From positions 1 to 54,268 of the forward strand of contig CAMWVQ010000010.1 in the NCBI GenBank assembly GCA_947177635.1: a DNA stretch of 54,268 nucleotides, read 5' to 3'. This stretch comes from an uncultured Porphyromonadaceae bacterium (GTDB taxonomy: Bacteria; Bacteroidota; Bacteroidia; Bacteroidales; Muribaculaceae). Under the pieces are notes generated by a model. It did no database searches, was not told the origin of the DNA, and worked only from the letters and a program-made list of their open reading frames with translations. Position numbers and translations under genes: made by a program. Below are positions 1 through 54,268 of this stretch, piece by piece. Each line of letters opens with the position of its first letter. Position 1 is the first letter of the stretch.

Positions 1-63
1 GTAAAATTTTTAGAAGATTTTACTTGAAAAAACATTGAAATAAGATGACCGGTTAATATAAAA

Positions 64-71
64 TAATTTTG
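64..71 (+). promoter_or_regulatory. Bacteroidetes -7 box for malate dehydrogenase
   Basis: TAATTTTG fits the Bacteroidetes -7 pattern TAnnTTTG. No TTTG lies at the usual 19-21 nt upstream. The predicted transcript start falls near 77-79, only about 5 nt before the first in-frame ATG (83) but about 30 nt before the second (107), which favours the second start for the downstream gene. Confidence 0.4.
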
Positions 72-106
72 AACAGTTACTTATGAAATCATTAATCAAC
101 TTACAT

Positions 107-1105
107 ATGGACTTTCTGACTGATGAAAAGCTTGTGATTGTCGGCGCCGCCGGCATGATCGGTTCAAATATGGCCCAGACCGCGGCCATGATGCGTCTGA
201 CCCCCAACATCTGCCTTTACGACACCTATGCCCCCGGCCTCGAAGGTGTGGCCGAGGAAATCGCCCACTGCGGTTTCAAGGGGCTCAACCTCACTTTCAC
301 CTCCGACATCAAGGAGGCATTCACCGGCGCGAAGTATATCGTATCGTCGGGTGGCGCGGCCCGCAAGGCCGGAATGACCCGCGAGGACCTGCTGCGCGGC
401 AACTCTGAAATCGCCGAACAGCTCGGCAAGGACATCAAGGCTTACTGTCCTGACGTCAAGCATGTGGTTGTGGTCTTCAACCCCGCCGACATCACCGGAC
501 TGGTGACCCTCATCTACTCCGGCCTGAAGCCATCGCAGGTTTCGACCCTGGCCGCCCTCGACTCCACCCGTCTGCGTTCCGAGCTGGCGAAGTATTTCCA
601 CATCCCCGCCGACAAGATTCAGAATTCCCGCACTTACGGCGGTCACGGCGAGCAGATGGCGGTATTCGCCTCCACAACGACTGTCGCCGGGCAGCCCCTG
701 TCTGAAATCATCGGCACCGAGGCTCTTCCCCGCCAGGCCTGGGAGGAAATCCGCCAGCGTGTGGTGCAGGGCGGCAAGAATATCATCGACCTGCGTGGCC
801 GCTCGTCGTTCCAGAGCCCTGCCTATCTCTCTATCGAGATGATTGCCGCAGCTATGGGTGGCCCATCATTCACCTGGCCCGTCGGCACTTACGTCAACAA
901 CGGGGAGTACAACCACATCATGATGGCCATGGAGACCACCGTCGACAAGAATGGCGTCACGGTAAATCCTGTAAAGGGAACTCCCGAGGAGCACAAGGAA
1001 CTCGACCAGAGCTACCATCACCTTTGCAAGCTCCGCGACGAGGTGATTTCGCTGGGCATCATTCCTCCCATCTCCGACTGGTCGAAGATCAACCCCAACC
1101 TCTGA
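107..1105 (+). CDS. mdh: Malate dehydrogenase (lactate/malate dehydrogenase family)
   Basis: Cytoplasmic NAD-dependent enzyme interconverting malate and oxaloacetate. The N-terminal Rossmann motif GAAGMIGSN lies a few residues after the start, and the active-site histidine sits in GGHGEQM near residue 180. The protein is 332 aa, the size of the Bacteroidales-type enzyme. An in-frame ATG at 83 would add eight residues (MKSLINLH). The 107 start is preferred because homologues are remembered to begin MDFLT and because the likely promoter leaves almost no leader for the 83 start. The gene stands alone, with gdhA convergent downstream and a palindromic terminator between them. Function is confident from the family; the choice of start is inference. 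Confidence 0.93.
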   Translation: MDFLTDEKLVIVGAAGMIGSNMAQTAAMMRLTPNICLYDTYAPGLEGVAEEIAHCGFKGLNLTFTSDIKEAFTGAKYIVSSGGAARKAGMTREDLLRGNSEIAEQLGKDIKAYCPDVKHVVVVFNPADITGLVTLIYSGLKPSQVSTLAALDSTRLRSELAKYFHIPADKIQNSRTYGGHGEQMAVFASTTTVAGQPLSEIIGTEALPRQAWEEIRQRVVQGGKNIIDLRGRSSFQSPAYLSIEMIAAAMGGPSFTWPVGTYVNNGEYNHIMMAMETTVDKNGVTVNPVKGTPEEHKELDQSYHHLCKLRDEVISLGIIPPISDWSKINPNL

Positions 1106-1130
1106 CACTTCTCCTGACACCCATAACCCT

Positions 1131-1178
1131 ATAAGAGATTCACCCCCGGAATCGCGATTCCGGGGGTGAATCTCTTAT
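1131..1178. terminator. Perfect 48-bp palindromic terminator between mdh and gdhA
   Basis: Two 24-nt arms are exact reverse complements with no spacer, so the RNA would fold into a very long stem closed by the central bases. It starts 25 nt after the mdh stop. There is no long T-tract, so termination may rely on the stem. The convergent gdhA ends at 1428, and a bidirectional terminator is plausible. Confidence 0.75.
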
Positions 1179-1233
1179 GTGGCTTCCCATAGGGAAGACG
1201 CTATGACACAACTCTTTGTGGCGGGAAAATGAC

Positions 1234-1281
1234 CGCTCCGCGGGTGTGGCCCCGGATATTCCAGGCCGACGCCGCGGAGCG
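1234..1281. terminator. Inverted repeat downstream of gdhA
   Basis: Perfect 10-nt GC-rich arms (CGCTCCGCGG and its complement at 1272-1281) enclose a 28-nt loop. It lies in the 322-bp gap between the convergent mdh and gdhA genes, on the 3' side of gdhA. The rest of this gap (1282-1427) is AT-rich and shows no gene. It is a possible second terminator; there is no T-run. Confidence 0.4.
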
Positions 1282-1427
1282 ATGTCCCTACATATGATTA
1301 TTCTGATTAAAAGTGTGTTTCAGGAAGGAGCCTGTTAATTTGTGTGTCTCAGTTCAACATTCACTATTATTATTGCAGTTTAGTTTCACTATTATAATTC
1401 AGTATAATGTGGTTTCTTTTGCGGGAA

Positions 1428-2768
1428 TCAGCTGATGCCTTCGGCAAGCATAGCGCGGGCCACTTTCATGAACCCGGCGGTGTTGGCCCCCTTGACATAG
1501 TTGATGTAGCCGTCAGCCTCCTTTCCGTATGCCTCACACTGGGTGTGGATGTCCTTCATGATGGAGCGTAGCTTGTCATCGACCTCTTGCGCCGTCCAGG
1601 AGAGCATCTGGGCGTTCTGGGCCATCTCCAGTCCGGAGACTGAGACGCCCCCTGCGTTGGCGGCCTTTCCGGGGGCATAGAGGATGCGGGCCTTGAGGAA
1701 CTCGTGGACGGCCTCGCGGGTGGAGGGCATGTTGGCCCCTTCGCTGACGGCTATGCAGCCTTGCGCGAGGAGCGCGCGGGCGTCGTCGCCGTCGATTTCG
1801 TTCTGGGTGGCGGAGGGCATCGCGATGTCACATCTGACGTGCTTCCAGGGGCGTTCGCCGGGGAAGTAGAGGCATCCCTCGGTCTCGTCGGCGAATTCCC
1901 GGATACGGCCACGATAGGCCATCTTGAGTTCGAATATGCGGTCAAACTGTTCGGCGGTCATTCCGTCGGGGAGGTAGATTGAGCCGTCGGAATCGCTCAT
2001 CGACACCGGCACAGCTCCCAGTTCGAGCAGTTTCTTTGCCGTGTAGAGGGCCACGTTGCCCGAGCCGGAGATGGCCACCCGTTTCCCTTTGAGGTCTATA
2101 CCTTTGGTGGCGAGCATGTTGAGCAGGAAGTAGACATTGCCGTATCCGGTTGCCTCGGGACGCATCAGCGAGCCGCCGAAGTCCATCCCCTTGCCGGTGA
2201 ATGTGCCGGTGAACTCGCGTGTCATCTTCTTGTACCAGCCATACATATAGCCTACCTCACGGCCTCCGACGCCGATGTCGCCGGCGGGCACGTCGGTGTT
2301 GGGGCCGAGGTTGCGGTAAAGTTCGGTTATGAACGCCTGGCAGAACCGCATCACCTCCATGTCGCTTTTGCCTCTGGGGGAGAAGTCAGAGCCACCCTTC
2401 GCGCCCCCCATGGCCAGGGTGGTCAGGGAGTTCTTGAATGTCTGCTCGAAGGCGAGGAACTTCAGAATCGAGAGGTTGACCGAGGAGTGGAAACGGATGC
2501 CACCCTTGTATGGGCCGATGGCGTTGTTGTGCTGCACACGGTATCCCATGTTGTTCTGCACTCGGCCTTTGTCGTCGACCCAGCTCACCCTGAAGGAAAC
2601 CACGCGGTCGGGCATGCAGAGACGTTCCATTAGGTTGTAGCGCTCGAACGCGGGATACTCGTTGTAGATGTCCTCGATGGAGGTCACGACCTCTTCAACG
2701 GCTTGTAGATACTCGGGTTCGTTGGGAAATCGTCGGCCGAGGTCGGCCATCAGTTCTGAAGCTTTCAT
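1428..2768 (-). CDS. gdhA: NADP-specific glutamate dehydrogenase
   Basis: Assimilates ammonia by reductive amination of 2-oxoglutarate to glutamate in the cytoplasm. The 446-aa length matches the hexameric bacterial enzymes. Visible motifs are YKGGIRFH (about residue 90), the catalytic-lysine segment GGAKGGSDF (about 122-130), the Asp-containing PAGDIGVGGRE, and the dinucleotide-binding GSGNVA in the C-terminal half. The start ATG is about 75 nt downstream of a well-formed Bacteroidetes promoter. It is a single-gene unit convergent with mdh. Nitrogen status commonly regulates gdhA in Bacteroides (family knowledge), but no operator is recognised here. Confidence 0.96.
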   Translation of the reverse strand: MKASELMADLGRRFPNEPEYLQAVEEVVTSIEDIYNEYPAFERYNLMERLCMPDRVVSFRVSWVDDKGRVQNNMGYRVQHNNAIGPYKGGIRFHSSVNLSILKFLAFEQTFKNSLTTLAMGGAKGGSDFSPRGKSDMEVMRFCQAFITELYRNLGPNTDVPAGDIGVGGREVGYMYGWYKKMTREFTGTFTGKGMDFGGSLMRPEATGYGNVYFLLNMLATKGIDLKGKRVAISGSGNVALYTAKKLLELGAVPVSMSDSDGSIYLPDGMTAEQFDRIFELKMAYRGRIREFADETEGCLYFPGERPWKHVRCDIAMPSATQNEIDGDDARALLAQGCIAVSEGANMPSTREAVHEFLKARILYAPGKAANAGGVSVSGLEMAQNAQMLSWTAQEVDDKLRSIMKDIHTQCEAYGKEADGYINYVKGANTAGFMKVARAMLAEGIS

Positions 2769-2848
2769 TTGTAGCCTTGAAATTGTATGGTGTTGTATCT
2801 TCCGGTTGGCGTTATGTCATTTTGCCAACACTCATCCTAAAACGGTGG

Positions 2849-2880
2849 CAAAATTACAATAAATTTACGAAATCACCAAA
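2849..2880 (-). promoter_or_regulatory. Promoter of gdhA (TTTG-N20-TAATTTTG)
   Basis: On the minus strand TTTG (plus 2877-2880) is separated by 20 nt from TAATTTTG (plus 2849-2856), an ideal Bacteroidetes sigma-ABfr promoter. It predicts a leader of about 75 nt before the gdhA start. Confidence 0.65.
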
Positions 2881-2914
2881 CAAACATCCAAAATATTCGC
2901 TGGTTGATGTGCAA

Positions 2915-2959
2915 AAGCAGCCGACACAGGGGCTTGGTGGCGTCCTGTGTCGGCTGCTT
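2915..2959 (-). terminator. Rho-independent terminator of the dapB operon
   Basis: Arms of 16 nt (2915-2930 and 2944-2959) form a perfect stem with a 13-nt loop. Read on the minus strand the stem is followed by TTTTGC. It lies about 70 nt after the dapB stop and just upstream of the gdhA promoter. Confidence 0.8.
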
Positions 2960-3027
2960 ATGGAGTGTCGGATGTTGTTGTGGGTTAAGCTCTGCCGCGG
3001 TCAGACGGCGTCATTTGTGAGTGTGGC

Positions 3028-3759
3028 TCAGAAACCCAGCAGGTCGGCCATCGAGCTGAGTCCGCGGGAATGGTTGGCGGCCATCCATTCGGCGGCTTTC
3101 ACGGCCCCGAAGGCGAAACCTTCGCGTGAGAAAGCGCGGTGCTCGACGGTGATGGCGTCGACCGGCGACGTCCAGGTTACGATGTGGGTGCCCGGCACCT
3201 CCCCCTCGCGTTCGTGGTTGATGAGCAGCGCGGCGGGGTCTTCGGCGGCCTCGGCGGGGTCTTCGGTCCAGTGTGAGATGGTGGAGGATGCGTCAATCAG
3301 GGTCTCGGCCGTGGATACGGCAGTGCCCGAGGGGTGGTCGAGCTTGTGGATGTGGTGGATTTCCTTCATCTCGGGGCGGTATTCGGGGTACCCGTCGATG
3401 AGGGCGGTCGCCTCCGAGATTATCTTCTTGAAGAGGGCGACACCAATCGAGAAGTTGGAGGTCCAGAAAAGACCCTGCGGGGCGTTTTCAAGCATCTCCT
3501 TCACCTCGTCGAGACGGTCGAGCCACGCTGTCGTGCCTGATACCAGCGGGATGCCGGCGCTGATTACGCGGCGGAAATTGTCGACGGCGGTCGAGGGGGT
3601 GGTGAACTCAATGGCGACATCTGCCGAGAGGAATGCGGGGGATGAGAACTTCTCCTCCTCCCCGGCGTCGATGACGCAGACTATCTCGTGGCGGCGCGAA
3701 AGGGCTATCTTTTCCACGGCGTGGCCCATCTTGCCGTAGCCAATCAGTGCGATTTTCAT
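3028..3759 (-). CDS. dapB: 4-hydroxy-tetrahydrodipicolinate reductase
   Basis: Second committed step of lysine and meso-diaminopimelate synthesis: NAD(P)H reduces hydroxy-tetrahydrodipicolinate. The 243-aa protein opens with the dinucleotide-binding motif GYGKMGHAV. It contains the family signature HHIHKLDHPSGTA (near residues 133-145), which carries the catalytic histidine and lysine and the substrate-binding SGTA. It is the last gene of a three-gene minus-strand run, FtsB-like, 4-TM protein, dapB, with gaps of 5 and 10 nt, so co-transcription is likely. Linkage of DAP synthesis to a divisome gene fits cell-wall growth, but that functional link is inference. Confidence 0.95.
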   Translation of the reverse strand: MKIALIGYGKMGHAVEKIALSRRHEIVCVIDAGEEEKFSSPAFLSADVAIEFTTPSTAVDNFRRVISAGIPLVSGTTAWLDRLDEVKEMLENAPQGLFWTSNFSIGVALFKKIISEATALIDGYPEYRPEMKEIHHIHKLDHPSGTAVSTAETLIDASSTISHWTEDPAEAAEDPAALLINHEREGEVPGTHIVTWTSPVDAITVEHRAFSREGFAFGAVKAAEWMAANHSRGLSSMADLLGF

Positions 3760-3769
3760 TGCTGCGGGA

Positions 3770-4210
3770 TTAATCTGAATTACGTTTCAGTTCTTTCTTT
3801 ACCACACGGGGGATGGCGATGGTGGTGAAAATCAGCAGCGCGCCCCCGGCGAGGGTGAAGGCCCAGACGTCGCGCATCGTGTCGGCGCCCCAGAAGAGGA
3901 AGAAGGCCGCCACGCAGAAAAACACCGCGCTCCACGACTCGATGCGGTAGAGCCGCTTGATGCGCGGATGGGTGCCGGTGTAGGGTGAGAAGAGCTTCCC
4001 AACCAGGAAGCATAGCGCGCCGGCGGCGTAGACATATTTCCACCATCCGGCTATCTCTGAGCCATATTTGATGGCCAGGATAGGCATCAGTGTGCCGACG
4101 GCGATGGTCAGCAGGCCGATGGTGGCGAGGATTACCATCGGAGTGGACGGGGCTTTCCCCTGGAGCTCTTCCATGGTGTATCGGGGTTGTGTGGGGTTTT
4201 TCTTGCTCAT
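3770..4210 (-). CDS. Small multi-pass membrane protein, unknown function
   Basis: A 146-aa protein with a polar N-terminus (about 25 residues, MSKKNPTQPRY...) and about four hydrophobic segments (roughly residues 24-48, 54-72, 92-108 and 112-135), ending in a basic tail. The frame stays open upstream into the overlapping FtsB-like gene. The start at 4210 is chosen because it begins 5 nt after that gene's stop (4216) and the upstream extension is low-quality shadow sequence. It lies between a FtsB/DivIC-like gene and dapB. I do not recognise the family; inner-membrane location is inferred from hydrophobicity only. Confidence 0.78.
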   Translation of the reverse strand: MSKKNPTQPRYTMEELQGKAPSTPMVILATIGLLTIAVGTLMPILAIKYGSEIAGWWKYVYAAGALCFLVGKLFSPYTGTHPRIKRLYRIESWSAVFFCVAAFFLFWGADTMRDVWAFTLAGGALLIFTTIAIPRVVKKELKRNSD

Positions 4211-4215
4211 GGGGA

Positions 4216-4521
4216 TTATTCGATTACGTAAACATCCTCGTTGGGACGCTGCATGTGGTATTGCTCGCGGACTATGCGCTCGAGCTCCTCGGGGTTGGAG
4301 GAGAGGGAGGCGTTCAGTCGGTGGTAGTAAAGCATCGTGTCGTTGTTCTCCTTTATCTCCGCCTCCAGTCGGTCTATCTCCTCCTGGTACTCCATGCTCT
4401 TGAAATAGGAGTTCTCGTTGAAGAACAGCACGAACACGATGTATGCCACGGCTATCAGCAGCGGCAGGGTGATGTAACGCCTGGTCCATCTCCAGGCCCC
4501 GGAGAGAAAATCTTTCATCAT
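4216..4521 (-). CDS. Septum formation initiator, FtsB/DivIC-like
   Basis: A 101-aa bitopic protein with a short basic N-terminus, one transmembrane helix (about residues 18-34) and a coiled coil (about 40-62) that continues into the DivIC motif region ERIVREQYHM. FtsB/DivIC proteins sit in the inner membrane with FtsL and FtsQ and help assemble the divisome. Two consecutive ATGs (4521, 4518) are possible starts. A -7-like box lies immediately upstream (4527-4534), so the mRNA may have almost no leader. It heads the run with the 4-TM protein and dapB. Confidence 0.85.
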   Translation of the reverse strand: MMKDFLSGAWRWTRRYITLPLLIAVAYIVFVLFFNENSYFKSMEYQEEIDRLEAEIKENNDTMLYYHRLNASLSSNPEELERIVREQYHMQRPNEDVYVIE

Positions 4522-4526
4522 GGATA

Positions 4527-4534
4527 CAAAGTTA
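4527..4534 (-). promoter_or_regulatory. -7 box upstream of the FtsB-like gene
   Basis: Minus-strand TAACTTTG matches TAnnTTTG. No clear -33 TTTG is found. The predicted transcript would begin almost at the start codon, so the message may be leaderless. Confidence 0.4.
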
Positions 4535-4596
4535 ATACTTTTTTCGCTAACCCTTCACCTCACGCGCCCCCAATATTTCACGCATCCCGGCGAAAA

Positions 4597-4887
4597 GGTC
4601 TCACGCAGATTAATTTTAGGAAGGGTCTCACGCAGATTACGCAGATACGCAGATTAATCGCAGATAATAAAGGAAGGTCTCACAGATTTCACAGATTACA
4701 CAGATAGCCATCCGGATGGAATGTTATTGGATTTCCATCCGGATGGCTATCTGTGTAATCTGTGAAATCTGTGAGACCCTCCTTTAATATGAGACCCTCC
4801 TTTAATATGAGGCCCTCCTTTATATCTGAGAGTATATCTTTAAAATAATCTGCGGATAATCTGCGTATCTGCGTTATCTGCGTGAGA
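4597..4887. repeat. Nested inverted-repeat element of CAGATTACNCAGAT-type units
   Basis: This 418-bp gap (4522-4939) has no gene but a large two-tier palindrome. The inner arms 4676-4720 and 4734-4778 are 45 nt, perfectly complementary, with a 13-nt loop; pairing extends about 8 nt further with one mismatch. Outer arms 4626-4665 and 4848-4887 match at about 36 of 40 positions. Between them on the right side an 18-bp unit (GAGACCCTCCTTTAATAT) is tandemly repeated about 2.7 times (4773-4822). The units CGCAGATTACGCAGAT and CACAGATTTCACAGATTACA resemble dispersed intergenic repeats. It lies between yebC and the FtsB-like gene. Confidence 0.85.
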
Positions 4888-4939
4888 TATTCCCACGAGT
4901 AATCGGGTAATCTGGTTGTGAATAGGGGTGAGCCGGGGA

Positions 4940-5671
4940 TTATTCCTCGGTGTCTTCCTCCTTCATGTTGTGGAATACCTGGGTGACGTCGTCATCCTCC
5001 TCAAGCTTCTCCAGGAGCTTCTCGATGCCTTCGCGCTGCTCGGCGGTGAGTTCCTTGACGTCGTTGGGGATGCGTACAAACTCGGTGGAGAGGATTTCGT
5101 AGCCGTTCTCCTCAAGGTATTTCTGGATGTTGGCGTAATCCTCGAACGCGCCGGTCAGCACGATTGCGCCCTCTTCGTCGGCTTCGAGTTCCTCCACGCC
5201 GCAGTCGATGAGTTCCAGTTCGAGGTCTTCAAGCGACACTTCGGGCTTGCCCTGGATTTTGAGGACGGCCTTGTGGTCGAAGAGGAATGTCAGCGAGCCC
5301 TGTGTGCCGAGGCTGCCGCCATGCTTTGTGAAGTATGAGCGGACGTTGGCCACGGTGCGGGTGTTGTTGTCGGTTGCCGCTTCGACGAAGATGGCGATTC
5401 CGTGGGGGCCGTATCCCTCGTAGGTCAGCTCCTTGTAGTCTTTGGCGTCCTTGTCGGTAGCCTTCTTGATGGCGCGCTCGACGGTGTCTTTGGGCATGTT
5501 CTCGGCGCGGGCGTTCTGCATGAGGGCACGCAGGCGGGGGTTGTTGGCGGGGTCAGGGCCGGAAGCCTTCACGGCGATGGTGATTTCCTTTCCTATGCGT
5601 GTAAATGTTTTCGACATGTTGCCCCAGCGTTTGAGCTTGCGGGCCTTGCGGTATTCAAATGCTCTTCCCAT
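4940..5671 (-). CDS. YebC/PmpR family protein
   Basis: A 243-aa member of the YebC/TACO1 family, full length. The N-terminus MGRAFEYRKARKLKRWG and the block NPRLRALMQNARAENMPKDTVERAIKKA are family signatures, and the C-terminus ends in an acidic tail (EEDDDVT...EEDTEE). Members have been described as transcriptional regulators, and the TACO1/YebC branch as a translation factor relieving stalling at proline-rich stretches (family knowledge). It follows pheT by 59 nt on the same strand and is probably co-transcribed with it. Which activity applies here cannot be told from sequence. Confidence 0.93.
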   Translation of the reverse strand: MGRAFEYRKARKLKRWGNMSKTFTRIGKEITIAVKASGPDPANNPRLRALMQNARAENMPKDTVERAIKKATDKDAKDYKELTYEGYGPHGIAIFVEAATDNNTRTVANVRSYFTKHGGSLGTQGSLTFLFDHKAVLKIQGKPEVSLEDLELELIDCGVEELEADEEGAIVLTGAFEDYANIQKYLEENGYEILSTEFVRIPNDVKELTAEQREGIEKLLEKLEEDDDVTQVFHNMKEEDTEE

Positions 5672-5730
5672 TTGTGGTTTTTATCTTGATGCGCCGTGAC
5701 GGCGATTATTGATTGATTATGGTCGGTTGA

Positions 5731-8250
5731 TTATCGAAGTTCGGCGCCGAGGTTTTTCTTCAGGGCGTCGATTATGCGGTTCATGGAGTTGTCGATCTGT
5801 TTGTCCTGGAGGGTCTTCTCGAAATCCTGGAGGGTCATCGAGATGGCGTAGCTCTTCTTCCCGGCGGGGAGGTTTTTCCCCTCGTAGACGTCAAACAGCT
5901 CGATGTCGCGCAGCAGCTTGCGTTCGGCCTGGCGGACGGTCTCCTCGATTTTCGCCATGGTAACCGAGGTGTCGACCAGCAGGGCGAGGTCGCGCTTGAC
6001 GGGCTGGGTCTTGGGCAGGGGGGTGAACTCCACCTTGGTCTTGACCGACATCCTGACCAGTTCGCCCCATTCCAGTTCGGCGTAGACCACCTCCTGCTTG
6101 ATGTCGGCGGCTGCCAGCAGCTTGCGGGAGAGGATGCCGAGATGGCCCAGCAGCTTGCCCGAACGGGTCTTCACGGCCTGGGCGGCGGCGAAGATGTCGG
6201 GGGTCGAGGCCGCGTCGAGGGTTTCGAGGCGGATGTTGTCGTTGGCCAGGCCGAGACGGGCCAGTATGTTGGCCACGCAGGCCTTGAGGTCGAAGTATGT
6301 GGCTCCCTCGGCCTGTCGCGACCAGTTGGCGCGGCGCAGGTTTCCGGTGAGCCAGAGTCCCAGGCGGCTCTTCTCGCTGAAGGGGGCGAGGGGCGCGTCG
6401 GCTGTCGACTCGGCGGCGGGGTTGAGGAAGTAGACCTGTCCGAACTCATACATCGCCAGGTCGGCGCTGCGGCGGTTGACATTGTGGGCGATTGACTCCA
6501 GGCCTCCGAAGAGGAGTGTCTGGCGCATCACGTCGAGGTCGGTGCTCAGGGGGTTGAGGAGCTTCACGCAATTGGCCAGGGGATAGCTCCCGAGTTCGGC
6601 GTAATAGCTCTCGGCGGTCAGGGAGTTGTTGAGTATCTCGTTGAAGCCGAGGGCTGTCAGCTGCTCTGATATGAGGCGGCGCAGGTCGTCGGCCTGGTCG
6701 GGGAGGCTCTTGAACTGCAGAGAGGAGTGGACGGTCGTGGAGTATTCCACGTTGTTGTAGCCGTAGACGCGCAGCACCTCCTCCACGACGTCGCAGGGAC
6801 GCCGCACGTCGAAGCGGTAGGTCGGCACCTCCAGCGACGCCGTGGCTGCTTTGGCCTCTTCGGCCACAGGCTGTCCGTCGGCGTCGGCCATCGCCGCCAC
6901 CTTGATTTCGAGCGAGCCAAGGATGGAGTTGATTTCGGCGTTTGTGATTTCCTTGCCGACGAGTCCGCGCAGGTAGCCGTATGACAGCTCCACGGGGAAA
7001 CTTTCGACCGGGGCCGGGTAGATGTCGACCATCGGGCCGGTGATTTCACCTCCGGCCAGCTCCTTGACCATCAGGGCGGCCAGCTTGAGGCAGTAGATGG
7101 TGGCGTTGATGTCGCATCCGCGCTCGTAGCGGAATGACGCGTCGGTCGACAGGCTGTGGCGACGGGCTGTCTTGCGCACACGGGTGGGATTGAAGCATGC
7201 GCTTTCGAGGAAGATGTCGGTGGTCTGCTCGGTGACACCCGAGTCGAGGCCGCCGAAGACTCCGGCGATACACATGGGCTTTTCGGCGTCGCATATCATC
7301 AGGTCTGCCGGGTCAAGCTCGCGCTCCACACCGTCGAGGGTGGTGAACTTGGTGGCGGAGGGGCATGTCCTGACCACTATCTTCTCCCCCTTGATTTTGG
7401 CGAGGTCGAAACAGTGGAGGGGCTGGCCCATTCCGTGAAGTATGTAGTTGGTGATGTCGACGACATTGTTGATGGGGTGCATTCCGATGGCGGTCAGCTT
7501 GTCGCGGAGCCACTGGGGGGACTCGGCGACCTTGACGCCGCGGATGGTGACTCCGGAGTAGCGGGGCGCGCCCTGGAGGTCTTCAACCTCCACGGTGACA
7601 CCCCCCTCGGGCTTGTCGAGGGCGAAGCCCTCTACCGAGGGGCGGCGCAGGTTGCCCTCCTTGAGATGGCGGGTAAGGTAGGCGTTGAGGTCGCGGGCCA
7701 CGCCGTAGTGGCTGGCGCCGTCGATGCGGTTGGGGGTCAGGTCCACCTCCAGCACATAGTCTGAGGTGAGGCCGAAGAACTCTGCCGCCGGGGTGCCGGG
7801 GGCTACCTCGCGGTCGATTACGATGATGCCGTCGTGGGCCTCCCCGACGCCGATTTCATCCTCGGCGCAGATCATTCCCAGCGACTCCACGCCGCGAATC
7901 TTTGATTTCTTTATCTGGAAACCGTTCTCCTCCCCGGTGGGGTAGAGGGTGGCTCCGACAGTGGCCACCACCACGGTCTGTCCGGCGGCTACATTGGGCG
8001 CGCCGCATACAATCTGCACCGGGGCCTCGCCGCCGAGGTCTACCGTCGTGATGTGCAGATGGTCGCTGTTGGGATGCTCCTCGCAGGTGAGGACCTTGCC
8101 GATGACTATCCCGCGGAGTCCGCCGCGTACAGACTCGACTTCCTCGAAGGCGTCACACTCCAGACCCAGCGATGTCAGGGCCTGGGTCAGCTCGGCCGGA
8201 GAGAGGTCGAAGTCGATATATTCTTTTAACCAGTTGTAAGAAATATTCAT
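5731..8250 (-). CDS. pheT: Phenylalanyl-tRNA synthetase beta subunit
   Basis: The 839-aa beta chain of the alpha2beta2 enzyme that charges tRNA-Phe. Domain order: an N-terminal tRNA-binding (EMAP/OB) domain at about 40-155 (ICAEDEIG, VDLTPNR), the B3/4 editing region, the B5 domain, a catalytic-like core (SLSTDASFRYERG, VMRQTLL), and a C-terminal anticodon-binding FDX-ACB domain (about 745-839). The frame is open for 38 codons upstream. The start at 8250 is chosen because it gives the usual MNISYNWLKEY N-terminus and lies about 20 nt after the predicted transcript start. pheS is not in the window; yebC follows. Confidence 0.97.
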   Translation of the reverse strand: MNISYNWLKEYIDFDLSPAELTQALTSLGLECDAFEEVESVRGGLRGIVIGKVLTCEEHPNSDHLHITTVDLGGEAPVQIVCGAPNVAAGQTVVVATVGATLYPTGEENGFQIKKSKIRGVESLGMICAEDEIGVGEAHDGIIVIDREVAPGTPAAEFFGLTSDYVLEVDLTPNRIDGASHYGVARDLNAYLTRHLKEGNLRRPSVEGFALDKPEGGVTVEVEDLQGAPRYSGVTIRGVKVAESPQWLRDKLTAIGMHPINNVVDITNYILHGMGQPLHCFDLAKIKGEKIVVRTCPSATKFTTLDGVERELDPADLMICDAEKPMCIAGVFGGLDSGVTEQTTDIFLESACFNPTRVRKTARRHSLSTDASFRYERGCDINATIYCLKLAALMVKELAGGEITGPMVDIYPAPVESFPVELSYGYLRGLVGKEITNAEINSILGSLEIKVAAMADADGQPVAEEAKAATASLEVPTYRFDVRRPCDVVEEVLRVYGYNNVEYSTTVHSSLQFKSLPDQADDLRRLISEQLTALGFNEILNNSLTAESYYAELGSYPLANCVKLLNPLSTDLDVMRQTLLFGGLESIAHNVNRRSADLAMYEFGQVYFLNPAAESTADAPLAPFSEKSRLGLWLTGNLRRANWSRQAEGATYFDLKACVANILARLGLANDNIRLETLDAASTPDIFAAAQAVKTRSGKLLGHLGILSRKLLAAADIKQEVVYAELEWGELVRMSVKTKVEFTPLPKTQPVKRDLALLVDTSVTMAKIEETVRQAERKLLRDIELFDVYEGKNLPAGKKSYAISMTLQDFEKTLQDKQIDNSMNRIIDALKKNLGAELR

Positions 8251-8274
8251 GGTCGGAATTGACAATAATAAGCG

Positions 8275-8306
8275 CAAAGTTACGCAAATCCCCCCAAACC
8301 ACCAAA
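8275..8306 (-). promoter_or_regulatory. Promoter of pheT-yebC (TTTG-N20-TAACTTTG)
   Basis: Minus-strand TTTG (plus 8303-8306) and TAACTTTG (plus 8275-8282) are 20 nt apart, a near-ideal Bacteroidetes promoter, predicting a leader of about 15-20 nt. Confidence 0.65.
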
Positions 8307-8451
8307 AAAGAGTGAGATAATGCCCCCGGGTATCCCGCCGGCTATTCCGCTTGCGAGGTTTCACGGGTCTTATCCTTTCCGGCCGTGGCGGTTTTGGTTG
8401 TCACATCCGATAAATGCCGATGAAAAATATGCGTGAAGATTGTATTAATAT

Positions 8452-8482
8452 TTTGAATTTTGTGAAAAAAAGTATAACTTTG
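8452..8482 (+). promoter_or_regulatory. Promoter of the 1205-aa surface protein gene (TTTG-N19-TAACTTTG)
   Basis: TTTG (8452-8455) and TAACTTTG (8475-8482) are spaced 19 nt. The predicted start near 8489 leaves an AT-rich leader of about 180 nt before the ATG at 8669, long for a simple leader and a place to look for post-transcriptional control. The 418-bp gap 8251-8668 otherwise holds only this and the divergent pheT promoter. Confidence 0.65.
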
Positions 8483-8668
8483 TGGAGCGTTGATATTTTA
8501 ATCAATATCGTTTTTGTGCTTCGGTTTGTATCTTTCACAATTACTCCGCCAAAAACTCCATCGTGTTATACTCATAATCATTATCTATTTCAAATAATCA
8601 CAGTCTCTTGCGGAAATCTCTCAAATCTTCAAGCGGCGATTTTACTATTAAAACATAAATAACTTTTT

Positions 8669-11600
8669 ATGAAGAAAATCCTTATTGCAGCCGTAGGCGC
8701 TACTCTGGCGTTTCCGGCTGTGGCGCAGACCGGACGTGTCGACGCCACTCACCAAGGAGCCAATCTCTTCCCGTTCGCTCCCAAGGCCCGGGCCGAGCAG
8801 ACCCATTCGCGGCTATTCACTCCCGCCATCACCGATTTCCAGGACAATGACGGTAGCAACATCAGTGTAGGTGCATTCAGAAGCCTTGCCCAGAACGCAC
8901 TCCCCTCCGCCGCTCTGGTCGGTTATCTTGACGGCCCGAATAACCAGACCTGGTATTACACGGGAGACTATACCTACACCGATAACCAGATTTCAGGTTT
9001 CCGTTTCGACTTCTACGACGCCACATTTTCTAAAATCGGCTCGGTGGCCGACAACATCGAGCTCCAGGAGGATGAGACCCGTGTGGCGCAGGTCAGCGTC
9101 GGACCGGCAATCACCAAGAAGTTCTTCAACTATGACAACAATTACGAGGTGATGATCGATGTGGTGACAAACACCACCGCGTATGTCAACAATTACCGCA
9201 CCAGCGTTTATTCAATCACAGACCTCGCCGAAGGGGCCAACTCAGACTGCATACAGACCCTTGACGGATATTATGTTTCGGCCATAAACACCGCCCAGGA
9301 TGCCTGGAGCGAGAACTTCTATATAACATTCCTCACCGAGGATGACACGGAGACCCCCTATGTCGGCGATGTCATTAATGTGATGGATTATCATTTCGTC
9401 ACTTATAAGAAAGCCGGATATTCGGGCGGTGTCTCCCCGGTGCTCGACCTCCGCGTTCCGGGTGTGGCCATGGCCGGTGCGGATGCCATCCCCTTCCTGG
9501 CCACCCAGAAAAACGGTGTCCCGTATTTCTCTGTCAACCGCCTCAAATACAGCTGGTATCTTGACCCGTATGACTATAACGTGGACACCCCCACTCCTGA
9601 TAATGAGCTGATTGTCGAAATCTATGCCCCGGCAAGCTCTTACGCGTCCACGATAGACCATTACAGCACCACCCGCATCCCCCTCGACGCCACCGACGAC
9701 AACCTCTGTTTCCTCTATGTCGGCACATTCATGTATGACGGCGACATCGATATGTCACGCAACGACGACGGCACTCCGCTGCTCTACGTGACCCGCGCCC
9801 ATTCTCAGCAGGGCGGCGACGAATACCTCTATGACTACGAGGCCTGGGACGGAGCCAAGAAGGGTGAGGATGCTACCGCAACCAAGAAATATGACATCAC
9901 ACAAGGCACGGAAGGCGGCTATTTCATGGCCGACATCCCCGGCCATGCCCCTCAGGTGATGTTCATCCACAACAGCGGCGACGAGTACACCTTCCAGTTC
10001 GTCAACATCCTCGACGGCACAGTGGAAAACACTATCCCCTATGCATTCAACGAGGGCAGCTCACTCTACAATATGAACACCCTTGTCAACCGTATCCCCT
10101 CGGGAGATTCATACCTCTACACCGTGCCCCAGAGCAAGGGATTCTCGGATGACAACGGCGACTGCCACGTCTACATGGTGTTCGCATCCCCTGAAGGAGA
10201 TGTTGTCAAGGTAGATGACATCAACATGGGCCAGCGTATCGACTACGCCACCATCTATTCCGCCGTAGACGCGTTCAACCCCTACCTCTTCAACCTCGAC
10301 GCCGACCACGAGTACATGGTGCTCCTGAAACGCCGTTTCGAGACCGGTTCAGGCAACCAGGAGGAGTTCTCGGTAATAAGCTCCAACCCCGAGAAGGGCA
10401 CCCTGCTCAATCTCGGTCCGGACGACGAGAAGGGATTCCTGACTTCCGTGTCGCTGGTAAACCCCGAGGGAGAGAATCCCAAGCTCGCCGTGATATATGT
10501 CAACCGTATCCCCGGCAACTGGCAGTACACCACAACCTACTATGACCTTCCGCTGACCCTTTTCGAGGTCGGTGACGGCTCTGCCGAGAATCCCTACGAG
10601 ATCTCCACTGTCGGAGGCCTGATGCAGATCAAGTCTGCTCCCTCCGCTTGCTTCGCGGTTGTGGCCGACATCGACGCCAACGGCACAACCGTCAGCCCCA
10701 CCAATTTCAACTTCACCGGAAACATCGACGGCCGCGGCCACCTCATCAGCAACCTCACCCTGGAAGGGAGGGCGCTGCTTCCCACCGTCAAAGGTGACGC
10801 ATCTGAGGATGGTGTCCCCACCAAGGGTATCGTGAAGGACCTGAAATTCTATAACGTCACCTTCAACACAACCATCGACACCCAGGGTCTGATCGCCGGC
10901 CAGCTCGCGTCAGGTATGGTGACCAACGTCCATGTCTACAACTCCACCATCAACTCCACCGGCGATGTTGGCGGTCTGGTCGGCTCGGCGGTTTCATACA
11001 GCTCAGTCAACGGGTGTTCCTTCAACGGTGAAATCTCCTCTCCCGACAACAGCGTCGGCGGCATCCTCTGCTCCACATTCACCAGCTCCTCCGTCTCGGC
11101 GTGTGCCTTCTCCGGAACCATCACCGGCGGCTCTGAGGTAGGCGGCATCCTCGGCTCAACGAGCGCAAACGGCAAGGGTGTGTCAAACTGCCACGTCAAG
11201 GCTGACATCACCGGCAAGAACACCATCGGCGGCATCGTCGGCACAGCCGCTTCTGTGCCTTACACCAACAACCATGTCGAAGGCACACTGACCGCCACCG
11301 AGAACCTCCGCTGGGGTGGTGGCGCCAAAGTAGGCGGTATCGCCGGAGAATATCCCAGCTTCGTAGCCGAAGAGGAAGGCGCAGAGGTTACCCCTGTCAT
11401 CCACGGCAACTTCATCAACCTCACCTCCATCACCGCCCCCGAGGCTGTGGAGGGAGCTTATCCCGCCCAGAACAACACTGTTCACCGTGTGGTTGGCTAC
11501 ACCCGCGCAAACCACGCCGAGGAGGTTGATTATGACCCCACCACCTGGGAGCCCATCTACGGTGATCCTTTACCCGCAGACCGGAGCATCCGCAACAACT

Positions 11601-12286
11601 ACGTCATCTCAACCCTCCCCGTGGTAGAGAGCGCGATTGCCGATGACCCCGACACCACCGAAGGTAAGTCTGTCGACCCCTCCGAGCTTGGCCGCGACTT
11701 CTTCGAAGAGCAGCTTGGCTTCCCCTACGGATATGACGTCGAGTCACCCTGGGCTCTCACTTCCGCAGCCTCCCCCTCGCTCTATTTTGAGGGCTTGCTC
11801 CTGATTGTCAATCCCCAGTCTGCTTCGGTGGAGATTGGTGAAGAGGTGGCAGTGAACGTGACAATCCATGGCGTGGAAATCTCCGAAAGCCTCTTCGGTG
11901 ACTTCACCTGCAACTATGACGAGTCGATAATCGAGATGACCGACATGTTCCTTTCCGACGACGGCCTCCTGCTGACCGTCAAGGGGCTCGCAGCCGGTGA
12001 GACTGACTTCACCGTGGGCATCCAGGGACAGACCGTCAAGTGTCATATCACGGTGCTTCCCCAGAGCGGTGTCGCACAGGTTGTGGCCGCCCAGACCGCA
12101 GCCCTCACATTCGACGGCCGCGCCCTCAACGCCGAAGGCTCCTCGATCGAGGTCTACAACGTGTCCGGCGTGAAGGTGCTCACTGGAAACGACACCGTTG
12201 ACACCGGCAGCCTTGTAGGCGGCATCTATATCGGTGTGGCCCGGAATGCCTCTGGCAGCTCGACCCTCAAGTTCTTCGTCAAATAA
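8669..12286 (+). CDS. Large secreted protein with GLUG-type repeats and a T9SS-like C-terminal domain
   Basis: A 1205-aa exported protein. Residues 1-19 form a typical signal peptide ending in AVAQ. The N-terminal half (about 30-620) is unassigned beta-rich sequence. About 625-690 begins a 'fill-in' motif (GDGSAENPYEISTVGGLMQI) leading to GLUG-type repeats at about 760-890 (GGLVGS, GGILCS, GGILGS, GGIVGT, GGIAGE). Next comes a bacterial Ig-like domain (about 1040-1130). The last ~65 residues (IEVYNVSGVKVL...GGIYIGVA...LKFFVK) resemble Bacteroidetes type A sorting domains used for type IX secretion and cell-surface anchoring. Ligand or substrate is unknown. It is a stand-alone gene with its own promoter and terminator. 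Confidence 0.85.
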   Translation: MKKILIAAVGATLAFPAVAQTGRVDATHQGANLFPFAPKARAEQTHSRLFTPAITDFQDNDGSNISVGAFRSLAQNALPSAALVGYLDGPNNQTWYYTGDYTYTDNQISGFRFDFYDATFSKIGSVADNIELQEDETRVAQVSVGPAITKKFFNYDNNYEVMIDVVTNTTAYVNNYRTSVYSITDLAEGANSDCIQTLDGYYVSAINTAQDAWSENFYITFLTEDDTETPYVGDVINVMDYHFVTYKKAGYSGGVSPVLDLRVPGVAMAGADAIPFLATQKNGVPYFSVNRLKYSWYLDPYDYNVDTPTPDNELIVEIYAPASSYASTIDHYSTTRIPLDATDDNLCFLYVGTFMYDGDIDMSRNDDGTPLLYVTRAHSQQGGDEYLYDYEAWDGAKKGEDATATKKYDITQGTEGGYFMADIPGHAPQVMFIHNSGDEYTFQFVNILDGTVENTIPYAFNEGSSLYNMNTLVNRIPSGDSYLYTVPQSKGFSDDNGDCHVYMVFASPEGDVVKVDDINMGQRIDYATIYSAVDAFNPYLFNLDADHEYMVLLKRRFETGSGNQEEFSVISSNPEKGTLLNLGPDDEKGFLTSVSLVNPEGENPKLAVIYVNRIPGNWQYTTTYYDLPLTLFEVGDGSAENPYEISTVGGLMQIKSAPSACFAVVADIDANGTTVSPTNFNFTGNIDGRGHLISNLTLEGRALLPTVKGDASEDGVPTKGIVKDLKFYNVTFNTTIDTQGLIAGQLASGMVTNVHVYNSTINSTGDVGGLVGSAVSYSSVNGCSFNGEISSPDNSVGGILCSTFTSSSVSACAFSGTITGGSEVGGILGSTSANGKGVSNCHVKADITGKNTIGGIVGTAASVPYTNNHVEGTLTATENLRWGGGAKVGGIAGEYPSFVAEEEGAEVTPVIHGNFINLTSITAPEAVEGAYPAQNNTVHRVVGYTRANHAEEVDYDPTTWEPIYGDPLPADRSIRNNYVISTLPVVESAIADDPDTTEGKSVDPSELGRDFFEEQLGFPYGYDVESPWALTSAASPSLYFEGLLLIVNPQSASVEIGEEVAVNVTIHGVEISESLFGDFTCNYDESIIEMTDMFLSDDGLLLTVKGLAAGETDFTVGIQGQTVKCHITVLPQSGVAQVVAAQTAALTFDGRALNAEGSSIEVYNVSGVKVLTGNDTVDTGSLVGGIYIGVARNASGSSTLKFFVK

Positions 12287-12308
12287 CATCTGACATATTC
12301 ACATCCAG

Positions 12309-12343
12309 GGCAGGGTGTGCCGGCTATACCGGCGCATCCTGCC
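12309..12343 (+). terminator. Terminator after the 1205-aa surface protein gene
   Basis: Arms GGCAGGGTGTGCCGG / CCGGCGCATCCTGCC pair with few mismatches around CTATA and are followed by TTTGTTTT on the plus strand. It starts about 20 nt after the stop codon. Confidence 0.75.
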
Positions 12344-12405
12344 TTTGTTTTGGCGCGATACCAGCAACAGCCGCTCTTGACGTTCTGGCCGGGATGGAAT
12401 CGTCA

Positions 12406-12490
12406 AGACAGACAAGAAGACCCCGGGAATGGCGTGGGATGGCCTGTGGAAGGCATCCTTGCGTCATTCCCGGGGTCTCCTTGTCTGTTT
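12406..12490 (-). terminator. Long inverted repeat downstream of the NTF2-sized lipoprotein gene
   Basis: Arms around 12406-12434 and 12461-12490 pair over most of their length (core GACCCCGGGAATG with its complement, flanked by AGACAGACAAG / CTTGTCTGT). The element begins about 13 nt after the minus-strand lipoprotein stop. It is probably the terminator of that gene and is convergent with the preceding terminator. Confidence 0.6.
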
Positions 12491-12502
12491 GTCCAGGGAC
12501 CG

Positions 12503-13012
12503 TCAGCGGGCAATCTCAGCCTGCTCGGAGTTGAGCGGGCGGTCGCCCTGCGAGGAGTCCTTGATGCAGAGATACCAGTTGCCCAGGTAGCGGACAGGCT
12601 TGAAATACCAGTTGGTGGTGAAGCGGTCGCTGACCGTCACCTTACATCTGACCTCGTTTGATTCGGGGGTGTCGAAAACGAATTCCGCGATTTCGAATCC
12701 GGTGACTGGCATCGAGAGCATGCGGTCGATTTCAGAGAGCTGCTCCTCCGTCAGGGGGTAAGGCTCGCGGTCGGGGTCGTCGTAATCAACGGTGTAGAGC
12801 ATCGAGGCGGCTGATTTGGTGTCGCGCTCGACGATGCGGTTCATAAAGTCATTCACGAGGCCGACGGTGATGGTGGTGTCCTGGCTGGTGAGCACCATCC
12901 GGTTCTCCTCCGGGGAGGGGTTGGCGGGGATTCCCCCCTTGTTTCCCCCGCATCCGGTGAGGATTGCGGCTGCCAGGGCCACCCCCGGCAATATAACTGA
13001 TAAAGATTTCAT
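12503..13012 (-). CDS. Small lipoprotein, unknown function
   Basis: A 169-aa protein with a lipoprotein signal peptide: hydrophobic SVILPGVALAAAIL followed by the lipobox LTGC, so likely envelope-anchored. The mature part is a small alpha+beta domain with helices early (NDFMNRIVERDTKSAASML) and strands later (EVRCKVTVSDRF, NWYFKPVRYLGNWYLCI), the general look of an NTF2-like fold; that fold guess is weak. The ATG at 13012 is used; a TTG nine bases upstream is in frame but sits on the T-run of the upstream terminator. It follows the 1033-aa lipoprotein on the same strand but is separated from it by a terminator. Confidence 0.8.
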   Translation of the reverse strand: MKSLSVILPGVALAAAILTGCGGNKGGIPANPSPEENRMVLTSQDTTITVGLVNDFMNRIVERDTKSAASMLYTVDYDDPDREPYPLTEEQLSEIDRMLSMPVTGFEIAEFVFDTPESNEVRCKVTVSDRFTTNWYFKPVRYLGNWYLCIKDSSQGDRPLNSEQAEIAR

Positions 13013-13026
13013 ATGCTTCAAAAAAG

Positions 13027-13057
13027 AAGGACAGGGACGTATCTGATACGCCCCTGC
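13027..13057 (-). terminator. Terminator of the 1033-aa lipoprotein gene
   Basis: Minus-strand stem CAGGGGCGTATC / GATACGTCCCTG with a 1-nt centre, followed by TCCTTCTTTTTT. It lies between the large lipoprotein gene and the small lipoprotein gene, and its T-run abuts the start of the latter. Confidence 0.75.
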
Positions 13058-13095
13058 CCCATTGATTTATTGAATTAACAAGGGGATGTCATTCA

Positions 13096-16000
13096 TTACT
13101 GACCGATGGTGGGATCGATCTTGACGGTGAGGAAGCACTCAACATAGCCCCACTTGTACTTGACTACGAAGGGAACGCGGATGTTGAAGGCGTAACCCAG
13201 CACGTTACCTGCGTTGCGGTAGGTGAGTGTGCCGATGCTGGTCAGCGAGATGGGATTGGCCTTGGTGTAGGTCAGCTTGATGTTGGGAAGGATGCTGTTG
13301 AGCTTGGTGGAATTGAGGTTTCCGCCGTTGAGGTCGGTGGTGACATACATGGTGATGTCATCAGCGGTAGCTTCCTTCACGGTACCGTTGACGGGATCGA
13401 GTTCGCCGACAACCACACCCTCGACACCGTAGTAGTTGAGGTACTTGTTGGCGTCAGTGAAGGCGATGTTACGCCAGTCCTTGAAGCTGATGTAGTTTGC
13501 AACCTGCATCGAGGAACCGTTGTCGACACCATCCTTGAGGACGGGCGAGCCCTTCATCTCCACGGTCACGGGACGGAGGAAGCGGACATTGTATTTCTCG
13601 TTGCTGAGGGTGAGCTTCTTGTCGCAGCCGTTCACGGCGGAGATGCCGATGGTGGCCGAGAGGGTCTCACCTTCTGCGAGCTGCTGCGCGCCGCGGAAGT
13701 TGAGAATATCCTTGGCGAAGACGCCTTCCTGGTATGTGATGGTGTAGAGGCTGTTGTCGATCAGGGCGATAGTCTCGGTCTTGGCGCCGAGGGTAGCCTT
13801 GAGGGCGGTGCCGTCAGCCACGAGGGTGTACTGGGCGCCTGACATACCCTTGACAACCTTGGGAGCGTTCTCGACGGGGATGAACGCGAAGGCGGTCTTG
13901 GTGGTCACATAGTCGGGATAGGTGGTGGCGTCGAGGCCGCTCATGCCAACCTTGTTGCCCACGAAGGGATAGAGGATGTTGTTGGTGAATGTGCAGGCGG
14001 CCGCGGTCAGGTTGTTGTTGGGAACAGCCACGTTGAGGTGGGTTTCCTGCTTGAGTCCGCCGTTGGCGGCAGAAGTCGGGGAGTTGTAGGTGAACCACAG
14101 CTCGGCGATCTTGCTGTTGTCATCGACAGAAGCGGTCGGGTCTACATTCAGGGGAGAGGGGGTCCAGGTCAGGTTGATGGTGACGTGGTTGCGGGCGAAT
14201 GCGGTGCCGGGCTTGCCGTCGTAAACGATGGTCACGCTCATCTGCTTGGGCTTGGTGGAGCCGGTGAAGTAGTTGAACACGTCGTTGGCGCCGATTGTCC
14301 ATGCCACAACCTCTGTACCCTGGGGCAGGGTGGGATCGGGAAGCTTGGTCACCACACCATACTTGACGGTGGCGTTGGAGATGCTGTTGTCAGCAGCCAC
14401 GTTCACCTGCTGGGCGATACCTGCGGTGGCGTTCTCCATGCGGAGTGAGTAGTTCTTCTCGAAGGTAGCCTTTGACATGTTGAGCTGGGCGAGAATCTGC
14501 TCTTCGATCTGCGACCAGGTCAGCTTGAAGGTCTGGTCGGCGGTGGAGCAGCTTACGGTGTAGCCCTTGCCGAATCCGAAGTTTACGGGGGTGATGGCAT
14601 CTTCGGGAGCAACTGCGCCGGGTTCAACGATTTCGAGCTTCACGTAAGCGACAGCTGCCACGGGGCGGCTGGCGGTGACGGTGTCGACGAGGCAGACACG
14701 TACCAGCGGCATACGGCCGAGGGTAGCCTTGTTCTGCTCTGCGCCCCAAGCCTGTGCGTGGCCGTCCTTGGGCATCTGAGCGCGAACGATGGCGTTGTTG
14801 GCGGGGTTGAGGGCAGCGTGGGCAGACTGCGAGGTGTTGTTGTTACCGTCGGTGTAACCAACCAGGGCATACTCATACTTGAAGCCGTACTCGTTGACGG
14901 GCTTGGCCCAGGCAACGTGGTTGCCCTTGGAGTTGGTGTAGTCGGCCTGGATGTACTTGGAGATGTCGAGACCCTCCTTGTTGTTCCAAGCGATCTGCAG
15001 GGCGGGCTCTGCGTCGATGGCCTCGGCGGCGGTGGTGTACCAGTGGTTGGGCTTGGCCGGGTTGTTGAGGACCACGCCGGAAGCGTTGGCGGGCACAGCC
15101 AGGTCGATGTCGGTGTAGTAGGAAGCCTTGACAGCGGCGAAGTCAGAAGTGATCACGGTGTCGGTGGCGGCAGCCTTCTCGTTGAGACGGGCCTGGAGAG
15201 CCAGCACGGTAACCATCTCATCCTCGGCTATGGCCTTGATGTCACCCTGGAGGTTGGCCTTCACGGTGAGGATGCCGTCCTTGGCGGAGCGGTCGAAAAT
15301 CTTGGCGGTCACGGAGGAAGCGCTGCGGGCATATTCGAGGTCTTCGGTGATGAAGCTGAGGTCGAAGATGTTGTCGATGTTGGCGCTGGAGGGGTTGAGG
15401 TAGTAGTTGGCCACCAGTGCGGGAGTCATGCTGACTTCGCTGCCGGCGGTGGGCTTGTCATTGCCGAAGTTGCCGTCGGCGTTGACCTTGACAACCTTGA
15501 GGGCGTTGAACTTGAAGGTGGCGGCGTCCATGGCCTCGATGCCCTGGTAGTAGAAGTCGGGCTTGAAGACGAGGCTGCGGAGCGCGCCGGTCTTGGCCAG
15601 CACGATGACACCCTCAGAGCCTTCCACGCCGTAGAGGAACACGTCGTTGGCTGTCACGACGGCAGTCACGTGGTCGTTGGCGGTGGCGTATGAGACGGCG
15701 TTCTTCTGCTTGAGGATGTATTCACCCTTGGCAGCGTCCCAGGTATAGAGGTCGAAGTAACCTTCGGCGTTGGGCTTGTAGAAGTCGCCGGGGTTTCCGG
15801 TGGCTCCGGGCTTGCCGTCTTCACCGGGCTTGCCCTGCTCGCCCACAGCCTTGTAGTTGGTGCGGACACCGTTCTCACACCAGTAGCCGTCGGCGTCGAT
15901 TGTCCAGACAGAAGCGTCCTTGCCGTTCTCGCCGTTCTTGATAGTATAATCCTGAGTCTTGCCGTTGACCTCTACAGTGATGACAATGCCTTTGCCATCG

Positions 16001-16197
16001 GCAGTAGGAGCGACAGACTTAATCACACCACCCTGAGAAACCTGCTGCGAAATGTTGTCAATCGCAGACTTGTTCTCTGCAACTTCTTTGTTGAGGCGGT
16101 CGATATCGTCGTCGTAGTCCTTACAGGAAGTGAACGCGACAGGCATCGAGCCACACACAACTGAAAGAAGTGCGATTTTCAATAAACCTTTGTTCAT
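13096..16197 (-). CDS. Very large surface lipoprotein with coiled coil and collagen-like stretch
   Basis: A 1033-aa exported protein. The signal peptide ends in a lipobox-like FTSC (Cys about 25), followed by an acidic CKDYDDDIDRL motif and a heptad coiled coil (about 28-50), an arrangement seen in Bacteroidales DUF4988-type lipoproteins. A short collagen-like G-x-y run (GEQGKPGEDGKPGATGNPG) lies near 119-137. The remaining ~880 residues are Ala/Thr/Asn-rich beta-type sequence without a recognised domain. Codon choice is strongly biased to a few GC-ending codons, which suggests high expression (inference). No SusC/SusD partners flank it. It could be an abundant surface or S-layer-like protein; that is speculation. 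Confidence 0.85.
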   Translation of the reverse strand: MNKGLLKIALLSVVCGSMPVAFTSCKDYDDDIDRLNKEVAENKSAIDNISQQVSQGGVIKSVAPTADGKGIVITVEVNGKTQDYTIKNGENGKDASVWTIDADGYWCENGVRTNYKAVGEQGKPGEDGKPGATGNPGDFYKPNAEGYFDLYTWDAAKGEYILKQKNAVSYATANDHVTAVVTANDVFLYGVEGSEGVIVLAKTGALRSLVFKPDFYYQGIEAMDAATFKFNALKVVKVNADGNFGNDKPTAGSEVSMTPALVANYYLNPSSANIDNIFDLSFITEDLEYARSASSVTAKIFDRSAKDGILTVKANLQGDIKAIAEDEMVTVLALQARLNEKAAATDTVITSDFAAVKASYYTDIDLAVPANASGVVLNNPAKPNHWYTTAAEAIDAEPALQIAWNNKEGLDISKYIQADYTNSKGNHVAWAKPVNEYGFKYEYALVGYTDGNNNTSQSAHAALNPANNAIVRAQMPKDGHAQAWGAEQNKATLGRMPLVRVCLVDTVTASRPVAAVAYVKLEIVEPGAVAPEDAITPVNFGFGKGYTVSCSTADQTFKLTWSQIEEQILAQLNMSKATFEKNYSLRMENATAGIAQQVNVAADNSISNATVKYGVVTKLPDPTLPQGTEVVAWTIGANDVFNYFTGSTKPKQMSVTIVYDGKPGTAFARNHVTINLTWTPSPLNVDPTASVDDNSKIAELWFTYNSPTSAANGGLKQETHLNVAVPNNNLTAAACTFTNNILYPFVGNKVGMSGLDATTYPDYVTTKTAFAFIPVENAPKVVKGMSGAQYTLVADGTALKATLGAKTETIALIDNSLYTITYQEGVFAKDILNFRGAQQLAEGETLSATIGISAVNGCDKKLTLSNEKYNVRFLRPVTVEMKGSPVLKDGVDNGSSMQVANYISFKDWRNIAFTDANKYLNYYGVEGVVVGELDPVNGTVKEATADDITMYVTTDLNGGNLNSTKLNSILPNIKLTYTKANPISLTSIGTLTYRNAGNVLGYAFNIRVPFVVKYKWGYVECFLTVKIDPTIGQ

Positions 16198-16283
16198 AAA
16201 ACTTTTTATAAAATTATTAATGTGGATAGATGTTTTTTGTGAATGCGTCCGTCCTGATACAGGCCGGCGAATTTATATCAGGA

Positions 16284-16291
16284 CAAAGTTA
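16284..16291 (-). promoter_or_regulatory. -7 box of the 1033-aa lipoprotein gene
   Basis: Minus-strand TAACTTTG. The spacing region contains no exact TTTG. It predicts a leader of about 80 nt before the start at 16197. Confidence 0.5.
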
Positions 16292-16340
16292 CGGTAAAAG
16301 TTTTTGACGTAACTTGCTGATATGTAGTATAGTTGACACG

Positions 16341-16565
16341 TTACTGTTGCGAACTTCGCCTCTTCTGGATGTTGTCAGACAGCATAAGGAAAAAATCTTT
16401 GTTCAGCACCAGGGAAATGCGGGTGAGAAGTGAAGTGTCGATACTGTTTTTCTGGAAAAGACGGTAGACGTTAGACCTGTCGATACACAGTTTGCGGGCA
16501 AACCACGAAACGGAGCGTTCCTGGGCTGTGAGTTCCTCTTTGATAAGCTGTCCGATGGGTTCCAT
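16341..16565 (-). CDS. Small helix-turn-helix DNA-binding protein
   Basis: A 74-aa protein whose central part (about residues 18-48: WFARKLCIDRSNVYRLFQKN followed by TSLLTRISLVL) has the helix-turn-helix layout of XRE/Cro-like repressors. The domain occupies almost the whole protein, with no partner domain. It is transcribed from its own -7 box (16657-16664) towards the 1033-aa lipoprotein gene, whose promoter begins about 50 nt downstream. It could control that neighbour or act elsewhere; no operator repeat is obvious. Confidence 0.8.
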   Translation of the reverse strand: MEPIGQLIKEELTAQERSVSWFARKLCIDRSNVYRLFQKNSIDTSLLTRISLVLNKDFFLMLSDNIQKRRSSQQ

Positions 16566-16656
16566 TAAATGATGGTTTATTTATTAGGTTTTGTATAAGA
16601 AGAAGTTGATAGTTCTTAGGGGAAAAGTGTGTAAGGTTCAATTAGGTTCGGCGATG

Positions 16657-16664
16657 CAAAGTTA
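16657..16664 (-). promoter_or_regulatory. -7 box of the small HTH gene
   Basis: Minus-strand TAACTTTG about 90 nt upstream of the HTH start; -33 element weak. The gap 16566-16843 also contains an inverted repeat at 16745-16771 (GTTTCGGAGCG / CGCCCCGAAAC, one mismatch) on the 3' side of yifB that may act as its terminator. Confidence 0.45.
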
Positions 16665-16843
16665 CGACATAGATGTCTGGTTTAAAGTGCCTCAGCGTTG
16701 CGACTAATATTACTAAACCGTTGCGAATCGCGCATAACACGGCTGTTTCGGAGCGAAAAACGCCCCGAAACCGTCGGATATATGATAATATGGTTGTGTT
16801 TTCGGCAGTCTGCCGCCTCACGGCGACACGGCTCCGCGCGGGG

Positions 16844-18388
16844 TCAGAGTTTCAGCCCCCAGGATGCGCGGTCGAGGTTGCGGTAGGAGACAGCCTCCCG
16901 CATGTGGGCGGCGGTGACCTCGGGAGAAGCGTCAAGGTCGGCGATGGTGCGCGCCACTTTCAGAATCCGGTCGTAGGCGCGGGCCGACATGTCGAAGCGG
17001 GTCATCGTCTGTTCGAGGATTCTCATCGCCTCAGGGTCGGGAGTGGCCCAGCGGGCAATCATCCGCGAGTTCATCTGTGCGTTGCAGTGTATGCCGGGGG
17101 AGTCCTTGTATCGCTCCTGCTGGATTGCGCGGGCGGCGATGACGCGGCGGCGGATCTCAGCCGAGCTTTCCCCCCGGGGCGCGCCCTGCAGCTCCTGGAA
17201 GGGGACGGGCTGTATCTCTACCTGCAGGTCTATGCGGTCGAGCATGGGGCCTGAGATGCGTCCCAGGTAGCGTTGCACCTGCGAGGGGGTGCAGGTGCAT
17301 TCCTTCGTCGGGTGGGTGTAGTAGCCGCAGGGGCAGGGGTTCATCGAGGCCACCAGCATGAAGCTCGCCGGGTATTGCAGGGTGTATTTGGCGCGGGAGA
17401 CGGTGATGGTGCGGTCTTCGAGGGGCTGGCGCATCACCTCCAGGGCCGTGCGGCTGAATTCCGGGAACTCGTCGAGGAAGAGGATGCCGTTGTGGGCCAG
17501 GGAAATCTCGCCGGGCATGGGGTTTGCTCCGCCGCCGACCAGGGCCACGTTGGAGATGGTGTGGTGAGGGGCGCGGAACGGCCTGTGGCTCATCAGCCGC
17601 GAGCCGCCTTTGAGGTTGCCCGCGACAGAGTGGATTTTGGTGGTTTCAAGGGCCTCGTGGAGGTCGAGAGGGGGGAGTATCGACGGCAGGCGTTTTGCCA
17701 TCATAGATTTGCCCGAGCCGGGAGGGCCGACAAGGAGGATGTTGTGGCCTCCGGCACACGCCACCTCGAAGGCGCGTTTGACGCTGTCCTGCCCCTTGAC
17801 CTCCGAGAAGTCGAATGGGAACTCCTCGATTGCCTTGCCGAACTCGCCACGGGTGTCGACCTCCGTGGGCGGTATGGGGGAGTGGCCTGAAAGGTGGTCG
17901 ATGACCTCGCGCAGCGACGCCGCGCCGTGGACCGAGAGGTTGTTGACCACCGCCGCCTCCGTGGCGTTGGCGGCCGGGAGGATGAATCCCTTCAGCCCCA
18001 TCTTGCGGGCGAGTATGGCCATCGGCAGAACCCCCTTTATCGGCAGCAGCGAGCCGTCGAGCGACAGTTCCCCCATTATCATGTATTCCCCGAGGGTCTC
18101 GGCCGGGAGTTTCTTGTCGGCGGCGAGGATGCCCACGGCCAGCGGCAGGTCGTAGGCGGCCCCCTCCTTCCTGACCTCGGCCGGGGCCATGTTAACCAGT
18201 ATCTTGCGGCGCGGGAAGTCGAGCCCGCTGTGGCTGACGGCCGACTCCACTCTCTGGATGCTCTCTTTCACCGCCTTGTCGGGCATCCCGACGAGGGTGA
18301 TGGAGAATCCCGGCTCTACCAGGGCCTCGATTGATATTTTGATGGCGTCGATTCCTTGCAGGGCCGCGCCGCAGACTTTAGCGAGCAT
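16844..18388 (-). CDS. YifB/ComM-family Mg-chelatase-like AAA+ ATPase
   Basis: A 514-aa member of the YifB/ComM family. The N-terminal ChlI-like domain (about 1-170, GMPDKAVKES, GELSLDG) is followed by the AAA+ module with Walker A GPPGSGKS (about 221-228) and Walker B ILFLDEFPE (about 300-309), a Cys-rich CPCGYYTHPTKEC segment, and a C-terminal Mg-chelatase domain. ComM is a hexameric helicase that promotes branch migration during natural transformation (family knowledge); the role in Bacteroidales is not established. It lies 30 nt downstream of the DUF4369 lipoprotein on the same strand. Confidence 0.93.
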   Translation of the reverse strand: MLAKVCGAALQGIDAIKISIEALVEPGFSITLVGMPDKAVKESIQRVESAVSHSGLDFPRRKILVNMAPAEVRKEGAAYDLPLAVGILAADKKLPAETLGEYMIMGELSLDGSLLPIKGVLPMAILARKMGLKGFILPAANATEAAVVNNLSVHGAASLREVIDHLSGHSPIPPTEVDTRGEFGKAIEEFPFDFSEVKGQDSVKRAFEVACAGGHNILLVGPPGSGKSMMAKRLPSILPPLDLHEALETTKIHSVAGNLKGGSRLMSHRPFRAPHHTISNVALVGGGANPMPGEISLAHNGILFLDEFPEFSRTALEVMRQPLEDRTITVSRAKYTLQYPASFMLVASMNPCPCGYYTHPTKECTCTPSQVQRYLGRISGPMLDRIDLQVEIQPVPFQELQGAPRGESSAEIRRRVIAARAIQQERYKDSPGIHCNAQMNSRMIARWATPDPEAMRILEQTMTRFDMSARAYDRILKVARTIADLDASPEVTAAHMREAVSYRNLDRASWGLKL

Positions 18389-18418
18389 TGTGTGGAATGA
18401 GGTTTTGGGGATTGCGGG

Positions 18419-19465
18419 TTATGAGGCGGGGAGAGACTTGCGCAGACGACCGTAGGCGGCGCGTGTGGCCGAGACGGAGGGGCTGCGGTGGAGCAGACGT
18501 CCGGCCGAATCGGTGAGAATGAAGTAGGGGATTGTGGTGGGGGCGGTCTGGGCTACCCCCTCGGTTGCCATGCCGGCGTTGAGCCACAGGCGTGTCACCC
18601 CCTGCGGGTAGTCGTCGGGGAGCGACCTCAGGGTGGCCTTCCACTGCATCGTGTCGCGGTCGCATCCGAGGTCTGTTATCCGCAGCGTCTCCTCCCTGGG
18701 AGACCCGGCCCGCAGCGAGGCCAGCATTGTCTTGATGGAGTCGGCGGCGCGGGTGTCGTTGTCGGTGAGCATAATCAGGTTCACTCGCGCGCCTGCGGGG
18801 GTGAAGGTGACGGCTGAGTCGCCGGTCGAGAACGCCCGTATCCCGGCGATGGAGAGGGTGTCGGAGGCGAGGGTGGCGGCGAGCATCTGCTCGAACCCTT
18901 CGGTGAAGTTCCCGGCGCGGTATTTGTCGGGTATGAGATTTGTCAGTTCGAGGGCTTTCTCCTCGTAGCCCTCGACGGTGAAATAGCGGGTGAGCAGCAC
19001 CGTGGAGACGAACCGCTTGGGGTTCTCGTTGATGAAGGCCTCGATTGCCCGGTTGATGCCGTCGGTGTCTCCGCTCTCCATCAGGCTTCGGTTCTCATCA
19101 AGGAAGGCGGCGAGCATCTCGGCGTCCTTGTTCCCTTTTATGGAGATGTTCTCTGGGTTGAGGGCCGAGAAACGGGCCTCGATATGGTCTCCCCCCTCGA
19201 CAATGAACTCCCCGAGCAGCGAGCCGCCCGAGGTGTAGATTTCCACGAATGTGGGGGCCGACAGTGAGGCGGTCAGCGAGAACTGCCCGTCGATGGCGGG
19301 GACGCTCTCCACGCGGTATGAGCCGTCGGCGTAATATATCAGGGTGACATTCTGGGTGCCGATGTCATCAGAGGCCGCGTCGAGGCGGAATTCCTTCGAC
19401 CCGGAGCATCCGGCGAGAATCGCGGGAAGCAGTATTGTCAGTATATGTCTGATGATGGTTTTCAT
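18419..19465 (-). CDS. DUF4369-type lipoprotein with degenerate thioredoxin-like C-terminus
   Basis: A 348-aa lipoprotein (signal peptide with lipobox LAGC). Residues about 25-120 look like the DUF4369 beta-domain that precedes thioredoxin-like domains in Bacteroidetes (ADGSYRVESVPAIDGQFSL, GEFIVEGGDHIEARF). The C-terminal third (about 225-345) follows a thioredoxin-like pattern ending in a TIPYFILTDSAGRLL segment, but no CxxC active site is present, so a redox role is unlikely. Periplasmic or outer-membrane location is inferred. It is probably co-transcribed with yifB (30 nt downstream). Function unknown. Confidence 0.8.
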   Translation of the reverse strand: MKTIIRHILTILLPAILAGCSGSKEFRLDAASDDIGTQNVTLIYYADGSYRVESVPAIDGQFSLTASLSAPTFVEIYTSGGSLLGEFIVEGGDHIEARFSALNPENISIKGNKDAEMLAAFLDENRSLMESGDTDGINRAIEAFINENPKRFVSTVLLTRYFTVEGYEEKALELTNLIPDKYRAGNFTEGFEQMLAATLASDTLSIAGIRAFSTGDSAVTFTPAGARVNLIMLTDNDTRAADSIKTMLASLRAGSPREETLRITDLGCDRDTMQWKATLRSLPDDYPQGVTRLWLNAGMATEGVAQTAPTTIPYFILTDSAGRLLHRSPSVSATRAAYGRLRKSLPAS

Positions 19466-19513
19466 CTTGTGGCGGGGGATGGGGAAGTGGGGATAATGGG
19501 AATGGGATAATAC

Positions 19514-19560
19514 AAAAAAAGAAGGAGCAAAGCAATCCGAAGATTGACTCTACTCCTTCT
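19514..19560 (-). terminator. Terminator of the tRNA-Asp transcript
   Basis: Minus-strand stem GAAGGAG...TCAATC-TTCG-GATTG...CTCCTTC with a stable TTCG loop, followed by seven T residues. It lies 14 nt beyond the 3' end of the tRNA. Confidence 0.85.
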
Positions 19561-19573
19561 CCTCTCTCTCCAG

Positions 19574-19647
19574 CGGTGCGGACGAGACTCGAACTCGCGA
19601 CCCCCTGCGTGACAGGCAGGTATTCTAACCAGCTGAACTACCGCACC
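19574..19647 (-). tRNA. tRNA-Asp (anticodon GTC)
   Basis: 74 nt on the minus strand. Acceptor GGTGCGG pairs with CCGCACC followed by discriminator G. The D-arm contains AGTTCAGCTGGTTAGAA. The anticodon arm is CCTGC-CTGTCAC-GCAGG, giving anticodon GTC at plus 19611-19613. The T-arm loop is GTTCGAGTC. CCA is not encoded. It has its own ideal promoter upstream and a terminator downstream. Confidence 0.97.
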
Positions 19648-19735
19648 AATTTTGAGGTAATAGACCTTTGAGAGAATTTCAGGGAACTATTTTCTTGCAA
19701 GTTTCAAGGTTGTTGTTCCTTGTCGTTTGCGAGTG

Positions 19736-19767
19736 CAAAGTTACGACGAGTTTTTGATTCCACCAAA
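19736..19767 (-). promoter_or_regulatory. Promoter of tRNA-Asp (TTTG-N20-TAACTTTG)
   Basis: Minus-strand TTTG (plus 19764-19767) and TAACTTTG (plus 19736-19743) are 20 nt apart. It predicts transcription starting near 19729, about 80 nt before the mature tRNA. Confidence 0.7.
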
Positions 19768-19795
19768 TTTTTTGGCAAGAAAATTCAAAAAAATT

Positions 19796-21853
19796 TCATT
19801 TTTCTTCAAAAAACGGCTCAGAAGGGGTTTCAAGCAGGGTAAGGATGTTGCGTATCGAGCCTCTGAAAGTCTCGACGCGACGGTGGAGCATGGAGAGGAA
19901 ACGTTGCCCCGCGAGGTTGCCCCTCACCCTTTCGAAATCGTCGAGAATCTCCCGGCGGTTGCCACCGGCGTCTATGCCGAAGCCGAGCGAAGCCTCCTCC
20001 GGGTCATATTCCTTGGCGGCGTCCTTGATGAAGAGGGCTTCCAGTTCTCCGGCGGCTTCATCCCCGGCCTCCAGCATGCGGCGCAGACTCTCGGCGGAGA
20101 GGGTGCTGAAATCGGTTCCAGCGAAGTGCTGCATGTTGTGCCATGTCCAGCTCCAGGAATATGAGGCATAGCGGCTATGGATTTCCGCGAGCCCGGCGTT
20201 GGCCTCCTCGATGGTCATTCCCGGATTGGAGATGATTTCCCCGGCGAGGGTGTCGATGGCCTCGCGGGGGGCGAGAAGCCCCGAGAGGTCTGCCCATTGC
20301 CCCGCCCCGTCGGCTGACGGCGCCTCACGCAGACGGTCGATGAGGGCAGAGGGGGTGATTTCGGGATTCGTGGCGGCCACGGCGAGGATTTTCCTGCGGA
20401 ACACCCCGGCGAGGAACAGCCTGAGGAGCATCGTGTAGCGGGAAATACCCTTGGCGACGCTCCGGCGGGGGATAAACGCCCCTCCGCAATCAGCAAGTGG
20501 GGAATCCACATTCTCAAGCTCACGGAGCCTTTCTATGGCGGCAAGCAGGTCGCGGGCGGTGAATGGCGAGAGCCAGTTGAAGTTGACCGGGTCATTCTCG
20601 GCGGCTCCACCGATTCTGGAGGGCCATTTCTCCACGTCGCGGGCCAGGCCGACCGAGCCGACCGAGGCGCCGGGAATAAGCACTGACGCGCTTCCGGCCT
20701 CCACTGTCGGGTCGTTGATGAGGTATGAGAAGGGGAAAAGGCGCGTGTCGGGGTGGGAATAGTGGCGTCCGGTGACGGTTGTGAATGCCCCGACGGCGGC
20801 GGGCCACATCATGTAGCTCCCGCTTCCGGTCTTGCAGCCCCGGGCAAGGATACCCTGGTGCATGGGGCCGAGCTTGTAGAGGTGGTTGCTCTGGTTGGTG
20901 CCGGACCCTGCGTTGAAGAATGAGAACAGGCCGCCGATGAGGAGGGTCGACTTGTGCATTGTGGTGGTGAAGGGGCCGCAGAACGCCGCGGCCGACTCCC
21001 CGTTCTCCAGGCGGCTGTTGGTGAACACCAGCGTGTCGTGGGCGGTGAAGCCTGAGGAGACCTCGGCGCAATGCCCCACGAGGCATCCCTGGAGACGTGC
21101 GCCGGTGTCTACCGTCGCCCCGTCCTGTATGATGAAGTCCCCGGCGATGACCCCGCGGCCTACCTTGGCGCGGCCTACCGACCCGTTAGTGAGCCTTGCC
21201 GCGCCTCGCAGCGTCGCGCCGTCGCCAATCCAGACATCGGAGATTTCGCCGCAGTCGACAATCCGCGCTCCCCTCCCTATGTGGCCGCGGGAGGAGCGAG
21301 AGGCCGCCGCCTGCCGGGCGGCCATCGCGTCGAGGGCCTTCGACAGCGACGCGCTGTGGCGATGGAACGCCATCATATATGCCAGCGGGGCGGAGAGGTG
21401 GCGGCTTATGGTGACCTCGCGCCCTCCGGTCTCGCTCAGCACATTTACCTTGACGTCGTTGCCGAAAGATGTCTCCCCGCCGCAGACGATGGAGTACACC
21501 GAGTCTATGACCGCGCCATCCTTGATGTCGAGGTTGAGCAGCCCCCCTCTGACACCGTTTATCAGCACGCCCCGGCCCACCGCGCACCCTGACACCACGG
21601 CGTCGTAGATGCCGCATCTGCGGGGGATGCAGCCGACTGCCTCGGCGGTTGCGTCAGCGGCGCATCCCAGTCTGATGTCGCCGTGAAACTCCACGTCGCG
21701 GTAACACTCCGGGTCGAACGGTTCCTCCACCTTCACCCGGCTCCAGTCGCCGCAACGGCAACCACGGTTCTCAAGCCCGGAGATTTCCTCCGGGGTGAGT
21801 GAGCGGAAAACATTGTCAGTCTTCTCCTGTGTCTCTGGAATGGTCTGGCTCAT
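19796..21853 (-). CDS. DUF4954 family protein with left-handed beta-helix
   Basis: A 685-aa cytoplasmic protein (no signal peptide). From about residue 50 to 400 it has hexapeptide-like turns (GARIVDCGEISDVWIGDGA, GRGVIAGDFIIQDGATVDTG, ILARGCKTGSGSYMMWP) typical of left-handed beta-helix acyl/nucleotidyltransferase-like proteins; the C-terminal ~280 residues are mostly helical. The layout and N-terminus (FRSLTPEEISGLENRGC) match the Bacteroidetes DUF4954 family, of unknown function. It is a single-gene unit; a -7-like box (TAATTTTG, plus 21871-21878) lies about 18 nt upstream, giving a very short leader. Confidence 0.88.
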   Translation of the reverse strand: MSQTIPETQEKTDNVFRSLTPEEISGLENRGCRCGDWSRVKVEEPFDPECYRDVEFHGDIRLGCAADATAEAVGCIPRRCGIYDAVVSGCAVGRGVLINGVRGGLLNLDIKDGAVIDSVYSIVCGGETSFGNDVKVNVLSETGGREVTISRHLSAPLAYMMAFHRHSASLSKALDAMAARQAAASRSSRGHIGRGARIVDCGEISDVWIGDGATLRGAARLTNGSVGRAKVGRGVIAGDFIIQDGATVDTGARLQGCLVGHCAEVSSGFTAHDTLVFTNSRLENGESAAAFCGPFTTTMHKSTLLIGGLFSFFNAGSGTNQSNHLYKLGPMHQGILARGCKTGSGSYMMWPAAVGAFTTVTGRHYSHPDTRLFPFSYLINDPTVEAGSASVLIPGASVGSVGLARDVEKWPSRIGGAAENDPVNFNWLSPFTARDLLAAIERLRELENVDSPLADCGGAFIPRRSVAKGISRYTMLLRLFLAGVFRRKILAVAATNPEITPSALIDRLREAPSADGAGQWADLSGLLAPREAIDTLAGEIISNPGMTIEEANAGLAEIHSRYASYSWSWTWHNMQHFAGTDFSTLSAESLRRMLEAGDEAAGELEALFIKDAAKEYDPEEASLGFGIDAGGNRREILDDFERVRGNLAGQRFLSMLHRRVETFRGSIRNILTLLETPSEPFFEEK

Positions 21854-21911
21854 TATGCGATTGTTTTTTGCAAAATTACGACAAAACGGGGAAAGTAAGG
21901 TGAAGCGGGCG

Positions 21912-21945
21912 CAAAAAAACAGTCCGGCGATGTTGCCGGACTGTC
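21912..21945 (-). terminator. Terminator of the six-gene envelope operon
   Basis: Minus-strand stem ACAGTCCGGC / GCCGGACTGT with a 6-nt loop, followed by TTTTTTT. It lies about 65 nt after the stop of the last gene (22009). Confidence 0.85.
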
Positions 21946-22008
21946 GTTATGACAGGCTTGTGCCTGTAGCGTGGAGGGGGGGGACCCTGCCGGATTCACC
22001 GGCGTGGT

Positions 22009-23496
22009 TTACTTTTTCTTCTTGAGACGGAGGTAGTATCCGCGGAAGTCACCCTTCTTGCCTTTGAACTGTGTGTATCCATAGCTTACGGCTGCCTTCT
22101 CCTCTTCAGAGGCCTTGGGGTTGCTGAGAACCTCCTCCTCTGCGCCGTAGGCGTTGTTCCAGATTGTGCCGGGGACAGCCTTCACGGTGCCGACAGCCTT
22201 GTATGTGCGTTTGCCGTTGGCGTCTTCCTGGGCTTCGAGGATTTCATACTCATCCTTCTCGTTGAGGCCCTCTTTGGTGCCGATGGCCGCGTAGAGGTTC
22301 TCGCCGTCGCCGCCGATGATGGGAAGCACTGTGCGGAACTCCTGGTGGTTGTTCTGAAGCTTGATGATGGCTCCGTCGATAGCGCGGGCGGTGGCGCGCT
22401 TGACCAGCGAGCTTATGGGAGTGCTCGAAAGGAGGCTCTGGCGGATGTTGCTGGAGGCCTTCTCGGTGCCTACGAACTCAAGCTCGCAGATTCCGGCTTT
22501 CACCAGGTCTTCGATGGTGGCGTTCTTGCCGTAGATGTCGACGGCGAATTTCTGGTTGATGTCGTCGTTCCATTTCAGGCGGTAGAGGTGGCTTACAGCC
22601 TGGACTGTGTAACCGTCGCCGGCAGCGGCCGAAGCGGCTGTCGAGGCGGCCTGGGCGGCCAGTGAGCCGATGCCGCCGAACTGCGAGCCGATGCCCTTGG
22701 CGAGGGCCGCAGCCTCGGCGACGACAGCCTGGTATGAGCGGAAGCGGAGGTTGACGGCCATCACATAAGTGTTGCTGATCATGTCGAAGGCGGTCTGCTC
22801 GATTTTGGCGCGGAGGCTGAAATCCTCTGCCGCTTTGGCGAGGTCGTCGGGGGAGAAGTTGTAGTTGCCACGGTCGGTGAGTGTGGCCAGGCCCCAGTGC
22901 TGTTCCCCTTCGGGGGTGTAGTCATACCATTTGGCTATGAGCGAGGGGGCCACGTCGTTGCTCGCGAAAAACTTGTTGATCACGGCGGGGGCATACTTGT
23001 CGAAAGCCGCGTTGTTGTCGTCACCCTTGGTGTCCATGCCGGCCATCCCCTTGGCGAACTTGCCGAATCCGCCCTTCTTCTTGGCGGGGGCGTACTTGGC
23101 CAGGTCTTCGTCGGTCACGGTGGCCCTGATGGAGTCGAAGTTGATGACACGCCATGAGAGGTTGTGGTCGTTGAACTGGTTGGGAATCTCGATGGTTGGG
23201 AACACCAGCGCGGGCAGTGAGAAGAGCGAGCCTTCCACGGAGTCGTTGGCTGCCTTCTTCTGGTCTGTGTTGGCGATGCTTTTCACCATTGACATGAGCT
23301 CGTCGGCGTTCTCTCCCTTCTTGGTCTCCTCCTCGTAATACTGGTTCATTGTCTCGGAGTTGAGGATGATGGTGTAGAGGGAGCTGCGCATATACTTCTG
23401 TACGAGGGAGTCGGCGACCTCCTCCTTGGCGCTGATCGATGGTGCGCAGACTGCACCTATTAGTGTCAGCGCGCATGTGGTCATGAGTTTATTCAT
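22009..23496 (-). CDS. Exported protein of unknown function (gene 6 of envelope operon)
   Basis: A 495-aa protein with a signal peptide (residues 1-23, cleavage near ISA-KEE). The middle has an Ala-rich segment (about 275-300, AALAKGIGSQFGGIGSLAAQAASTAASAAAG) and several helical stretches; the C-terminal part is beta-type (about 395-490) and ends in a very basic KKKK tail. No known domain recognised. Charge pattern and lack of lipobox suggest a periplasmic protein. It is last in a minus-strand run of six exported proteins, 34 nt after gene 5, and is followed by a strong terminator. Confidence 0.82.
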   Translation of the reverse strand: MNKLMTTCALTLIGAVCAPSISAKEEVADSLVQKYMRSSLYTIILNSETMNQYYEEETKKGENADELMSMVKSIANTDQKKAANDSVEGSLFSLPALVFPTIEIPNQFNDHNLSWRVINFDSIRATVTDEDLAKYAPAKKKGGFGKFAKGMAGMDTKGDDNNAAFDKYAPAVINKFFASNDVAPSLIAKWYDYTPEGEQHWGLATLTDRGNYNFSPDDLAKAAEDFSLRAKIEQTAFDMISNTYVMAVNLRFRSYQAVVAEAAALAKGIGSQFGGIGSLAAQAASTAASAAAGDGYTVQAVSHLYRLKWNDDINQKFAVDIYGKNATIEDLVKAGICELEFVGTEKASSNIRQSLLSSTPISSLVKRATARAIDGAIIKLQNNHQEFRTVLPIIGGDGENLYAAIGTKEGLNEKDEYEILEAQEDANGKRTYKAVGTVKAVPGTIWNNAYGAEEEVLSNPKASEEEKAAVSYGYTQFKGKKGDFRGYYLRLKKKK

Positions 23497-23530
23497 CGGT
23501 AAAATCTGATAAAAATTGGTTCAATACTGT

Positions 23531-24484
23531 TCAATATCTGTAGCCGGGGGTCAGGAACACATACCGGTTGACGGTCTTTGGACGGCTCTTCGCCCAGGCA
23601 ACGGCCACCTCCTTGGCGGCGTTGATGCGTTGTTTCTCAAGCTCCACCTGGTTTTTGTACTTGGTGACATTCTCGAACTCCCACTGCTGCTTGGTGGTCT
23701 GGCTGATTTGCTTGCTGAGGGCCTGCGCCTCGGCGTAGCAGGAGGCTTCGGGGTCAATCTGGCTGAGGAAGGTGTGTGCCTCGGCGGCTCCTGTGGCCGT
23801 CGGGTCGGCCGCCCATGCCGCGCGAGCCTGTGCCAGGAGCTGCTGGGCGGAGTGGTTCATGCTCTGGGAGTAGATTTCGAGGGCCATACGGCTGGCCTCG
23901 TCGTAGCCCTTGCAGCAGGAGGGGATGGCTGTCACATAATACAGAGCCTCGTCATAGTCGCGGGCGGCCATTGCCTGGCGCGCCTTGTTGATGTAGCTCT
24001 GGAAGTTTGCGTCGAAGTAATCGATGATTTTGTCGCGGCCTTTCTGCAGGAAGCTGACAAGCTGCTGGTTCGAGGCGTTGAGCTTGTTGAGGGCGCGGGT
24101 GTAGGCCTGGGTGTCGCTTCCCCCGACGCCGCTCAGCTCGAATGACTCCGCCGCGAACACCTTCTGCTCGTCGGCGTCGCCGATGTAGATTGTCAGTGTA
24201 GTCTTGACATAGACTTTCTGGGAGGGGCCTCCGGTGATGTCGTTGTAGGCGTCGTCGAAACGTCCGGCCACGAAGAAACGGCTGTCATAGGGGGCCGAGA
24301 CGAGTCCCGACTTCCCGATTGCCTGCGAGAGCTTGGCCTGGAGACGCTGGTTGATGGCCTCGGGGACAACCTCCCCCTTGGAGATGTCGGCCACGGACAC
24401 ATCTATGCTGCATTCTCCCTGGGCGCAGGCCATCGACGGGATGAGGATGAGGGCGCCAAGGATTGATTTGAATATGTTGTTCAT
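23531..24484 (-). CDS. Exported protein, possible LpoB/CsgG-like N-terminal domain (gene 5)
   Basis: A 317-aa protein with a signal peptide ending ACAQ. Residues about 22-145 look like an envelope domain of the CsgG/LpoB/FlgT type: an early strand (CSIDVSVADIS), a helix (INQRLQAKLSQAIGKSGLV), FFVAGRFDDAY, then paired strands VKTTLTIYIGD and KVFAAESFELSGVGGSD. This fold assignment is inference from pattern only. The C-terminal half is helical with TPR-like elements (ARQAMAARDYDEALYYV, A-rich repeats) and a long helix near 265-300. The ATG at 24484 is chosen; the open frame upstream runs into gene 4. It starts 34 nt after gene 4. Confidence 0.82.
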   Translation of the reverse strand: MNNIFKSILGALILIPSMACAQGECSIDVSVADISKGEVVPEAINQRLQAKLSQAIGKSGLVSAPYDSRFFVAGRFDDAYNDITGGPSQKVYVKTTLTIYIGDADEQKVFAAESFELSGVGGSDTQAYTRALNKLNASNQQLVSFLQKGRDKIIDYFDANFQSYINKARQAMAARDYDEALYYVTAIPSCCKGYDEASRMALEIYSQSMNHSAQQLLAQARAAWAADPTATGAAEAHTFLSQIDPEASCYAEAQALSKQISQTTKQQWEFENVTKYKNQVELEKQRINAAKEVAVAWAKSRPKTVNRYVFLTPGYRY

Positions 24485-24518
24485 ATGCTGTATTAATGAT
24501 GTTGGGGTAACCTTCAGG

Positions 24519-25475
24519 TCACTGGCAGATGTCGTAGAGACGGCCCGAGCCGAGACCCTTCGTGGTGTTTTCTGATTTGAGGTCGCAGGTGGCGCGGAGG
24601 TAACGCTTGAGCTGGTCAACGAACTCCTTGGCCTGCATCACGCGGCCTGAGGCATCCTTGAACGGGATGCGCACCTGCTCGAAGTTGATGCGGTTGCGGC
24701 TCGAGTTGCGGGTGCTGTAAGCGTGGTTGACGGTGTTGTCGTTTACCCAGTCGCTGATGATGGTCGACAGCTCCTTGCCGTTGAACTCCGAGTTGAAGTT
24801 GATTCCGCTGCCGTTGTTGCCGATGCGGCAAGCGAGGGTTATTTCGCGTCCGTTCTCCTGGAGGTCGTCGAAATGCTCCTGCAGGCGGCTGATGAAAGCG
24901 GGCATGTGTTCGGTCGCGGAGTTCTTCAGGGCGGCGGCGACAGGCACGGTTGTCTTTAGCGAGGGGGTCTCGGCGGTCACCTGGGCTACGCTCTTTCCGG
25001 AGTATGAGTCGAGGGCTTCGAGGCGGTAAGAGAGGGTGTAGTTGAAGCCCACGGTGTGGACGTCCCATCCGATTTTGATGATGATGTCGGGGCGCAGTTT
25101 GTTGAGCATCATCTCATAGTCTGTGGCGTCCATCGAGCCTCCCGACTGGGAGTCGTTGCCGTAAGCGTCCTCCTCGGCCTCCTCCTCGTCGTCAAGCTCC
25201 GAGGTGGTGCCGTAGTCCTTCGCGGGGAGCCCGTTGTCTTTCATGAGGGCGTTGAGCTGCACGACCACATTCTTGAGGTCGGAGTTGAGGAAAGCCTCGT
25301 CATATTTCTCGGTGATGCGGGTCTTGCCGTTGCGTTCAGAGCGGTCGACATAGTCGTTGGCGTTACACCAGGTCTTGTCGGGGAGGAACATCACCGTCGG
25401 GGGCGCGCCGGCGCTGAGGGTCAATGATGTCGCGATGGCAGCCGCGGCGGATAAAACTAATTTTCTGAGTGTCAT
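24519..25475 (-). CDS. Exported DUF6175-like protein (gene 4)
   Basis: A 318-aa protein with a signal peptide (about 1-23). The N-terminal part (TVMFLPDKTWCNANDYVD, then a helix ALMKDNGLPAKDYG, an acidic linker DDEEEAEED, and RPDIIIKIGWDV) and the C-terminal part (ITLACRIGNNGSGINF ... ELSTIISDWVNDN) resemble the Bacteroidetes DUF6175 family as I remember it; the name is moderate confidence. The architecture is like CsgG/FlgT-type envelope proteins, with two small alpha/beta domains. It lies between lipoprotein gene 3 (19 nt) and gene 5. Confidence 0.83.
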   Translation of the reverse strand: MTLRKLVLSAAAAIATSLTLSAGAPPTVMFLPDKTWCNANDYVDRSERNGKTRITEKYDEAFLNSDLKNVVVQLNALMKDNGLPAKDYGTTSELDDEEEAEEDAYGNDSQSGGSMDATDYEMMLNKLRPDIIIKIGWDVHTVGFNYTLSYRLEALDSYSGKSVAQVTAETPSLKTTVPVAAALKNSATEHMPAFISRLQEHFDDLQENGREITLACRIGNNGSGINFNSEFNGKELSTIISDWVNDNTVNHAYSTRNSSRNRINFEQVRIPFKDASGRVMQAKEFVDQLKRYLRATCDLKSENTTKGLGSGRLYDICQ

Positions 25476-25494
25476 TTCAGGTATGGAATAATTG

Positions 25495-25989
25495 TCAGTG
25501 GTTTATTACATTGTCGTCGCGGAGCTGCCTGACCAGCGCGGGGCGGTCGACAGTGACGGTGACGCCGAAATTCTCGCGACCGTCGCTCTTCGATTTGGTG
25601 CGTGACATATCGCTGCCTGAGGTCTCTTTTACAAACCGCTTGTATTCACCGCCGTCGGCGAAGAAGCGGTCGAAGTATTCGGCGTATCTCTCACGGGCGT
25701 TTACCTCCGTCACGATGGGCTGGCTCGTATAACCCTTGCCCCCCTTGATGCCTTTGAAGATGACATCGTTGACGGCGTTCTTCATGGCGGCCTCGATGGC
25801 CCCGGCCTTGTCGGGCCCGCTGCCCCATGAGCGGATTGTTACCTCGCCGGAGGGGGAGGCGTTGACATATGAGGTGCCGAACTCGTAGTTCGACCAAGTG
25901 GCGCTGACCTCCTTCTGGCCGCGGCAGCCGGTCACCAGCATCATAGCCACGATGCAGGCGACTGACAGGTATAGTTTAAGATTTTTCAT
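25495..25989 (-). CDS. Lipoprotein paralogous to gene 1 of the same operon (gene 3)
   Basis: A 164-aa lipoprotein (signal peptide with lipobox VTGC). The mature domain has the order helix (DKAGAIEAAMKNAVNDVIFKGI), YAEYFDRFFADGGEYKRFV, then a C-terminal strand-helix (GVTVTVDRPALVRQLRDDNVI). Gene 1 (26599-27105) has the same order with YADFFKPFFANGDFENY and NTQTLKKDLKKQGMI, so the two are diverged paralogues. The pattern (helix from an AxxAA-type segment, aromatic block, Val-rich strand, Leu-helix) is like LPP20/FlgT N-terminal domains; that link is inference. 19 nt from gene 4. Confidence 0.83.
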   Translation of the reverse strand: MKNLKLYLSVACIVAMMLVTGCRGQKEVSATWSNYEFGTSYVNASPSGEVTIRSWGSGPDKAGAIEAAMKNAVNDVIFKGIKGGKGYTSQPIVTEVNARERYAEYFDRFFADGGEYKRFVKETSGSDMSRTKSKSDGRENFGVTVTVDRPALVRQLRDDNVINH

Positions 25990-26008
25990 TCGTTGTGGGA
26001 TTGGTGTG

Positions 26009-26605
26009 TCAGAACTCGTATCCTAATTTGAGGGTGATGAAGGAGACGAATTTGCGGGTTTCACGGAAGTTGTCGCGGGAGTAGGTCGAGAGGTCCTGGC
26101 CGACGTAGCCGAGGCCGACGAGGAAGGCTGAGCGTTCCCGGCCGACACGCAGCCCGACGGTGGGACGCACCATGAAGCCGTCGCGCACGGTGCCGCCGAT
26201 GTCGAACGAGTAATACGGCACAACGTTGCGGTAGCGGGTCGGGATGAAGTTGCCCCTGACGTTGAGGAATATCGGGAAGGCCCACTCCGAGAGGGTCGCG
26301 CGCACCTTGTTGTTGTCGAAATAGTAACGTGCGCCCAGTCCGATGCCTACACGCGCGTATTCATTGAAACGGTATCCGGCCACGGCGTCGATTTCGGTGT
26401 AGCCGAAGTTTGAGTTGAAAAGACGGCAGGAATATGCCGCGGAGGCTTCGGCCGCCATCCAGAAGCCGGATTGGACTGAGGTGTAGTCGGCCTGTTTTTC
26501 TGATGCGCCCACCTGGGGGAGGCGGGTCACCTGGTTGATCTGGGCCGAGGCGCCCACCGAGCATGCGGCGGCTATAAGCCCGGCGATGAAGTGCTTGATT
26601 ACCAT
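26009..26605 (-). CDS. Outer-membrane beta-barrel protein (gene 2)
   Basis: A 198-aa protein with a signal peptide ending ASAQ. The mature sequence alternates short amphipathic strands and turns (YTEIDAVAGYRFNEYARVGIGLGARYYF, VGLRVGRERSAFLVGLGYVG) and ends in LKLGYEF with a terminal Phe, the classic outer-membrane barrel signature. With about 8 strands it fits a small OmpA/OmpW-size barrel. Its ATG overlaps the stop of gene 1 (ATGGTAA, 7 nt shared), evidence for translational coupling, so the start at 26605 is preferred over longer upstream starts. Confidence 0.87.
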   Translation of the reverse strand: MVIKHFIAGLIAAACSVGASAQINQVTRLPQVGASEKQADYTSVQSGFWMAAEASAAYSCRLFNSNFGYTEIDAVAGYRFNEYARVGIGLGARYYFDNNKVRATLSEWAFPIFLNVRGNFIPTRYRNVVPYYSFDIGGTVRDGFMVRPTVGLRVGRERSAFLVGLGYVGQDLSTYSRDNFRETRKFVSFITLKLGYEF

Positions 26606-27105
26606 CCTGAGCCGAGATTTTTGATCATACCTTGTTTCTTGAGGTCTTTCTTGAGGGTCTGGGTGTTGACTCTCACGATTGCGGAGATTTTCCACTCTTT
26701 ACCCGCCTTGACCACCCGGCGGCTTTCACCCACCAGCTGGCAGTAGTTCTCGAAGTCGCCGTTGGCAAAGAAAGGCTTGAAGAAGTCGGCATACTCCACC
26801 TCGGCGGAGGGAGAACCCATTATCGCCTTGTATGAGGCCACGGAGCCGAACCCGGCGTTGGTGGCGTCGTCATAGTCGCGGAAGAGGACGCCGTGGACGG
26901 CGGCTTTCTCCAGGTCGAGGTCGGTCACGTTGTCTTTTTTCTTGGATATGATGGTCACCAGCACCTGCTGCGCGCTCTGTGACGTCATCCCGGCTCCCTC
27001 GATCTGGTACTGCGGGACAGCTCCTTCGTTTGTCTTTTTGGCTGAGACCGAGACAGGTATGAAGAGAACCAATGCAAGAATCAATGTGGTCAGCTTTTTC
27101 ATCAA
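26599..27105 (-). CDS. Exported protein heading the six-gene envelope operon (gene 1)
   Basis: A 168-aa protein with a cleavable signal peptide (MMKKLTTLILALVLFIPVSVSA) and no lipobox. The mature domain is the soluble paralogue of the lipoprotein in gene 3 (shared YAD/YAE-F-FFA-G block and C-terminal NTQTLKKDLKKQG helix). First gene of the run; its stop overlaps the beta-barrel start. A -7-like box (27319-27326) predicts a leader of about 200 nt that contains a hairpin at 27184-27216. Role unknown. Confidence 0.83.
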   Translation of the reverse strand: MMKKLTTLILALVLFIPVSVSAKKTNEGAVPQYQIEGAGMTSQSAQQVLVTIISKKKDNVTDLDLEKAAVHGVLFRDYDDATNAGFGSVASYKAIMGSPSAEVEYADFFKPFFANGDFENYCQLVGESRRVVKAGKEWKISAIVRVNTQTLKKDLKKQGMIKNLGSGW

Positions 27106-27183
27106 AATGTATGTATTGGTTTATGTGATTTCCGTGGCCGGATTGTGTTTTATGGCAGAGGATGAGGATATGGTATGGTGGAA

Positions 27184-27216
27184 GTGTCAGAAAATCTCTA
27201 CGTTCAGGTCTGACAC
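27184..27216 (-). promoter_or_regulatory. Hairpin in the leader of the six-gene operon
   Basis: Perfect 8-nt arms GTGTCAGA / TCTGACAC with a 17-nt loop lie between the likely transcription start and gene 1. It could be a regulatory hairpin or attenuator; no T-run follows on the minus strand. The 512-bp gap 27106-27617 otherwise holds this, the -7 box and the rfbC terminator, with no gene seen. Confidence 0.35.
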
Positions 27217-27318
27217 AGCCTTAAAGATGGTTGGATTGGATAGGTTTGTGTGTCGATAATGCCGCAAATGTGCCTTTTGAGAGACTGTTAAGTCAAGCAA
27301 AAGAAATCAAACACGTGC

Positions 27319-27326
27319 AAAATTAC
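27319..27326 (-). promoter_or_regulatory. -7 box of the six-gene envelope operon
   Basis: Minus-strand TAATTTTG. No good -33 element. It is the only clear promoter-like site in the gap upstream of gene 1. Confidence 0.4.
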
Positions 27327-27469
27327 TAAAAAGTGTAGAAATTACCCCCCCGAAAGGTTAAAATTTGTTAAGCAGATATTATTGGCTGGAAAATCTGACG
27401 GTTGGAGAAATATAATCCGGCGTATGCTGCGGTTTATGCTGCGGGATGGATGATGGCAAGGGTATGAGG

Positions 27470-27502
27470 AACGGCCGTTCAGTCTGAGGCTGAACGGCCG
27501 TT
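27470..27502 (-). terminator. Terminator of rfbC
   Basis: Perfect 13-nt arms AACGGCCGTTCAG / CTGAACGGCCGTT around a 7-nt loop, about 115 nt after the rfbC stop. The T-run is weak. Confidence 0.6.
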
Positions 27503-27617
27503 GCTGTATGTCGTGGGGGACACAACTTCCGCTTGTTATGCGGAGGGGGTGTTTTGATGTTTATGGAAATTCGCCGGGGTCGCGGGAACAAACCGGCGCC
27601 GGCGGTGGTTGATATTC

Positions 27618-28169
27618 TCAAAGGAGGGCACGGACCTCGGCCAGGGAGAGACCTTTGAGGTCTTTCTCGGAGAGGTTCAGCTCTGAGGCCGGCAGGGGCC
27701 AGTCGATGCCCAGCTCAGGGTCGTCGAAGCGGAGAGTCGCCTCGGCCTGGGGGGCATAGATGTTGTCTACCATGTACTGGAACTGGGCGGTCTCCGAGAT
27801 GACGATGAACCCGTGGGCGAAGTGGCGGGGGATGTAGAGCATCCGGGCGTTCTCGGCCGACAGCTCGACGGCCACGTGGCGGCCGAACGTGGGCGACCCC
27901 TTGCGGATGTCGACGGCCACGTCGATGACCGTTCCTTGCGAGACCCTGACGAGTTTCCCCTGGGAGAATTCCCCCTTCTGGAAATGGAGGCCGCGAAGCA
28001 CCCCCCGGGTGGACATCGACTCGTTGCACTGCACGAACTCCACCCCAGGGTCGACGTTGGCCCTGAACTCGGCGAGCTTGAATGTCTCCATAAAGTAGCC
28101 ACGGGCGTCGCCAAACCGTTTGGGTTCAATGATATATACTCCTTCGATGGAGGTAGGCAGGTAATTCAT
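27618..28169 (-). CDS. rfbC: dTDP-4-dehydrorhamnose 3,5-epimerase
   Basis: The 183-aa cupin enzyme that epimerises C3 and C5 of dTDP-4-keto-6-deoxyglucose in dTDP-L-rhamnose synthesis. Family motifs: FGDARGYFMETF near the N-terminus, FVQCNESMSTRGVLRGLHFQ with the catalytic His, and IPRHFAHGFIV with the second catalytic region. Full length. rfbA, rfbB and rfbD are not adjacent, so the pathway is split. It is divergent from the GlmU-like gene and shares an overlapping promoter region with it. Confidence 0.95.
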   Translation of the reverse strand: MNYLPTSIEGVYIIEPKRFGDARGYFMETFKLAEFRANVDPGVEFVQCNESMSTRGVLRGLHFQKGEFSQGKLVRVSQGTVIDVAVDIRKGSPTFGRHVAVELSAENARMLYIPRHFAHGFIVISETAQFQYMVDNIYAPQAEATLRFDDPELGIDWPLPASELNLSEKDLKGLSLAEVRALL

Positions 28170-28179
28170 CGGTTTAAAA

Positions 28180-28211
28180 TTTGCTTTTCTTTTGCAAAAG
28201 TAATACTTTTG
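28180..28211 (+). promoter_or_regulatory. Promoter of the GlmU-like gene (TTTG-N20-TACTTTTG)
   Basis: TTTG (28180-28183) and TACTTTTG (28204-28211) are 20 nt apart, predicting a leader of about 37 nt before the ATG at 28254. The -7 box forms one half of a 17-bp palindrome whose other half is the -7 box of rfbC. Confidence 0.65.
28195..28202 (-). promoter_or_regulatory. -7 box of rfbC, back-to-back with the divergent promoter
   Basis: Minus-strand TACTTTTG, the mirror of the plus-strand box at 28204-28211 with one base between them. It predicts a leader of about 20 nt for rfbC. The -33 region is poor. Confidence 0.5.
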
Positions 28212-28253
28212 CTCTAAATAAAAAACAGAACCTCACACCATATATCATCAGTT

Positions 28254-29435
28254 ATGACAACGCGCAGGATAATTCTCAGGGACACCCCGGAGACCCATGT
28301 CAATCTCCTCCCTCTTACATACACCAGGCCGGTCGCAGACCTGCTTGTGGGCATCAACACCATCCGCCAGAAATGGGAGATGTATCTCCCGGGCGACTAC
28401 CATTACCAGACCGAGGAGTATCTCCGCGAGAAATTCCCCGCCACGGAAGTGGCGGAGGGTGACATCGTGGTTACCTCGAGCGTGGTGCCTGAGGAGCAGC
28501 TGGCCAAGGCTGTCGGGGAATTGCGCCCGGGTCAGTCGCTGACGGCTGTCACCACCCGTGGCGACGAGGTCACGGTGGCCACCTGCGCGGGGGGCGGAGA
28601 GCAGACCCTCGTAAGGTATGACTCAAAGGTAGACACCGTGGAGTTCCTTTACGACATCTTCAAGCTCAACGCCCGCAAGATCGAGGATGACTTCGAGTTC
28701 CTTACCCGTGGACGGGAGGGGCAGGCCATCCCGCGCAGCAACACCGTCATCGGCGACCCCGACCTGATATATATAGAGAGCGGCGCGATCGTGGAGGGTG
28801 TCATTCTCAATGTGTCCCACGGGCCTATCTATGTCGGCCGCGACGTGGAGATCATGGAGGGTTCCTGTCTGCGCGGGCCGATTGCCCTCGGGGAGCATTC
28901 GACCGTAAACATGGGGTCGAAGATTTATCCCGGAACGACCCTCGGCCCCTGGTGCAAGGTGGGCGGGGAGCTTAACAATGTGGTGATGCTTGGTTACTCC
29001 AACAAGGCCCATGACGGATTCCTCGGGAATGCCGTCATCGGGGAGTGGTGTAACCTCGGGGCCGGGTGTGTGGCTTCCAACCTCAAGAACGACTATACTG
29101 AAATCAAGCTCTGGAATTACCCCCGCCACCGCTTCCTGAAGACCGGCCTGCAGTTCTGCGGCCTTATGATGGGCGACCACTCCAAGGCGGGCATCAACAC
29201 GATGTTCAACACCGCGACGGTTGTCGGTGTAGGGGTCAACATCCACGGCTCGGGATTCCCCCGCAATTTCATCGCCTCGTTCAGCGAGGGTGGAGCGCAG
29301 GGATTCACCGACCTGCCGATGGAGAAGTTCCTCGACATAGCCTCGCGCATGATGGCCCGCCGCCACCGCGCGCTGACCGATGTCGACGTGCGCCTGTTCG
29401 AGGCCATCCGCCAGCAGGCCGAGAACTACAAGTGA
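28254..29435 (+). CDS. GlmU-like sugar nucleotidyltransferase/acyltransferase family protein
   Basis: A 393-aa cytoplasmic protein. The N-terminal ~190 residues take the place of a nucleotidyltransferase (RIILRDTPETHVNLLPLTYTRPVADL), a Bacteroidetes version lacking the canonical GxGTRMxP loop. About 190-345 is a left-handed beta-helix with hexapeptide turns (GPIYVGRDVEIMEGSCLRGPIALGEHS, NVVMLGYSNKAHDGFLGNAVIGEWCNLGAG). This matches the family annotated 'GlmU family protein' in Bacteroidetes. Substrate unknown; UDP-GlcNAc-related activity is only suggested. Monocistronic, divergent from rfbC. Confidence 0.88.
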   Translation: MTTRRIILRDTPETHVNLLPLTYTRPVADLLVGINTIRQKWEMYLPGDYHYQTEEYLREKFPATEVAEGDIVVTSSVVPEEQLAKAVGELRPGQSLTAVTTRGDEVTVATCAGGGEQTLVRYDSKVDTVEFLYDIFKLNARKIEDDFEFLTRGREGQAIPRSNTVIGDPDLIYIESGAIVEGVILNVSHGPIYVGRDVEIMEGSCLRGPIALGEHSTVNMGSKIYPGTTLGPWCKVGGELNNVVMLGYSNKAHDGFLGNAVIGEWCNLGAGCVASNLKNDYTEIKLWNYPRHRFLKTGLQFCGLMMGDHSKAGINTMFNTATVVGVGVNIHGSGFPRNFIASFSEGGAQGFTDLPMEKFLDIASRMMARRHRALTDVDVRLFEAIRQQAENYK

Positions 29436-29451
29436 CGGAGTCTCCATCCCG

Positions 29452-29496
29452 GACATACATATACCATACATATACATACCATACATATACATAGTA
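29452..29496. repeat. Short tandem repeat (CATACATATAC units)
   Basis: CATACATATACCATACATATAC-like units of about 10-16 bp are repeated three times immediately after the GlmU-like stop. It is simple-sequence tandem DNA that may vary in copy number. Confidence 0.7.
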
Positions 29497-29542
29497 GGAA
29501 AGACCTCAGGAAGCCGATTGACGCGGCAGCCTGAGGTCTTCC
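29497..29542 (+). terminator. Terminator between the GlmU-like gene and the convergent beta-helix lipoprotein gene
   Basis: Arms AAGACCTCAGG / CCTGAGGTCTT (29500-29510 and 29530-29540) enclose a 19-nt loop, followed by CCTCTATTAA. It may serve both convergent genes. Confidence 0.65.
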
Positions 29543-29588
29543 TCTATTAATCAGATTGTATGAATTGTATGTTCTGCGCCGGGTGGGG

Positions 29589-31022
29589 TCAGCGGGCTTC
29601 CTGGTATGCGCCGACTGTCGGGAGGGGGAGGCGAGGCGCGCCCAGCATGTCGGTCTCGGCCAGGGGATAACGCCTGTCGGTGTCTCCGGCACCGATGGCG
29701 GGGGAGTCCGCTCCCACGCGGTAGTCGAAGATGTAGTTGTCGCGGTCGACGCCGAAGAGGGGGTCGGTGTCCCAGAGGCAGTTGATGAAGTTCTGGTCGT
29801 CAGACCCGGCCGACTTCAACAGGCAGTTGAGGAGGGTCACGGGAAGCCCTTCGAGGTCGCCGTGGGAGAGGTCGGGGCCGAGACCGTAGATGATGGTGTT
29901 GTGGATTTCGGTGTCAGACATCCAGGGGAGTTCGCTATCTTCTGTGTCGTCGGTCTCCTCTTCGGGGTCGACATGCTCAAGACGGAGCGCGGGGCCTCCG
30001 ATGGCGGTGAAGAGGTAATAGTTGCCGAGAGTGCAGTGTGAGACAAGATGCTCCGAGCCGACCAGGCGGAGGATTCCCAGCGAGGCGTCTGAAAGCTCGC
30101 ATCCCACGGCTGTGAGGGAGGAGTGGACGGCCTCGACGACATAGTTCTTGGTGTTGCGCACCACCGAGTTGTGCAACACCAGCGCGGGAGTCGCCCGCGA
30201 GCCGCCGCAATGGTCGAGGACTATGCCCCGTTCGGAGTTGCGGATTGAGGCGCCGTGTATCTCGTTGGCCGAGGATGTGGGGGAGAAACGTATGCCGCCC
30301 CACTGCCCCGACATCACCTCGTAGGGAATCGAGGCGGCCACGAAACCGGAGCGGTCGCCGGTGATTTCCACCGGATTCTCGACGGTGCCGTTGACGAGGA
30401 GTGTGCCGTGGACGATAATCTCCGCCCGGTCGTGCATCAGCAGGCGCGTCCCGGCGGGGAGGGTCAGTGTCGCCCCCTCCTCGACGACGATGGAGTCGTT
30501 GACAAGGTATGGACGGTCGGGAGAGAGTGACGCCGTGCCAGAGAAGCGGGTGTCGCCGCTGAGACGGGTGACATCCTGGCCGTAAGCCTTCACGGGCATT
30601 GATGATGTCACTCCGTTGACGCGGAAGTCGATATGGGCCAACACTTCGACAGGGAGGTTCTTCCCGTTCTCGGCGAGGGTGGCCTCGACGAAAACGAAAA
30701 TCGAGTCGTTGGGGCGTATCTCCACATTGCTGAAACGGCGGCCGCTCATCCCGTCGACATTGATTCGGAACTGTCCGGCGTCATCGTCGCGGAAGGCGAT
30801 GTCGCTGATGTTCATCACCTTGCCGTGGCGGTTGTAGACGATGAAACGGTTGGTGGGGGAGGGGCCGAGGGTGAGCAGCGACCCCATCCTGACGGTGTCG
30901 GTGGAGAATGCCGGCTGGTCGGAGGCGGAGGTGGAGACCCCGTCTTCGATGCAGGAGGTGAGGATTGCCTGGAAACCCAGCAATCCCGCAAGGAGGGAGA
31001 TGAATATCTTGAGTCTTTTCAT
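29589..31022 (-). CDS. Lipoprotein with right-handed beta-helix
   Basis: A 477-aa exported lipoprotein (hydrophobic leader, lipobox LTSC). Residues about 35-165 are a beta-sandwich-like N-terminal domain. From about 170 to 400 short repeats with the parallel beta-helix look (VEEGATLTLPAGTRLLMHDRAEIIVHGTLLVNGTVENPVEITGD, SIRNSERGIVLDHCGG, LHNSVVRNTKNYVVEAV) are seen. A tail with SPAIGAGD...DMLGAPRLPLPTVGAYQ is typical of Bacteroidetes surface beta-helix proteins. These are often carbohydrate-related, but no catalytic residues can be assigned. Single gene. Confidence 0.85.
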   Translation of the reverse strand: MKRLKIFISLLAGLLGFQAILTSCIEDGVSTSASDQPAFSTDTVRMGSLLTLGPSPTNRFIVYNRHGKVMNISDIAFRDDDAGQFRINVDGMSGRRFSNVEIRPNDSIFVFVEATLAENGKNLPVEVLAHIDFRVNGVTSSMPVKAYGQDVTRLSGDTRFSGTASLSPDRPYLVNDSIVVEEGATLTLPAGTRLLMHDRAEIIVHGTLLVNGTVENPVEITGDRSGFVAASIPYEVMSGQWGGIRFSPTSSANEIHGASIRNSERGIVLDHCGGSRATPALVLHNSVVRNTKNYVVEAVHSSLTAVGCELSDASLGILRLVGSEHLVSHCTLGNYYLFTAIGGPALRLEHVDPEEETDDTEDSELPWMSDTEIHNTIIYGLGPDLSHGDLEGLPVTLLNCLLKSAGSDDQNFINCLWDTDPLFGVDRDNYIFDYRVGADSPAIGAGDTDRRYPLAETDMLGAPRLPLPTVGAYQEAR

Positions 31023-31144
31023 AGGGGGAAATCAGAATTGGCGGGGGGCTGGCGCCGGGGGGATTCTCCGGCCGGGCGCAGTCTTTCCGCTAATTATTAA
31101 CGTGGTAACTTCCTCCTTATTGCACCCGGGGGTGCTAAATCCGG

Positions 31145-32992
31145 TTAAAGGTCGCCGGGGGCGGCCTGCGGGTTGCCCTGCGTGAAATGGGCGCGGATGA
31201 GGCGCGCCTTGGCGGGGCCGACGACGGCGGCGAGGGTGTCGAGGGTGGCCTCCGAGATGCGGCGGACACTCTTGAAGTGGGACAGGAGGGCCTGCTCTGT
31301 TGCCGGGCCGATGCCGGGGATGGTCGAGAGTTCGCTGACAATCTGGGTCTTGGAGCGGCGGTCGCGGTGATGGGTGATGCCGAAACGGTGGGCCTCGTCG
31401 CGCAGGTGCTGCACCACTTTCAGCGACTCGGAGTTCTTGTCGATGTAGAGGGGGACGGAGTCGCCGGGGAAGTATATCTCCTCCAGGCGTTTGGCGATGC
31501 CGACGAGGGCAATCTTGCCGCGCAGCCCTATCTCGTCGAGGGCCTCCACGGCTGATGAGAGCTGTCCTTTGCCTCCGTCGACGACAATCAGCTGCGGCAG
31601 GTCGTCGGGGGCTTCCGCCATCAGGCGGGTGTAGCGGCGGGTCAGCACCTCCTTCATCGAGGCGAAGTCGTCGGGTCCCTCCACGGTCTTGATGTTGAAG
31701 TGGCGGTAGTCTTTCTTGGAGGGCTTGGCGTTGCGGAAGACCACACAGGAGGCCACCGGGTTGGTGCCTTGGATGTTGGAGTTGTCGAAGCACTCGATAT
31801 GGCGGGGAAGCTCGTTGAGGCGGAAGTCGGCCTTCATCCGTTCGAGGGTCTTGAGGGTGCGCTTCTCGGGGTCGGTCTTCTCAAGATGCTTCAGGGCGTC
31901 GAGACGGTGCTGGCGGGCGTTGCGCACCGACACGTCGAGGAGCTTGAATTTGTCGCCCCGCTGGGGGATGGTGACGGTCATGTCGGGGAACTCCATGTCG
32001 GGGGCCTCGGCGACTATCACCTCGTCGAAGCTTACGGAGAAACGCTGGCGTATCTCCTGCATGGCGTATGACAGCAGCTGCGGGCGCGTCTCGTCGAGGC
32101 GGCGCTTGTATTGCAGGGTGAGGGAACGCACCACCGCGCCCCGGCACACATGCATATAGTTGACATACACGTCGTTTGAGCCGTCGTCGTCGATGCCGAA
32201 GACATCCACGCTGTCGAGCGTGGGGTTGACGATGACGCTTTTGGCCTGGTATCGCTCGACTTTCTGGTACTGCTCTTTGAGTTCCTGGGCCTCCTCGAAG
32301 CGCAGCTCGGAGGCGAGGGTCTGCATCTGGCCGCGCAGGTGGGTGAGTAGCTCGCCGGTCTCCCCCCGGAGAATCTGCCTTACGTTGTCGATGTAGCGGC
32401 CGTATTCCTCCTCGGAAATCTTCCCGACGCAGCAGCCGGGGCAACGTTGCAGGTGGTATTCGAGGCAGAGGCGTCCTTTCCCGCGGGCGAGGGTCGTGGG
32501 GGTGATGGGGATGCGGCATCCGCGTATGGGATGAAGCTCGTGGATGAGCGACAGCACAACCCGGGCGGCTCCAGCGTCGGTGTAGGGGCCGAAGTATTTC
32601 GACCCGTCGCGCAGCCGTTGCCTGGTCATGAACACCCGGGGATACATCTCCTTGGTGACGCATATCCAGGGATATGACTTGTCATCCTTGAGCAGGACAT
32701 TGTAGCGGGGCTTGTGCTCCTTGATCATCGAGTTCTCGAGGTTGAGGGCGTCGGCCTCGGTCGGAACCACGATGTAGCTCATGTCGGCGATGGCCCTGAC
32801 AAGGAGGTTGGTGCGCAACACGTCGTGGGTGCGGTTGAAGTAGCTCGACACACGGCGTTTGAGGTTCTTGGCCTTACCGACGTATATGACCGTCCCCTCG
32901 GCGTCGTAATACATGTAGACGCCGGGAGTCTCGGGGAGCAGCGAGATTTTCTCGCGCAGTTCGGGTGACTTGTCTTTGCTGTGCTTTCCCAA
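31145..32992 (-). CDS. uvrC: Excinuclease ABC subunit C
   Basis: The 615-aa nuclease that makes the 3' and 5' incisions in nucleotide excision repair together with UvrA and UvrB. Order of domains: GIY-YIG nuclease (about 17-100, PGVYMYY...IYVGKAKNLKRRV), a Cys-rich segment, a UVR motif (about 205-240), the RNase H-like 5' nuclease with its catalytic Asp in ECFDNSNIQG (about 395), and C-terminal helix-hairpin-helix motifs (STIPGIGPATEQALL). Full length. It starts 6 nt after the AlbA_2 gene, so the two are likely co-transcribed. Confidence 0.97.
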   Translation of the reverse strand: MGKHSKDKSPELREKISLLPETPGVYMYYDAEGTVIYVGKAKNLKRRVSSYFNRTHDVLRTNLLVRAIADMSYIVVPTEADALNLENSMIKEHKPRYNVLLKDDKSYPWICVTKEMYPRVFMTRQRLRDGSKYFGPYTDAGAARVVLSLIHELHPIRGCRIPITPTTLARGKGRLCLEYHLQRCPGCCVGKISEEEYGRYIDNVRQILRGETGELLTHLRGQMQTLASELRFEEAQELKEQYQKVERYQAKSVIVNPTLDSVDVFGIDDDGSNDVYVNYMHVCRGAVVRSLTLQYKRRLDETRPQLLSYAMQEIRQRFSVSFDEVIVAEAPDMEFPDMTVTIPQRGDKFKLLDVSVRNARQHRLDALKHLEKTDPEKRTLKTLERMKADFRLNELPRHIECFDNSNIQGTNPVASCVVFRNAKPSKKDYRHFNIKTVEGPDDFASMKEVLTRRYTRLMAEAPDDLPQLIVVDGGKGQLSSAVEALDEIGLRGKIALVGIAKRLEEIYFPGDSVPLYIDKNSESLKVVQHLRDEAHRFGITHHRDRRSKTQIVSELSTIPGIGPATEQALLSHFKSVRRISEATLDTLAAVVGPAKARLIRAHFTQGNPQAAPGDL

Positions 32993-32998
32993 ATCGGG

Positions 32999-33664
32999 TC
33001 AGGGGTTGTTGACGGTTAGCAGGAATGAGGGGTGGCGGTACTCGAAGGTGATGATGCCCATCGAGGCCATCCTGACGATGATGTCTTCGGCGGCGGCGCG
33101 GGATAGGTGGGTGTCTACCATCAGCTGCTCGACCGATGCCAGGCCGCGCCGGCCGAGGGCCGACAGGAGCGCCCCTGCCGGGGCGGAGTAGGCGATGCCG
33201 GCCGACTCCGCGCTCTCCTCCATGAGCCTCCACGCCCTGACCATCAGGGGGTGGGCGACGATGTTCTCGTCGGCCACGCGGTAGTAGGCGCGCCAGCGTC
33301 CGTCGGCTTCCTTGCACTCCACGGGGCGGCGTGAGGCTTTGGGGATGGAGGCCCTGAGCACCACGGCCCCCTCCTCGCAGAGGAACGCCTGCATCTCGAC
33401 CTCCACCGCCGGGCGGCAGAAGACCGTGGCTGCGGCTTCGATTACGTGGAGGTCTTCCTCTGAGCGGATTCCGGCCACCGCGCCGTTGTCTTTCACCCCC
33501 ACCAGGAGGCGGCCGCCGTCGTTGTTGGCGAAGGCGGAGATGGAGTGGGCTATCTTGCGGGCGTCGGAAATCTTGAACTTGAAATCCTGATGCTCGTGTT
33601 CCCCCTCCTGGATGAGGCGGTGGATATAGAATTTTCCGCGTATTGCCTGGAGGTCTTTGTACAT
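32999..33664 (-). CDS. AlbA_2/Schlafen-type putative DNA-binding protein
   Basis: A 221-aa protein. Residues about 15-125 match the AlbA_2 (Schlafen-like) domain: EHQDFKFKISDARKIAHSISAFANNDGGRLLVGVKDNGAVAGI, a common nucleic-acid-binding or nucleotide-related module. The C-terminal ~80 residues are helical with a winged-helix look (RGLASVEQLMVDTHLSRAAAEDIIVRMASMGII). Often annotated 'ATP-binding protein' from homology; no Walker motif is visible. It lies between the nucleosidase gene (28 nt) and uvrC (6 nt), suggesting an operon; a link to DNA repair is inference. Confidence 0.83.
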   Translation of the reverse strand: MYKDLQAIRGKFYIHRLIQEGEHEHQDFKFKISDARKIAHSISAFANNDGGRLLVGVKDNGAVAGIRSEEDLHVIEAAATVFCRPAVEVEMQAFLCEEGAVVLRASIPKASRRPVECKEADGRWRAYYRVADENIVAHPLMVRAWRLMEESAESAGIAYSAPAGALLSALGRRGLASVEQLMVDTHLSRAAAEDIIVRMASMGIITFEYRHPSFLLTVNNP

Positions 33665-33692
33665 CGCTGGAAACGTTTTGGGTGTCCCTCTT

Positions 33693-34370
33693 TCAAGAGA
33701 GTAACGCCCTGACGACCTCGAATGTTGAGCGGGGAGCGATGGTGAAGAAACTTCCGTATTGCTCGTGATGGTTCTCGACCCCGGGGGTGTCGGATACCAC
33801 GCGGATGGCCAGGAAGGGGACTTCCTTGAGGCAGCAGACCTGGGCGATGGCGCCCGACTCCATGTCGACGGCCATGGCCTCGGGCTGGACGGCCAGCACG
33901 GCTTTCAGTTCTTCGGGGGTTGAGACGAAGAGGTCGCCCGAGGCGATGAGGCCACGCTTGACAGCGGGGTTGCCGCTGACAGCCCCGAGATTGACAAGCT
34001 TGTCGCCAAGACAGGGGAAGAGCTCGGGAAGCCCCTGCACCTGCCCCCGGGCGTTGCCGGGGCCGCAATAGACGTCGTGGTAGCCGATGCGGTCGGCGAT
34101 TACGACGTCGAGTATGCCGGCGCCTTGGCCGGTGCCTCCGGCTATGCCGGTGTTGACAACCAGGTCGGGGCTGAAGCTGTCGATGAGCGAAATCGCCCCG
34201 ACGGCGGCGTTGACCTTTCCGATGCCGGTCTGCATTATGGCTACCTGGTTGCCGCCCATCCGTCCCCGGCGTATGAGGTAGCCGTTGACGGAGGTTTCTT
34301 TCATGTCTTCGACGAGGGGTAGGAGCATCTCCAGCTCGCTTCCCATCGCCACTATTATTCCGATTTTCAT
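33693..34370 (-). CDS. mtnN: 5'-methylthioadenosine/S-adenosylhomocysteine nucleosidase
   Basis: A 225-aa cytoplasmic enzyme hydrolysing methylthioadenosine and S-adenosylhomocysteine to adenine plus the thio-ribose, recycling products of polyamine and methylation metabolism. Motifs: MKIGIIVAMGSELEML at the start, NTGIAGGTGQG, AVDMESGAIAQVC containing the ribose-binding Glu, and VSDTPG with the catalytic Asp. The ATG at 34370 is chosen because it gives the family N-terminus; the upstream extension is not conserved-looking. First of a probable three-gene run with the AlbA_2 gene and uvrC. Confidence 0.93.
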   Translation of the reverse strand: MKIGIIVAMGSELEMLLPLVEDMKETSVNGYLIRRGRMGGNQVAIMQTGIGKVNAAVGAISLIDSFSPDLVVNTGIAGGTGQGAGILDVVIADRIGYHDVYCGPGNARGQVQGLPELFPCLGDKLVNLGAVSGNPAVKRGLIASGDLFVSTPEELKAVLAVQPEAMAVDMESGAIAQVCCLKEVPFLAIRVVSDTPGVENHHEQYGSFFTIAPRSTFEVVRALLS

Positions 34371-34428
34371 AAACAATTCACAGTGGATGGCGCGCGTCAC
34401 CCCGCAGGGTGTGTGCGGCGGCCGTAAA

Positions 34429-36711
34429 TCAAACGTTGATTCGGGTGGCCTTCTGGATTCCGGGAATCCTCCTGACCTTGGCGCAGAGGTCGTTGACCCC
34501 TTCGACGTCAGACACCAGCAGGGAGAGGTCGCAGGTGAAGACCTCCTTCTCGGCGCGTATGTCGAGGGCGCGTATGTTGAGGGAGAGGTGGGTGGAGATG
34601 AGCGAAATCAGCTCGTGGAGTATTCCCTGGCGGTCGATGCCCTCGATGTGGATGTGGGCCATGAAGCGTCCGCCGTTTACCTCCCAGCGGGCGGCCACGA
34701 TGCGCGGGCCGTAGGAGGCTTTCAGCACCGACGCGCGGGGGCAGTCGAGGTTGTGGACGACGACTTCGCCGTCGTCGTCGATGTAGCCCAGCACGTCGTC
34801 GCCGGGGATGGGGCTGCAGCAGTCGGCGAAGCGGAAGTTGGTTGCGCCGCTCTCGTCGTAGCGCAGTATGTAGGTCTCCTTGGTGTTGATTTTGCGTTTG
34901 GCCGGGGCCTCCGCGGTCTCTTTCGGCTCCTCCTTGTCACCCATGCCGATGAGCTTCAGCAGGAGGCGTTTTGTCTTGGAGCTTTCCTTGCGGAGGGTCT
35001 TGATGACATATTCGTTGAGGGCTATCTCGTCGTTGCCAAGCAGGTAGTAGAACTCCTCGCGGGTCTGGGCCTTGTAGAGGCCCATGACTTTAGTGATGGC
35101 CACGTTGTCATCCTTGATGTCGTTGTCGTGGAGGAACTGCTCGAACAGCAGGCGGCCTTTGGCGATGGCGGGCTGCTGGAGCTTGCGCAGGGCCTGGCGC
35201 AGGCGGGTCTTCCCTTTGGCGGTGGCCAGGAAGTCGACCCATTCCGGCTTGGGCTGCTGCGACTGGGAGGTCAGCACCTCCACCTGGTCGCCGGAGTTGA
35301 GCCGCTGGCTGAGCGGCACCAGCCGGTGGTTGACCTTCCCGGCGATGCAGTGGCAGCCGATCTGGGAGTGGAGATGGAAGGCCACGTCGAGCACCGTTGC
35401 GTTGTTGGGGAGCGTGATAAGCTCACCTTTGGGGGTGAAGACCACTATTTCCGAGGAGAAGAGGTTGAGCTTGAGGGTGTCGAGGAAGTCGAGGGCGTTG
35501 GGCTCGGGGTCGGCCAGGATGTCCTTGATGGTGTGGAGCCAGGCGTTGAGCTCCGACTCCTCGTCGCTCTCGCCTACCTTGTATTTCCAGTGGGCGGCGA
35601 AGCCCTTCTCGGCGATTTCGTCCATGCGCCGCGAACGAATCTGCACCTCCACCCAGTTGCCGTCGGGGCCCATCACGGTCAGGTGGAGGGCCTGGTAGCC
35701 GTTGGCCTTGGGGTTGGAGATCCAGTCGCGGGTGCGGTCGGGATGGAGGCGGTATATGTCGGTGATGGTGGAGTAAATCTGCCAGCAGATGCTTTTCTCC
35801 TTGGCGGGGTCGTCGCAGTCGAAGATGATGCGGGCGGCGTAGAGGTCATAGACCTCCTCGAAGGGTATGTGTTTGGTCTCCATCTTGTTCCAGATGGAGT
35901 AGACCGACTTGACCCTCGCCTTTGCGCTGTATTTGAGGCCCATGGCGTCGAGACGCTCGCGTATGGGGGCGGCGAAGTCGTTGTAGATGTCGGTGCGGTG
36001 TTTCTCGCTGTCGGCGATTAGGCGCGATATGCGGTCGAATGCCTCGGGATGCTCATATTTGAAGCTGAGGTTCTCGAGTTCGGTCTTGATTTCGAAGAGT
36101 CCCAGGCGGTGGGCCAGGGGGGCGTAGATGTAGAGTGTCTCCCCGGCGATTTTGTATTGCTTGTTGGGGGCCATTGAGCCGAGGGTGCGCATGTTGTGGA
36201 GACGGTCGGCCATCTTGATGAGCACCACCCGTATGTCCTCGCTCATGGTGAGCAGGAGCTTGCGGAAGTTCTCGGCCTGCACCGAGGCTTTGTCGCCGAA
36301 TATCCCTCCGGATATTTTCGTCAGCCCGGCCACGAGCTGGGCTATCTTCTTGCCGAAGTTCTGCTCGATGTCCTCGACGGTGTAGTCGGTGTCCTCCACG
36401 ACGTCGTGGAGCAGGGCGGCGCATATCGAGGTTGAACCCAGCCCGATTTCCTGGCTGGCGATTTTCGCCACGGCTATGGGGTGGAGGATGTATGGCTCCC
36501 CGGAGCGTCTGCGTATGCCGCTGTGTGCCTCCCTGGCGAAGCGGTAGGCGCGCTCTATGATTTCGACCTTCTTGCGGTGGTTTGAGGCGAGGTATCCGTC
36601 AAGCACCTCCCTGAAGGCGGCTTCTATAATCCGGTCTTCTTCGGGGGTGGTGAAACTGTTGCGCGTAGACGGCTTGGCCGGAACGGAGGGGTTGGTATTT
36701 TCGTGCGACAT
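34429..36711 (-). CDS. Bifunctional (p)ppGpp synthetase/hydrolase, RelA/SpoT family
   Basis: A 760-aa Rel-type stringent-response protein. N-terminal HD hydrolase domain (HPIAVAKIA..., ALLHDVVEDTDYT), synthetase domain (YQALHLTVMGPDGNWVEVQIRS), TGS domain (VFTPKGELITLPNNATVLDVAF), a zinc-finger/helical region with CCSPIPGDDVLGY, and a C-terminal ACT domain. Both catalytic domains look intact, so it can make and degrade the alarmone. The ATG at 36711 is preferred; the longer frame adds 23 residues of unlikely sequence. Divergent from upp. Confidence 0.96.
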   Translation of the reverse strand: MSHENTNPSVPAKPSTRNSFTTPEEDRIIEAAFREVLDGYLASNHRKKVEIIERAYRFAREAHSGIRRRSGEPYILHPIAVAKIASQEIGLGSTSICAALLHDVVEDTDYTVEDIEQNFGKKIAQLVAGLTKISGGIFGDKASVQAENFRKLLLTMSEDIRVVLIKMADRLHNMRTLGSMAPNKQYKIAGETLYIYAPLAHRLGLFEIKTELENLSFKYEHPEAFDRISRLIADSEKHRTDIYNDFAAPIRERLDAMGLKYSAKARVKSVYSIWNKMETKHIPFEEVYDLYAARIIFDCDDPAKEKSICWQIYSTITDIYRLHPDRTRDWISNPKANGYQALHLTVMGPDGNWVEVQIRSRRMDEIAEKGFAAHWKYKVGESDEESELNAWLHTIKDILADPEPNALDFLDTLKLNLFSSEIVVFTPKGELITLPNNATVLDVAFHLHSQIGCHCIAGKVNHRLVPLSQRLNSGDQVEVLTSQSQQPKPEWVDFLATAKGKTRLRQALRKLQQPAIAKGRLLFEQFLHDNDIKDDNVAITKVMGLYKAQTREEFYYLLGNDEIALNEYVIKTLRKESSKTKRLLLKLIGMGDKEEPKETAEAPAKRKINTKETYILRYDESGATNFRFADCCSPIPGDDVLGYIDDDGEVVVHNLDCPRASVLKASYGPRIVAARWEVNGGRFMAHIHIEGIDRQGILHELISLISTHLSLNIRALDIRAEKEVFTCDLSLLVSDVEGVNDLCAKVRRIPGIQKATRINV

Positions 36712-36808
36712 GGCTTCGGTATTTTGTGGATCCGTCGGGAGACTTGCTCTGCGGGGGTGTTTTTGGAGGAATTTCCACAAAAATAGTAAATTTCCTCGGA
36801 AAAATCGC

Positions 36809-36816
36809 TAACTTTG
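36809..36816 (+). promoter_or_regulatory. -7 box of upp
   Basis: TAACTTTG, 23 nt upstream of the upp ATG. The -33 region (about 36785) lacks an exact TTTG. Confidence 0.5.
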
Positions 36817-36839
36817 AGTTCCTAAACATAAAAACCACC

Positions 36840-37508
36840 ATGAAAGTTGTAAATTTTGCCGAGACCCCCTCGCTTGTCAGCCAGTATATGACCGAATTGC
36901 GGGACGTTGACATCCAGGGAGATATGCTCAGGTTCCGCCGCAATCTCGAAAGAATCGGCGAAATCATGGCTTACGAGATATCGAAGACACTGGAATACCG
37001 CGAGCGCGAGGTGCAGACCCCGCTGGCGAAGACCGCCAGCCTGGAGCTGGCCACGCCGCTTGTGCTGGCCACGATTTTCCGTGCGGGTGTGCCGTTCCAC
37101 CAGGGTTTCCTCAACTATTTCGACCATTCGGAGAACGCCTTCGTGTCGGCCTACCGCCGCTACAAGGAGAAGACATACAAAGACCACGACGACTTCGATG
37201 TCTGCATCGAGTATCTGGCCTCGCCGTCGATTGAGGGGAAGACCCTCGTGCTGGCCGACCCGATGCTCGCCACCGGGGCGTCGATGGAGCTGAGCTACCG
37301 CGCGTTGCTGACAAAGGGGACGCCGGCCCACATACATGTGGCGTCGGTCATCGCCTCGCAGCAGGCCGTCGACTTCATCCGCAGCCGTTTCCCCCAGGAT
37401 AAGACCACGGTCTGGATTGGCGCGATTGACCCTGAAATCAATTCCCACTCATATATTGTCCCCGGCCTGGGAGACGCCGGCGACCTCGCCTACGGCACCA
37501 AGGACTGA
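36840..37508 (+). CDS. upp: Uracil phosphoribosyltransferase
   Basis: The 222-aa pyrimidine salvage enzyme that makes UMP from uracil and PRPP. Motifs: the PRPP-binding loop DPMLATGAS (about 138-146) and the uracil-binding YIVPGLGDAGDLAYG at the C-terminus. The start at 36840 follows a -7 box by 23 nt; an upstream in-frame ATG is rejected because it lies before that promoter. Its only near neighbours are relA/spoT (divergent) and carboxynorspermidine synthase downstream. Confidence 0.94.
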   Translation: MKVVNFAETPSLVSQYMTELRDVDIQGDMLRFRRNLERIGEIMAYEISKTLEYREREVQTPLAKTASLELATPLVLATIFRAGVPFHQGFLNYFDHSENAFVSAYRRYKEKTYKDHDDFDVCIEYLASPSIEGKTLVLADPMLATGASMELSYRALLTKGTPAHIHVASVIASQQAVDFIRSRFPQDKTTVWIGAIDPEINSHSYIVPGLGDAGDLAYGTKD

Positions 37509-37562
37509 CCCCCTGATTTGATAAGATTTGTCAAAAGAGAGGGCAATTAGTTTTTTTTTTGC

Positions 37563-37570
37563 TAATTTTG
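37563..37570 (+). promoter_or_regulatory. -7 box upstream of carboxynorspermidine synthase
   Basis: TAATTTTG preceded by a T-rich tract; -33 element weak. It predicts a leader of about 80 nt. Confidence 0.45.
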
Positions 37571-37659
37571 CGTTTTTAAGGTGGCTGTCGCGCGGCCATT
37601 GCGAGCGGCGCGGCTGTTACTGTATGAGTAAAGAATCATTCCCAACCCGATAATTGAAA

Positions 37660-38892
37660 ATGGCAAAAGTTGTTATCATTGGCGTCGGAGGTGTCGGCAC
37701 AGTGGCCGCCCACAAGTGCGCCCAGAACCCCGAGGTGTTCACAGAGATAGTCCTCGCCTCGCGCCGGCGTGAGAAATGCGACGCGGTGAAGGAGGCCATC
37801 CTCAGCGAGGCCGCCAAGCATGGCCGCAAGGCCCCGGTGATCGAGACCGACCGCGTCGACGCCGACTCGGTGGAGGAGCTTTGCGCCCTGTTGCGCCGTC
37901 ACAATCCCGACCTGGTGATGAACCTGGCGTTGCCTTATCAGGATCTCACCATCATGGACGCCTGCCTCGAATGCGGGGTGAGCTACCTCGACACGGCCAA
38001 CTATGAGCCGCGCGACGTGGCCCATTTCGAGTACTCCTGGCAGTGGGCCTACCGCGAGAAGTTCGAGAAGGCCGGTCTGACGGCCATCCTCGGCTGCGGG
38101 TTCGACCCGGGTGTCTCCGGGGTGTTCACCGCGTATGCCGCCAAGCATTACTTCTCGGAGATGGAGACCCTTGACATCGTGGACTGCAACGCAGGTAACC
38201 ACGGGAAGGCCTTCGCCACCAACTTCAACCCCGAAATCAACATACGCGAGATTACCCAGAACGGCCGTTACTGGCAGGAGGGGCAGTGGGTGACCACCGG
38301 CCCGCTGGAGGTTCACGCCCCCCTGACCTATCCCCGCATCGGCGAGCGCGAGAGCTACCTGCTCTACCATGAGGAGCTGGAGTCGCTTGTCCAGAACTTC
38401 CCGACCATCCGCCGCGCCCGTTTCTGGATGACTTTCGGCCAGGAATACCTGACCCACCTGCGTGTGATACAGGACATAGGCATGGCCCGCATCGACGAAA
38501 TCGAGTACAACGGCCAGAAAATCGTGCCCCTGCAGTTCCTCAAGGCAGTGCTGCCCAACCCCCAGGACCTCGGCGAGAACTACACCGGGGAGACTTCCAT
38601 CGGATGCCGCATCTCAGGCAAGGGGAAGGATGGCAAGGACATGACATATTACATCTTCAACAACTGTTCACACTCGGAGGCATACAAGGAGACCGGCATG
38701 CAGGCCGTCAGCTACACCACCGGTGTGCCCGCGATGATAGGCGCGATGATGTTCCTGACCGGAAAATGGAACAAACCGGGCGTCCACAATGTTGAAGAGT
38801 TTGACCCCGATCCTTTCATGGAGCAGCTTCCGCTGCAGGGCCTCCCCTGGGAGGAAATCGTGAACGGCCCCATCGAGGTTGACAAGTATTAA
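37660..38892 (+). CDS. Carboxynorspermidine synthase (saccharopine dehydrogenase family)
   Basis: A 410-aa NAD(P)H-dependent enzyme condensing an amine (such as diaminopropane or putrescine) with aspartate semialdehyde in the alternative spermidine/norspermidine route. The N-terminal Rossmann motif is GVGGVGTVAAHK, and the GCGFDPGVSGVF and NCSHSEAYKETGMQAVSYTTG segments are typical of this branch of the saccharopine dehydrogenase family. The ATG at 37660 is used; a TTG two codons earlier is unlikely. The decarboxylase nspC is not adjacent. deoC follows 24 nt later on the same strand, so read-through is plausible. Confidence 0.9.
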   Translation: MAKVVIIGVGGVGTVAAHKCAQNPEVFTEIVLASRRREKCDAVKEAILSEAAKHGRKAPVIETDRVDADSVEELCALLRRHNPDLVMNLALPYQDLTIMDACLECGVSYLDTANYEPRDVAHFEYSWQWAYREKFEKAGLTAILGCGFDPGVSGVFTAYAAKHYFSEMETLDIVDCNAGNHGKAFATNFNPEINIREITQNGRYWQEGQWVTTGPLEVHAPLTYPRIGERESYLLYHEELESLVQNFPTIRRARFWMTFGQEYLTHLRVIQDIGMARIDEIEYNGQKIVPLQFLKAVLPNPQDLGENYTGETSIGCRISGKGKDGKDMTYYIFNNCSHSEAYKETGMQAVSYTTGVPAMIGAMMFLTGKWNKPGVHNVEEFDPDPFMEQLPLQGLPWEEIVNGPIEVDKY

Positions 38893-38916
38893 CCCTAAAA
38901 CCTTAAAAAACAAGTT

Positions 38917-39804
38917 ATGGCTGAAGACAAATACCGCGAGGCCATCAAACGCTCCGCAGTGACCGCTGACGATGCTTTCGTCACCGCCGAGGTGAAGCGC
39001 ATACTCGACGAGAACCTCGTGAAAAACTCAAACGAGGAGGTCTACAAGTTCCTCTTCAACTGTATCGACCTGACCACGCTGCAGTCGACCGACTCCCCCC
39101 GTTCGGTTGCCGACTTCACCGAGAAGGTCAACCAGTTCGAGACCGAGCACCCCGAGATGCCCAACGTTGCCGCAATCTGCGTCTACCCCAACTTCGCCCA
39201 GGTTGTGAGAGCCGTCCTGGAGGTCTCCGAGGTTGAAATCGCCTGTGTCTCGGGTGGCTTCCCCTCGTCGCAGACTTTCCCCGAGGTGAAGGTGGCCGAG
39301 ACCGCGCTGGCCGTTGACGGTGGTGCCGACGAAATCGACATCGTGCTCAATGTGGGCAATTATCTCGACGGCGACTACCAGGAGGTCTGCGACGAAATCG
39401 CAGAGCTGAAGGAGGCATGCCGCGAGGCCCGTCTGAAGGTGATTCTTGAGACCGGCGCGCTCAAGACCGCCGAGAACATCCGCAACGCGTCGATTCTCTC
39501 GATGTACTCGGGCGCGGATTTCATCAAGACCTCGACCGGCAAGGAGTATCCCGGCGCGAGCCATTTCGCCGCCTATGTGATGATGCATGCCATCAAGGAA
39601 TATTACGAGCAGACCGGCCGCATGGTGGGCTTCAAGCCTGCCGGAGGTGTACGCACCCCCGAGGATGCTGTCGGCTATTACTGCCTGGCCAAGGAAATCC
39701 TCGGAGAGAAGTGGCTCACCAACGAGTACTTCCGCATCGGTGCTTCCGGCCTGGCCAACAACCTGCTGACCGCCATCTTCGGCACCGAGACCAAGTTCTT
39801 CTGA
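38917..39804 (+). CDS. deoC: Deoxyribose-phosphate aldolase
   Basis: A 295-aa class I aldolase cleaving 2-deoxyribose 5-phosphate to acetaldehyde and glyceraldehyde 3-phosphate in deoxynucleoside catabolism. The Schiff-base lysine lies in FIKTSTGKEYPGA and the second active-site lysine in GFKPAGGVRTPEDA; VLNVGNYLDGD carries the catalytic Asp region. Longer than the ~250-aa short form but within the range of the E. coli-like long form. Follows carboxynorspermidine synthase by 24 nt. A perfect hairpin lies just downstream. Confidence 0.95.
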   Translation: MAEDKYREAIKRSAVTADDAFVTAEVKRILDENLVKNSNEEVYKFLFNCIDLTTLQSTDSPRSVADFTEKVNQFETEHPEMPNVAAICVYPNFAQVVRAVLEVSEVEIACVSGGFPSSQTFPEVKVAETALAVDGGADEIDIVLNVGNYLDGDYQEVCDEIAELKEACREARLKVILETGALKTAENIRNASILSMYSGADFIKTSTGKEYPGASHFAAYVMMHAIKEYYEQTGRMVGFKPAGGVRTPEDAVGYYCLAKEILGEKWLTNEYFRIGASGLANNLLTAIFGTETKFF

Positions 39805-39812
39805 TTCCCACA

Positions 39813-39848
39813 CCGTCAGGGGCGGCACAGTCAAGCCGCCCCTGACGG
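39813..39848 (+). terminator. Hairpin downstream of deoC
   Basis: Perfect 14-nt arms CCGTCAGGGGCGGC / GCCGCCCCTGACGG around an 8-nt loop, 8 nt after the deoC stop. There is no T-run but the stem is strong. Confidence 0.7.
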
Positions 39849-39892
39849 AACCCATATCCCATCTTTCCACCCAATCGTTACTCACCGCACAT

Positions 39893-40519
39893 ATGGAATA
39901 CTGGACCATAATCGACGACCGTCACGCCGGCCCCTACACTGCCGACGAGTTAATCGGAATGGGCGTCAAGCCTGATTCCCCCGTCTGGACTTCGGGGCTG
40001 CCCGACTGGGTGGAAGCCTCTGAGATTGAAGAACTGAGATTGGCGATGGAGCTGCGCGACCGGAAGACGCAGTCTCCGGCTGATGTTTTCGCCGGGGGTG
40101 AACCTGCCGCCGCCGCGCAGCCTGTTCAGCAGGAGCCGCAACCGCAACCCGCCGCTCCCGCTCAGCAGGCATTCACGCAGCCGGAGGCTCCCATGCAGCA
40201 GCCTTATGCCACTGAGCCCCGGCCTATGGCCCCGGCTCCGCAGTCTGCCCCGCAATGGGAGTGGCAGCAGGAGCCGACGGTGCCCGATGAACCTTGCCCG
40301 CCCGCATATCTGGTGTGGTCGATCATAGTGACGATACTCTGCTGTCAGGTGATCGGCATCGCGGCCATCATCTGTTCGGCCCAGACAAAGCAGGCTTACG
40401 GCAGGGGTAATATCGCCAAGGCGAAAAAGATGTCGGAATGGGCGCAGTGGCTGATTATCGTCTCCATCGTCATGGGGCTGCTGGCGTTGCCGGTGCAGCT
40501 CGCCTTCATGGGCATCTGA
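39893..40519 (+). CDS. GYF_2-CD225/dispanin fusion membrane protein
   Basis: A 208-aa protein. Residues 1-50 form a GYF_2 (DUF4339) domain (WTIIDDRHAGPYTADELIGMGVKPDSPVWTSGLPDW), a likely peptide-binding module. A Pro/Gln-rich linker (about 65-135) follows, then a CD225/dispanin-type membrane region (about 138-208) with two hydrophobic segments and the usual PPAYLVWSIIVTILCCQVIGI and AKKMSEWA motifs. The linker and the interaction domain suggest a membrane adaptor; function unknown. DUF2752 follows 1 nt after its stop. Confidence 0.88.
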   Translation: MEYWTIIDDRHAGPYTADELIGMGVKPDSPVWTSGLPDWVEASEIEELRLAMELRDRKTQSPADVFAGGEPAAAAQPVQQEPQPQPAAPAQQAFTQPEAPMQQPYATEPRPMAPAPQSAPQWEWQQEPTVPDEPCPPAYLVWSIIVTILCCQVIGIAAIICSAQTKQAYGRGNIAKAKKMSEWAQWLIIVSIVMGLLALPVQLAFMGI

Positions 40520-40520
40520 G

Positions 40521-40907
40521 GTGAAGTCTCAGGGAGTCACCGGGCGCAATATGCTGATGCTCGCCGGGGCGGTGGCCGCGTTGGTGGCCTATGTAATCTT
40601 CTGCGTCTACGGCGGGGCGATGCCGCGTTGCCCTTTCAAATGGGTCACAGGCCTTGACTGCCCGGGATGCGGGTCGCAGCGCGCCTTGAGGGCGTTGCTT
40701 TCGGGGCATCCGCTAGAGGCGTGGGGCTACAACCTGATTCTGCCTCCCGTGATGGTGTATCTCGCGGCGATTCTGCTGTTGCCGCTCTTCAGGGGGCGGG
40801 CGGCCTCAAGGGCACACACTGCCCTTACCTCGGCCGCGGCCATATGGACGCTGCTGGCGGTGGTGGTGGCGTGGTGGATAATCCGCAACATCCCTGTTTG
40901 GGGGTAA
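40521..40907 (+). CDS. DUF2752 membrane protein
   Basis: A 128-aa protein with about three hydrophobic segments and the DUF2752 signature CPGCGSQRALRALLSGH (about residues 49-65). A GTG start at 40521 directly follows the upstream TGA (1 nt apart) and is preferred over internal ATGs for coupling; the exact start is uncertain. In Bacteroidetes, DUF2752 genes often accompany CD225/GYF_2 proteins, so these two probably act together at the membrane (association from memory, function unknown). Confidence 0.85.
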   Translation: MKSQGVTGRNMLMLAGAVAALVAYVIFCVYGGAMPRCPFKWVTGLDCPGCGSQRALRALLSGHPLEAWGYNLILPPVMVYLAAILLLPLFRGRAASRAHTALTSAAAIWTLLAVVVAWWIIRNIPVWG

Positions 40908-40925
40908 ATGTATTGAAACAAGATT

Positions 40926-41468
40926 ATGAGAATTGCAGTATATTGCTCGGCCCGTCCGAACATCCCCGCGAGCTTTCACGAAGATGCCCGCTCATTCGGC
41001 AAATGGATCGGTGACAACGGCCACACACTCGTCTATGGTGGGCTGAGATACAGTATGATGCGCGATGTGGCTCAGGCCGCCGCTGATGCCGGAGCGAAAG
41101 TGATGGGGATTGTCCCCGAATCGAGAATCGCCGACCAGCACCCCGCCAACACCGTCAGCCTGCTGGTTCCCGACCTCCACGAGCGGAAACAGATGATGGA
41201 GGAGAACGCCGACGTGTTCGTGGCCCTTGAAGGTGGCATTGGCACGCTCGATGAGGTCTTCTCTGCCCTCGCATCCTCCACTTTCTTCAAGCAGCCGAAG
41301 GAGATACACCTGCTCGACCGCGACGGGCTGTACGCCCCCCTGCGTCAACTTATGGAGAAGATGGAGCAAACGGGTCTCGCAACCCCTCCGGCCACGGAAA
41401 TGCTCCAATTCCATCCCGATCTGGAGTCGCTGACCGACTCACTCACACAACTCTCCAAAAACCTCTGA
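40926..41468 (+). CDS. LOG family (TIGR00730) Rossmann-fold protein
   Basis: A 180-aa protein of the LOG/lysine-decarboxylase-like family, phosphoribohydrolases releasing the base from nucleoside 5'-monophosphates (family knowledge). The frame matches throughout (VYGGLRYSMMRDVAQAAADAGAKVMGIVP, MMEENADVFVALEGGIGTLDEVF). The usual PGGxGTxxE motif is EGGIGTLDE here and GGGxxGLMG is GGLRYSMM. The second difference affects the phosphate-binding glycines, so this could be a divergent subfamily or a protein with altered activity. Operon-like with the adenosyltransferase gene, 2 nt downstream. Confidence 0.88.
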   Translation: MRIAVYCSARPNIPASFHEDARSFGKWIGDNGHTLVYGGLRYSMMRDVAQAAADAGAKVMGIVPESRIADQHPANTVSLLVPDLHERKQMMEENADVFVALEGGIGTLDEVFSALASSTFFKQPKEIHLLDRDGLYAPLRQLMEKMEQTGLATPPATEMLQFHPDLESLTDSLTQLSKNL

Positions 41469-41470
41469 TT

Positions 41471-42019
41471 ATGAAAATCTACACCCGCACCGGCGATGCC
41501 GGTCAGACCTCGCTCGTAGGTGGAAAACGTGTCAGCAAATCTTCCGTCAGACTCGAATCCTACGGTACTGTCGATGAACTGAACTCCCACCTGGGGCTGC
41601 TGGCCCTCTCGGCCGACGCTGTCGACCCAGAATCGGCGGCTTTCATCCGCGCTGTCCAGAACCGCCTGTTCAACCTCGGCGCTTACCTCGCCACAGAAAA
41701 CACCGACATCTCCATCCCTCCCTCAGGCATCACCCCCGGTGAAATCGAGGCAATCGAGAAGGAGATAGACCGCATAGAGGCGTCGCTTCCCCCCCTGAAA
41801 GCGTTCATCCTGCCCGGCGGATGCCAGGGAGCATGCCAGGCCAACATCGCCCGCACCGTCTGCCGCCGCGCCGAACGCCGCGTCATCGCCCTGTCTGAGA
41901 CCGTCCCAGTAAACCCCCTCGCCATCGGCTACCTCAACCGCCTGAGCGACTACCTGTTTGACCTCGGCCGCCATCTCAACAACCTCACCTCCACCCCCGA
42001 ACAGGAGTGGCGTCCCTGA
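41471..42019 (+). CDS. Cob(I)yrinic acid a,c-diamide adenosyltransferase, PduO type
   Basis: A 182-aa enzyme transferring the adenosyl group of ATP to cobalamin. Motifs: MKIYTRTGDAGQTSLVGGKRV at the N-terminus (ATP-binding), YGTVDELNSHLG, and CQANIARTVCRRAERR (helical core with the conserved Arg cluster). Full length. It begins 2 nt after the LOG stop. No cobalamin riboswitch is seen upstream. Confidence 0.93.
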   Translation: MKIYTRTGDAGQTSLVGGKRVSKSSVRLESYGTVDELNSHLGLLALSADAVDPESAAFIRAVQNRLFNLGAYLATENTDISIPPSGITPGEIEAIEKEIDRIEASLPPLKAFILPGGCQGACQANIARTVCRRAERRVIALSETVPVNPLAIGYLNRLSDYLFDLGRHLNNLTSTPEQEWRP

Positions 42020-42195
42020 CCTGCCCAACAAAAAATCTCCCCGACATAATAAAAGAAGAATAATCACGTTTAACGAAAACAAACGCGGCAGTGACAGCAC
42101 CCTCTCCGGTGTCACCCTCCCGGTCATCGGCCCCATCGCGCCGCATACCGTCCCAAAGAATTAACTTAACCAAACCCTCATAGATTCAGACAGCT

Positions 42196-42417
42196 ATGTA
42201 TTGGACACTTGAACTCGCATCAAAACTCGAAGACGCACCCTGGCCCGCAACCCGTGAAGAGCTCATCGACTACGCCCAGCGCAGCGGCGCCCCCCTCGAA
42301 GTCATCGAGAACCTCCAGGAAATCGAAGACGAAGGTGAACCCTACGAATCCATCGAAGACATCTGGCCCGACTACCCCTCCAAAGAGGACTTCTTCTTCA
42401 ACGAGGAGGAGTATTGA
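42196..42417 (+). CDS. DUF2795 family small acidic protein
   Basis: A 73-aa protein with the DUF2795 signature (MYWTLELASKLEDAPWPATREELIDYAQRSG; NLQEIEDEGE ... YESIEDIWPDYP). Very acidic, cytoplasmic, function unknown; members are common in Bacteroidetes. It is the last gene of clear chromosome character before the island; its stop (42415-42417) is 50 nt before the direct repeats. Confidence 0.85.
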   Translation: MYWTLELASKLEDAPWPATREELIDYAQRSGAPLEVIENLQEIEDEGEPYESIEDIWPDYPSKEDFFFNEEEY

Positions 42418-42468
42418 ACTAAAATTTCAATATAAATACCTGATAATCAATGGCTGAGCAAAATATGA

Positions 42469-42562
42469 TTTGTTTGGCCATTGGTATTTTATAGCCTCAA
42501 ATAGCGTAGTTTGTTTGGCTAAAATCCGTATTTTTGGAGGAAATATTGAGTTTGTTTGGCTA
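42469..42562. repeat. Three direct repeats TTTGTTTGGCYA spaced exactly 41 bp
   Basis: Copies start at 42469, 42510 and 42551, each 41 bp apart (about four helical turns), so all face the same side of DNA. Copies 2 and 3 share a longer core (AGTTTGTTTGGCTAAAAT). They lie directly upstream of the integrase start. Candidate binding sites for integrase arms, excisionase or a repressor, or one end of the island. Confidence 0.85.
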
Positions 42563-42570
42563 AAATTCAT

Positions 42571-42578
42571 TACCTTTG
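42571..42578 (+). promoter_or_regulatory. -7 box of the integrase gene
   Basis: TACCTTTG, 60 nt upstream of the integrase ATG and next to the third direct repeat; a TTG at 42546-42548 gives 22-nt spacing. A repressor bound to the repeats would overlap this promoter. Confidence 0.5.
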
Positions 42579-42637
42579 CAGTGGTTTGTGAGTATTACAC
42601 AAACCTGCATTTTTAACTTCAAAAACATCTCTCCACT

Positions 42638-43996
42638 ATGGGAAGACCAAAACGACTATACCCTTTGGGAAAATACAGGCTCCGCATCCGTGGGGCCGTT
42701 GACAACAATAAGCCTTATCTTGTCGAACTGGAATATACTTGGAATAGGCAGATCGTAAGAAAGGGCATGAACATATTTGTCAAGGTTGGGGATTGGAACG
42801 AAAAGCTCAATAAGGGGCGTGGCGGTGTGAAATCATCTTACGGGCCAGAGGCTAACCGGATAAATGGTGTTCTACTTAACCGAGTTGATAGAATAGATGG
42901 TTTATTAGCGGAATATTCTCAGAAATTCCCTAATCAGATTACCGCTCAACTCATAAATGACTTTCTCGCTGATAAACCTGTTATCAGGGTAGACAAAGGT
43001 AAGGATTTTGTTGAGTTTGCTATTGAACGACTAGACTCAGACTATTCTCGTAACAGAATCGGTCGAAGCCGCTATATGAATGGAAAGAGCGGAATGAATA
43101 TGTTTCAGGAATTTTTACGCTCAACTAAACGAGGCACCTACAAAAACGACAGTATTTATGTAGGAGAAATATCCGTCGAACTCGTAGATGAGTATATCAC
43201 TTGGCGCAGAGAGGTCAAACAAAACAGTGATGCAACTATCAATCATTCACTTACCCCTATTCTAAAAGCCTGTGCTTATGCTACGGAACTAAGAATGATT
43301 GATGTGGCTATCAATGCCCGAATACAGGATATGAGAATTGCCCCTAAAGTATCCTTATCTATTGATGAAAAGGAATTTGACGGTAAGAGCCTAAGTCAAG
43401 AAGAATTCTTAAAACTACTGGAGTTTTATAAAAACGATACAGAACCGCGCCGCAAAGAGTTTATAGAAATGTTCTTATTCGCTTTTCATGCCTGCGGGCT
43501 GCGTGTTGTCGATGTGATGACTCTTCAATGGGGTCACTTGGACTTTGACAAGAAGGAATTGCGCAAGGTCATGGTAAAAACAAATAAACGCCATGTAATA
43601 CCTCTGTCTGAATCCGCCATAGAAATACTGAGGAAATGGAAGAAAAAACGCCCGGACACCAAATATGTTTTTGATTTAGTCAAGGAGAACCTGGATATTG
43701 ATAATGAGGAAGAACTGTATCGCGCCAGAAACAGTGCGACAAAGTGCATTAACCAGTCGCTTAATGTTGTTGGAGAGAAACTTGAACTCAACTTTAGCCT
43801 GACGATGCACGTTGCACGCCATACATTTGCAGTTCTTGCACTCAATAAAGGATTGTCTATGACTGTTGTCAGCCGCCTACTTGGTCATGCAAGCACAGAT
43901 GTTACGGAGAAAGTGTATGCTAAATTCCTCCCGGAAACACTTTCTGCTGAAATGGGGCGACTAAGTCCTGATTTGATAATATTCAAGATGCCATAA
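42638..43996 (+). CDS. Tyrosine recombinase (integrase) of the island
   Basis: A 452-aa phage/ICE-type integrase. An N-terminal arm-binding domain (about 1-90) and a core-binding domain (about 100-215) are followed by the catalytic domain, in which R289 (CGLRVVD), a Lys in KTNKRHVIPL, H391-x-x-R394 (HVARH), H417 (LLGHAS) and Y427 (VYAKF) supply the catalytic set. All residues are present, so the enzyme may be active. Its composition is clearly more AT-rich than the upstream chromosome. No excisionase is identified. A terminator hairpin follows at 44032-44069. Confidence 0.95.
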   Translation: MGRPKRLYPLGKYRLRIRGAVDNNKPYLVELEYTWNRQIVRKGMNIFVKVGDWNEKLNKGRGGVKSSYGPEANRINGVLLNRVDRIDGLLAEYSQKFPNQITAQLINDFLADKPVIRVDKGKDFVEFAIERLDSDYSRNRIGRSRYMNGKSGMNMFQEFLRSTKRGTYKNDSIYVGEISVELVDEYITWRREVKQNSDATINHSLTPILKACAYATELRMIDVAINARIQDMRIAPKVSLSIDEKEFDGKSLSQEEFLKLLEFYKNDTEPRRKEFIEMFLFAFHACGLRVVDVMTLQWGHLDFDKKELRKVMVKTNKRHVIPLSESAIEILRKWKKKRPDTKYVFDLVKENLDIDNEEELYRARNSATKCINQSLNVVGEKLELNFSLTMHVARHTFAVLALNKGLSMTVVSRLLGHASTDVTEKVYAKFLPETLSAEMGRLSPDLIIFKMP

Positions 43997-44031
43997 GTAT
44001 AACACAATCATAACCTACCTAAACAAGAATG

Positions 44032-44069
44032 GCGGAGAATAACCCAGTGTTAAAGAGTTTATTCTCCGC
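44032..44069 (+). terminator. Terminator of the integrase gene
   Basis: Arms GCGGAGAATA / TATTCTCCGC (perfect, 18-nt loop) followed by ATTTATTTTAT; starts 36 nt after the stop. Confidence 0.8.
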
Positions 44070-44083
44070 ATTTATTTTATGCC

Positions 44084-44712
44084 AAAGCGGTGAGAGGCGG
44101 AGCGGTCTTCCGTGTCTGCGGCGATATGCCGTCAACAAGTGACGGTGGACAAGTCCACTGACACCAGTTGACCGCACTTCGCCTATGGGCAATGCCGAAC
44201 ACCGACAACGGCCATCGCCTTATGGAATGGCATCGGGGACGCTGCCGTCACCATAAGACTGAATGGCTGTCGTCCGTGTTCCGGGACGCATTGCCGGACA
44301 AGGACTTTTACGACCGCTCCGCCACTCACCGCTTATCAGCATCCACCGAAGAGAACAGTGTCGCAATGACTGGCCTTTCAGATCCTCGTCATTGCGGCAC
44401 ACTTCTTTTTTATCGGGGCTGCACAGATTTCTATTTTTTCAGTGTTACAATCTATCGCCGCCACCGTAGGGCCGGCGACGATTTATGTTTTCACGGGCTT
44501 TCATCCGGGGGAGCCTTTTCAACACTGCGTACCATCAACAAGTGGGTCAGTACGAGTTGCTTGCCATAACCTAACGTGTGGCGAAGGGATATTCTTTTGG
44601 CCTTGGCATAAAAAATCTCCAGACCTCCTGCGTCGGCTCGTATTTTTTATGTCAAGGCCCGAACATCCCTCTTTTGCCGCCACACGTCTTTCAGGTGTCA
44701 AGCAACTCATAC
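44084..44712. repeat. Structured non-coding block of nested inverted repeats
   Basis: No convincing gene in 43997-44759. Inverted repeats fill the region: outer arms 44085-44107 and 44312-44334 (23 nt, one mismatch); within these, imperfect arms around 44193-44224 and 44249-44294; a hairpin about 44363-44404 (AGTGTCGCAATGA / TCATTGCGGCACACT); a smaller one near 44450-44485; and a third large imperfect palindrome 44551-44712 with arms 44575-44615 and 44642-44687. It could be a structured RNA, a transfer origin or a recombination site. Confidence 0.75.
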
Positions 44713-44759
44713 AACCACACTGTCTTTGGACGCATGGTTAAAAAAAAGCTCCCACCGAT

Positions 44760-44984
44760 ATGAAAGCCACAGGAAAACATAAAGATATTAGGTCAAGGCA
44801 AACTCTCCAATCCTCCTATCATTACCGCATAATCACAAGGGCGGTCAAGGCGGTGACAATCATCATCGGAGCGGTTATCGGGATAGCGTTGTGGGCGATA
44901 GCAAAACCCATATTGAGGGGAATAGGCTGGCTCATTTCAATCCTTACCGCAATCGGAGTAATCTATTGGATTTTAAAACTCTAA
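44760..44984 (+). CDS. Small membrane protein of the conjugative-element type
   Basis: A 74-aa protein: a basic N-terminus (~30 residues, KATGKHKDIRSRQTLQSSYH) then about 40 residues of hydrophobic sequence forming one or two transmembrane helices (AVTIIIGAVIGIALWAIA, WLISILTAIGVIYWIL). Starts immediately after the non-coding block and 15 nt before the PcfK-like gene. Function unknown; it could be spurious, but its position in a gene run and coherent hydrophobicity argue for a real gene. Confidence 0.55.
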   Translation: MKATGKHKDIRSRQTLQSSYHYRIITRAVKAVTIIIGAVIGIALWAIAKPILRGIGWLISILTAIGVIYWILKL

Positions 44985-44998
44985 AAATATTTACGACT

Positions 44999-45439
44999 AT
45001 GGCAACCACAAGAGAAAACCGAGGCACACGAGCCTTCAACGACACAATCAAGGCTTATCTTGAAAAGAGAGCCGACAATGACGCTCTGTTCGCTATCCGC
45101 TTTGCGAACCCCTCTAAATCGGTAGAGGACTGCGTTGCATACATCATCAATCAAGTGCAGAAAAGCGGTTGCAACGGCTTTGCCGATGATGAAATCTTCG
45201 GAATGGCAGTACACTATTGGGAGGAAAACGAGATTGAGGTCGGCAAACTTGTCAACTGTCAGGTGGTGGTCAACCATACGGTGGAACTTACCGATGAGGA
45301 AAAGGAACAGGCACGGCAGGACGCCATCAACAAACTCCGTGACGAGGAAATGGCTAAAATGCGCAGACCAAAGACCACTGAGAAGAAAACCACCGAGAAC
45401 AATCCCCAAATCGCACAACCCAGTCTTTTTGACCTCTAA
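44999..45439 (+). CDS. PcfK-like protein
   Basis: A 146-aa cytoplasmic protein of the PcfK-like family found on Bacteroidales conjugative elements and named after a plasmid gene of enterococci. The sequence TRAFNDTIKAYLEKRADNDALFAIRFANPSKSVEDCVAYIINQVQ is the recognisable core; the C-terminal 40 residues are low complexity and end in QPSLFDL. The start at 44999 is chosen because longer starts overlap the small membrane gene. Role unknown. Followed by the PcfJ-like gene 12 nt later. Confidence 0.83.
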   Translation: MATTRENRGTRAFNDTIKAYLEKRADNDALFAIRFANPSKSVEDCVAYIINQVQKSGCNGFADDEIFGMAVHYWEENEIEVGKLVNCQVVVNHTVELTDEEKEQARQDAINKLRDEEMAKMRRPKTTEKKTTENNPQIAQPSLFDL

Positions 45440-45451
45440 AACATTACGGCT

Positions 45452-46762
45452 ATGAAACCCAAGACGATATTACAGAAGCAAGTGGTGAAACTATCCGCCA
45501 CGCTGAGACCCATAACCGCGATACAAGAAGAATGGGCATACCGCCACTGCTTTGAGCATTTCGTCTATCGCACCAATAGCGGGACAATGACATGCTCTGA
45601 CTGCGGACACATTTGGAAGGGAGAGAAAGGCAATCTTTGCGACACTCTCGCAGGTTGCAAATGCCCTCACTGCGGCACTGAACTGAAAGTGAAGGACACC
45701 CGCAAACGCACCCATAAGGAAACCGCATATTTCAGTGTCATAACATCATACAAGGGTTTTCAAGTAATCCGTGTGTCGCAGATAACGAGCGAAAGCCGTA
45801 AGGGAGAGGTCCGACAACTCTGTTGTCGGGAGGTCGTGCAAAGGTGGATTTCTCCCGACGGCAAAGTTACCGACATGGCTCTGCTCCGTGGATTTACCTT
45901 CCATTACTGCGACTGCTGGTCGTATTGGAGCGACATGGAGGTACGCCCGCACAACTCACTGTATGATGATGTTGTCGCATGGAGCGATGTCTATCCGAGA
46001 ATGTCGGTCATTCCCCAACTTAAACGCAACGGCTTCAAGGGCGATTTCTACGGAATATCCCCCGTCAGACTTTTCAAGGCTCTGCTTTCCGACCCAAGAA
46101 TGGAGACACTGATGAAAGCCGGAGAAATTGAGGAAATGAAATACTTCCTCTCCAATCCCTGCAATGCGGATGAATTTTGGATATCGTACCTTATCGCAAA
46201 ACGCCACCGCTATCATATCAGCAACATCGGAATGTGGTGCGACTATCTGCGGATGTTGAAAAACCTTGGAAATGACCTCCGCAATCCCAAGAACATCTGT
46301 CCCGAAGATTTCATAGAGGCGCACGACAGATTGAGCCGGAAGATAGAGGACAGACGCAGAAAGGAGCGTGAGGAAACTGAGCGAAGGAGAGCCGAGGAAA
46401 GACTGCTCCGAGAGAAAGAGAAAGAGGAACAGTTCAAGGCTCTCAAATCCAAATTCTTCGGTCTGGTCATTTCCGACAATGAAATATCGGTTAAGGTGCT
46501 TGAGAGCATAGAGGAATATTGCCAAGAGGGTAACACCCAACACATCTGCGTATTCTCATCTTCCTACTACCTTAAAAAGAACACGCTGGTATTATCAGCA
46601 AGGATTGGCGATACCATAATAGAGACGGTAGAGGTTGACTTGCAGACCCTCAAAGTGGTGCAGTGCCACGGCAAATATAACAAGGACACCGAATACCACG
46701 ACCGCATCATCGACCTTGTGAACTCAAATGCCCGACTTATAAAGGAGAGAATGACCGCCTGA
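45452..46762 (+). CDS. PcfJ-like protein
   Basis: A 436-aa protein. A zinc-ribbon-like set (CSDCGHIW ... CKCPHCG, about 49-75) is followed by a domain with the PcfJ look (about 80-290; SYWSDMEVRPHNSLYDDVVAW, WISYLIAKRHRYHISNIGMWCDYLRML), a charged coiled coil (about 300-335, REREETERRRAEERLLREKEKEE), and a C-terminal domain. PcfJ is an accessory protein of conjugative plasmid regions; biochemistry unknown. Overlaps nothing; the next gene begins directly after its TGA. Confidence 0.85.
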   Translation: MKPKTILQKQVVKLSATLRPITAIQEEWAYRHCFEHFVYRTNSGTMTCSDCGHIWKGEKGNLCDTLAGCKCPHCGTELKVKDTRKRTHKETAYFSVITSYKGFQVIRVSQITSESRKGEVRQLCCREVVQRWISPDGKVTDMALLRGFTFHYCDCWSYWSDMEVRPHNSLYDDVVAWSDVYPRMSVIPQLKRNGFKGDFYGISPVRLFKALLSDPRMETLMKAGEIEEMKYFLSNPCNADEFWISYLIAKRHRYHISNIGMWCDYLRMLKNLGNDLRNPKNICPEDFIEAHDRLSRKIEDRRRKEREETERRRAEERLLREKEKEEQFKALKSKFFGLVISDNEISVKVLESIEEYCQEGNTQHICVFSSSYYLKKNTLVLSARIGDTIIETVEVDLQTLKVVQCHGKYNKDTEYHDRIIDLVNSNARLIKERMTA

Positions 46763-47074
46763 ATGTTTAATCCGCCCACCGCCCGAAATATGGCGATGGT
46801 CACAATCCTACAGATTATGAATGTAATAATTGAAAGTCTGATATTCGATTTTGACAACAAGGTGCGTGAAACTGTCATTGAACTGACAAACCGCATACTG
46901 CTTGCAAAAGATGAAAAGGAATTACGGGAAACAATCTCGGCATTTGCCCTTCGTAGTGAACTTGACAGATACTTCGTCTATGGCTTCGGCAAGCACCACT
47001 TCTGGGCAAAACAACGCAAGGTCAGCGACCCCAAACAGACTTTTGAACAACGTATGATATTTGTAAAATTCTAA
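46763..47074 (+). CDS. Small protein of the mobile-element block, unknown
   Basis: A 103-aa protein starting right at the TGA/ATG junction with the PcfJ-like gene (translational coupling likely). The C-terminal 70 residues are helical and charged (RETVIELTNRILLAKDEKELRETISAFALRSELDRYFVYGFG). An internal start at MVTILQ is possible. No known domain recognised. Confidence 0.65.
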   Translation: MFNPPTARNMAMVTILQIMNVIIESLIFDFDNKVRETVIELTNRILLAKDEKELRETISAFALRSELDRYFVYGFGKHHFWAKQRKVSDPKQTFEQRMIFVKF

Positions 47075-47086
47075 AAAAACAATGCT

Positions 47087-47311
47087 ATGGCAACCAAAAT
47101 GACAGCCAACGGAGTAAGCACAACCGCCACTCCCGGCACTGAACAATACGAGGTGTTTTACACCGGCTACCGCACTCGGCGCAAGAAACACTACCAATAC
47201 GATTACCGCCACACTGATGGAGAATTGTTCTCCTGCGTGGCTGGAACACTTAAAGAGTGCAAACAACGCCGTGATGAGTGGCTAAACAAGAAAATAAACA
47301 ACTCAAAATGA
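47087..47311 (+). CDS. DUF3873-type protein
   Basis: A 74-aa protein; the part EQYEVFYTGYRTRRKKHYQYDYRHTDGELFSCVAGTLKECKQRRDEW matches the DUF3873 family carried on Bacteroidales conjugative transposons. Function unknown. In the plus-strand run of mobile-element genes, 12 nt after the previous gene. Confidence 0.78.
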   Translation: MATKMTANGVSTTATPGTEQYEVFYTGYRTRRKKHYQYDYRHTDGELFSCVAGTLKECKQRRDEWLNKKINNSK

Positions 47312-47318
47312 CATAACT

Positions 47319-47636
47319 ATGGACAATCTGATTGCAAAAACGATACTCCAGCAAATCGGAGGACACCGCTTCGCTGCGATGACGGGAAGCCACGACTTCA
47401 TCAACCTCGGCAACGGATTGAGAATGAGCCTCAGCCGTAACAAGACATCGGCTAACCGCCTTGAAATCATCTATGACGAGGGCGCAGACCTCTACAATGT
47501 GCGGTTTTACCGCCAGTCTATGAACCACAAGACCTTTGAGGTGACGACAAAGGACATCGAGAAGATTGAAGATGTCTATTGCGATATGCTGGAGGACATC
47601 TTCACCGATGTGACGGGTCTGTACACCCACTTCTGA
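47319..47636 (+). CDS. Conserved mobile-element protein, unknown
   Basis: A 105-aa protein, 7 nt after the DUF3873 gene. The IGGHRFAAMTGSHDFINLGNGLRMSLSRN segment and the final DMLEDIFTDVTGLYTHF are the pattern of a small protein repeatedly found in Bacteroidales phages and conjugative elements (from memory). No catalytic motif is seen. Last gene of the plus-strand block; a terminator follows at 47668-47704. Confidence 0.75.
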   Translation: MDNLIAKTILQQIGGHRFAAMTGSHDFINLGNGLRMSLSRNKTSANRLEIIYDEGADLYNVRFYRQSMNHKTFEVTTKDIEKIEDVYCDMLEDIFTDVTGLYTHF

Positions 47637-47667
47637 AAATACATTTGCCAAGTCGGATATATAGCGG

Positions 47668-47704
47668 ACGGAGCGACCTCGTGATGAAGTCGTTCCGTTT
47701 TTTT
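47668..47704 (+). terminator. Terminator of the mobile-element gene block
   Basis: Perfect 10-nt arms ACGGAGCGAC / GTCGTTCCGT with an 11-nt loop followed by a T-run; about 30 nt after the last plus-strand stop. A further small hairpin (GCCGCC/GGCGGC) lies at about 47725-47741. No gene is seen in 47637-47901. Confidence 0.85.
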
Positions 47705-47901
47705 GCTAAAAATTTCGGCCGCCAAAGGCGGCGTTGACGTATTTGATATATCTTTTCAGGACTATCTGAGATATTATTCTGCGATATTAACAAATTATGT
47801 TTTAATATTTTAACAGATTGCTTTCTCTTTTTGTTCATTGTTTATTCTATGGCGGATATATCCCCTGACATTTCATATCCGTGTCATCCGGCCTGAATAA
47901 C

Positions 47902-48291
47902 TTACCACCTATTATTTAACAATGCGTCCCCGATTATAATTACATCAGATGAAAAAGTAATAGAAATGAGGAAGGGCCTTTTCCTATCGACATTAAATGT
48001 TTCTTTGTAATGGACAAGATAAGCACACTTGAATTCTATGATTCTTAATACATCACCAACCTCCGAATTTAGAAATTTCAATCTCCCGCTCAACGGTTTG
48101 CAAAAGCCGTTCAACATCGCTTCTACGATACTGGTATCCTTATAAACTTCTATGGAAATTGTCAATCTGCCTCCAATCACATCAGTCACTGGTCTGCCTT
48201 TTGTATCAGTTTTGCGAGAGAATTCAATCTGGTAAGAAATCACATCGAACTCTTTGCCGCCCAGTTGCACAATAGCCTTTAATTTGGCCAT
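47902..48291 (-). CDS. Orphan type VI secretion tube protein TssD (Hcp)
   Basis: A 129-aa protein matching the Bacteroidetes TssD (Hcp) tube-protein family. Telltale segments are AIVQLGGKEFDVISYQIEFSRKTDTKGRPVTDVIGGRLTISIEVYKDTSIVEAML and FCKPLSGRLKFLN, with a C-terminal IGDALLN. Hcp forms hexameric rings that stack into the T6SS tube and carry effectors. No other T6SS structural gene is in the window, so this is an orphan copy, probably serving an RHS or similar effector. Good promoter at 48380-48411. Confidence 0.85.
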   Translation of the reverse strand: MAKLKAIVQLGGKEFDVISYQIEFSRKTDTKGRPVTDVIGGRLTISIEVYKDTSIVEAMLNGFCKPLSGRLKFLNSEVGDVLRIIEFKCAYLVHYKETFNVDRKRPFLISITFSSDVIIIGDALLNNRW

Positions 48292-48379
48292 ATCAATAAG
48301 GGTTGTAACAAGATTAAAATCAAGGTAAACTTGATTTAGGCCACCTTAGCAACCTCCGGAGAAGAAAAAGAAATTTTTG

Positions 48380-48411
48380 CAAAGATACTACTTTTTCATC
48401 ATAAATGCAAA
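48380..48411 (-). promoter_or_regulatory. Promoter of the orphan tssD (TTTG-N20-TATCTTTG)
   Basis: Minus-strand TTTG (plus 48408-48411) and TATCTTTG (plus 48380-48387), 20-nt spacing. The leader of about 80 nt contains a hairpin at 48317-48337 (AAATCAA / TTGATTT) enclosed by GGTTG/CAACC. No other gene is seen in 48292-48542. Confidence 0.6.
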
Positions 48412-48542
48412 TCTAATACAATTAAGTTGATAGGTTTCGGGAGCGATTGTGCAAGAAAACTAATGTGAAAGAGGATGTAATAATCCCCACTTAAAGTTTT
48501 CGTTTACGCGAATCAATATGCTTTTCCTATCTGCAAATCAAT

Positions 48543-50072
48543 CTATGCTTTATATTTGTCTTTAATATGCTCGGCAATATGTTCCACTTCAGGGAATAAC
48601 GTCGATTTGTCTATTCCAAGGGCTTCAAGTTGCTTTCGAATCTTCTGCTTATGAGCCTTATTGATGATATATACTTTATAACCAAAAGCCAGTTTCGCCG
48701 GCATTCTTTTTTCTCCGTTAATTCCATATAGGAAGAATGCACCCGACTGTCGGATGATACGGGGATTGTCAAACATCGGCTTCACACAAAAGACCTTTTC
48801 AATATCTTTCGAGTCTATCACATTTTGGAAATGCGGTTTTTCGGCTTTAATCTCGTGCAGAAGATATTGTATTTCATCCTCGTTGTTAAAATCTACCCTA
48901 TCCAGTTCCCTCAGGTCTTCGATGCTGAAATCCACCGGTCTTTTGGCTATATTTGAAACCACGCTGACAGCATCGCTGTCAAAATATTTTATATCAGATG
49001 CAGACACTTCAAAACGGAATAGTTTCCCATCAACTTCCTCGTCTTCGGTCTTTCCGTTGGGTTCACAAGCAAAATATAACGCAACCAATGGATTAGTGGT
49101 GATGTCAAGTAATCGTGTAGGAACCGAATAATGTTGCATTTTTACCAGCTTTTCAAAGGTTGTGGCACAACCCTTGAAATCAGACGGACTTTGCGCAATG
49201 ATGTCTCTGAATATCCTATTCTCGTTTTCAATCAAAAAATCCTCACGATAAATAGATGGCACCAAATCATATTTCTTGTTGCTCTGTCCCCGATAAAATA
49301 TATGGACATTAGCAGTATCCTCCAATTCGTTTTCAAGTCTCTCGAAAAGAGTTCTGATACTGCTTATGCTTGATGATTCATTTTCTGGAGACCTATTATA
49401 AGCCTCGTATGAGACTTCCCATGGATGTTTGTCAAGGCGATTTATGATTTCTTCTGACAGAGCCACATAGGTTGCGTAACTGTCATAGGTATAATTCAGC
49501 TTGTTATCTCGAAGATAGGACGTGGTATGTGAGTCCAAAGGGACATATTGTTCAGGGTTCGCATAGAATAGCACTATGCTGAGTTTCCCTTTCCCGACAC
49601 TCTTTATTTCCAAGGCTTTCTGAAAGAGAGATTCATCAACATTCCCTTCCTTGAGCTGTTCGAACAAATCCCACAACACATCAATGTCTTCTATATTCCG
49701 TCTTATTTTATGGGGGAACAGATGTACTTTCATTGGATGTATTGTGGGTAGGCCGGACACATCCTCAGGTTCAGGACATCTCAGATTTAAAATCCTCCGT
49801 AATTCTTTTAAGACCTCAAGCCTACGGTGGTCCGAATGAAACTTGTTGAGGTATGAAAAAAACGTGAATGGATCAATTTCTTCCAACGTTATTTCCTTGC
49901 CTCTTTCTAGCCCATCCCGAAATCCGGAAATGCCAACGTCCTTTAGTAAGTTAATGAGGTCAGCCTGACAGCCTCGCTGCTCTAGCAGCCAATCTGACAA
50001 TTTCTTATATAACGGTATCCATGTGAATTTTTTATCCATGATATAGAGCGGTTGATTTGAAATTATTCTCAT
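48543..50072 (-). CDS. FRG-domain protein with McrB-like N-terminal domain
   Basis: A 509-aa protein. The C-terminal half holds the FRG domain: FYRGQSNKKYDLVPSIYR (about 259-276) and MQHYSVPTRLLDITTNPLVALYFA (about 312-335). The N-terminal half (about 15-215; FTWIPLYKKL, EIDPFTFFSYLNKF, DIDVLWDLFEQLKEGN, FYANPEQYVPLDSHT) resembles the region before AAA domains in McrB-like restriction ATPases, yet here no AAA domain follows. FRG domains occur in toxins and defence proteins, some thought related to ADP-ribosyltransferases. ATG at 50072 is used; MDKKF at 50039 is equally plausible. Separate transcription is likely: a terminator lies between it and the upstream gene. Confidence 0.83.
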   Translation of the reverse strand: MRIISNQPLYIMDKKFTWIPLYKKLSDWLLEQRGCQADLINLLKDVGISGFRDGLERGKEITLEEIDPFTFFSYLNKFHSDHRRLEVLKELRRILNLRCPEPEDVSGLPTIHPMKVHLFPHKIRRNIEDIDVLWDLFEQLKEGNVDESLFQKALEIKSVGKGKLSIVLFYANPEQYVPLDSHTTSYLRDNKLNYTYDSYATYVALSEEIINRLDKHPWEVSYEAYNRSPENESSSISSIRTLFERLENELEDTANVHIFYRGQSNKKYDLVPSIYREDFLIENENRIFRDIIAQSPSDFKGCATTFEKLVKMQHYSVPTRLLDITTNPLVALYFACEPNGKTEDEEVDGKLFRFEVSASDIKYFDSDAVSVVSNIAKRPVDFSIEDLRELDRVDFNNEDEIQYLLHEIKAEKPHFQNVIDSKDIEKVFCVKPMFDNPRIIRQSGAFFLYGINGEKRMPAKLAFGYKVYIINKAHKQKIRKQLEALGIDKSTLFPEVEHIAEHIKDKYKA

Positions 50073-50156
50073 CTGGACAATTCAGAAGAATGTTATTGAT
50101 GTAGGAATTGGGATTCTCCTGAAGCTTAGGCAATCCCAGATCTACAGTCGTTTATT

Positions 50157-50200
50157 AAAACAGACACAGATATTAATGAATTTCTTTATCGGTCTGTTTT
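50157..50200 (-). terminator. Terminator of the NDT/SIR2-kinase unit
   Basis: Arms AAAACAGAC / GTCTGTTTT around a 26-nt loop, 4 nt after the SIR2-kinase stop in the minus direction, with T-rich sequence following. Confidence 0.6.
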
Positions 50201-50203
50201 GCA

Positions 50204-51823
50204 TCAGATATTGATTGAACGTGCTCCATCACAATAATCTTGAAGATACTCATTTAAGTTGACCGGGCGATATTCGTCAAAATAGATGATATGGGCCAAT
50301 TTCTTTGCGACCTCAGGGATACTCATATGAGATGTTTTCACAACAGTTACATCGGTTTCATCATATAGCTGCTTAAAGTGCTGTATTTTCTTTTCATTCC
50401 ACTCTGAACCATATTGATATGGATTCCTTTTATTAAGTCGCTGATGAATACTTTCCGCATTAGCGGTGAGTATTATGATTTGCCCTTTGACAAGAGGTAT
50501 GTCAGATTCTGTTTTTTTAAAAGAATGCAATAATTCAATTGCTCTTTTTTGCACTAAATCACCGGAAGCTGCGTAAGTAATAGGATCTAAAGGTGAACGG
50601 TCAATCAATTGTATGCATCGATTTTCTTCGTACACGATACTGTTTTTTAATCTGAATTGCTCTGTAATCCAATCATCTAATTCTTTCCTTTCTTCGGGAG
50701 ATAACAATGTATCTGCCTTATCAAGGTTCTTATGTTTCACCCCTGGCCATTCATTACATATTTTGAAGTCCTTAAGCATTTCTAATGCAGAAGTTTTGCC
50801 AGTGCCAGGAGCACCTGAAATATAATAATTTAGAACCGGAGACAATCCATTTTCCCTTAATAAGTTTGAGAAAGCACTTTTATCCATATTAAGACACTCT
50901 CCCAATTGTTTTATGCCGTCATTATCAAGAAATAATACAATGAGGTTAAATGTATCAAAATAACTTTCTTGAATGGCCTTCATATCCTTGACGGATAAGT
51001 TGAAATTTTTGGGGTCTTTGTAGAAAATGTAATAATGATAATGGCCCGGATTAATGACAGCGGTTTGCCGTAACATATGCCTAAGGTTTTGGTCCTCTAA
51101 AGACACTCCGATAAACAACGCTGTATATCTTGAATAAAAATACATTAATGGACTATAATGGCCCATTATGCTCTCTAACAACTGATCCTGGAATGATTTT
51201 TCCGAAAAGACAAAATGATCACTAATGCCTTCTTCTATCTTTTCTGGAAGATAACCATTGGGGTGATAAATCACACTTTTGTTTAATTTGAAATTTACAG
51301 AGGGCTTATCTGTAGACACAAATTCTTTGGAAGTATAGCTCCCTGATATATTTTTATTCTCTTTTCTGAGAATTTGTTCTATGAAATTATCAAAGTTATA
51401 ATTGATGGTTATCGGCGATTTTCTTATGATGTTAAGATACTCATATAGATATGGGTGCTTAAGATTTTTGATTGACTTGCTTTTGTAAAGTTCTGTATGG
51501 ATTAGTTTTATCCAATCCATACGCATCGCATCTTCATAAAATGGTACAGTGCGGTCTAATGATGATGAGTGTTTATTCTTATAATGTTCAAAAAGAGCTT
51601 GAACTTTTGATGTAAGGGATAGATTTGACTTAAAAATAGTTTGTCCATCCACCTCCTTATTATTTGAAATGCGTTTTATCAGTTCATTCCAATTGGGGAT
51701 TTTCCAATGCCGGCTTGCTCCCGCACCCAAACAAAGCATCAACTCGTTGTCCTGATTTTTTTGATACATATGGACTACAGGCTTATGGTAGTTGCAAAGA
51801 ATCTCTTTGAATGTCTTGTTCAT
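50204..51823 (-). CDS. SIR2-like domain fused to a P-loop kinase-like domain
   Basis: A 539-aa protein. N-terminal SIR2-like domain (SIR2_2 type): GAGAS at 33-37, TINYNFDNFIE at 139-149 with N141 and D145, a candidate catalytic H187 in YHPNG, and GVSLEDQNLRHMLR at 239-252. About residue 330 on is a second domain with Walker A GAPGTGKTS (337-345), a DRS motif at 408-410 (as in deoxynucleoside/thymidylate-type kinases) and a lid-like RLNKRNPYQ at 462-470. SIR2 domains in defence proteins cleave NAD; the kinase-like half may sense or process nucleotides. Starts 4 nt after the NDT-like gene. Strongly AT-rich. Confidence 0.85.
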   Translation of the reverse strand: MNKTFKEILCNYHKPVVHMYQKNQDNELMLCLGAGASRHWKIPNWNELIKRISNNKEVDGQTIFKSNLSLTSKVQALFEHYKNKHSSSLDRTVPFYEDAMRMDWIKLIHTELYKSKSIKNLKHPYLYEYLNIIRKSPITINYNFDNFIEQILRKENKNISGSYTSKEFVSTDKPSVNFKLNKSVIYHPNGYLPEKIEEGISDHFVFSEKSFQDQLLESIMGHYSPLMYFYSRYTALFIGVSLEDQNLRHMLRQTAVINPGHYHYYIFYKDPKNFNLSVKDMKAIQESYFDTFNLIVLFLDNDGIKQLGECLNMDKSAFSNLLRENGLSPVLNYYISGAPGTGKTSALEMLKDFKICNEWPGVKHKNLDKADTLLSPEERKELDDWITEQFRLKNSIVYEENRCIQLIDRSPLDPITYAASGDLVQKRAIELLHSFKKTESDIPLVKGQIIILTANAESIHQRLNKRNPYQYGSEWNEKKIQHFKQLYDETDVTVVKTSHMSIPEVAKKLAHIIYFDEYRPVNLNEYLQDYCDGARSINI

Positions 51824-51827
51824 ATCT

Positions 51828-52259
51828 TTATTTGCAGGCTTTGTTTATATTGGTTGACATTATGGTTGACAACACTCTCTTTAATTTCGAAAGGGTTGTG
51901 ATTTGGGTACAAGACAGGTAAATCATAAGATTAACCGGCAAAAATTTACGATACATTCGTGCATCACTTCTTATACCGATAATTGGTTTCTTCATTTGAA
52001 ATGCATAACCTATTTCCCATGCAGTGCCGGAATCTACATCAATTCCATCAAGGTTCGCGACAATAATGTCTGCTTTCTGTAAATTCTCAACATCAATAGA
52101 AAAAGCCGTTTCAAGAGTGGTATTCGCAACTAGACCGACATCTCGTTGGGCCATAAAAGTCCGGAAGCCTAAGGATTGACATATCATATTAATCTTTAGG
52201 TTGTATTCGCGTTCACCTTCTGAAAATATAGGTCCTGCAATAAATACAATAGGTTCCAT
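51828..52259 (-). CDS. Nucleoside 2-deoxyribosyltransferase-like protein
   Basis: A 143-aa protein of the Nuc_deoxyrib_tr fold. Markers: FIAGPIFSEGER at 6-17, an aligned MAQRD, DIIVANLDGIDVDSGTAWEIGYA at 64-86 with the family's catalytic Glu (E82), and the KPIIGIRSD loop. Enzymes of this family exchange bases between deoxynucleosides; related domains in conflict systems cut N-glycosidic bonds of nucleotides or NAD. It is immediately upstream of the SIR2-kinase gene (4 nt), so it is almost certainly co-transcribed and functionally linked. Confidence 0.88.
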   Translation of the reverse strand: MEPIVFIAGPIFSEGEREYNLKINMICQSLGFRTFMAQRDVGLVANTTLETAFSIDVENLQKADIIVANLDGIDVDSGTAWEIGYAFQMKKPIIGIRSDARMYRKFLPVNLMIYLSCTQITTLSKLKRVLSTIMSTNINKACK

Positions 52260-52814
52260 AACTGTGAAGAAACATTTATTGAAATCGCACCAAATTTAAG
52301 TGCGATACTACGAAAATATAGATTAGTCTTCGCTCTTTAATACATTCATCCCCAAAACGGAGGTCTTATGTTATACAATGTAATTCATCGTTTTATAAAT
52401 TAAATTATGGGATTTAAGGCAATTATCAGCAATGTAACATTATGGCTGTAATTCTATTAGTCAAATCTCATTAATCTATAAATCACATACATTATATACA
52501 TTGGTTTGGGTTCTATTTCACGGTAATTCTAATCTACACTGCAAAGATAGTATTTTTTTCACAAATACATGGCTAATATAACTTTTTCTGTTCTTGTATA
52601 TCAGAATAATTCCAATAATACATTTGTCTCATTTGTTCTATATAGGATATTTATGCTTCTAGTACGAGTTAAGGTATAATCTGCATTTGTCATACTCACA
52701 GTAATACCACCTAGTTTAATTTAATAAGTATCCTATTTTATCTTTACGTGATGAATTTGGAATCTACTCAACGGTGTAGATGCACGGGATAAATCGCTAC
52801 AAACAAATCTGCAT
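52260..52814. other. AT-rich non-coding gap between NDT gene and RHS remnant
   Basis: No gene seen in about 550 bp. A small inverted repeat (ATCGCAC / GTGCGAT, 52286-52307) lies 30 nt upstream of the NDT start, and a -7-like box (minus TATCTTTG, plus 52543-52550) about 280 nt upstream. Either could belong to the promoter region of the NDT/SIR2-kinase unit. Confidence 0.5.
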
Positions 52815-53414
52815 CTAACCCCAAACCTCACGCCACGTATTAATATACTCGACATATCAGTACACTGTCGGGGTGTTACCTGCGAGACCGATGGGGTCCG
52901 ATGATATGTACATGCCCATTTAGGGAGAGTAGTATCGGAAGCGGTTGTAGTACAGCCCGGTCTCGGCGTCCTCGTACTGCCTATAGTAGCGGAACGGCAC
53001 CAGCTTAGGCTTCTTGGGCTTGCCGCCCAGAGTGGCCGACAGTGGTATCCCCACGTCGTTGCAGGTCATCACCAGATGGCCCTTGGGGCTCATCCGGACG
53101 CCGTCGCAGAAGACCATCTCCGAGGCGAAGAAGTTCATGCTCTCGTGACCTATCATCGCTGACATCAGGAACGGACCCACAAGCGGGATGTGCATCAGCG
53201 GGATGATAATGCCGCCGGTGTCCGAGACTCCGCGCTTCAGCCCGTTGACCGTGACGTTGGTCCCCAGGAACGGTATGTAGTCGGCAACGTCAAGGACAAT
53301 CCCTATGTAGGGATGCAGAGGGTTGAAGGGCGGTGACGTCGTCACGTGAACGTCAATCCCTACTACCATCGTCATATGACTGTCCGACAACAACATGAAC
53401 TTTATGATTACCAA
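52815..53414 (-). pseudogene. Decayed PAAR-RHS mini-gene (displaced cassette remnant)
   Basis: Open frame 53414-52920 (ATG at 53396, TTG at 53414). The N-terminal ~125 residues are a PAAR-like/RHS N-terminal region (VVGIDVHVTT, DYIPFLGTNVTVNGLKRGVSDTGGI, MIGHESMNFF, LVMTCNDVGIPLSATLGGKPKKP) of Bacteroidales T6SS RHS effectors. It is joined directly to the end of the RHS core, PFRYYRQYEDAETGLYYNRFRYYSP, where a stop lies. In the same frame the homology continues past the stop (YISSDPIGLAGNTPTVY, stop, YV...) for another 35 codons with further stops. The hundreds of residues of YD repeats expected between the two parts are missing. GC-rich unlike its flanks. Confidence 0.85.
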
Positions 53415-53878
53415 ATAGCAATGAAATATCTATGTTCTTCTCTAAAAAGGCATAGACCAGCTCGTTCTTTTTCTTTATAAATGAGAATTTCTTCGATAAT
53501 ACGATTATCTATTTTGAAGAATGAGTCTATTATTTTTTCGTAGTTTGCAATAATTAGGCTTAAATTAGTTGACAATTCAAAATGATAATCATCAAAAGGG
53601 ATGATGATTCTAAAATCAGAATCTCCATTTTGCTCAATATATTTTTTCACCAAGATGTTAAATGAGGATATAATATTGTCAACATTATCTACATAGCTCC
53701 CATCAGCTATAATTTTACTTATTATATGCGTTTCTGCTACCTTAACGAGTTCGTGGTAATCAACGCCTACATCAGTAATGTTAGAATGAGAGAATCGGCT
53801 ATCAATTAAAGAAAGCTCTTTCTCCAATCTTTTCTGGATACTCAATTTACGCAGTTCCTTAAATCTATTATTTTTCAT
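53408..53878 (-). CDS. Putative immunity protein for the RHS toxin
   Basis: A 156-aa AT-rich-coded protein, no signal peptide, with a charged helical N-terminus (NNRFKELRKLSIQKRLEKELSLID) and alternating helices and strands; ends in FIAIW. Not assigned to a known family. Its ATG (53878) overlaps the toxin stop (TGATG), the arrangement of a toxin/immunity pair. Immunity function is inferred from this position and size; a TTG start at 53887 is less likely. Confidence 0.78.
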   Translation of the reverse strand: MKNNRFKELRKLSIQKRLEKELSLIDSRFSHSNITDVGVDYHELVKVAETHIISKIIADGSYVDNVDNIISSFNILVKKYIEQNGDSDFRIIIPFDDYHFELSTNLSLIIANYEKIIDSFFKIDNRIIEEILIYKEKERAGLCLFREEHRYFIAIW

Positions 53879-54268
53879 CAATGACAACCTTTCTTTTTAA
53901 AACCGTGTATATTTTCTGGATGGTGACCCGGTAACTGATTATACTTCCCTGGGACCATAGGATTATGAGGATTTTTTGTGTTTGGTTCAGCTGCATGAAA
54001 ATGCTTACCTCTTCCATATTTATCCTCTTCATGCAAGATGACGTATTTTTTCTTACCATCCACATCAAATTCGTAAACAGTCCTGTTCTCATACTTGCTA
54101 TCAAAAACAAATTGATGAGTGGTAAATTGTGTAGAGTTGGGTATACCTGCCTGTTTTTTCGCTGCTCTAAAATTAGCTCTTCTTGATAATGCTTCCAACC
54201 CCAACCAGTCCAACCACGCATTTACGTCGCTTACATAGCCATAGAGCGTGGGGTTGTTACCGGCGATA
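53878..54268 (-). CDS. RHS polymorphic toxin, C-terminal part (continues beyond the window)
   Basis: Partial: the frame is open to the window edge. The edge codes for the end of the RHS core (AGNNPTLYGYVSDVNAWLDWLGL), then a 110-residue toxin domain: FRAAKKQAGIP, VYEFDVDGKKKYVILHEED, GKHFHAAEPN and GHHPENIHGF. The order of one Glu and three His positions fits the HNH/EndoVII-type (EHHH) nuclease toxins; the name is tentative. RHS proteins are delivered by T6SS, and the toxin is released by self-cleavage at the core end (family knowledge). Composition shifts from GC-rich to AT-rich at the core/toxin junction. Confidence 0.88.
   Translation of the reverse strand, partial: IAGNNPTLYGYVSDVNAWLDWLGLEALSRRANFRAAKKQAGIPNSTQFTTHQFVFDSKYENRTVYEFDVDGKKKYVILHEEDKYGRGKHFHAAEPNTKNPHNPMVPGKYNQLPGHHPENIHGFKKKGCH

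Follow-up and report, generated by a model that had tools for sequence, protein, structure and literature searches.

A nucleoside 2-deoxyribosyltransferase-like (NDT-like) gene and a gene encoding a SIR2-like domain fused to a P-loop domain form a real, conserved unit, found in the window and in bacteria of several phyla. We tentatively read this compact two-gene module as a nucleotide-signal anti-phage system, the likeliest of the explanations considered, in which the NDT would act first, the kinase-like half second and the SIR2 half last. Its logic would resemble that of Kongming and Thoeris, and the defence role itself is a proposal. The window, the whole stretch of 54,268 nucleotides that was analysed, contains the following features:

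42638-43996, + strand: tyrosine integrase of the island (PF00589 3.5e-23, PF13102 5e-7)
48543-50072, - strand: FRG-domain protein (PF08867 4.2e-20; PADLOC PDC-S15 1.5e-105)
50204-51823, - strand: SIR2-like domain fused to a P-loop domain, 539 aa, intact ORF
50267-50836, - strand: P-loop kinase half of the fusion, residues about 330-519, with Walker A G337 to K343, D408-R409, D413 and R462
50867-51823, - strand: SIR2_2 half of the fusion, residues about 1-319, with G33-A-G35, Y142-N143-F-D145, Y186-H187-P-N189-G190 and D244
51828-52259, - strand: NDT-like protein, 143 aa, intact ORF, nucleoside 2-deoxyribosyltransferase fold

An earlier sequence-only reading had placed the two ORFs 4 nt apart in an integrase-bearing island. 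The ORF coordinates agree, with 4 nt between the NDT stop and the SIR2/P-loop start, and the PF00589 match verifies the integrase, which lies 6.2 kb from the pair. A DNA-level search found the pair as a single copy in the window genome, the contig of which ends at the right edge of the window. The FRG-domain gene, downstream of the pair on the same strand, belongs to the candidate defence family PDC-S15; it is absent from the neighbour clusters common to the loci, and its membership in the unit is not indicated.

The SIR2/P-loop protein was recovered at 35 further loci, namely two plasmids (Rhizobium and Eleftheria) and 33 loci of a species-genome collection, which gives 36 loci with the window. 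This set is surely incomplete and its count a lower bound, because the species-genome loci were found by two peptide patterns. The pair occurs in Pseudomonadota, Thermodesulfobacteriota, Bacteroidota, Bacillota and Planctomycetota, with Rhizobium sp. CC1099, Variovorax sp. OV700 and Pseudomonas sp. GM48 among the named carriers, and several loci sit on plasmids or islands. The Rhizobium plasmid pCC1099_2 (197622-199735) and the Variovorax strain carry two-gene loci, and Geobacter L021 (6093-10206) an extended one. Thirty-one aligned relatives show 27-36% identity to the window SIR2/P-loop protein. Closer to the window, the protein is rare: among 397 genomes of the same family (1e-10), none besides the window genome gave a full-length match and two others matched the SIR2 half alone, while 395 genomes of the phylum (1e-40) gave no match outside the window genome. 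Two loci with the SIR2 half only (L003 and L004) were excluded from every pair count.

That the two genes belong together, as the sequence-only reading had supposed, is supported by the clusters themselves: 32/36 SIR2/P-loop loci include an NDT gene, more than expected by chance. The four loci that lack it are L012, L017, L024 and L025. Locus L017 is cut by a contig end, and in its genome an NDT of the family type stands at the beginning of a different contig; the only NDT in the L024 genome is a differing, truncated copy on another contig; and genome-wide searches gave no NDT match for L012 and L025.

The NDT gene lies directly downstream of the SIR2/P-loop gene in 28/36 loci and upstream in four (the window, L030, L031 and L037), a count that includes L037, cut by a contig end, and L039, where the SIR2 gene is broken into frames. 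One gene intervenes in L030 and two in L031 and L037, and the NDT-first, two-gene order of the window, with nothing in between, is unique among the 36 loci. For the 27 loci with an unbroken SIR2 gene (L039 excluded; NDT starts picked by script), the distance from the SIR2 stop to the NDT start ranges from -20 to +96 nt, is at most 32 nt in 25 and is an overlap in 12. Pairwise distances of the two proteins are correlated (Mantel r 0.66 for 30 loci, with 0/2000 permutations as high), and therefore the two proteins have been inherited together; the correlation speaks to co-inheritance only. In the SIR2/P-loop tree (34 rows), the window forms a long branch (2.52) among the minimal loci, with weak support (84/81).

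All three parts of the module have nucleotide-handling folds, in agreement with the sequence-only reading. The window NDT matches Pfam Nuc_deoxyrib_tr (PF05014, 1.1e-19), and its nearest solved structure is DpNDT (7O62). It combines the fold with the catalytic Glu of the DxG...ExG motif and is a predicted transferase; the site residues D56, D76, E82 and N110 (window numbering) are conserved and invariant in the family (32 rows, that of L039 included). The window protein lacks the near-N-terminal Tyr (Y7 of ChNDT), which we take to be an active-site residue, as is also hinted by Y7F mutants in PDB titles. It has Phe at this position (F6), versus Tyr in 28 of the 29 rows with a residue there; three rows start after the position.

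The fusion protein was predicted with high confidence (pLDDT 89.4, pTM 0.90). Pfam matches on the P-loop half are weak and all below cut-off (AAA_28 0.0038, AAA_18 0.017 and nSTAND3 0.00074). The half models as a thymidylate/deoxynucleoside-kinase fold, which sharpens its earlier description as kinase-like. The DRS motif singled out by that description was found in the fusion (D408-R409-S410), along with the Walker A sequence GAPGTGKT. The P-loop kinase fold, Walker A and DR motif are the features of deoxynucleoside/dNMP kinases, an activity that is predicted for this half, and we assume that the DR motif plays the role assigned to it in those enzymes.

In many relatives the module is part of a longer operon. 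Clustering of neighbour genes revealed a third gene, of about 400 aa, in 19/36 loci: 18 directly, and L020 through a piece at a contig end of its genome (L041). It is divided into two genes in L024, L025 and L039. In L021 its product consists of DUF6884 (5.7e-46) and a C-terminal domain, and matches PADLOC PDC-M57B at 7.6e-88, PDC-M57A at 1.1e-42 and DpdC weakly; DUF6884 is the dpdC domain, according to the part of the source available to us (PMC11888242). A DUF6884 search of 34 host genomes gave 27 over cut-off, 19 of them strong (E <1e-20), and the coordinates of the strong matches coincide with the copies of this operon (that of G410 on a contig-end piece). The window genome gave no match to DUF6884 (DpdC-type, M57A). 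DUF6884 also occurs without the pair at three plasmid loci inspected and is not tied to this operon.

Moreover, 12 of the 19 DUF6884 loci carry a 7-deazaguanine supply gene, either QueC or a YhhQ-type transporter. QueC precedes DUF6884 in ten (L008, L013, L016, L019, L020, L021, L022, L023, L027 and L032, with L020 counted from the contig-end piece). All ten operonic QueC proteins retain the SGGxDS, YPDC and Cys motifs, and the one checked by NCBIfam passes the equivalog cut-off (159.9 vs 150.3). In the Clostridia loci L031 (1.8e-50) and L037, a YhhQ-type PF02592 transporter is found between the NDT and DUF6884, and their host genomes have no strong QueC. Neither gene is operonic in the remaining seven (L024, L025, L026, L029, L030, L038 and L039). 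A further 17/36 loci, including the window, have neither DUF6884 adjoining the pair nor an operonic QueC or YhhQ; the 7-deazaguanine gene link is visible in the relatives, outside the window. The neighbour clusters common to the loci are NDT, DUF6884 and QueC (in the window, the FRG gene and the integrase were scanned).

The host genomes were also surveyed for 7-deazaguanine supply. A strong QueC (E <1e-30) is present in 27/34 host genomes; in G398 and G413 the sole strong copy is the operonic one. Away from the pair, the window genome encodes QueC, PF02592 and TGT. Seven genomes lack a strong QueC (G401, G402, G414, G415, G420, G421 and G427). PF02592 is over cut-off in four of them (G401, G402 as two partial pieces, G421 and G427), the only copy being operonic in G421 and G427. 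QueT, sought in 12/34 genomes, was found in G420, G421 and G427 and partly in G414. Among the supply genes sought, G415 has only the QueC of its CBASS set, with no PF02592 and no QueT. All that follows from this survey is that few genomes lack a supply, because QueC is common (11/14 control genomes over cut-off) and several genomes are incomplete MAGs; the operonic placement of the supply genes is the informative part.

The SIR2 half matches Pfam SIR2_2 (1.3e-14, fusion residues 140-275), and its nearest relatives are ThsA, KomC and DSR2. Residue counts for the fusion refer to 35 rows, the broken L039 protein being omitted. N143 aligns with the catalytic Asn N112 of ThsA (6lhx, profile alignment) and is present in 35/35 proteins; the Asn proposed earlier, N141, is N in 24/35 and T in 11/35 and did not hold up. 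The canonical catalytic His (H152 of ThsA, in YKMHG), which we take to be essential there, corresponds in the sequence alignment to N189 in 35/35 family proteins. The family motif Y-H187-P-N189-G thus keeps the first His and has Asn at the second position, while SIR2 relatives of other architecture (L003 and L004) have YHVHG. H187, also named by the sequence-only reading, is conserved in 35/35 but lies two residues before the canonical position and does not align with the catalytic His, for which it might substitute. According to PDB names and titles, the KomC H146N (in an entry with NAD fragments) and DSR2 H171A mutants have been solved. H146N is the same change, and the Asn that occurs naturally here may therefore go with an NADase that is weak, altered or absent. 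Since the canonical His is Asn throughout, NADase activity cannot be assumed; the reading of this half as a standard NAD-cleaving effector, made from the window alone, is weakened by the alignment and was not upheld.

These residues bear directly on an explanation in line with the sequence-only reading, standard abortive infection, in which SIR2 would be an ordinary NADase, the P-loop domain a sensor or regulator, the NDT would make or remove the signal and the 7-deazaguanine genes would be incidental. The proximity to ThsA, KomC and DSR2, the invariant N143 opposite ThsA N112 and the invariant H187, albeit two residues early, are what this explanation can draw on. We nevertheless consider it rather unlikely, given the Asn at the canonical His position where L003 and L004 read YHVHG, the kinase fold modelled for the P-loop half (with nSTAND3, at 0.00074, below cut-off) and the linkage to QueC and YhhQ-type genes.

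The nucleotide-signal system that we prefer could work as follows. Free deoxynucleosides or deoxynucleotides would rise, for example when a phage degrades host DNA. The NDT, with its conserved site, would then move 2-deoxyribose between bases and yield an unusual deoxynucleoside. Judging by gene linkage, the attached base would probably be a 7-deazaguanine, for example preQ0. Minimal loci, including the window, could draw it from the queuosine pathway of the host, and 12/19 extended loci could obtain it through the operonic QueC or YhhQ-type transporter. The kinase-fold half, judging by its fold and motifs, may phosphorylate or bind the nucleoside or nucleotide, and the bound or phosphorylated signal would switch the attached SIR2 half. 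The latter, a SIR2 fold of doubtful activity with Asn for His, would act on NAD+ or another nucleotide, and growth would stop. In a more specific form, which we regard as rather unlikely, the alarm would be a phosphorylated 7-deaza-deoxynucleotide: the NDT would join preQ0 to deoxyribose released by infection, the kinase half would phosphorylate the product and a rebuilt SIR2 site (HPNG for HxHG) would switch. The trigger and the signal in this scheme are guesses. Several observations count against it, namely the Asn for His in 35/35, the 17/36 loci that have no deazaguanine genes beside the pair, the 7/19 extended loci lacking an operonic supply gene, the commonness of QueC, DUF6884 without the pair, the four loci without NDT and the Phe of the window NDT.

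The extended operon can also be read as a route to 7-deazaguanine modification of DNA or of the nucleotide pool. The NDT would make 2-deoxy-preQ0 from the free base, the kinase half its monophosphate for incorporation, DUF6884 would convert the cyano group, and unmodified DNA would be policed by SIR2 or by the C-terminal domain of the DUF6884 protein. The gene order QueC - DUF6884 - SIR2/kinase - NDT fits such a route, and the available part of PMC6884629 mentions a bacterial DpdC amidohydrolase reaction, phage routes to modified dGTP and undetected 2-deoxyribosyltransferases. In L022 and L023, Q_salvage and TGT genes come after the NDT, the TGT being of the family of DpdA, and beside L025 stands a type IV CBASS set that brings a QueC, a TGT and a cyclase of its own; however, a TGT-family gene was observed beside the operon in these three loci only. 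Insertion at the level of the pool would lack sequence specificity, and the SIR2 half and the 17 loci without DUF6884 are left unexplained, so that we judge this route unlikely.

The neighbours of the pair match more defence-type models than a control set. With PADLOC-DB at 1e-15, 115 models were matched by 96 neighbour ORFs and 5 by 96 control ORFs, a contrast to be read as qualitative because the models are redundant (one methylase alone matched 14, so that 115 does not count genes) and the control regions had been picked by hand, not at random. The neighbour ORFs were 96 of the 104 nearest among 201 of at least 170 aa, eight being omitted by hand, from a set without L005, L006 and the window. 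The control ORFs were 96 of 183 in the same host genomes, taken from 19 regions, one region of the original 20 (L048) having been dropped for overlapping the L033 contig stretch. Among the neighbour matches listed (first 25 of 115) are RmrA-type (three members), type IIG/PglX-type (two), type III restriction (two) and capP (two) proteins; control matches are mad3 (two), RtcR-type (one) and a type II enzyme (one). In addition, three phage integrases and two IS66 transposases were found among the neighbours.

This context bears on a non-defence explanation, in which mobile DNA would carry an operon for the salvage of deoxynucleosides, of the queuosine type or others. Q_salvage and TGT after the NDT in L022 and L023, the YhhQ-type transporter in L031 and L037 and the treatment of DpNDT as a biocatalyst in the available part of PMC9570332 are all consistent with salvage. 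Its probability appears low in view of the patchy, rare distribution (no further full-length match in 396 family and 394 phylum genomes), the several loci on plasmids or islands, the SIR2 half and the excess of PADLOC models near the pair (115 vs 5, with redundant models and a non-random control). Finally, a toxin-antitoxin module, in which SIR2/kinase or NDT would deplete NAD+ or deoxynucleosides and its partner restrain it, agrees with the tight pairing and the start/stop overlap in 12/27 loci but is improbable, as both proteins keep invariant site residues that would be needless in a pure antitoxin, the two genes also occur in the opposite order, and L030, L031 and L037 have one or two others between them.

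The pair and its base-supply genes across distant bacteria suggest an undescribed nucleotide-based, probably anti-virus, system. If the nucleotide-signal explanation were true, Kongming would be joined by a second system that uses an odd deoxynucleotide as its immune signal, and a role in signalling would fall to modified bases from the queuosine pathway. The loss of the His across the family raises the question of whether NAD+ cleavage can be taken for granted in the SIR2-like domains of such operons. The operon is small, and every proposed step depends on a single residue that can be named.

The pair matches no named system in PADLOC-DB 2023, and no publication describing it was found in a search that lay outside most subscription papers, so that a description elsewhere is possible; to this extent, the earlier remark that no described system has this exact pair stands. 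In Thoeris, ThsA has a SLOG or macro domain after SIR2, where a kinase fold is modelled here, and keeps its catalytic His (MHG), here replaced by Asn; the partner is the TIR protein ThsB, whose models reach only 0.016 and 0.026, whereas ours is a PF05014 NDT. Compared with DSR2 and other defence sirtuins, the fusion has a kinase domain and an NDT partner, while DSR2 keeps the His, as the H171A PDB titles imply. We know of no DSR2 with a kinase domain or an NDT partner.

The NDT itself is of the same subfamily as DpNDT of Desulfotalea psychrophila (7O62; profile 1.6e-56), which is 44% identical to the NDT of L016. DpNDT differs in having been characterised as an isolated enzyme; the available part of that report names it an NDT and treats it as a biocatalyst (PMC9570332). 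Type IV CBASS (Cap9) and qatABCD (QatC) likewise have a QueC-family protein in a defence-type operon, according to the part of PMC13279940 available to us. The operonic QueC here differs in keeping the canonical motifs in 10/10, although Cap9 also retains most of them (PMC13329287, available part). Protein deazaguanylation is not indicated, because the QueC motifs are canonical and the SIR2/P-loop protein has no conserved Met-Gly start (30 proteins examined). The Dpd DNA-modification system and PDC-M57 share with 19/36 loci the DUF6884 or dpdC domain (PMC11888242, available part), which is without a match in the window genome; no complete dpd set was noticed around the pair. An independent parallel is QueC cluster 4, where about 89% of neighbourhoods have a protein of the NDT/PfkB-kinase type beside the QueC-family gene; there, the kinase is PfkB rather than P-loop, the QueC motifs are non-canonical and, in the part of the account available to us, SIR2 is unmentioned (PMC13329287).

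Kongming, which uses the odd deoxynucleotide dITP as an immune signal (PMC12948488 and PMC12774641, available parts), follows the same signal logic as that proposed here. The Kongming operon encodes the deaminase KomA and the HAM1-type protein KomB, whereas the neighbour clusters common to our loci are NDT, DUF6884 and QueC; the NDT would take the place of KomA. KomC is, with ThsA and DSR2, among the nearest relatives of the SIR2 half. The kinase of Kongming, however, is a phage protein, whereas here a kinase fold is fused to SIR2, with Asn in place of the canonical His and with 7-deazaguanine genes at many loci.

In two loci of other genomes, L023 (6109-8387) and L022 (6999-9627), the NDT-like gene is followed directly by a Q_salvage gene (PF10343) and a second TGT gene (PF01702); a further full-length TGT is encoded in genome G413, on a different contig. 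The minimal pair of Pseudomonas sp. GM48 lies about 0.9 kb from the sole queA match of that genome (L033:6077-7126, minus strand). A truncated, differing NDT gene (L068:2-646, minus strand) adjoins a partial gene for a QueT-family transporter in the genome that also carries the SIR2/P-loop locus L024. This is another link of NDT to queuosine transport, outside the NDT family paired with SIR2/P-loop proteins.

At L025 (1008-7389), a type IV CBASS set directly adjoins the SIR2/P-loop gene, the DUF6884 gene and a separate second-domain gene.

CBASS set beside the SIR2/P-loop gene, L025: QueC-like, TGT-like, cyclase

The cyclase protein begins with MGGTGG. The L025 contig is labeled Lokiarchaeota while that of the closely related L024 is labeled Bathyarchaeota, and the binning is therefore doubtful.

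In the window, an FRG-domain protein gene (candidate defence family PDC-S15; 48543-50072, minus strand) comes right after the pair. By eye, the right end of the island (52920-54268, minus strand) resembles a region for secreted effectors and immunity proteins of the PAAR/Rhs type, while a T6SS Hcp-type protein is suggested in the same way at 47902-48291 (minus strand); both assignments are putative. An FRG gene was also found on the Rhizobium plasmid, about 5 kb from the pair (L005:15360-16976). At that locus (L005:4366-9617), the SIR2/P-loop gene overlaps at its start with a gene for a 1212-aa KAP-type NTPase (PF07693, 3.1e-29), and PADLOC scored this NTPase as QatA-like (4.5e-16).
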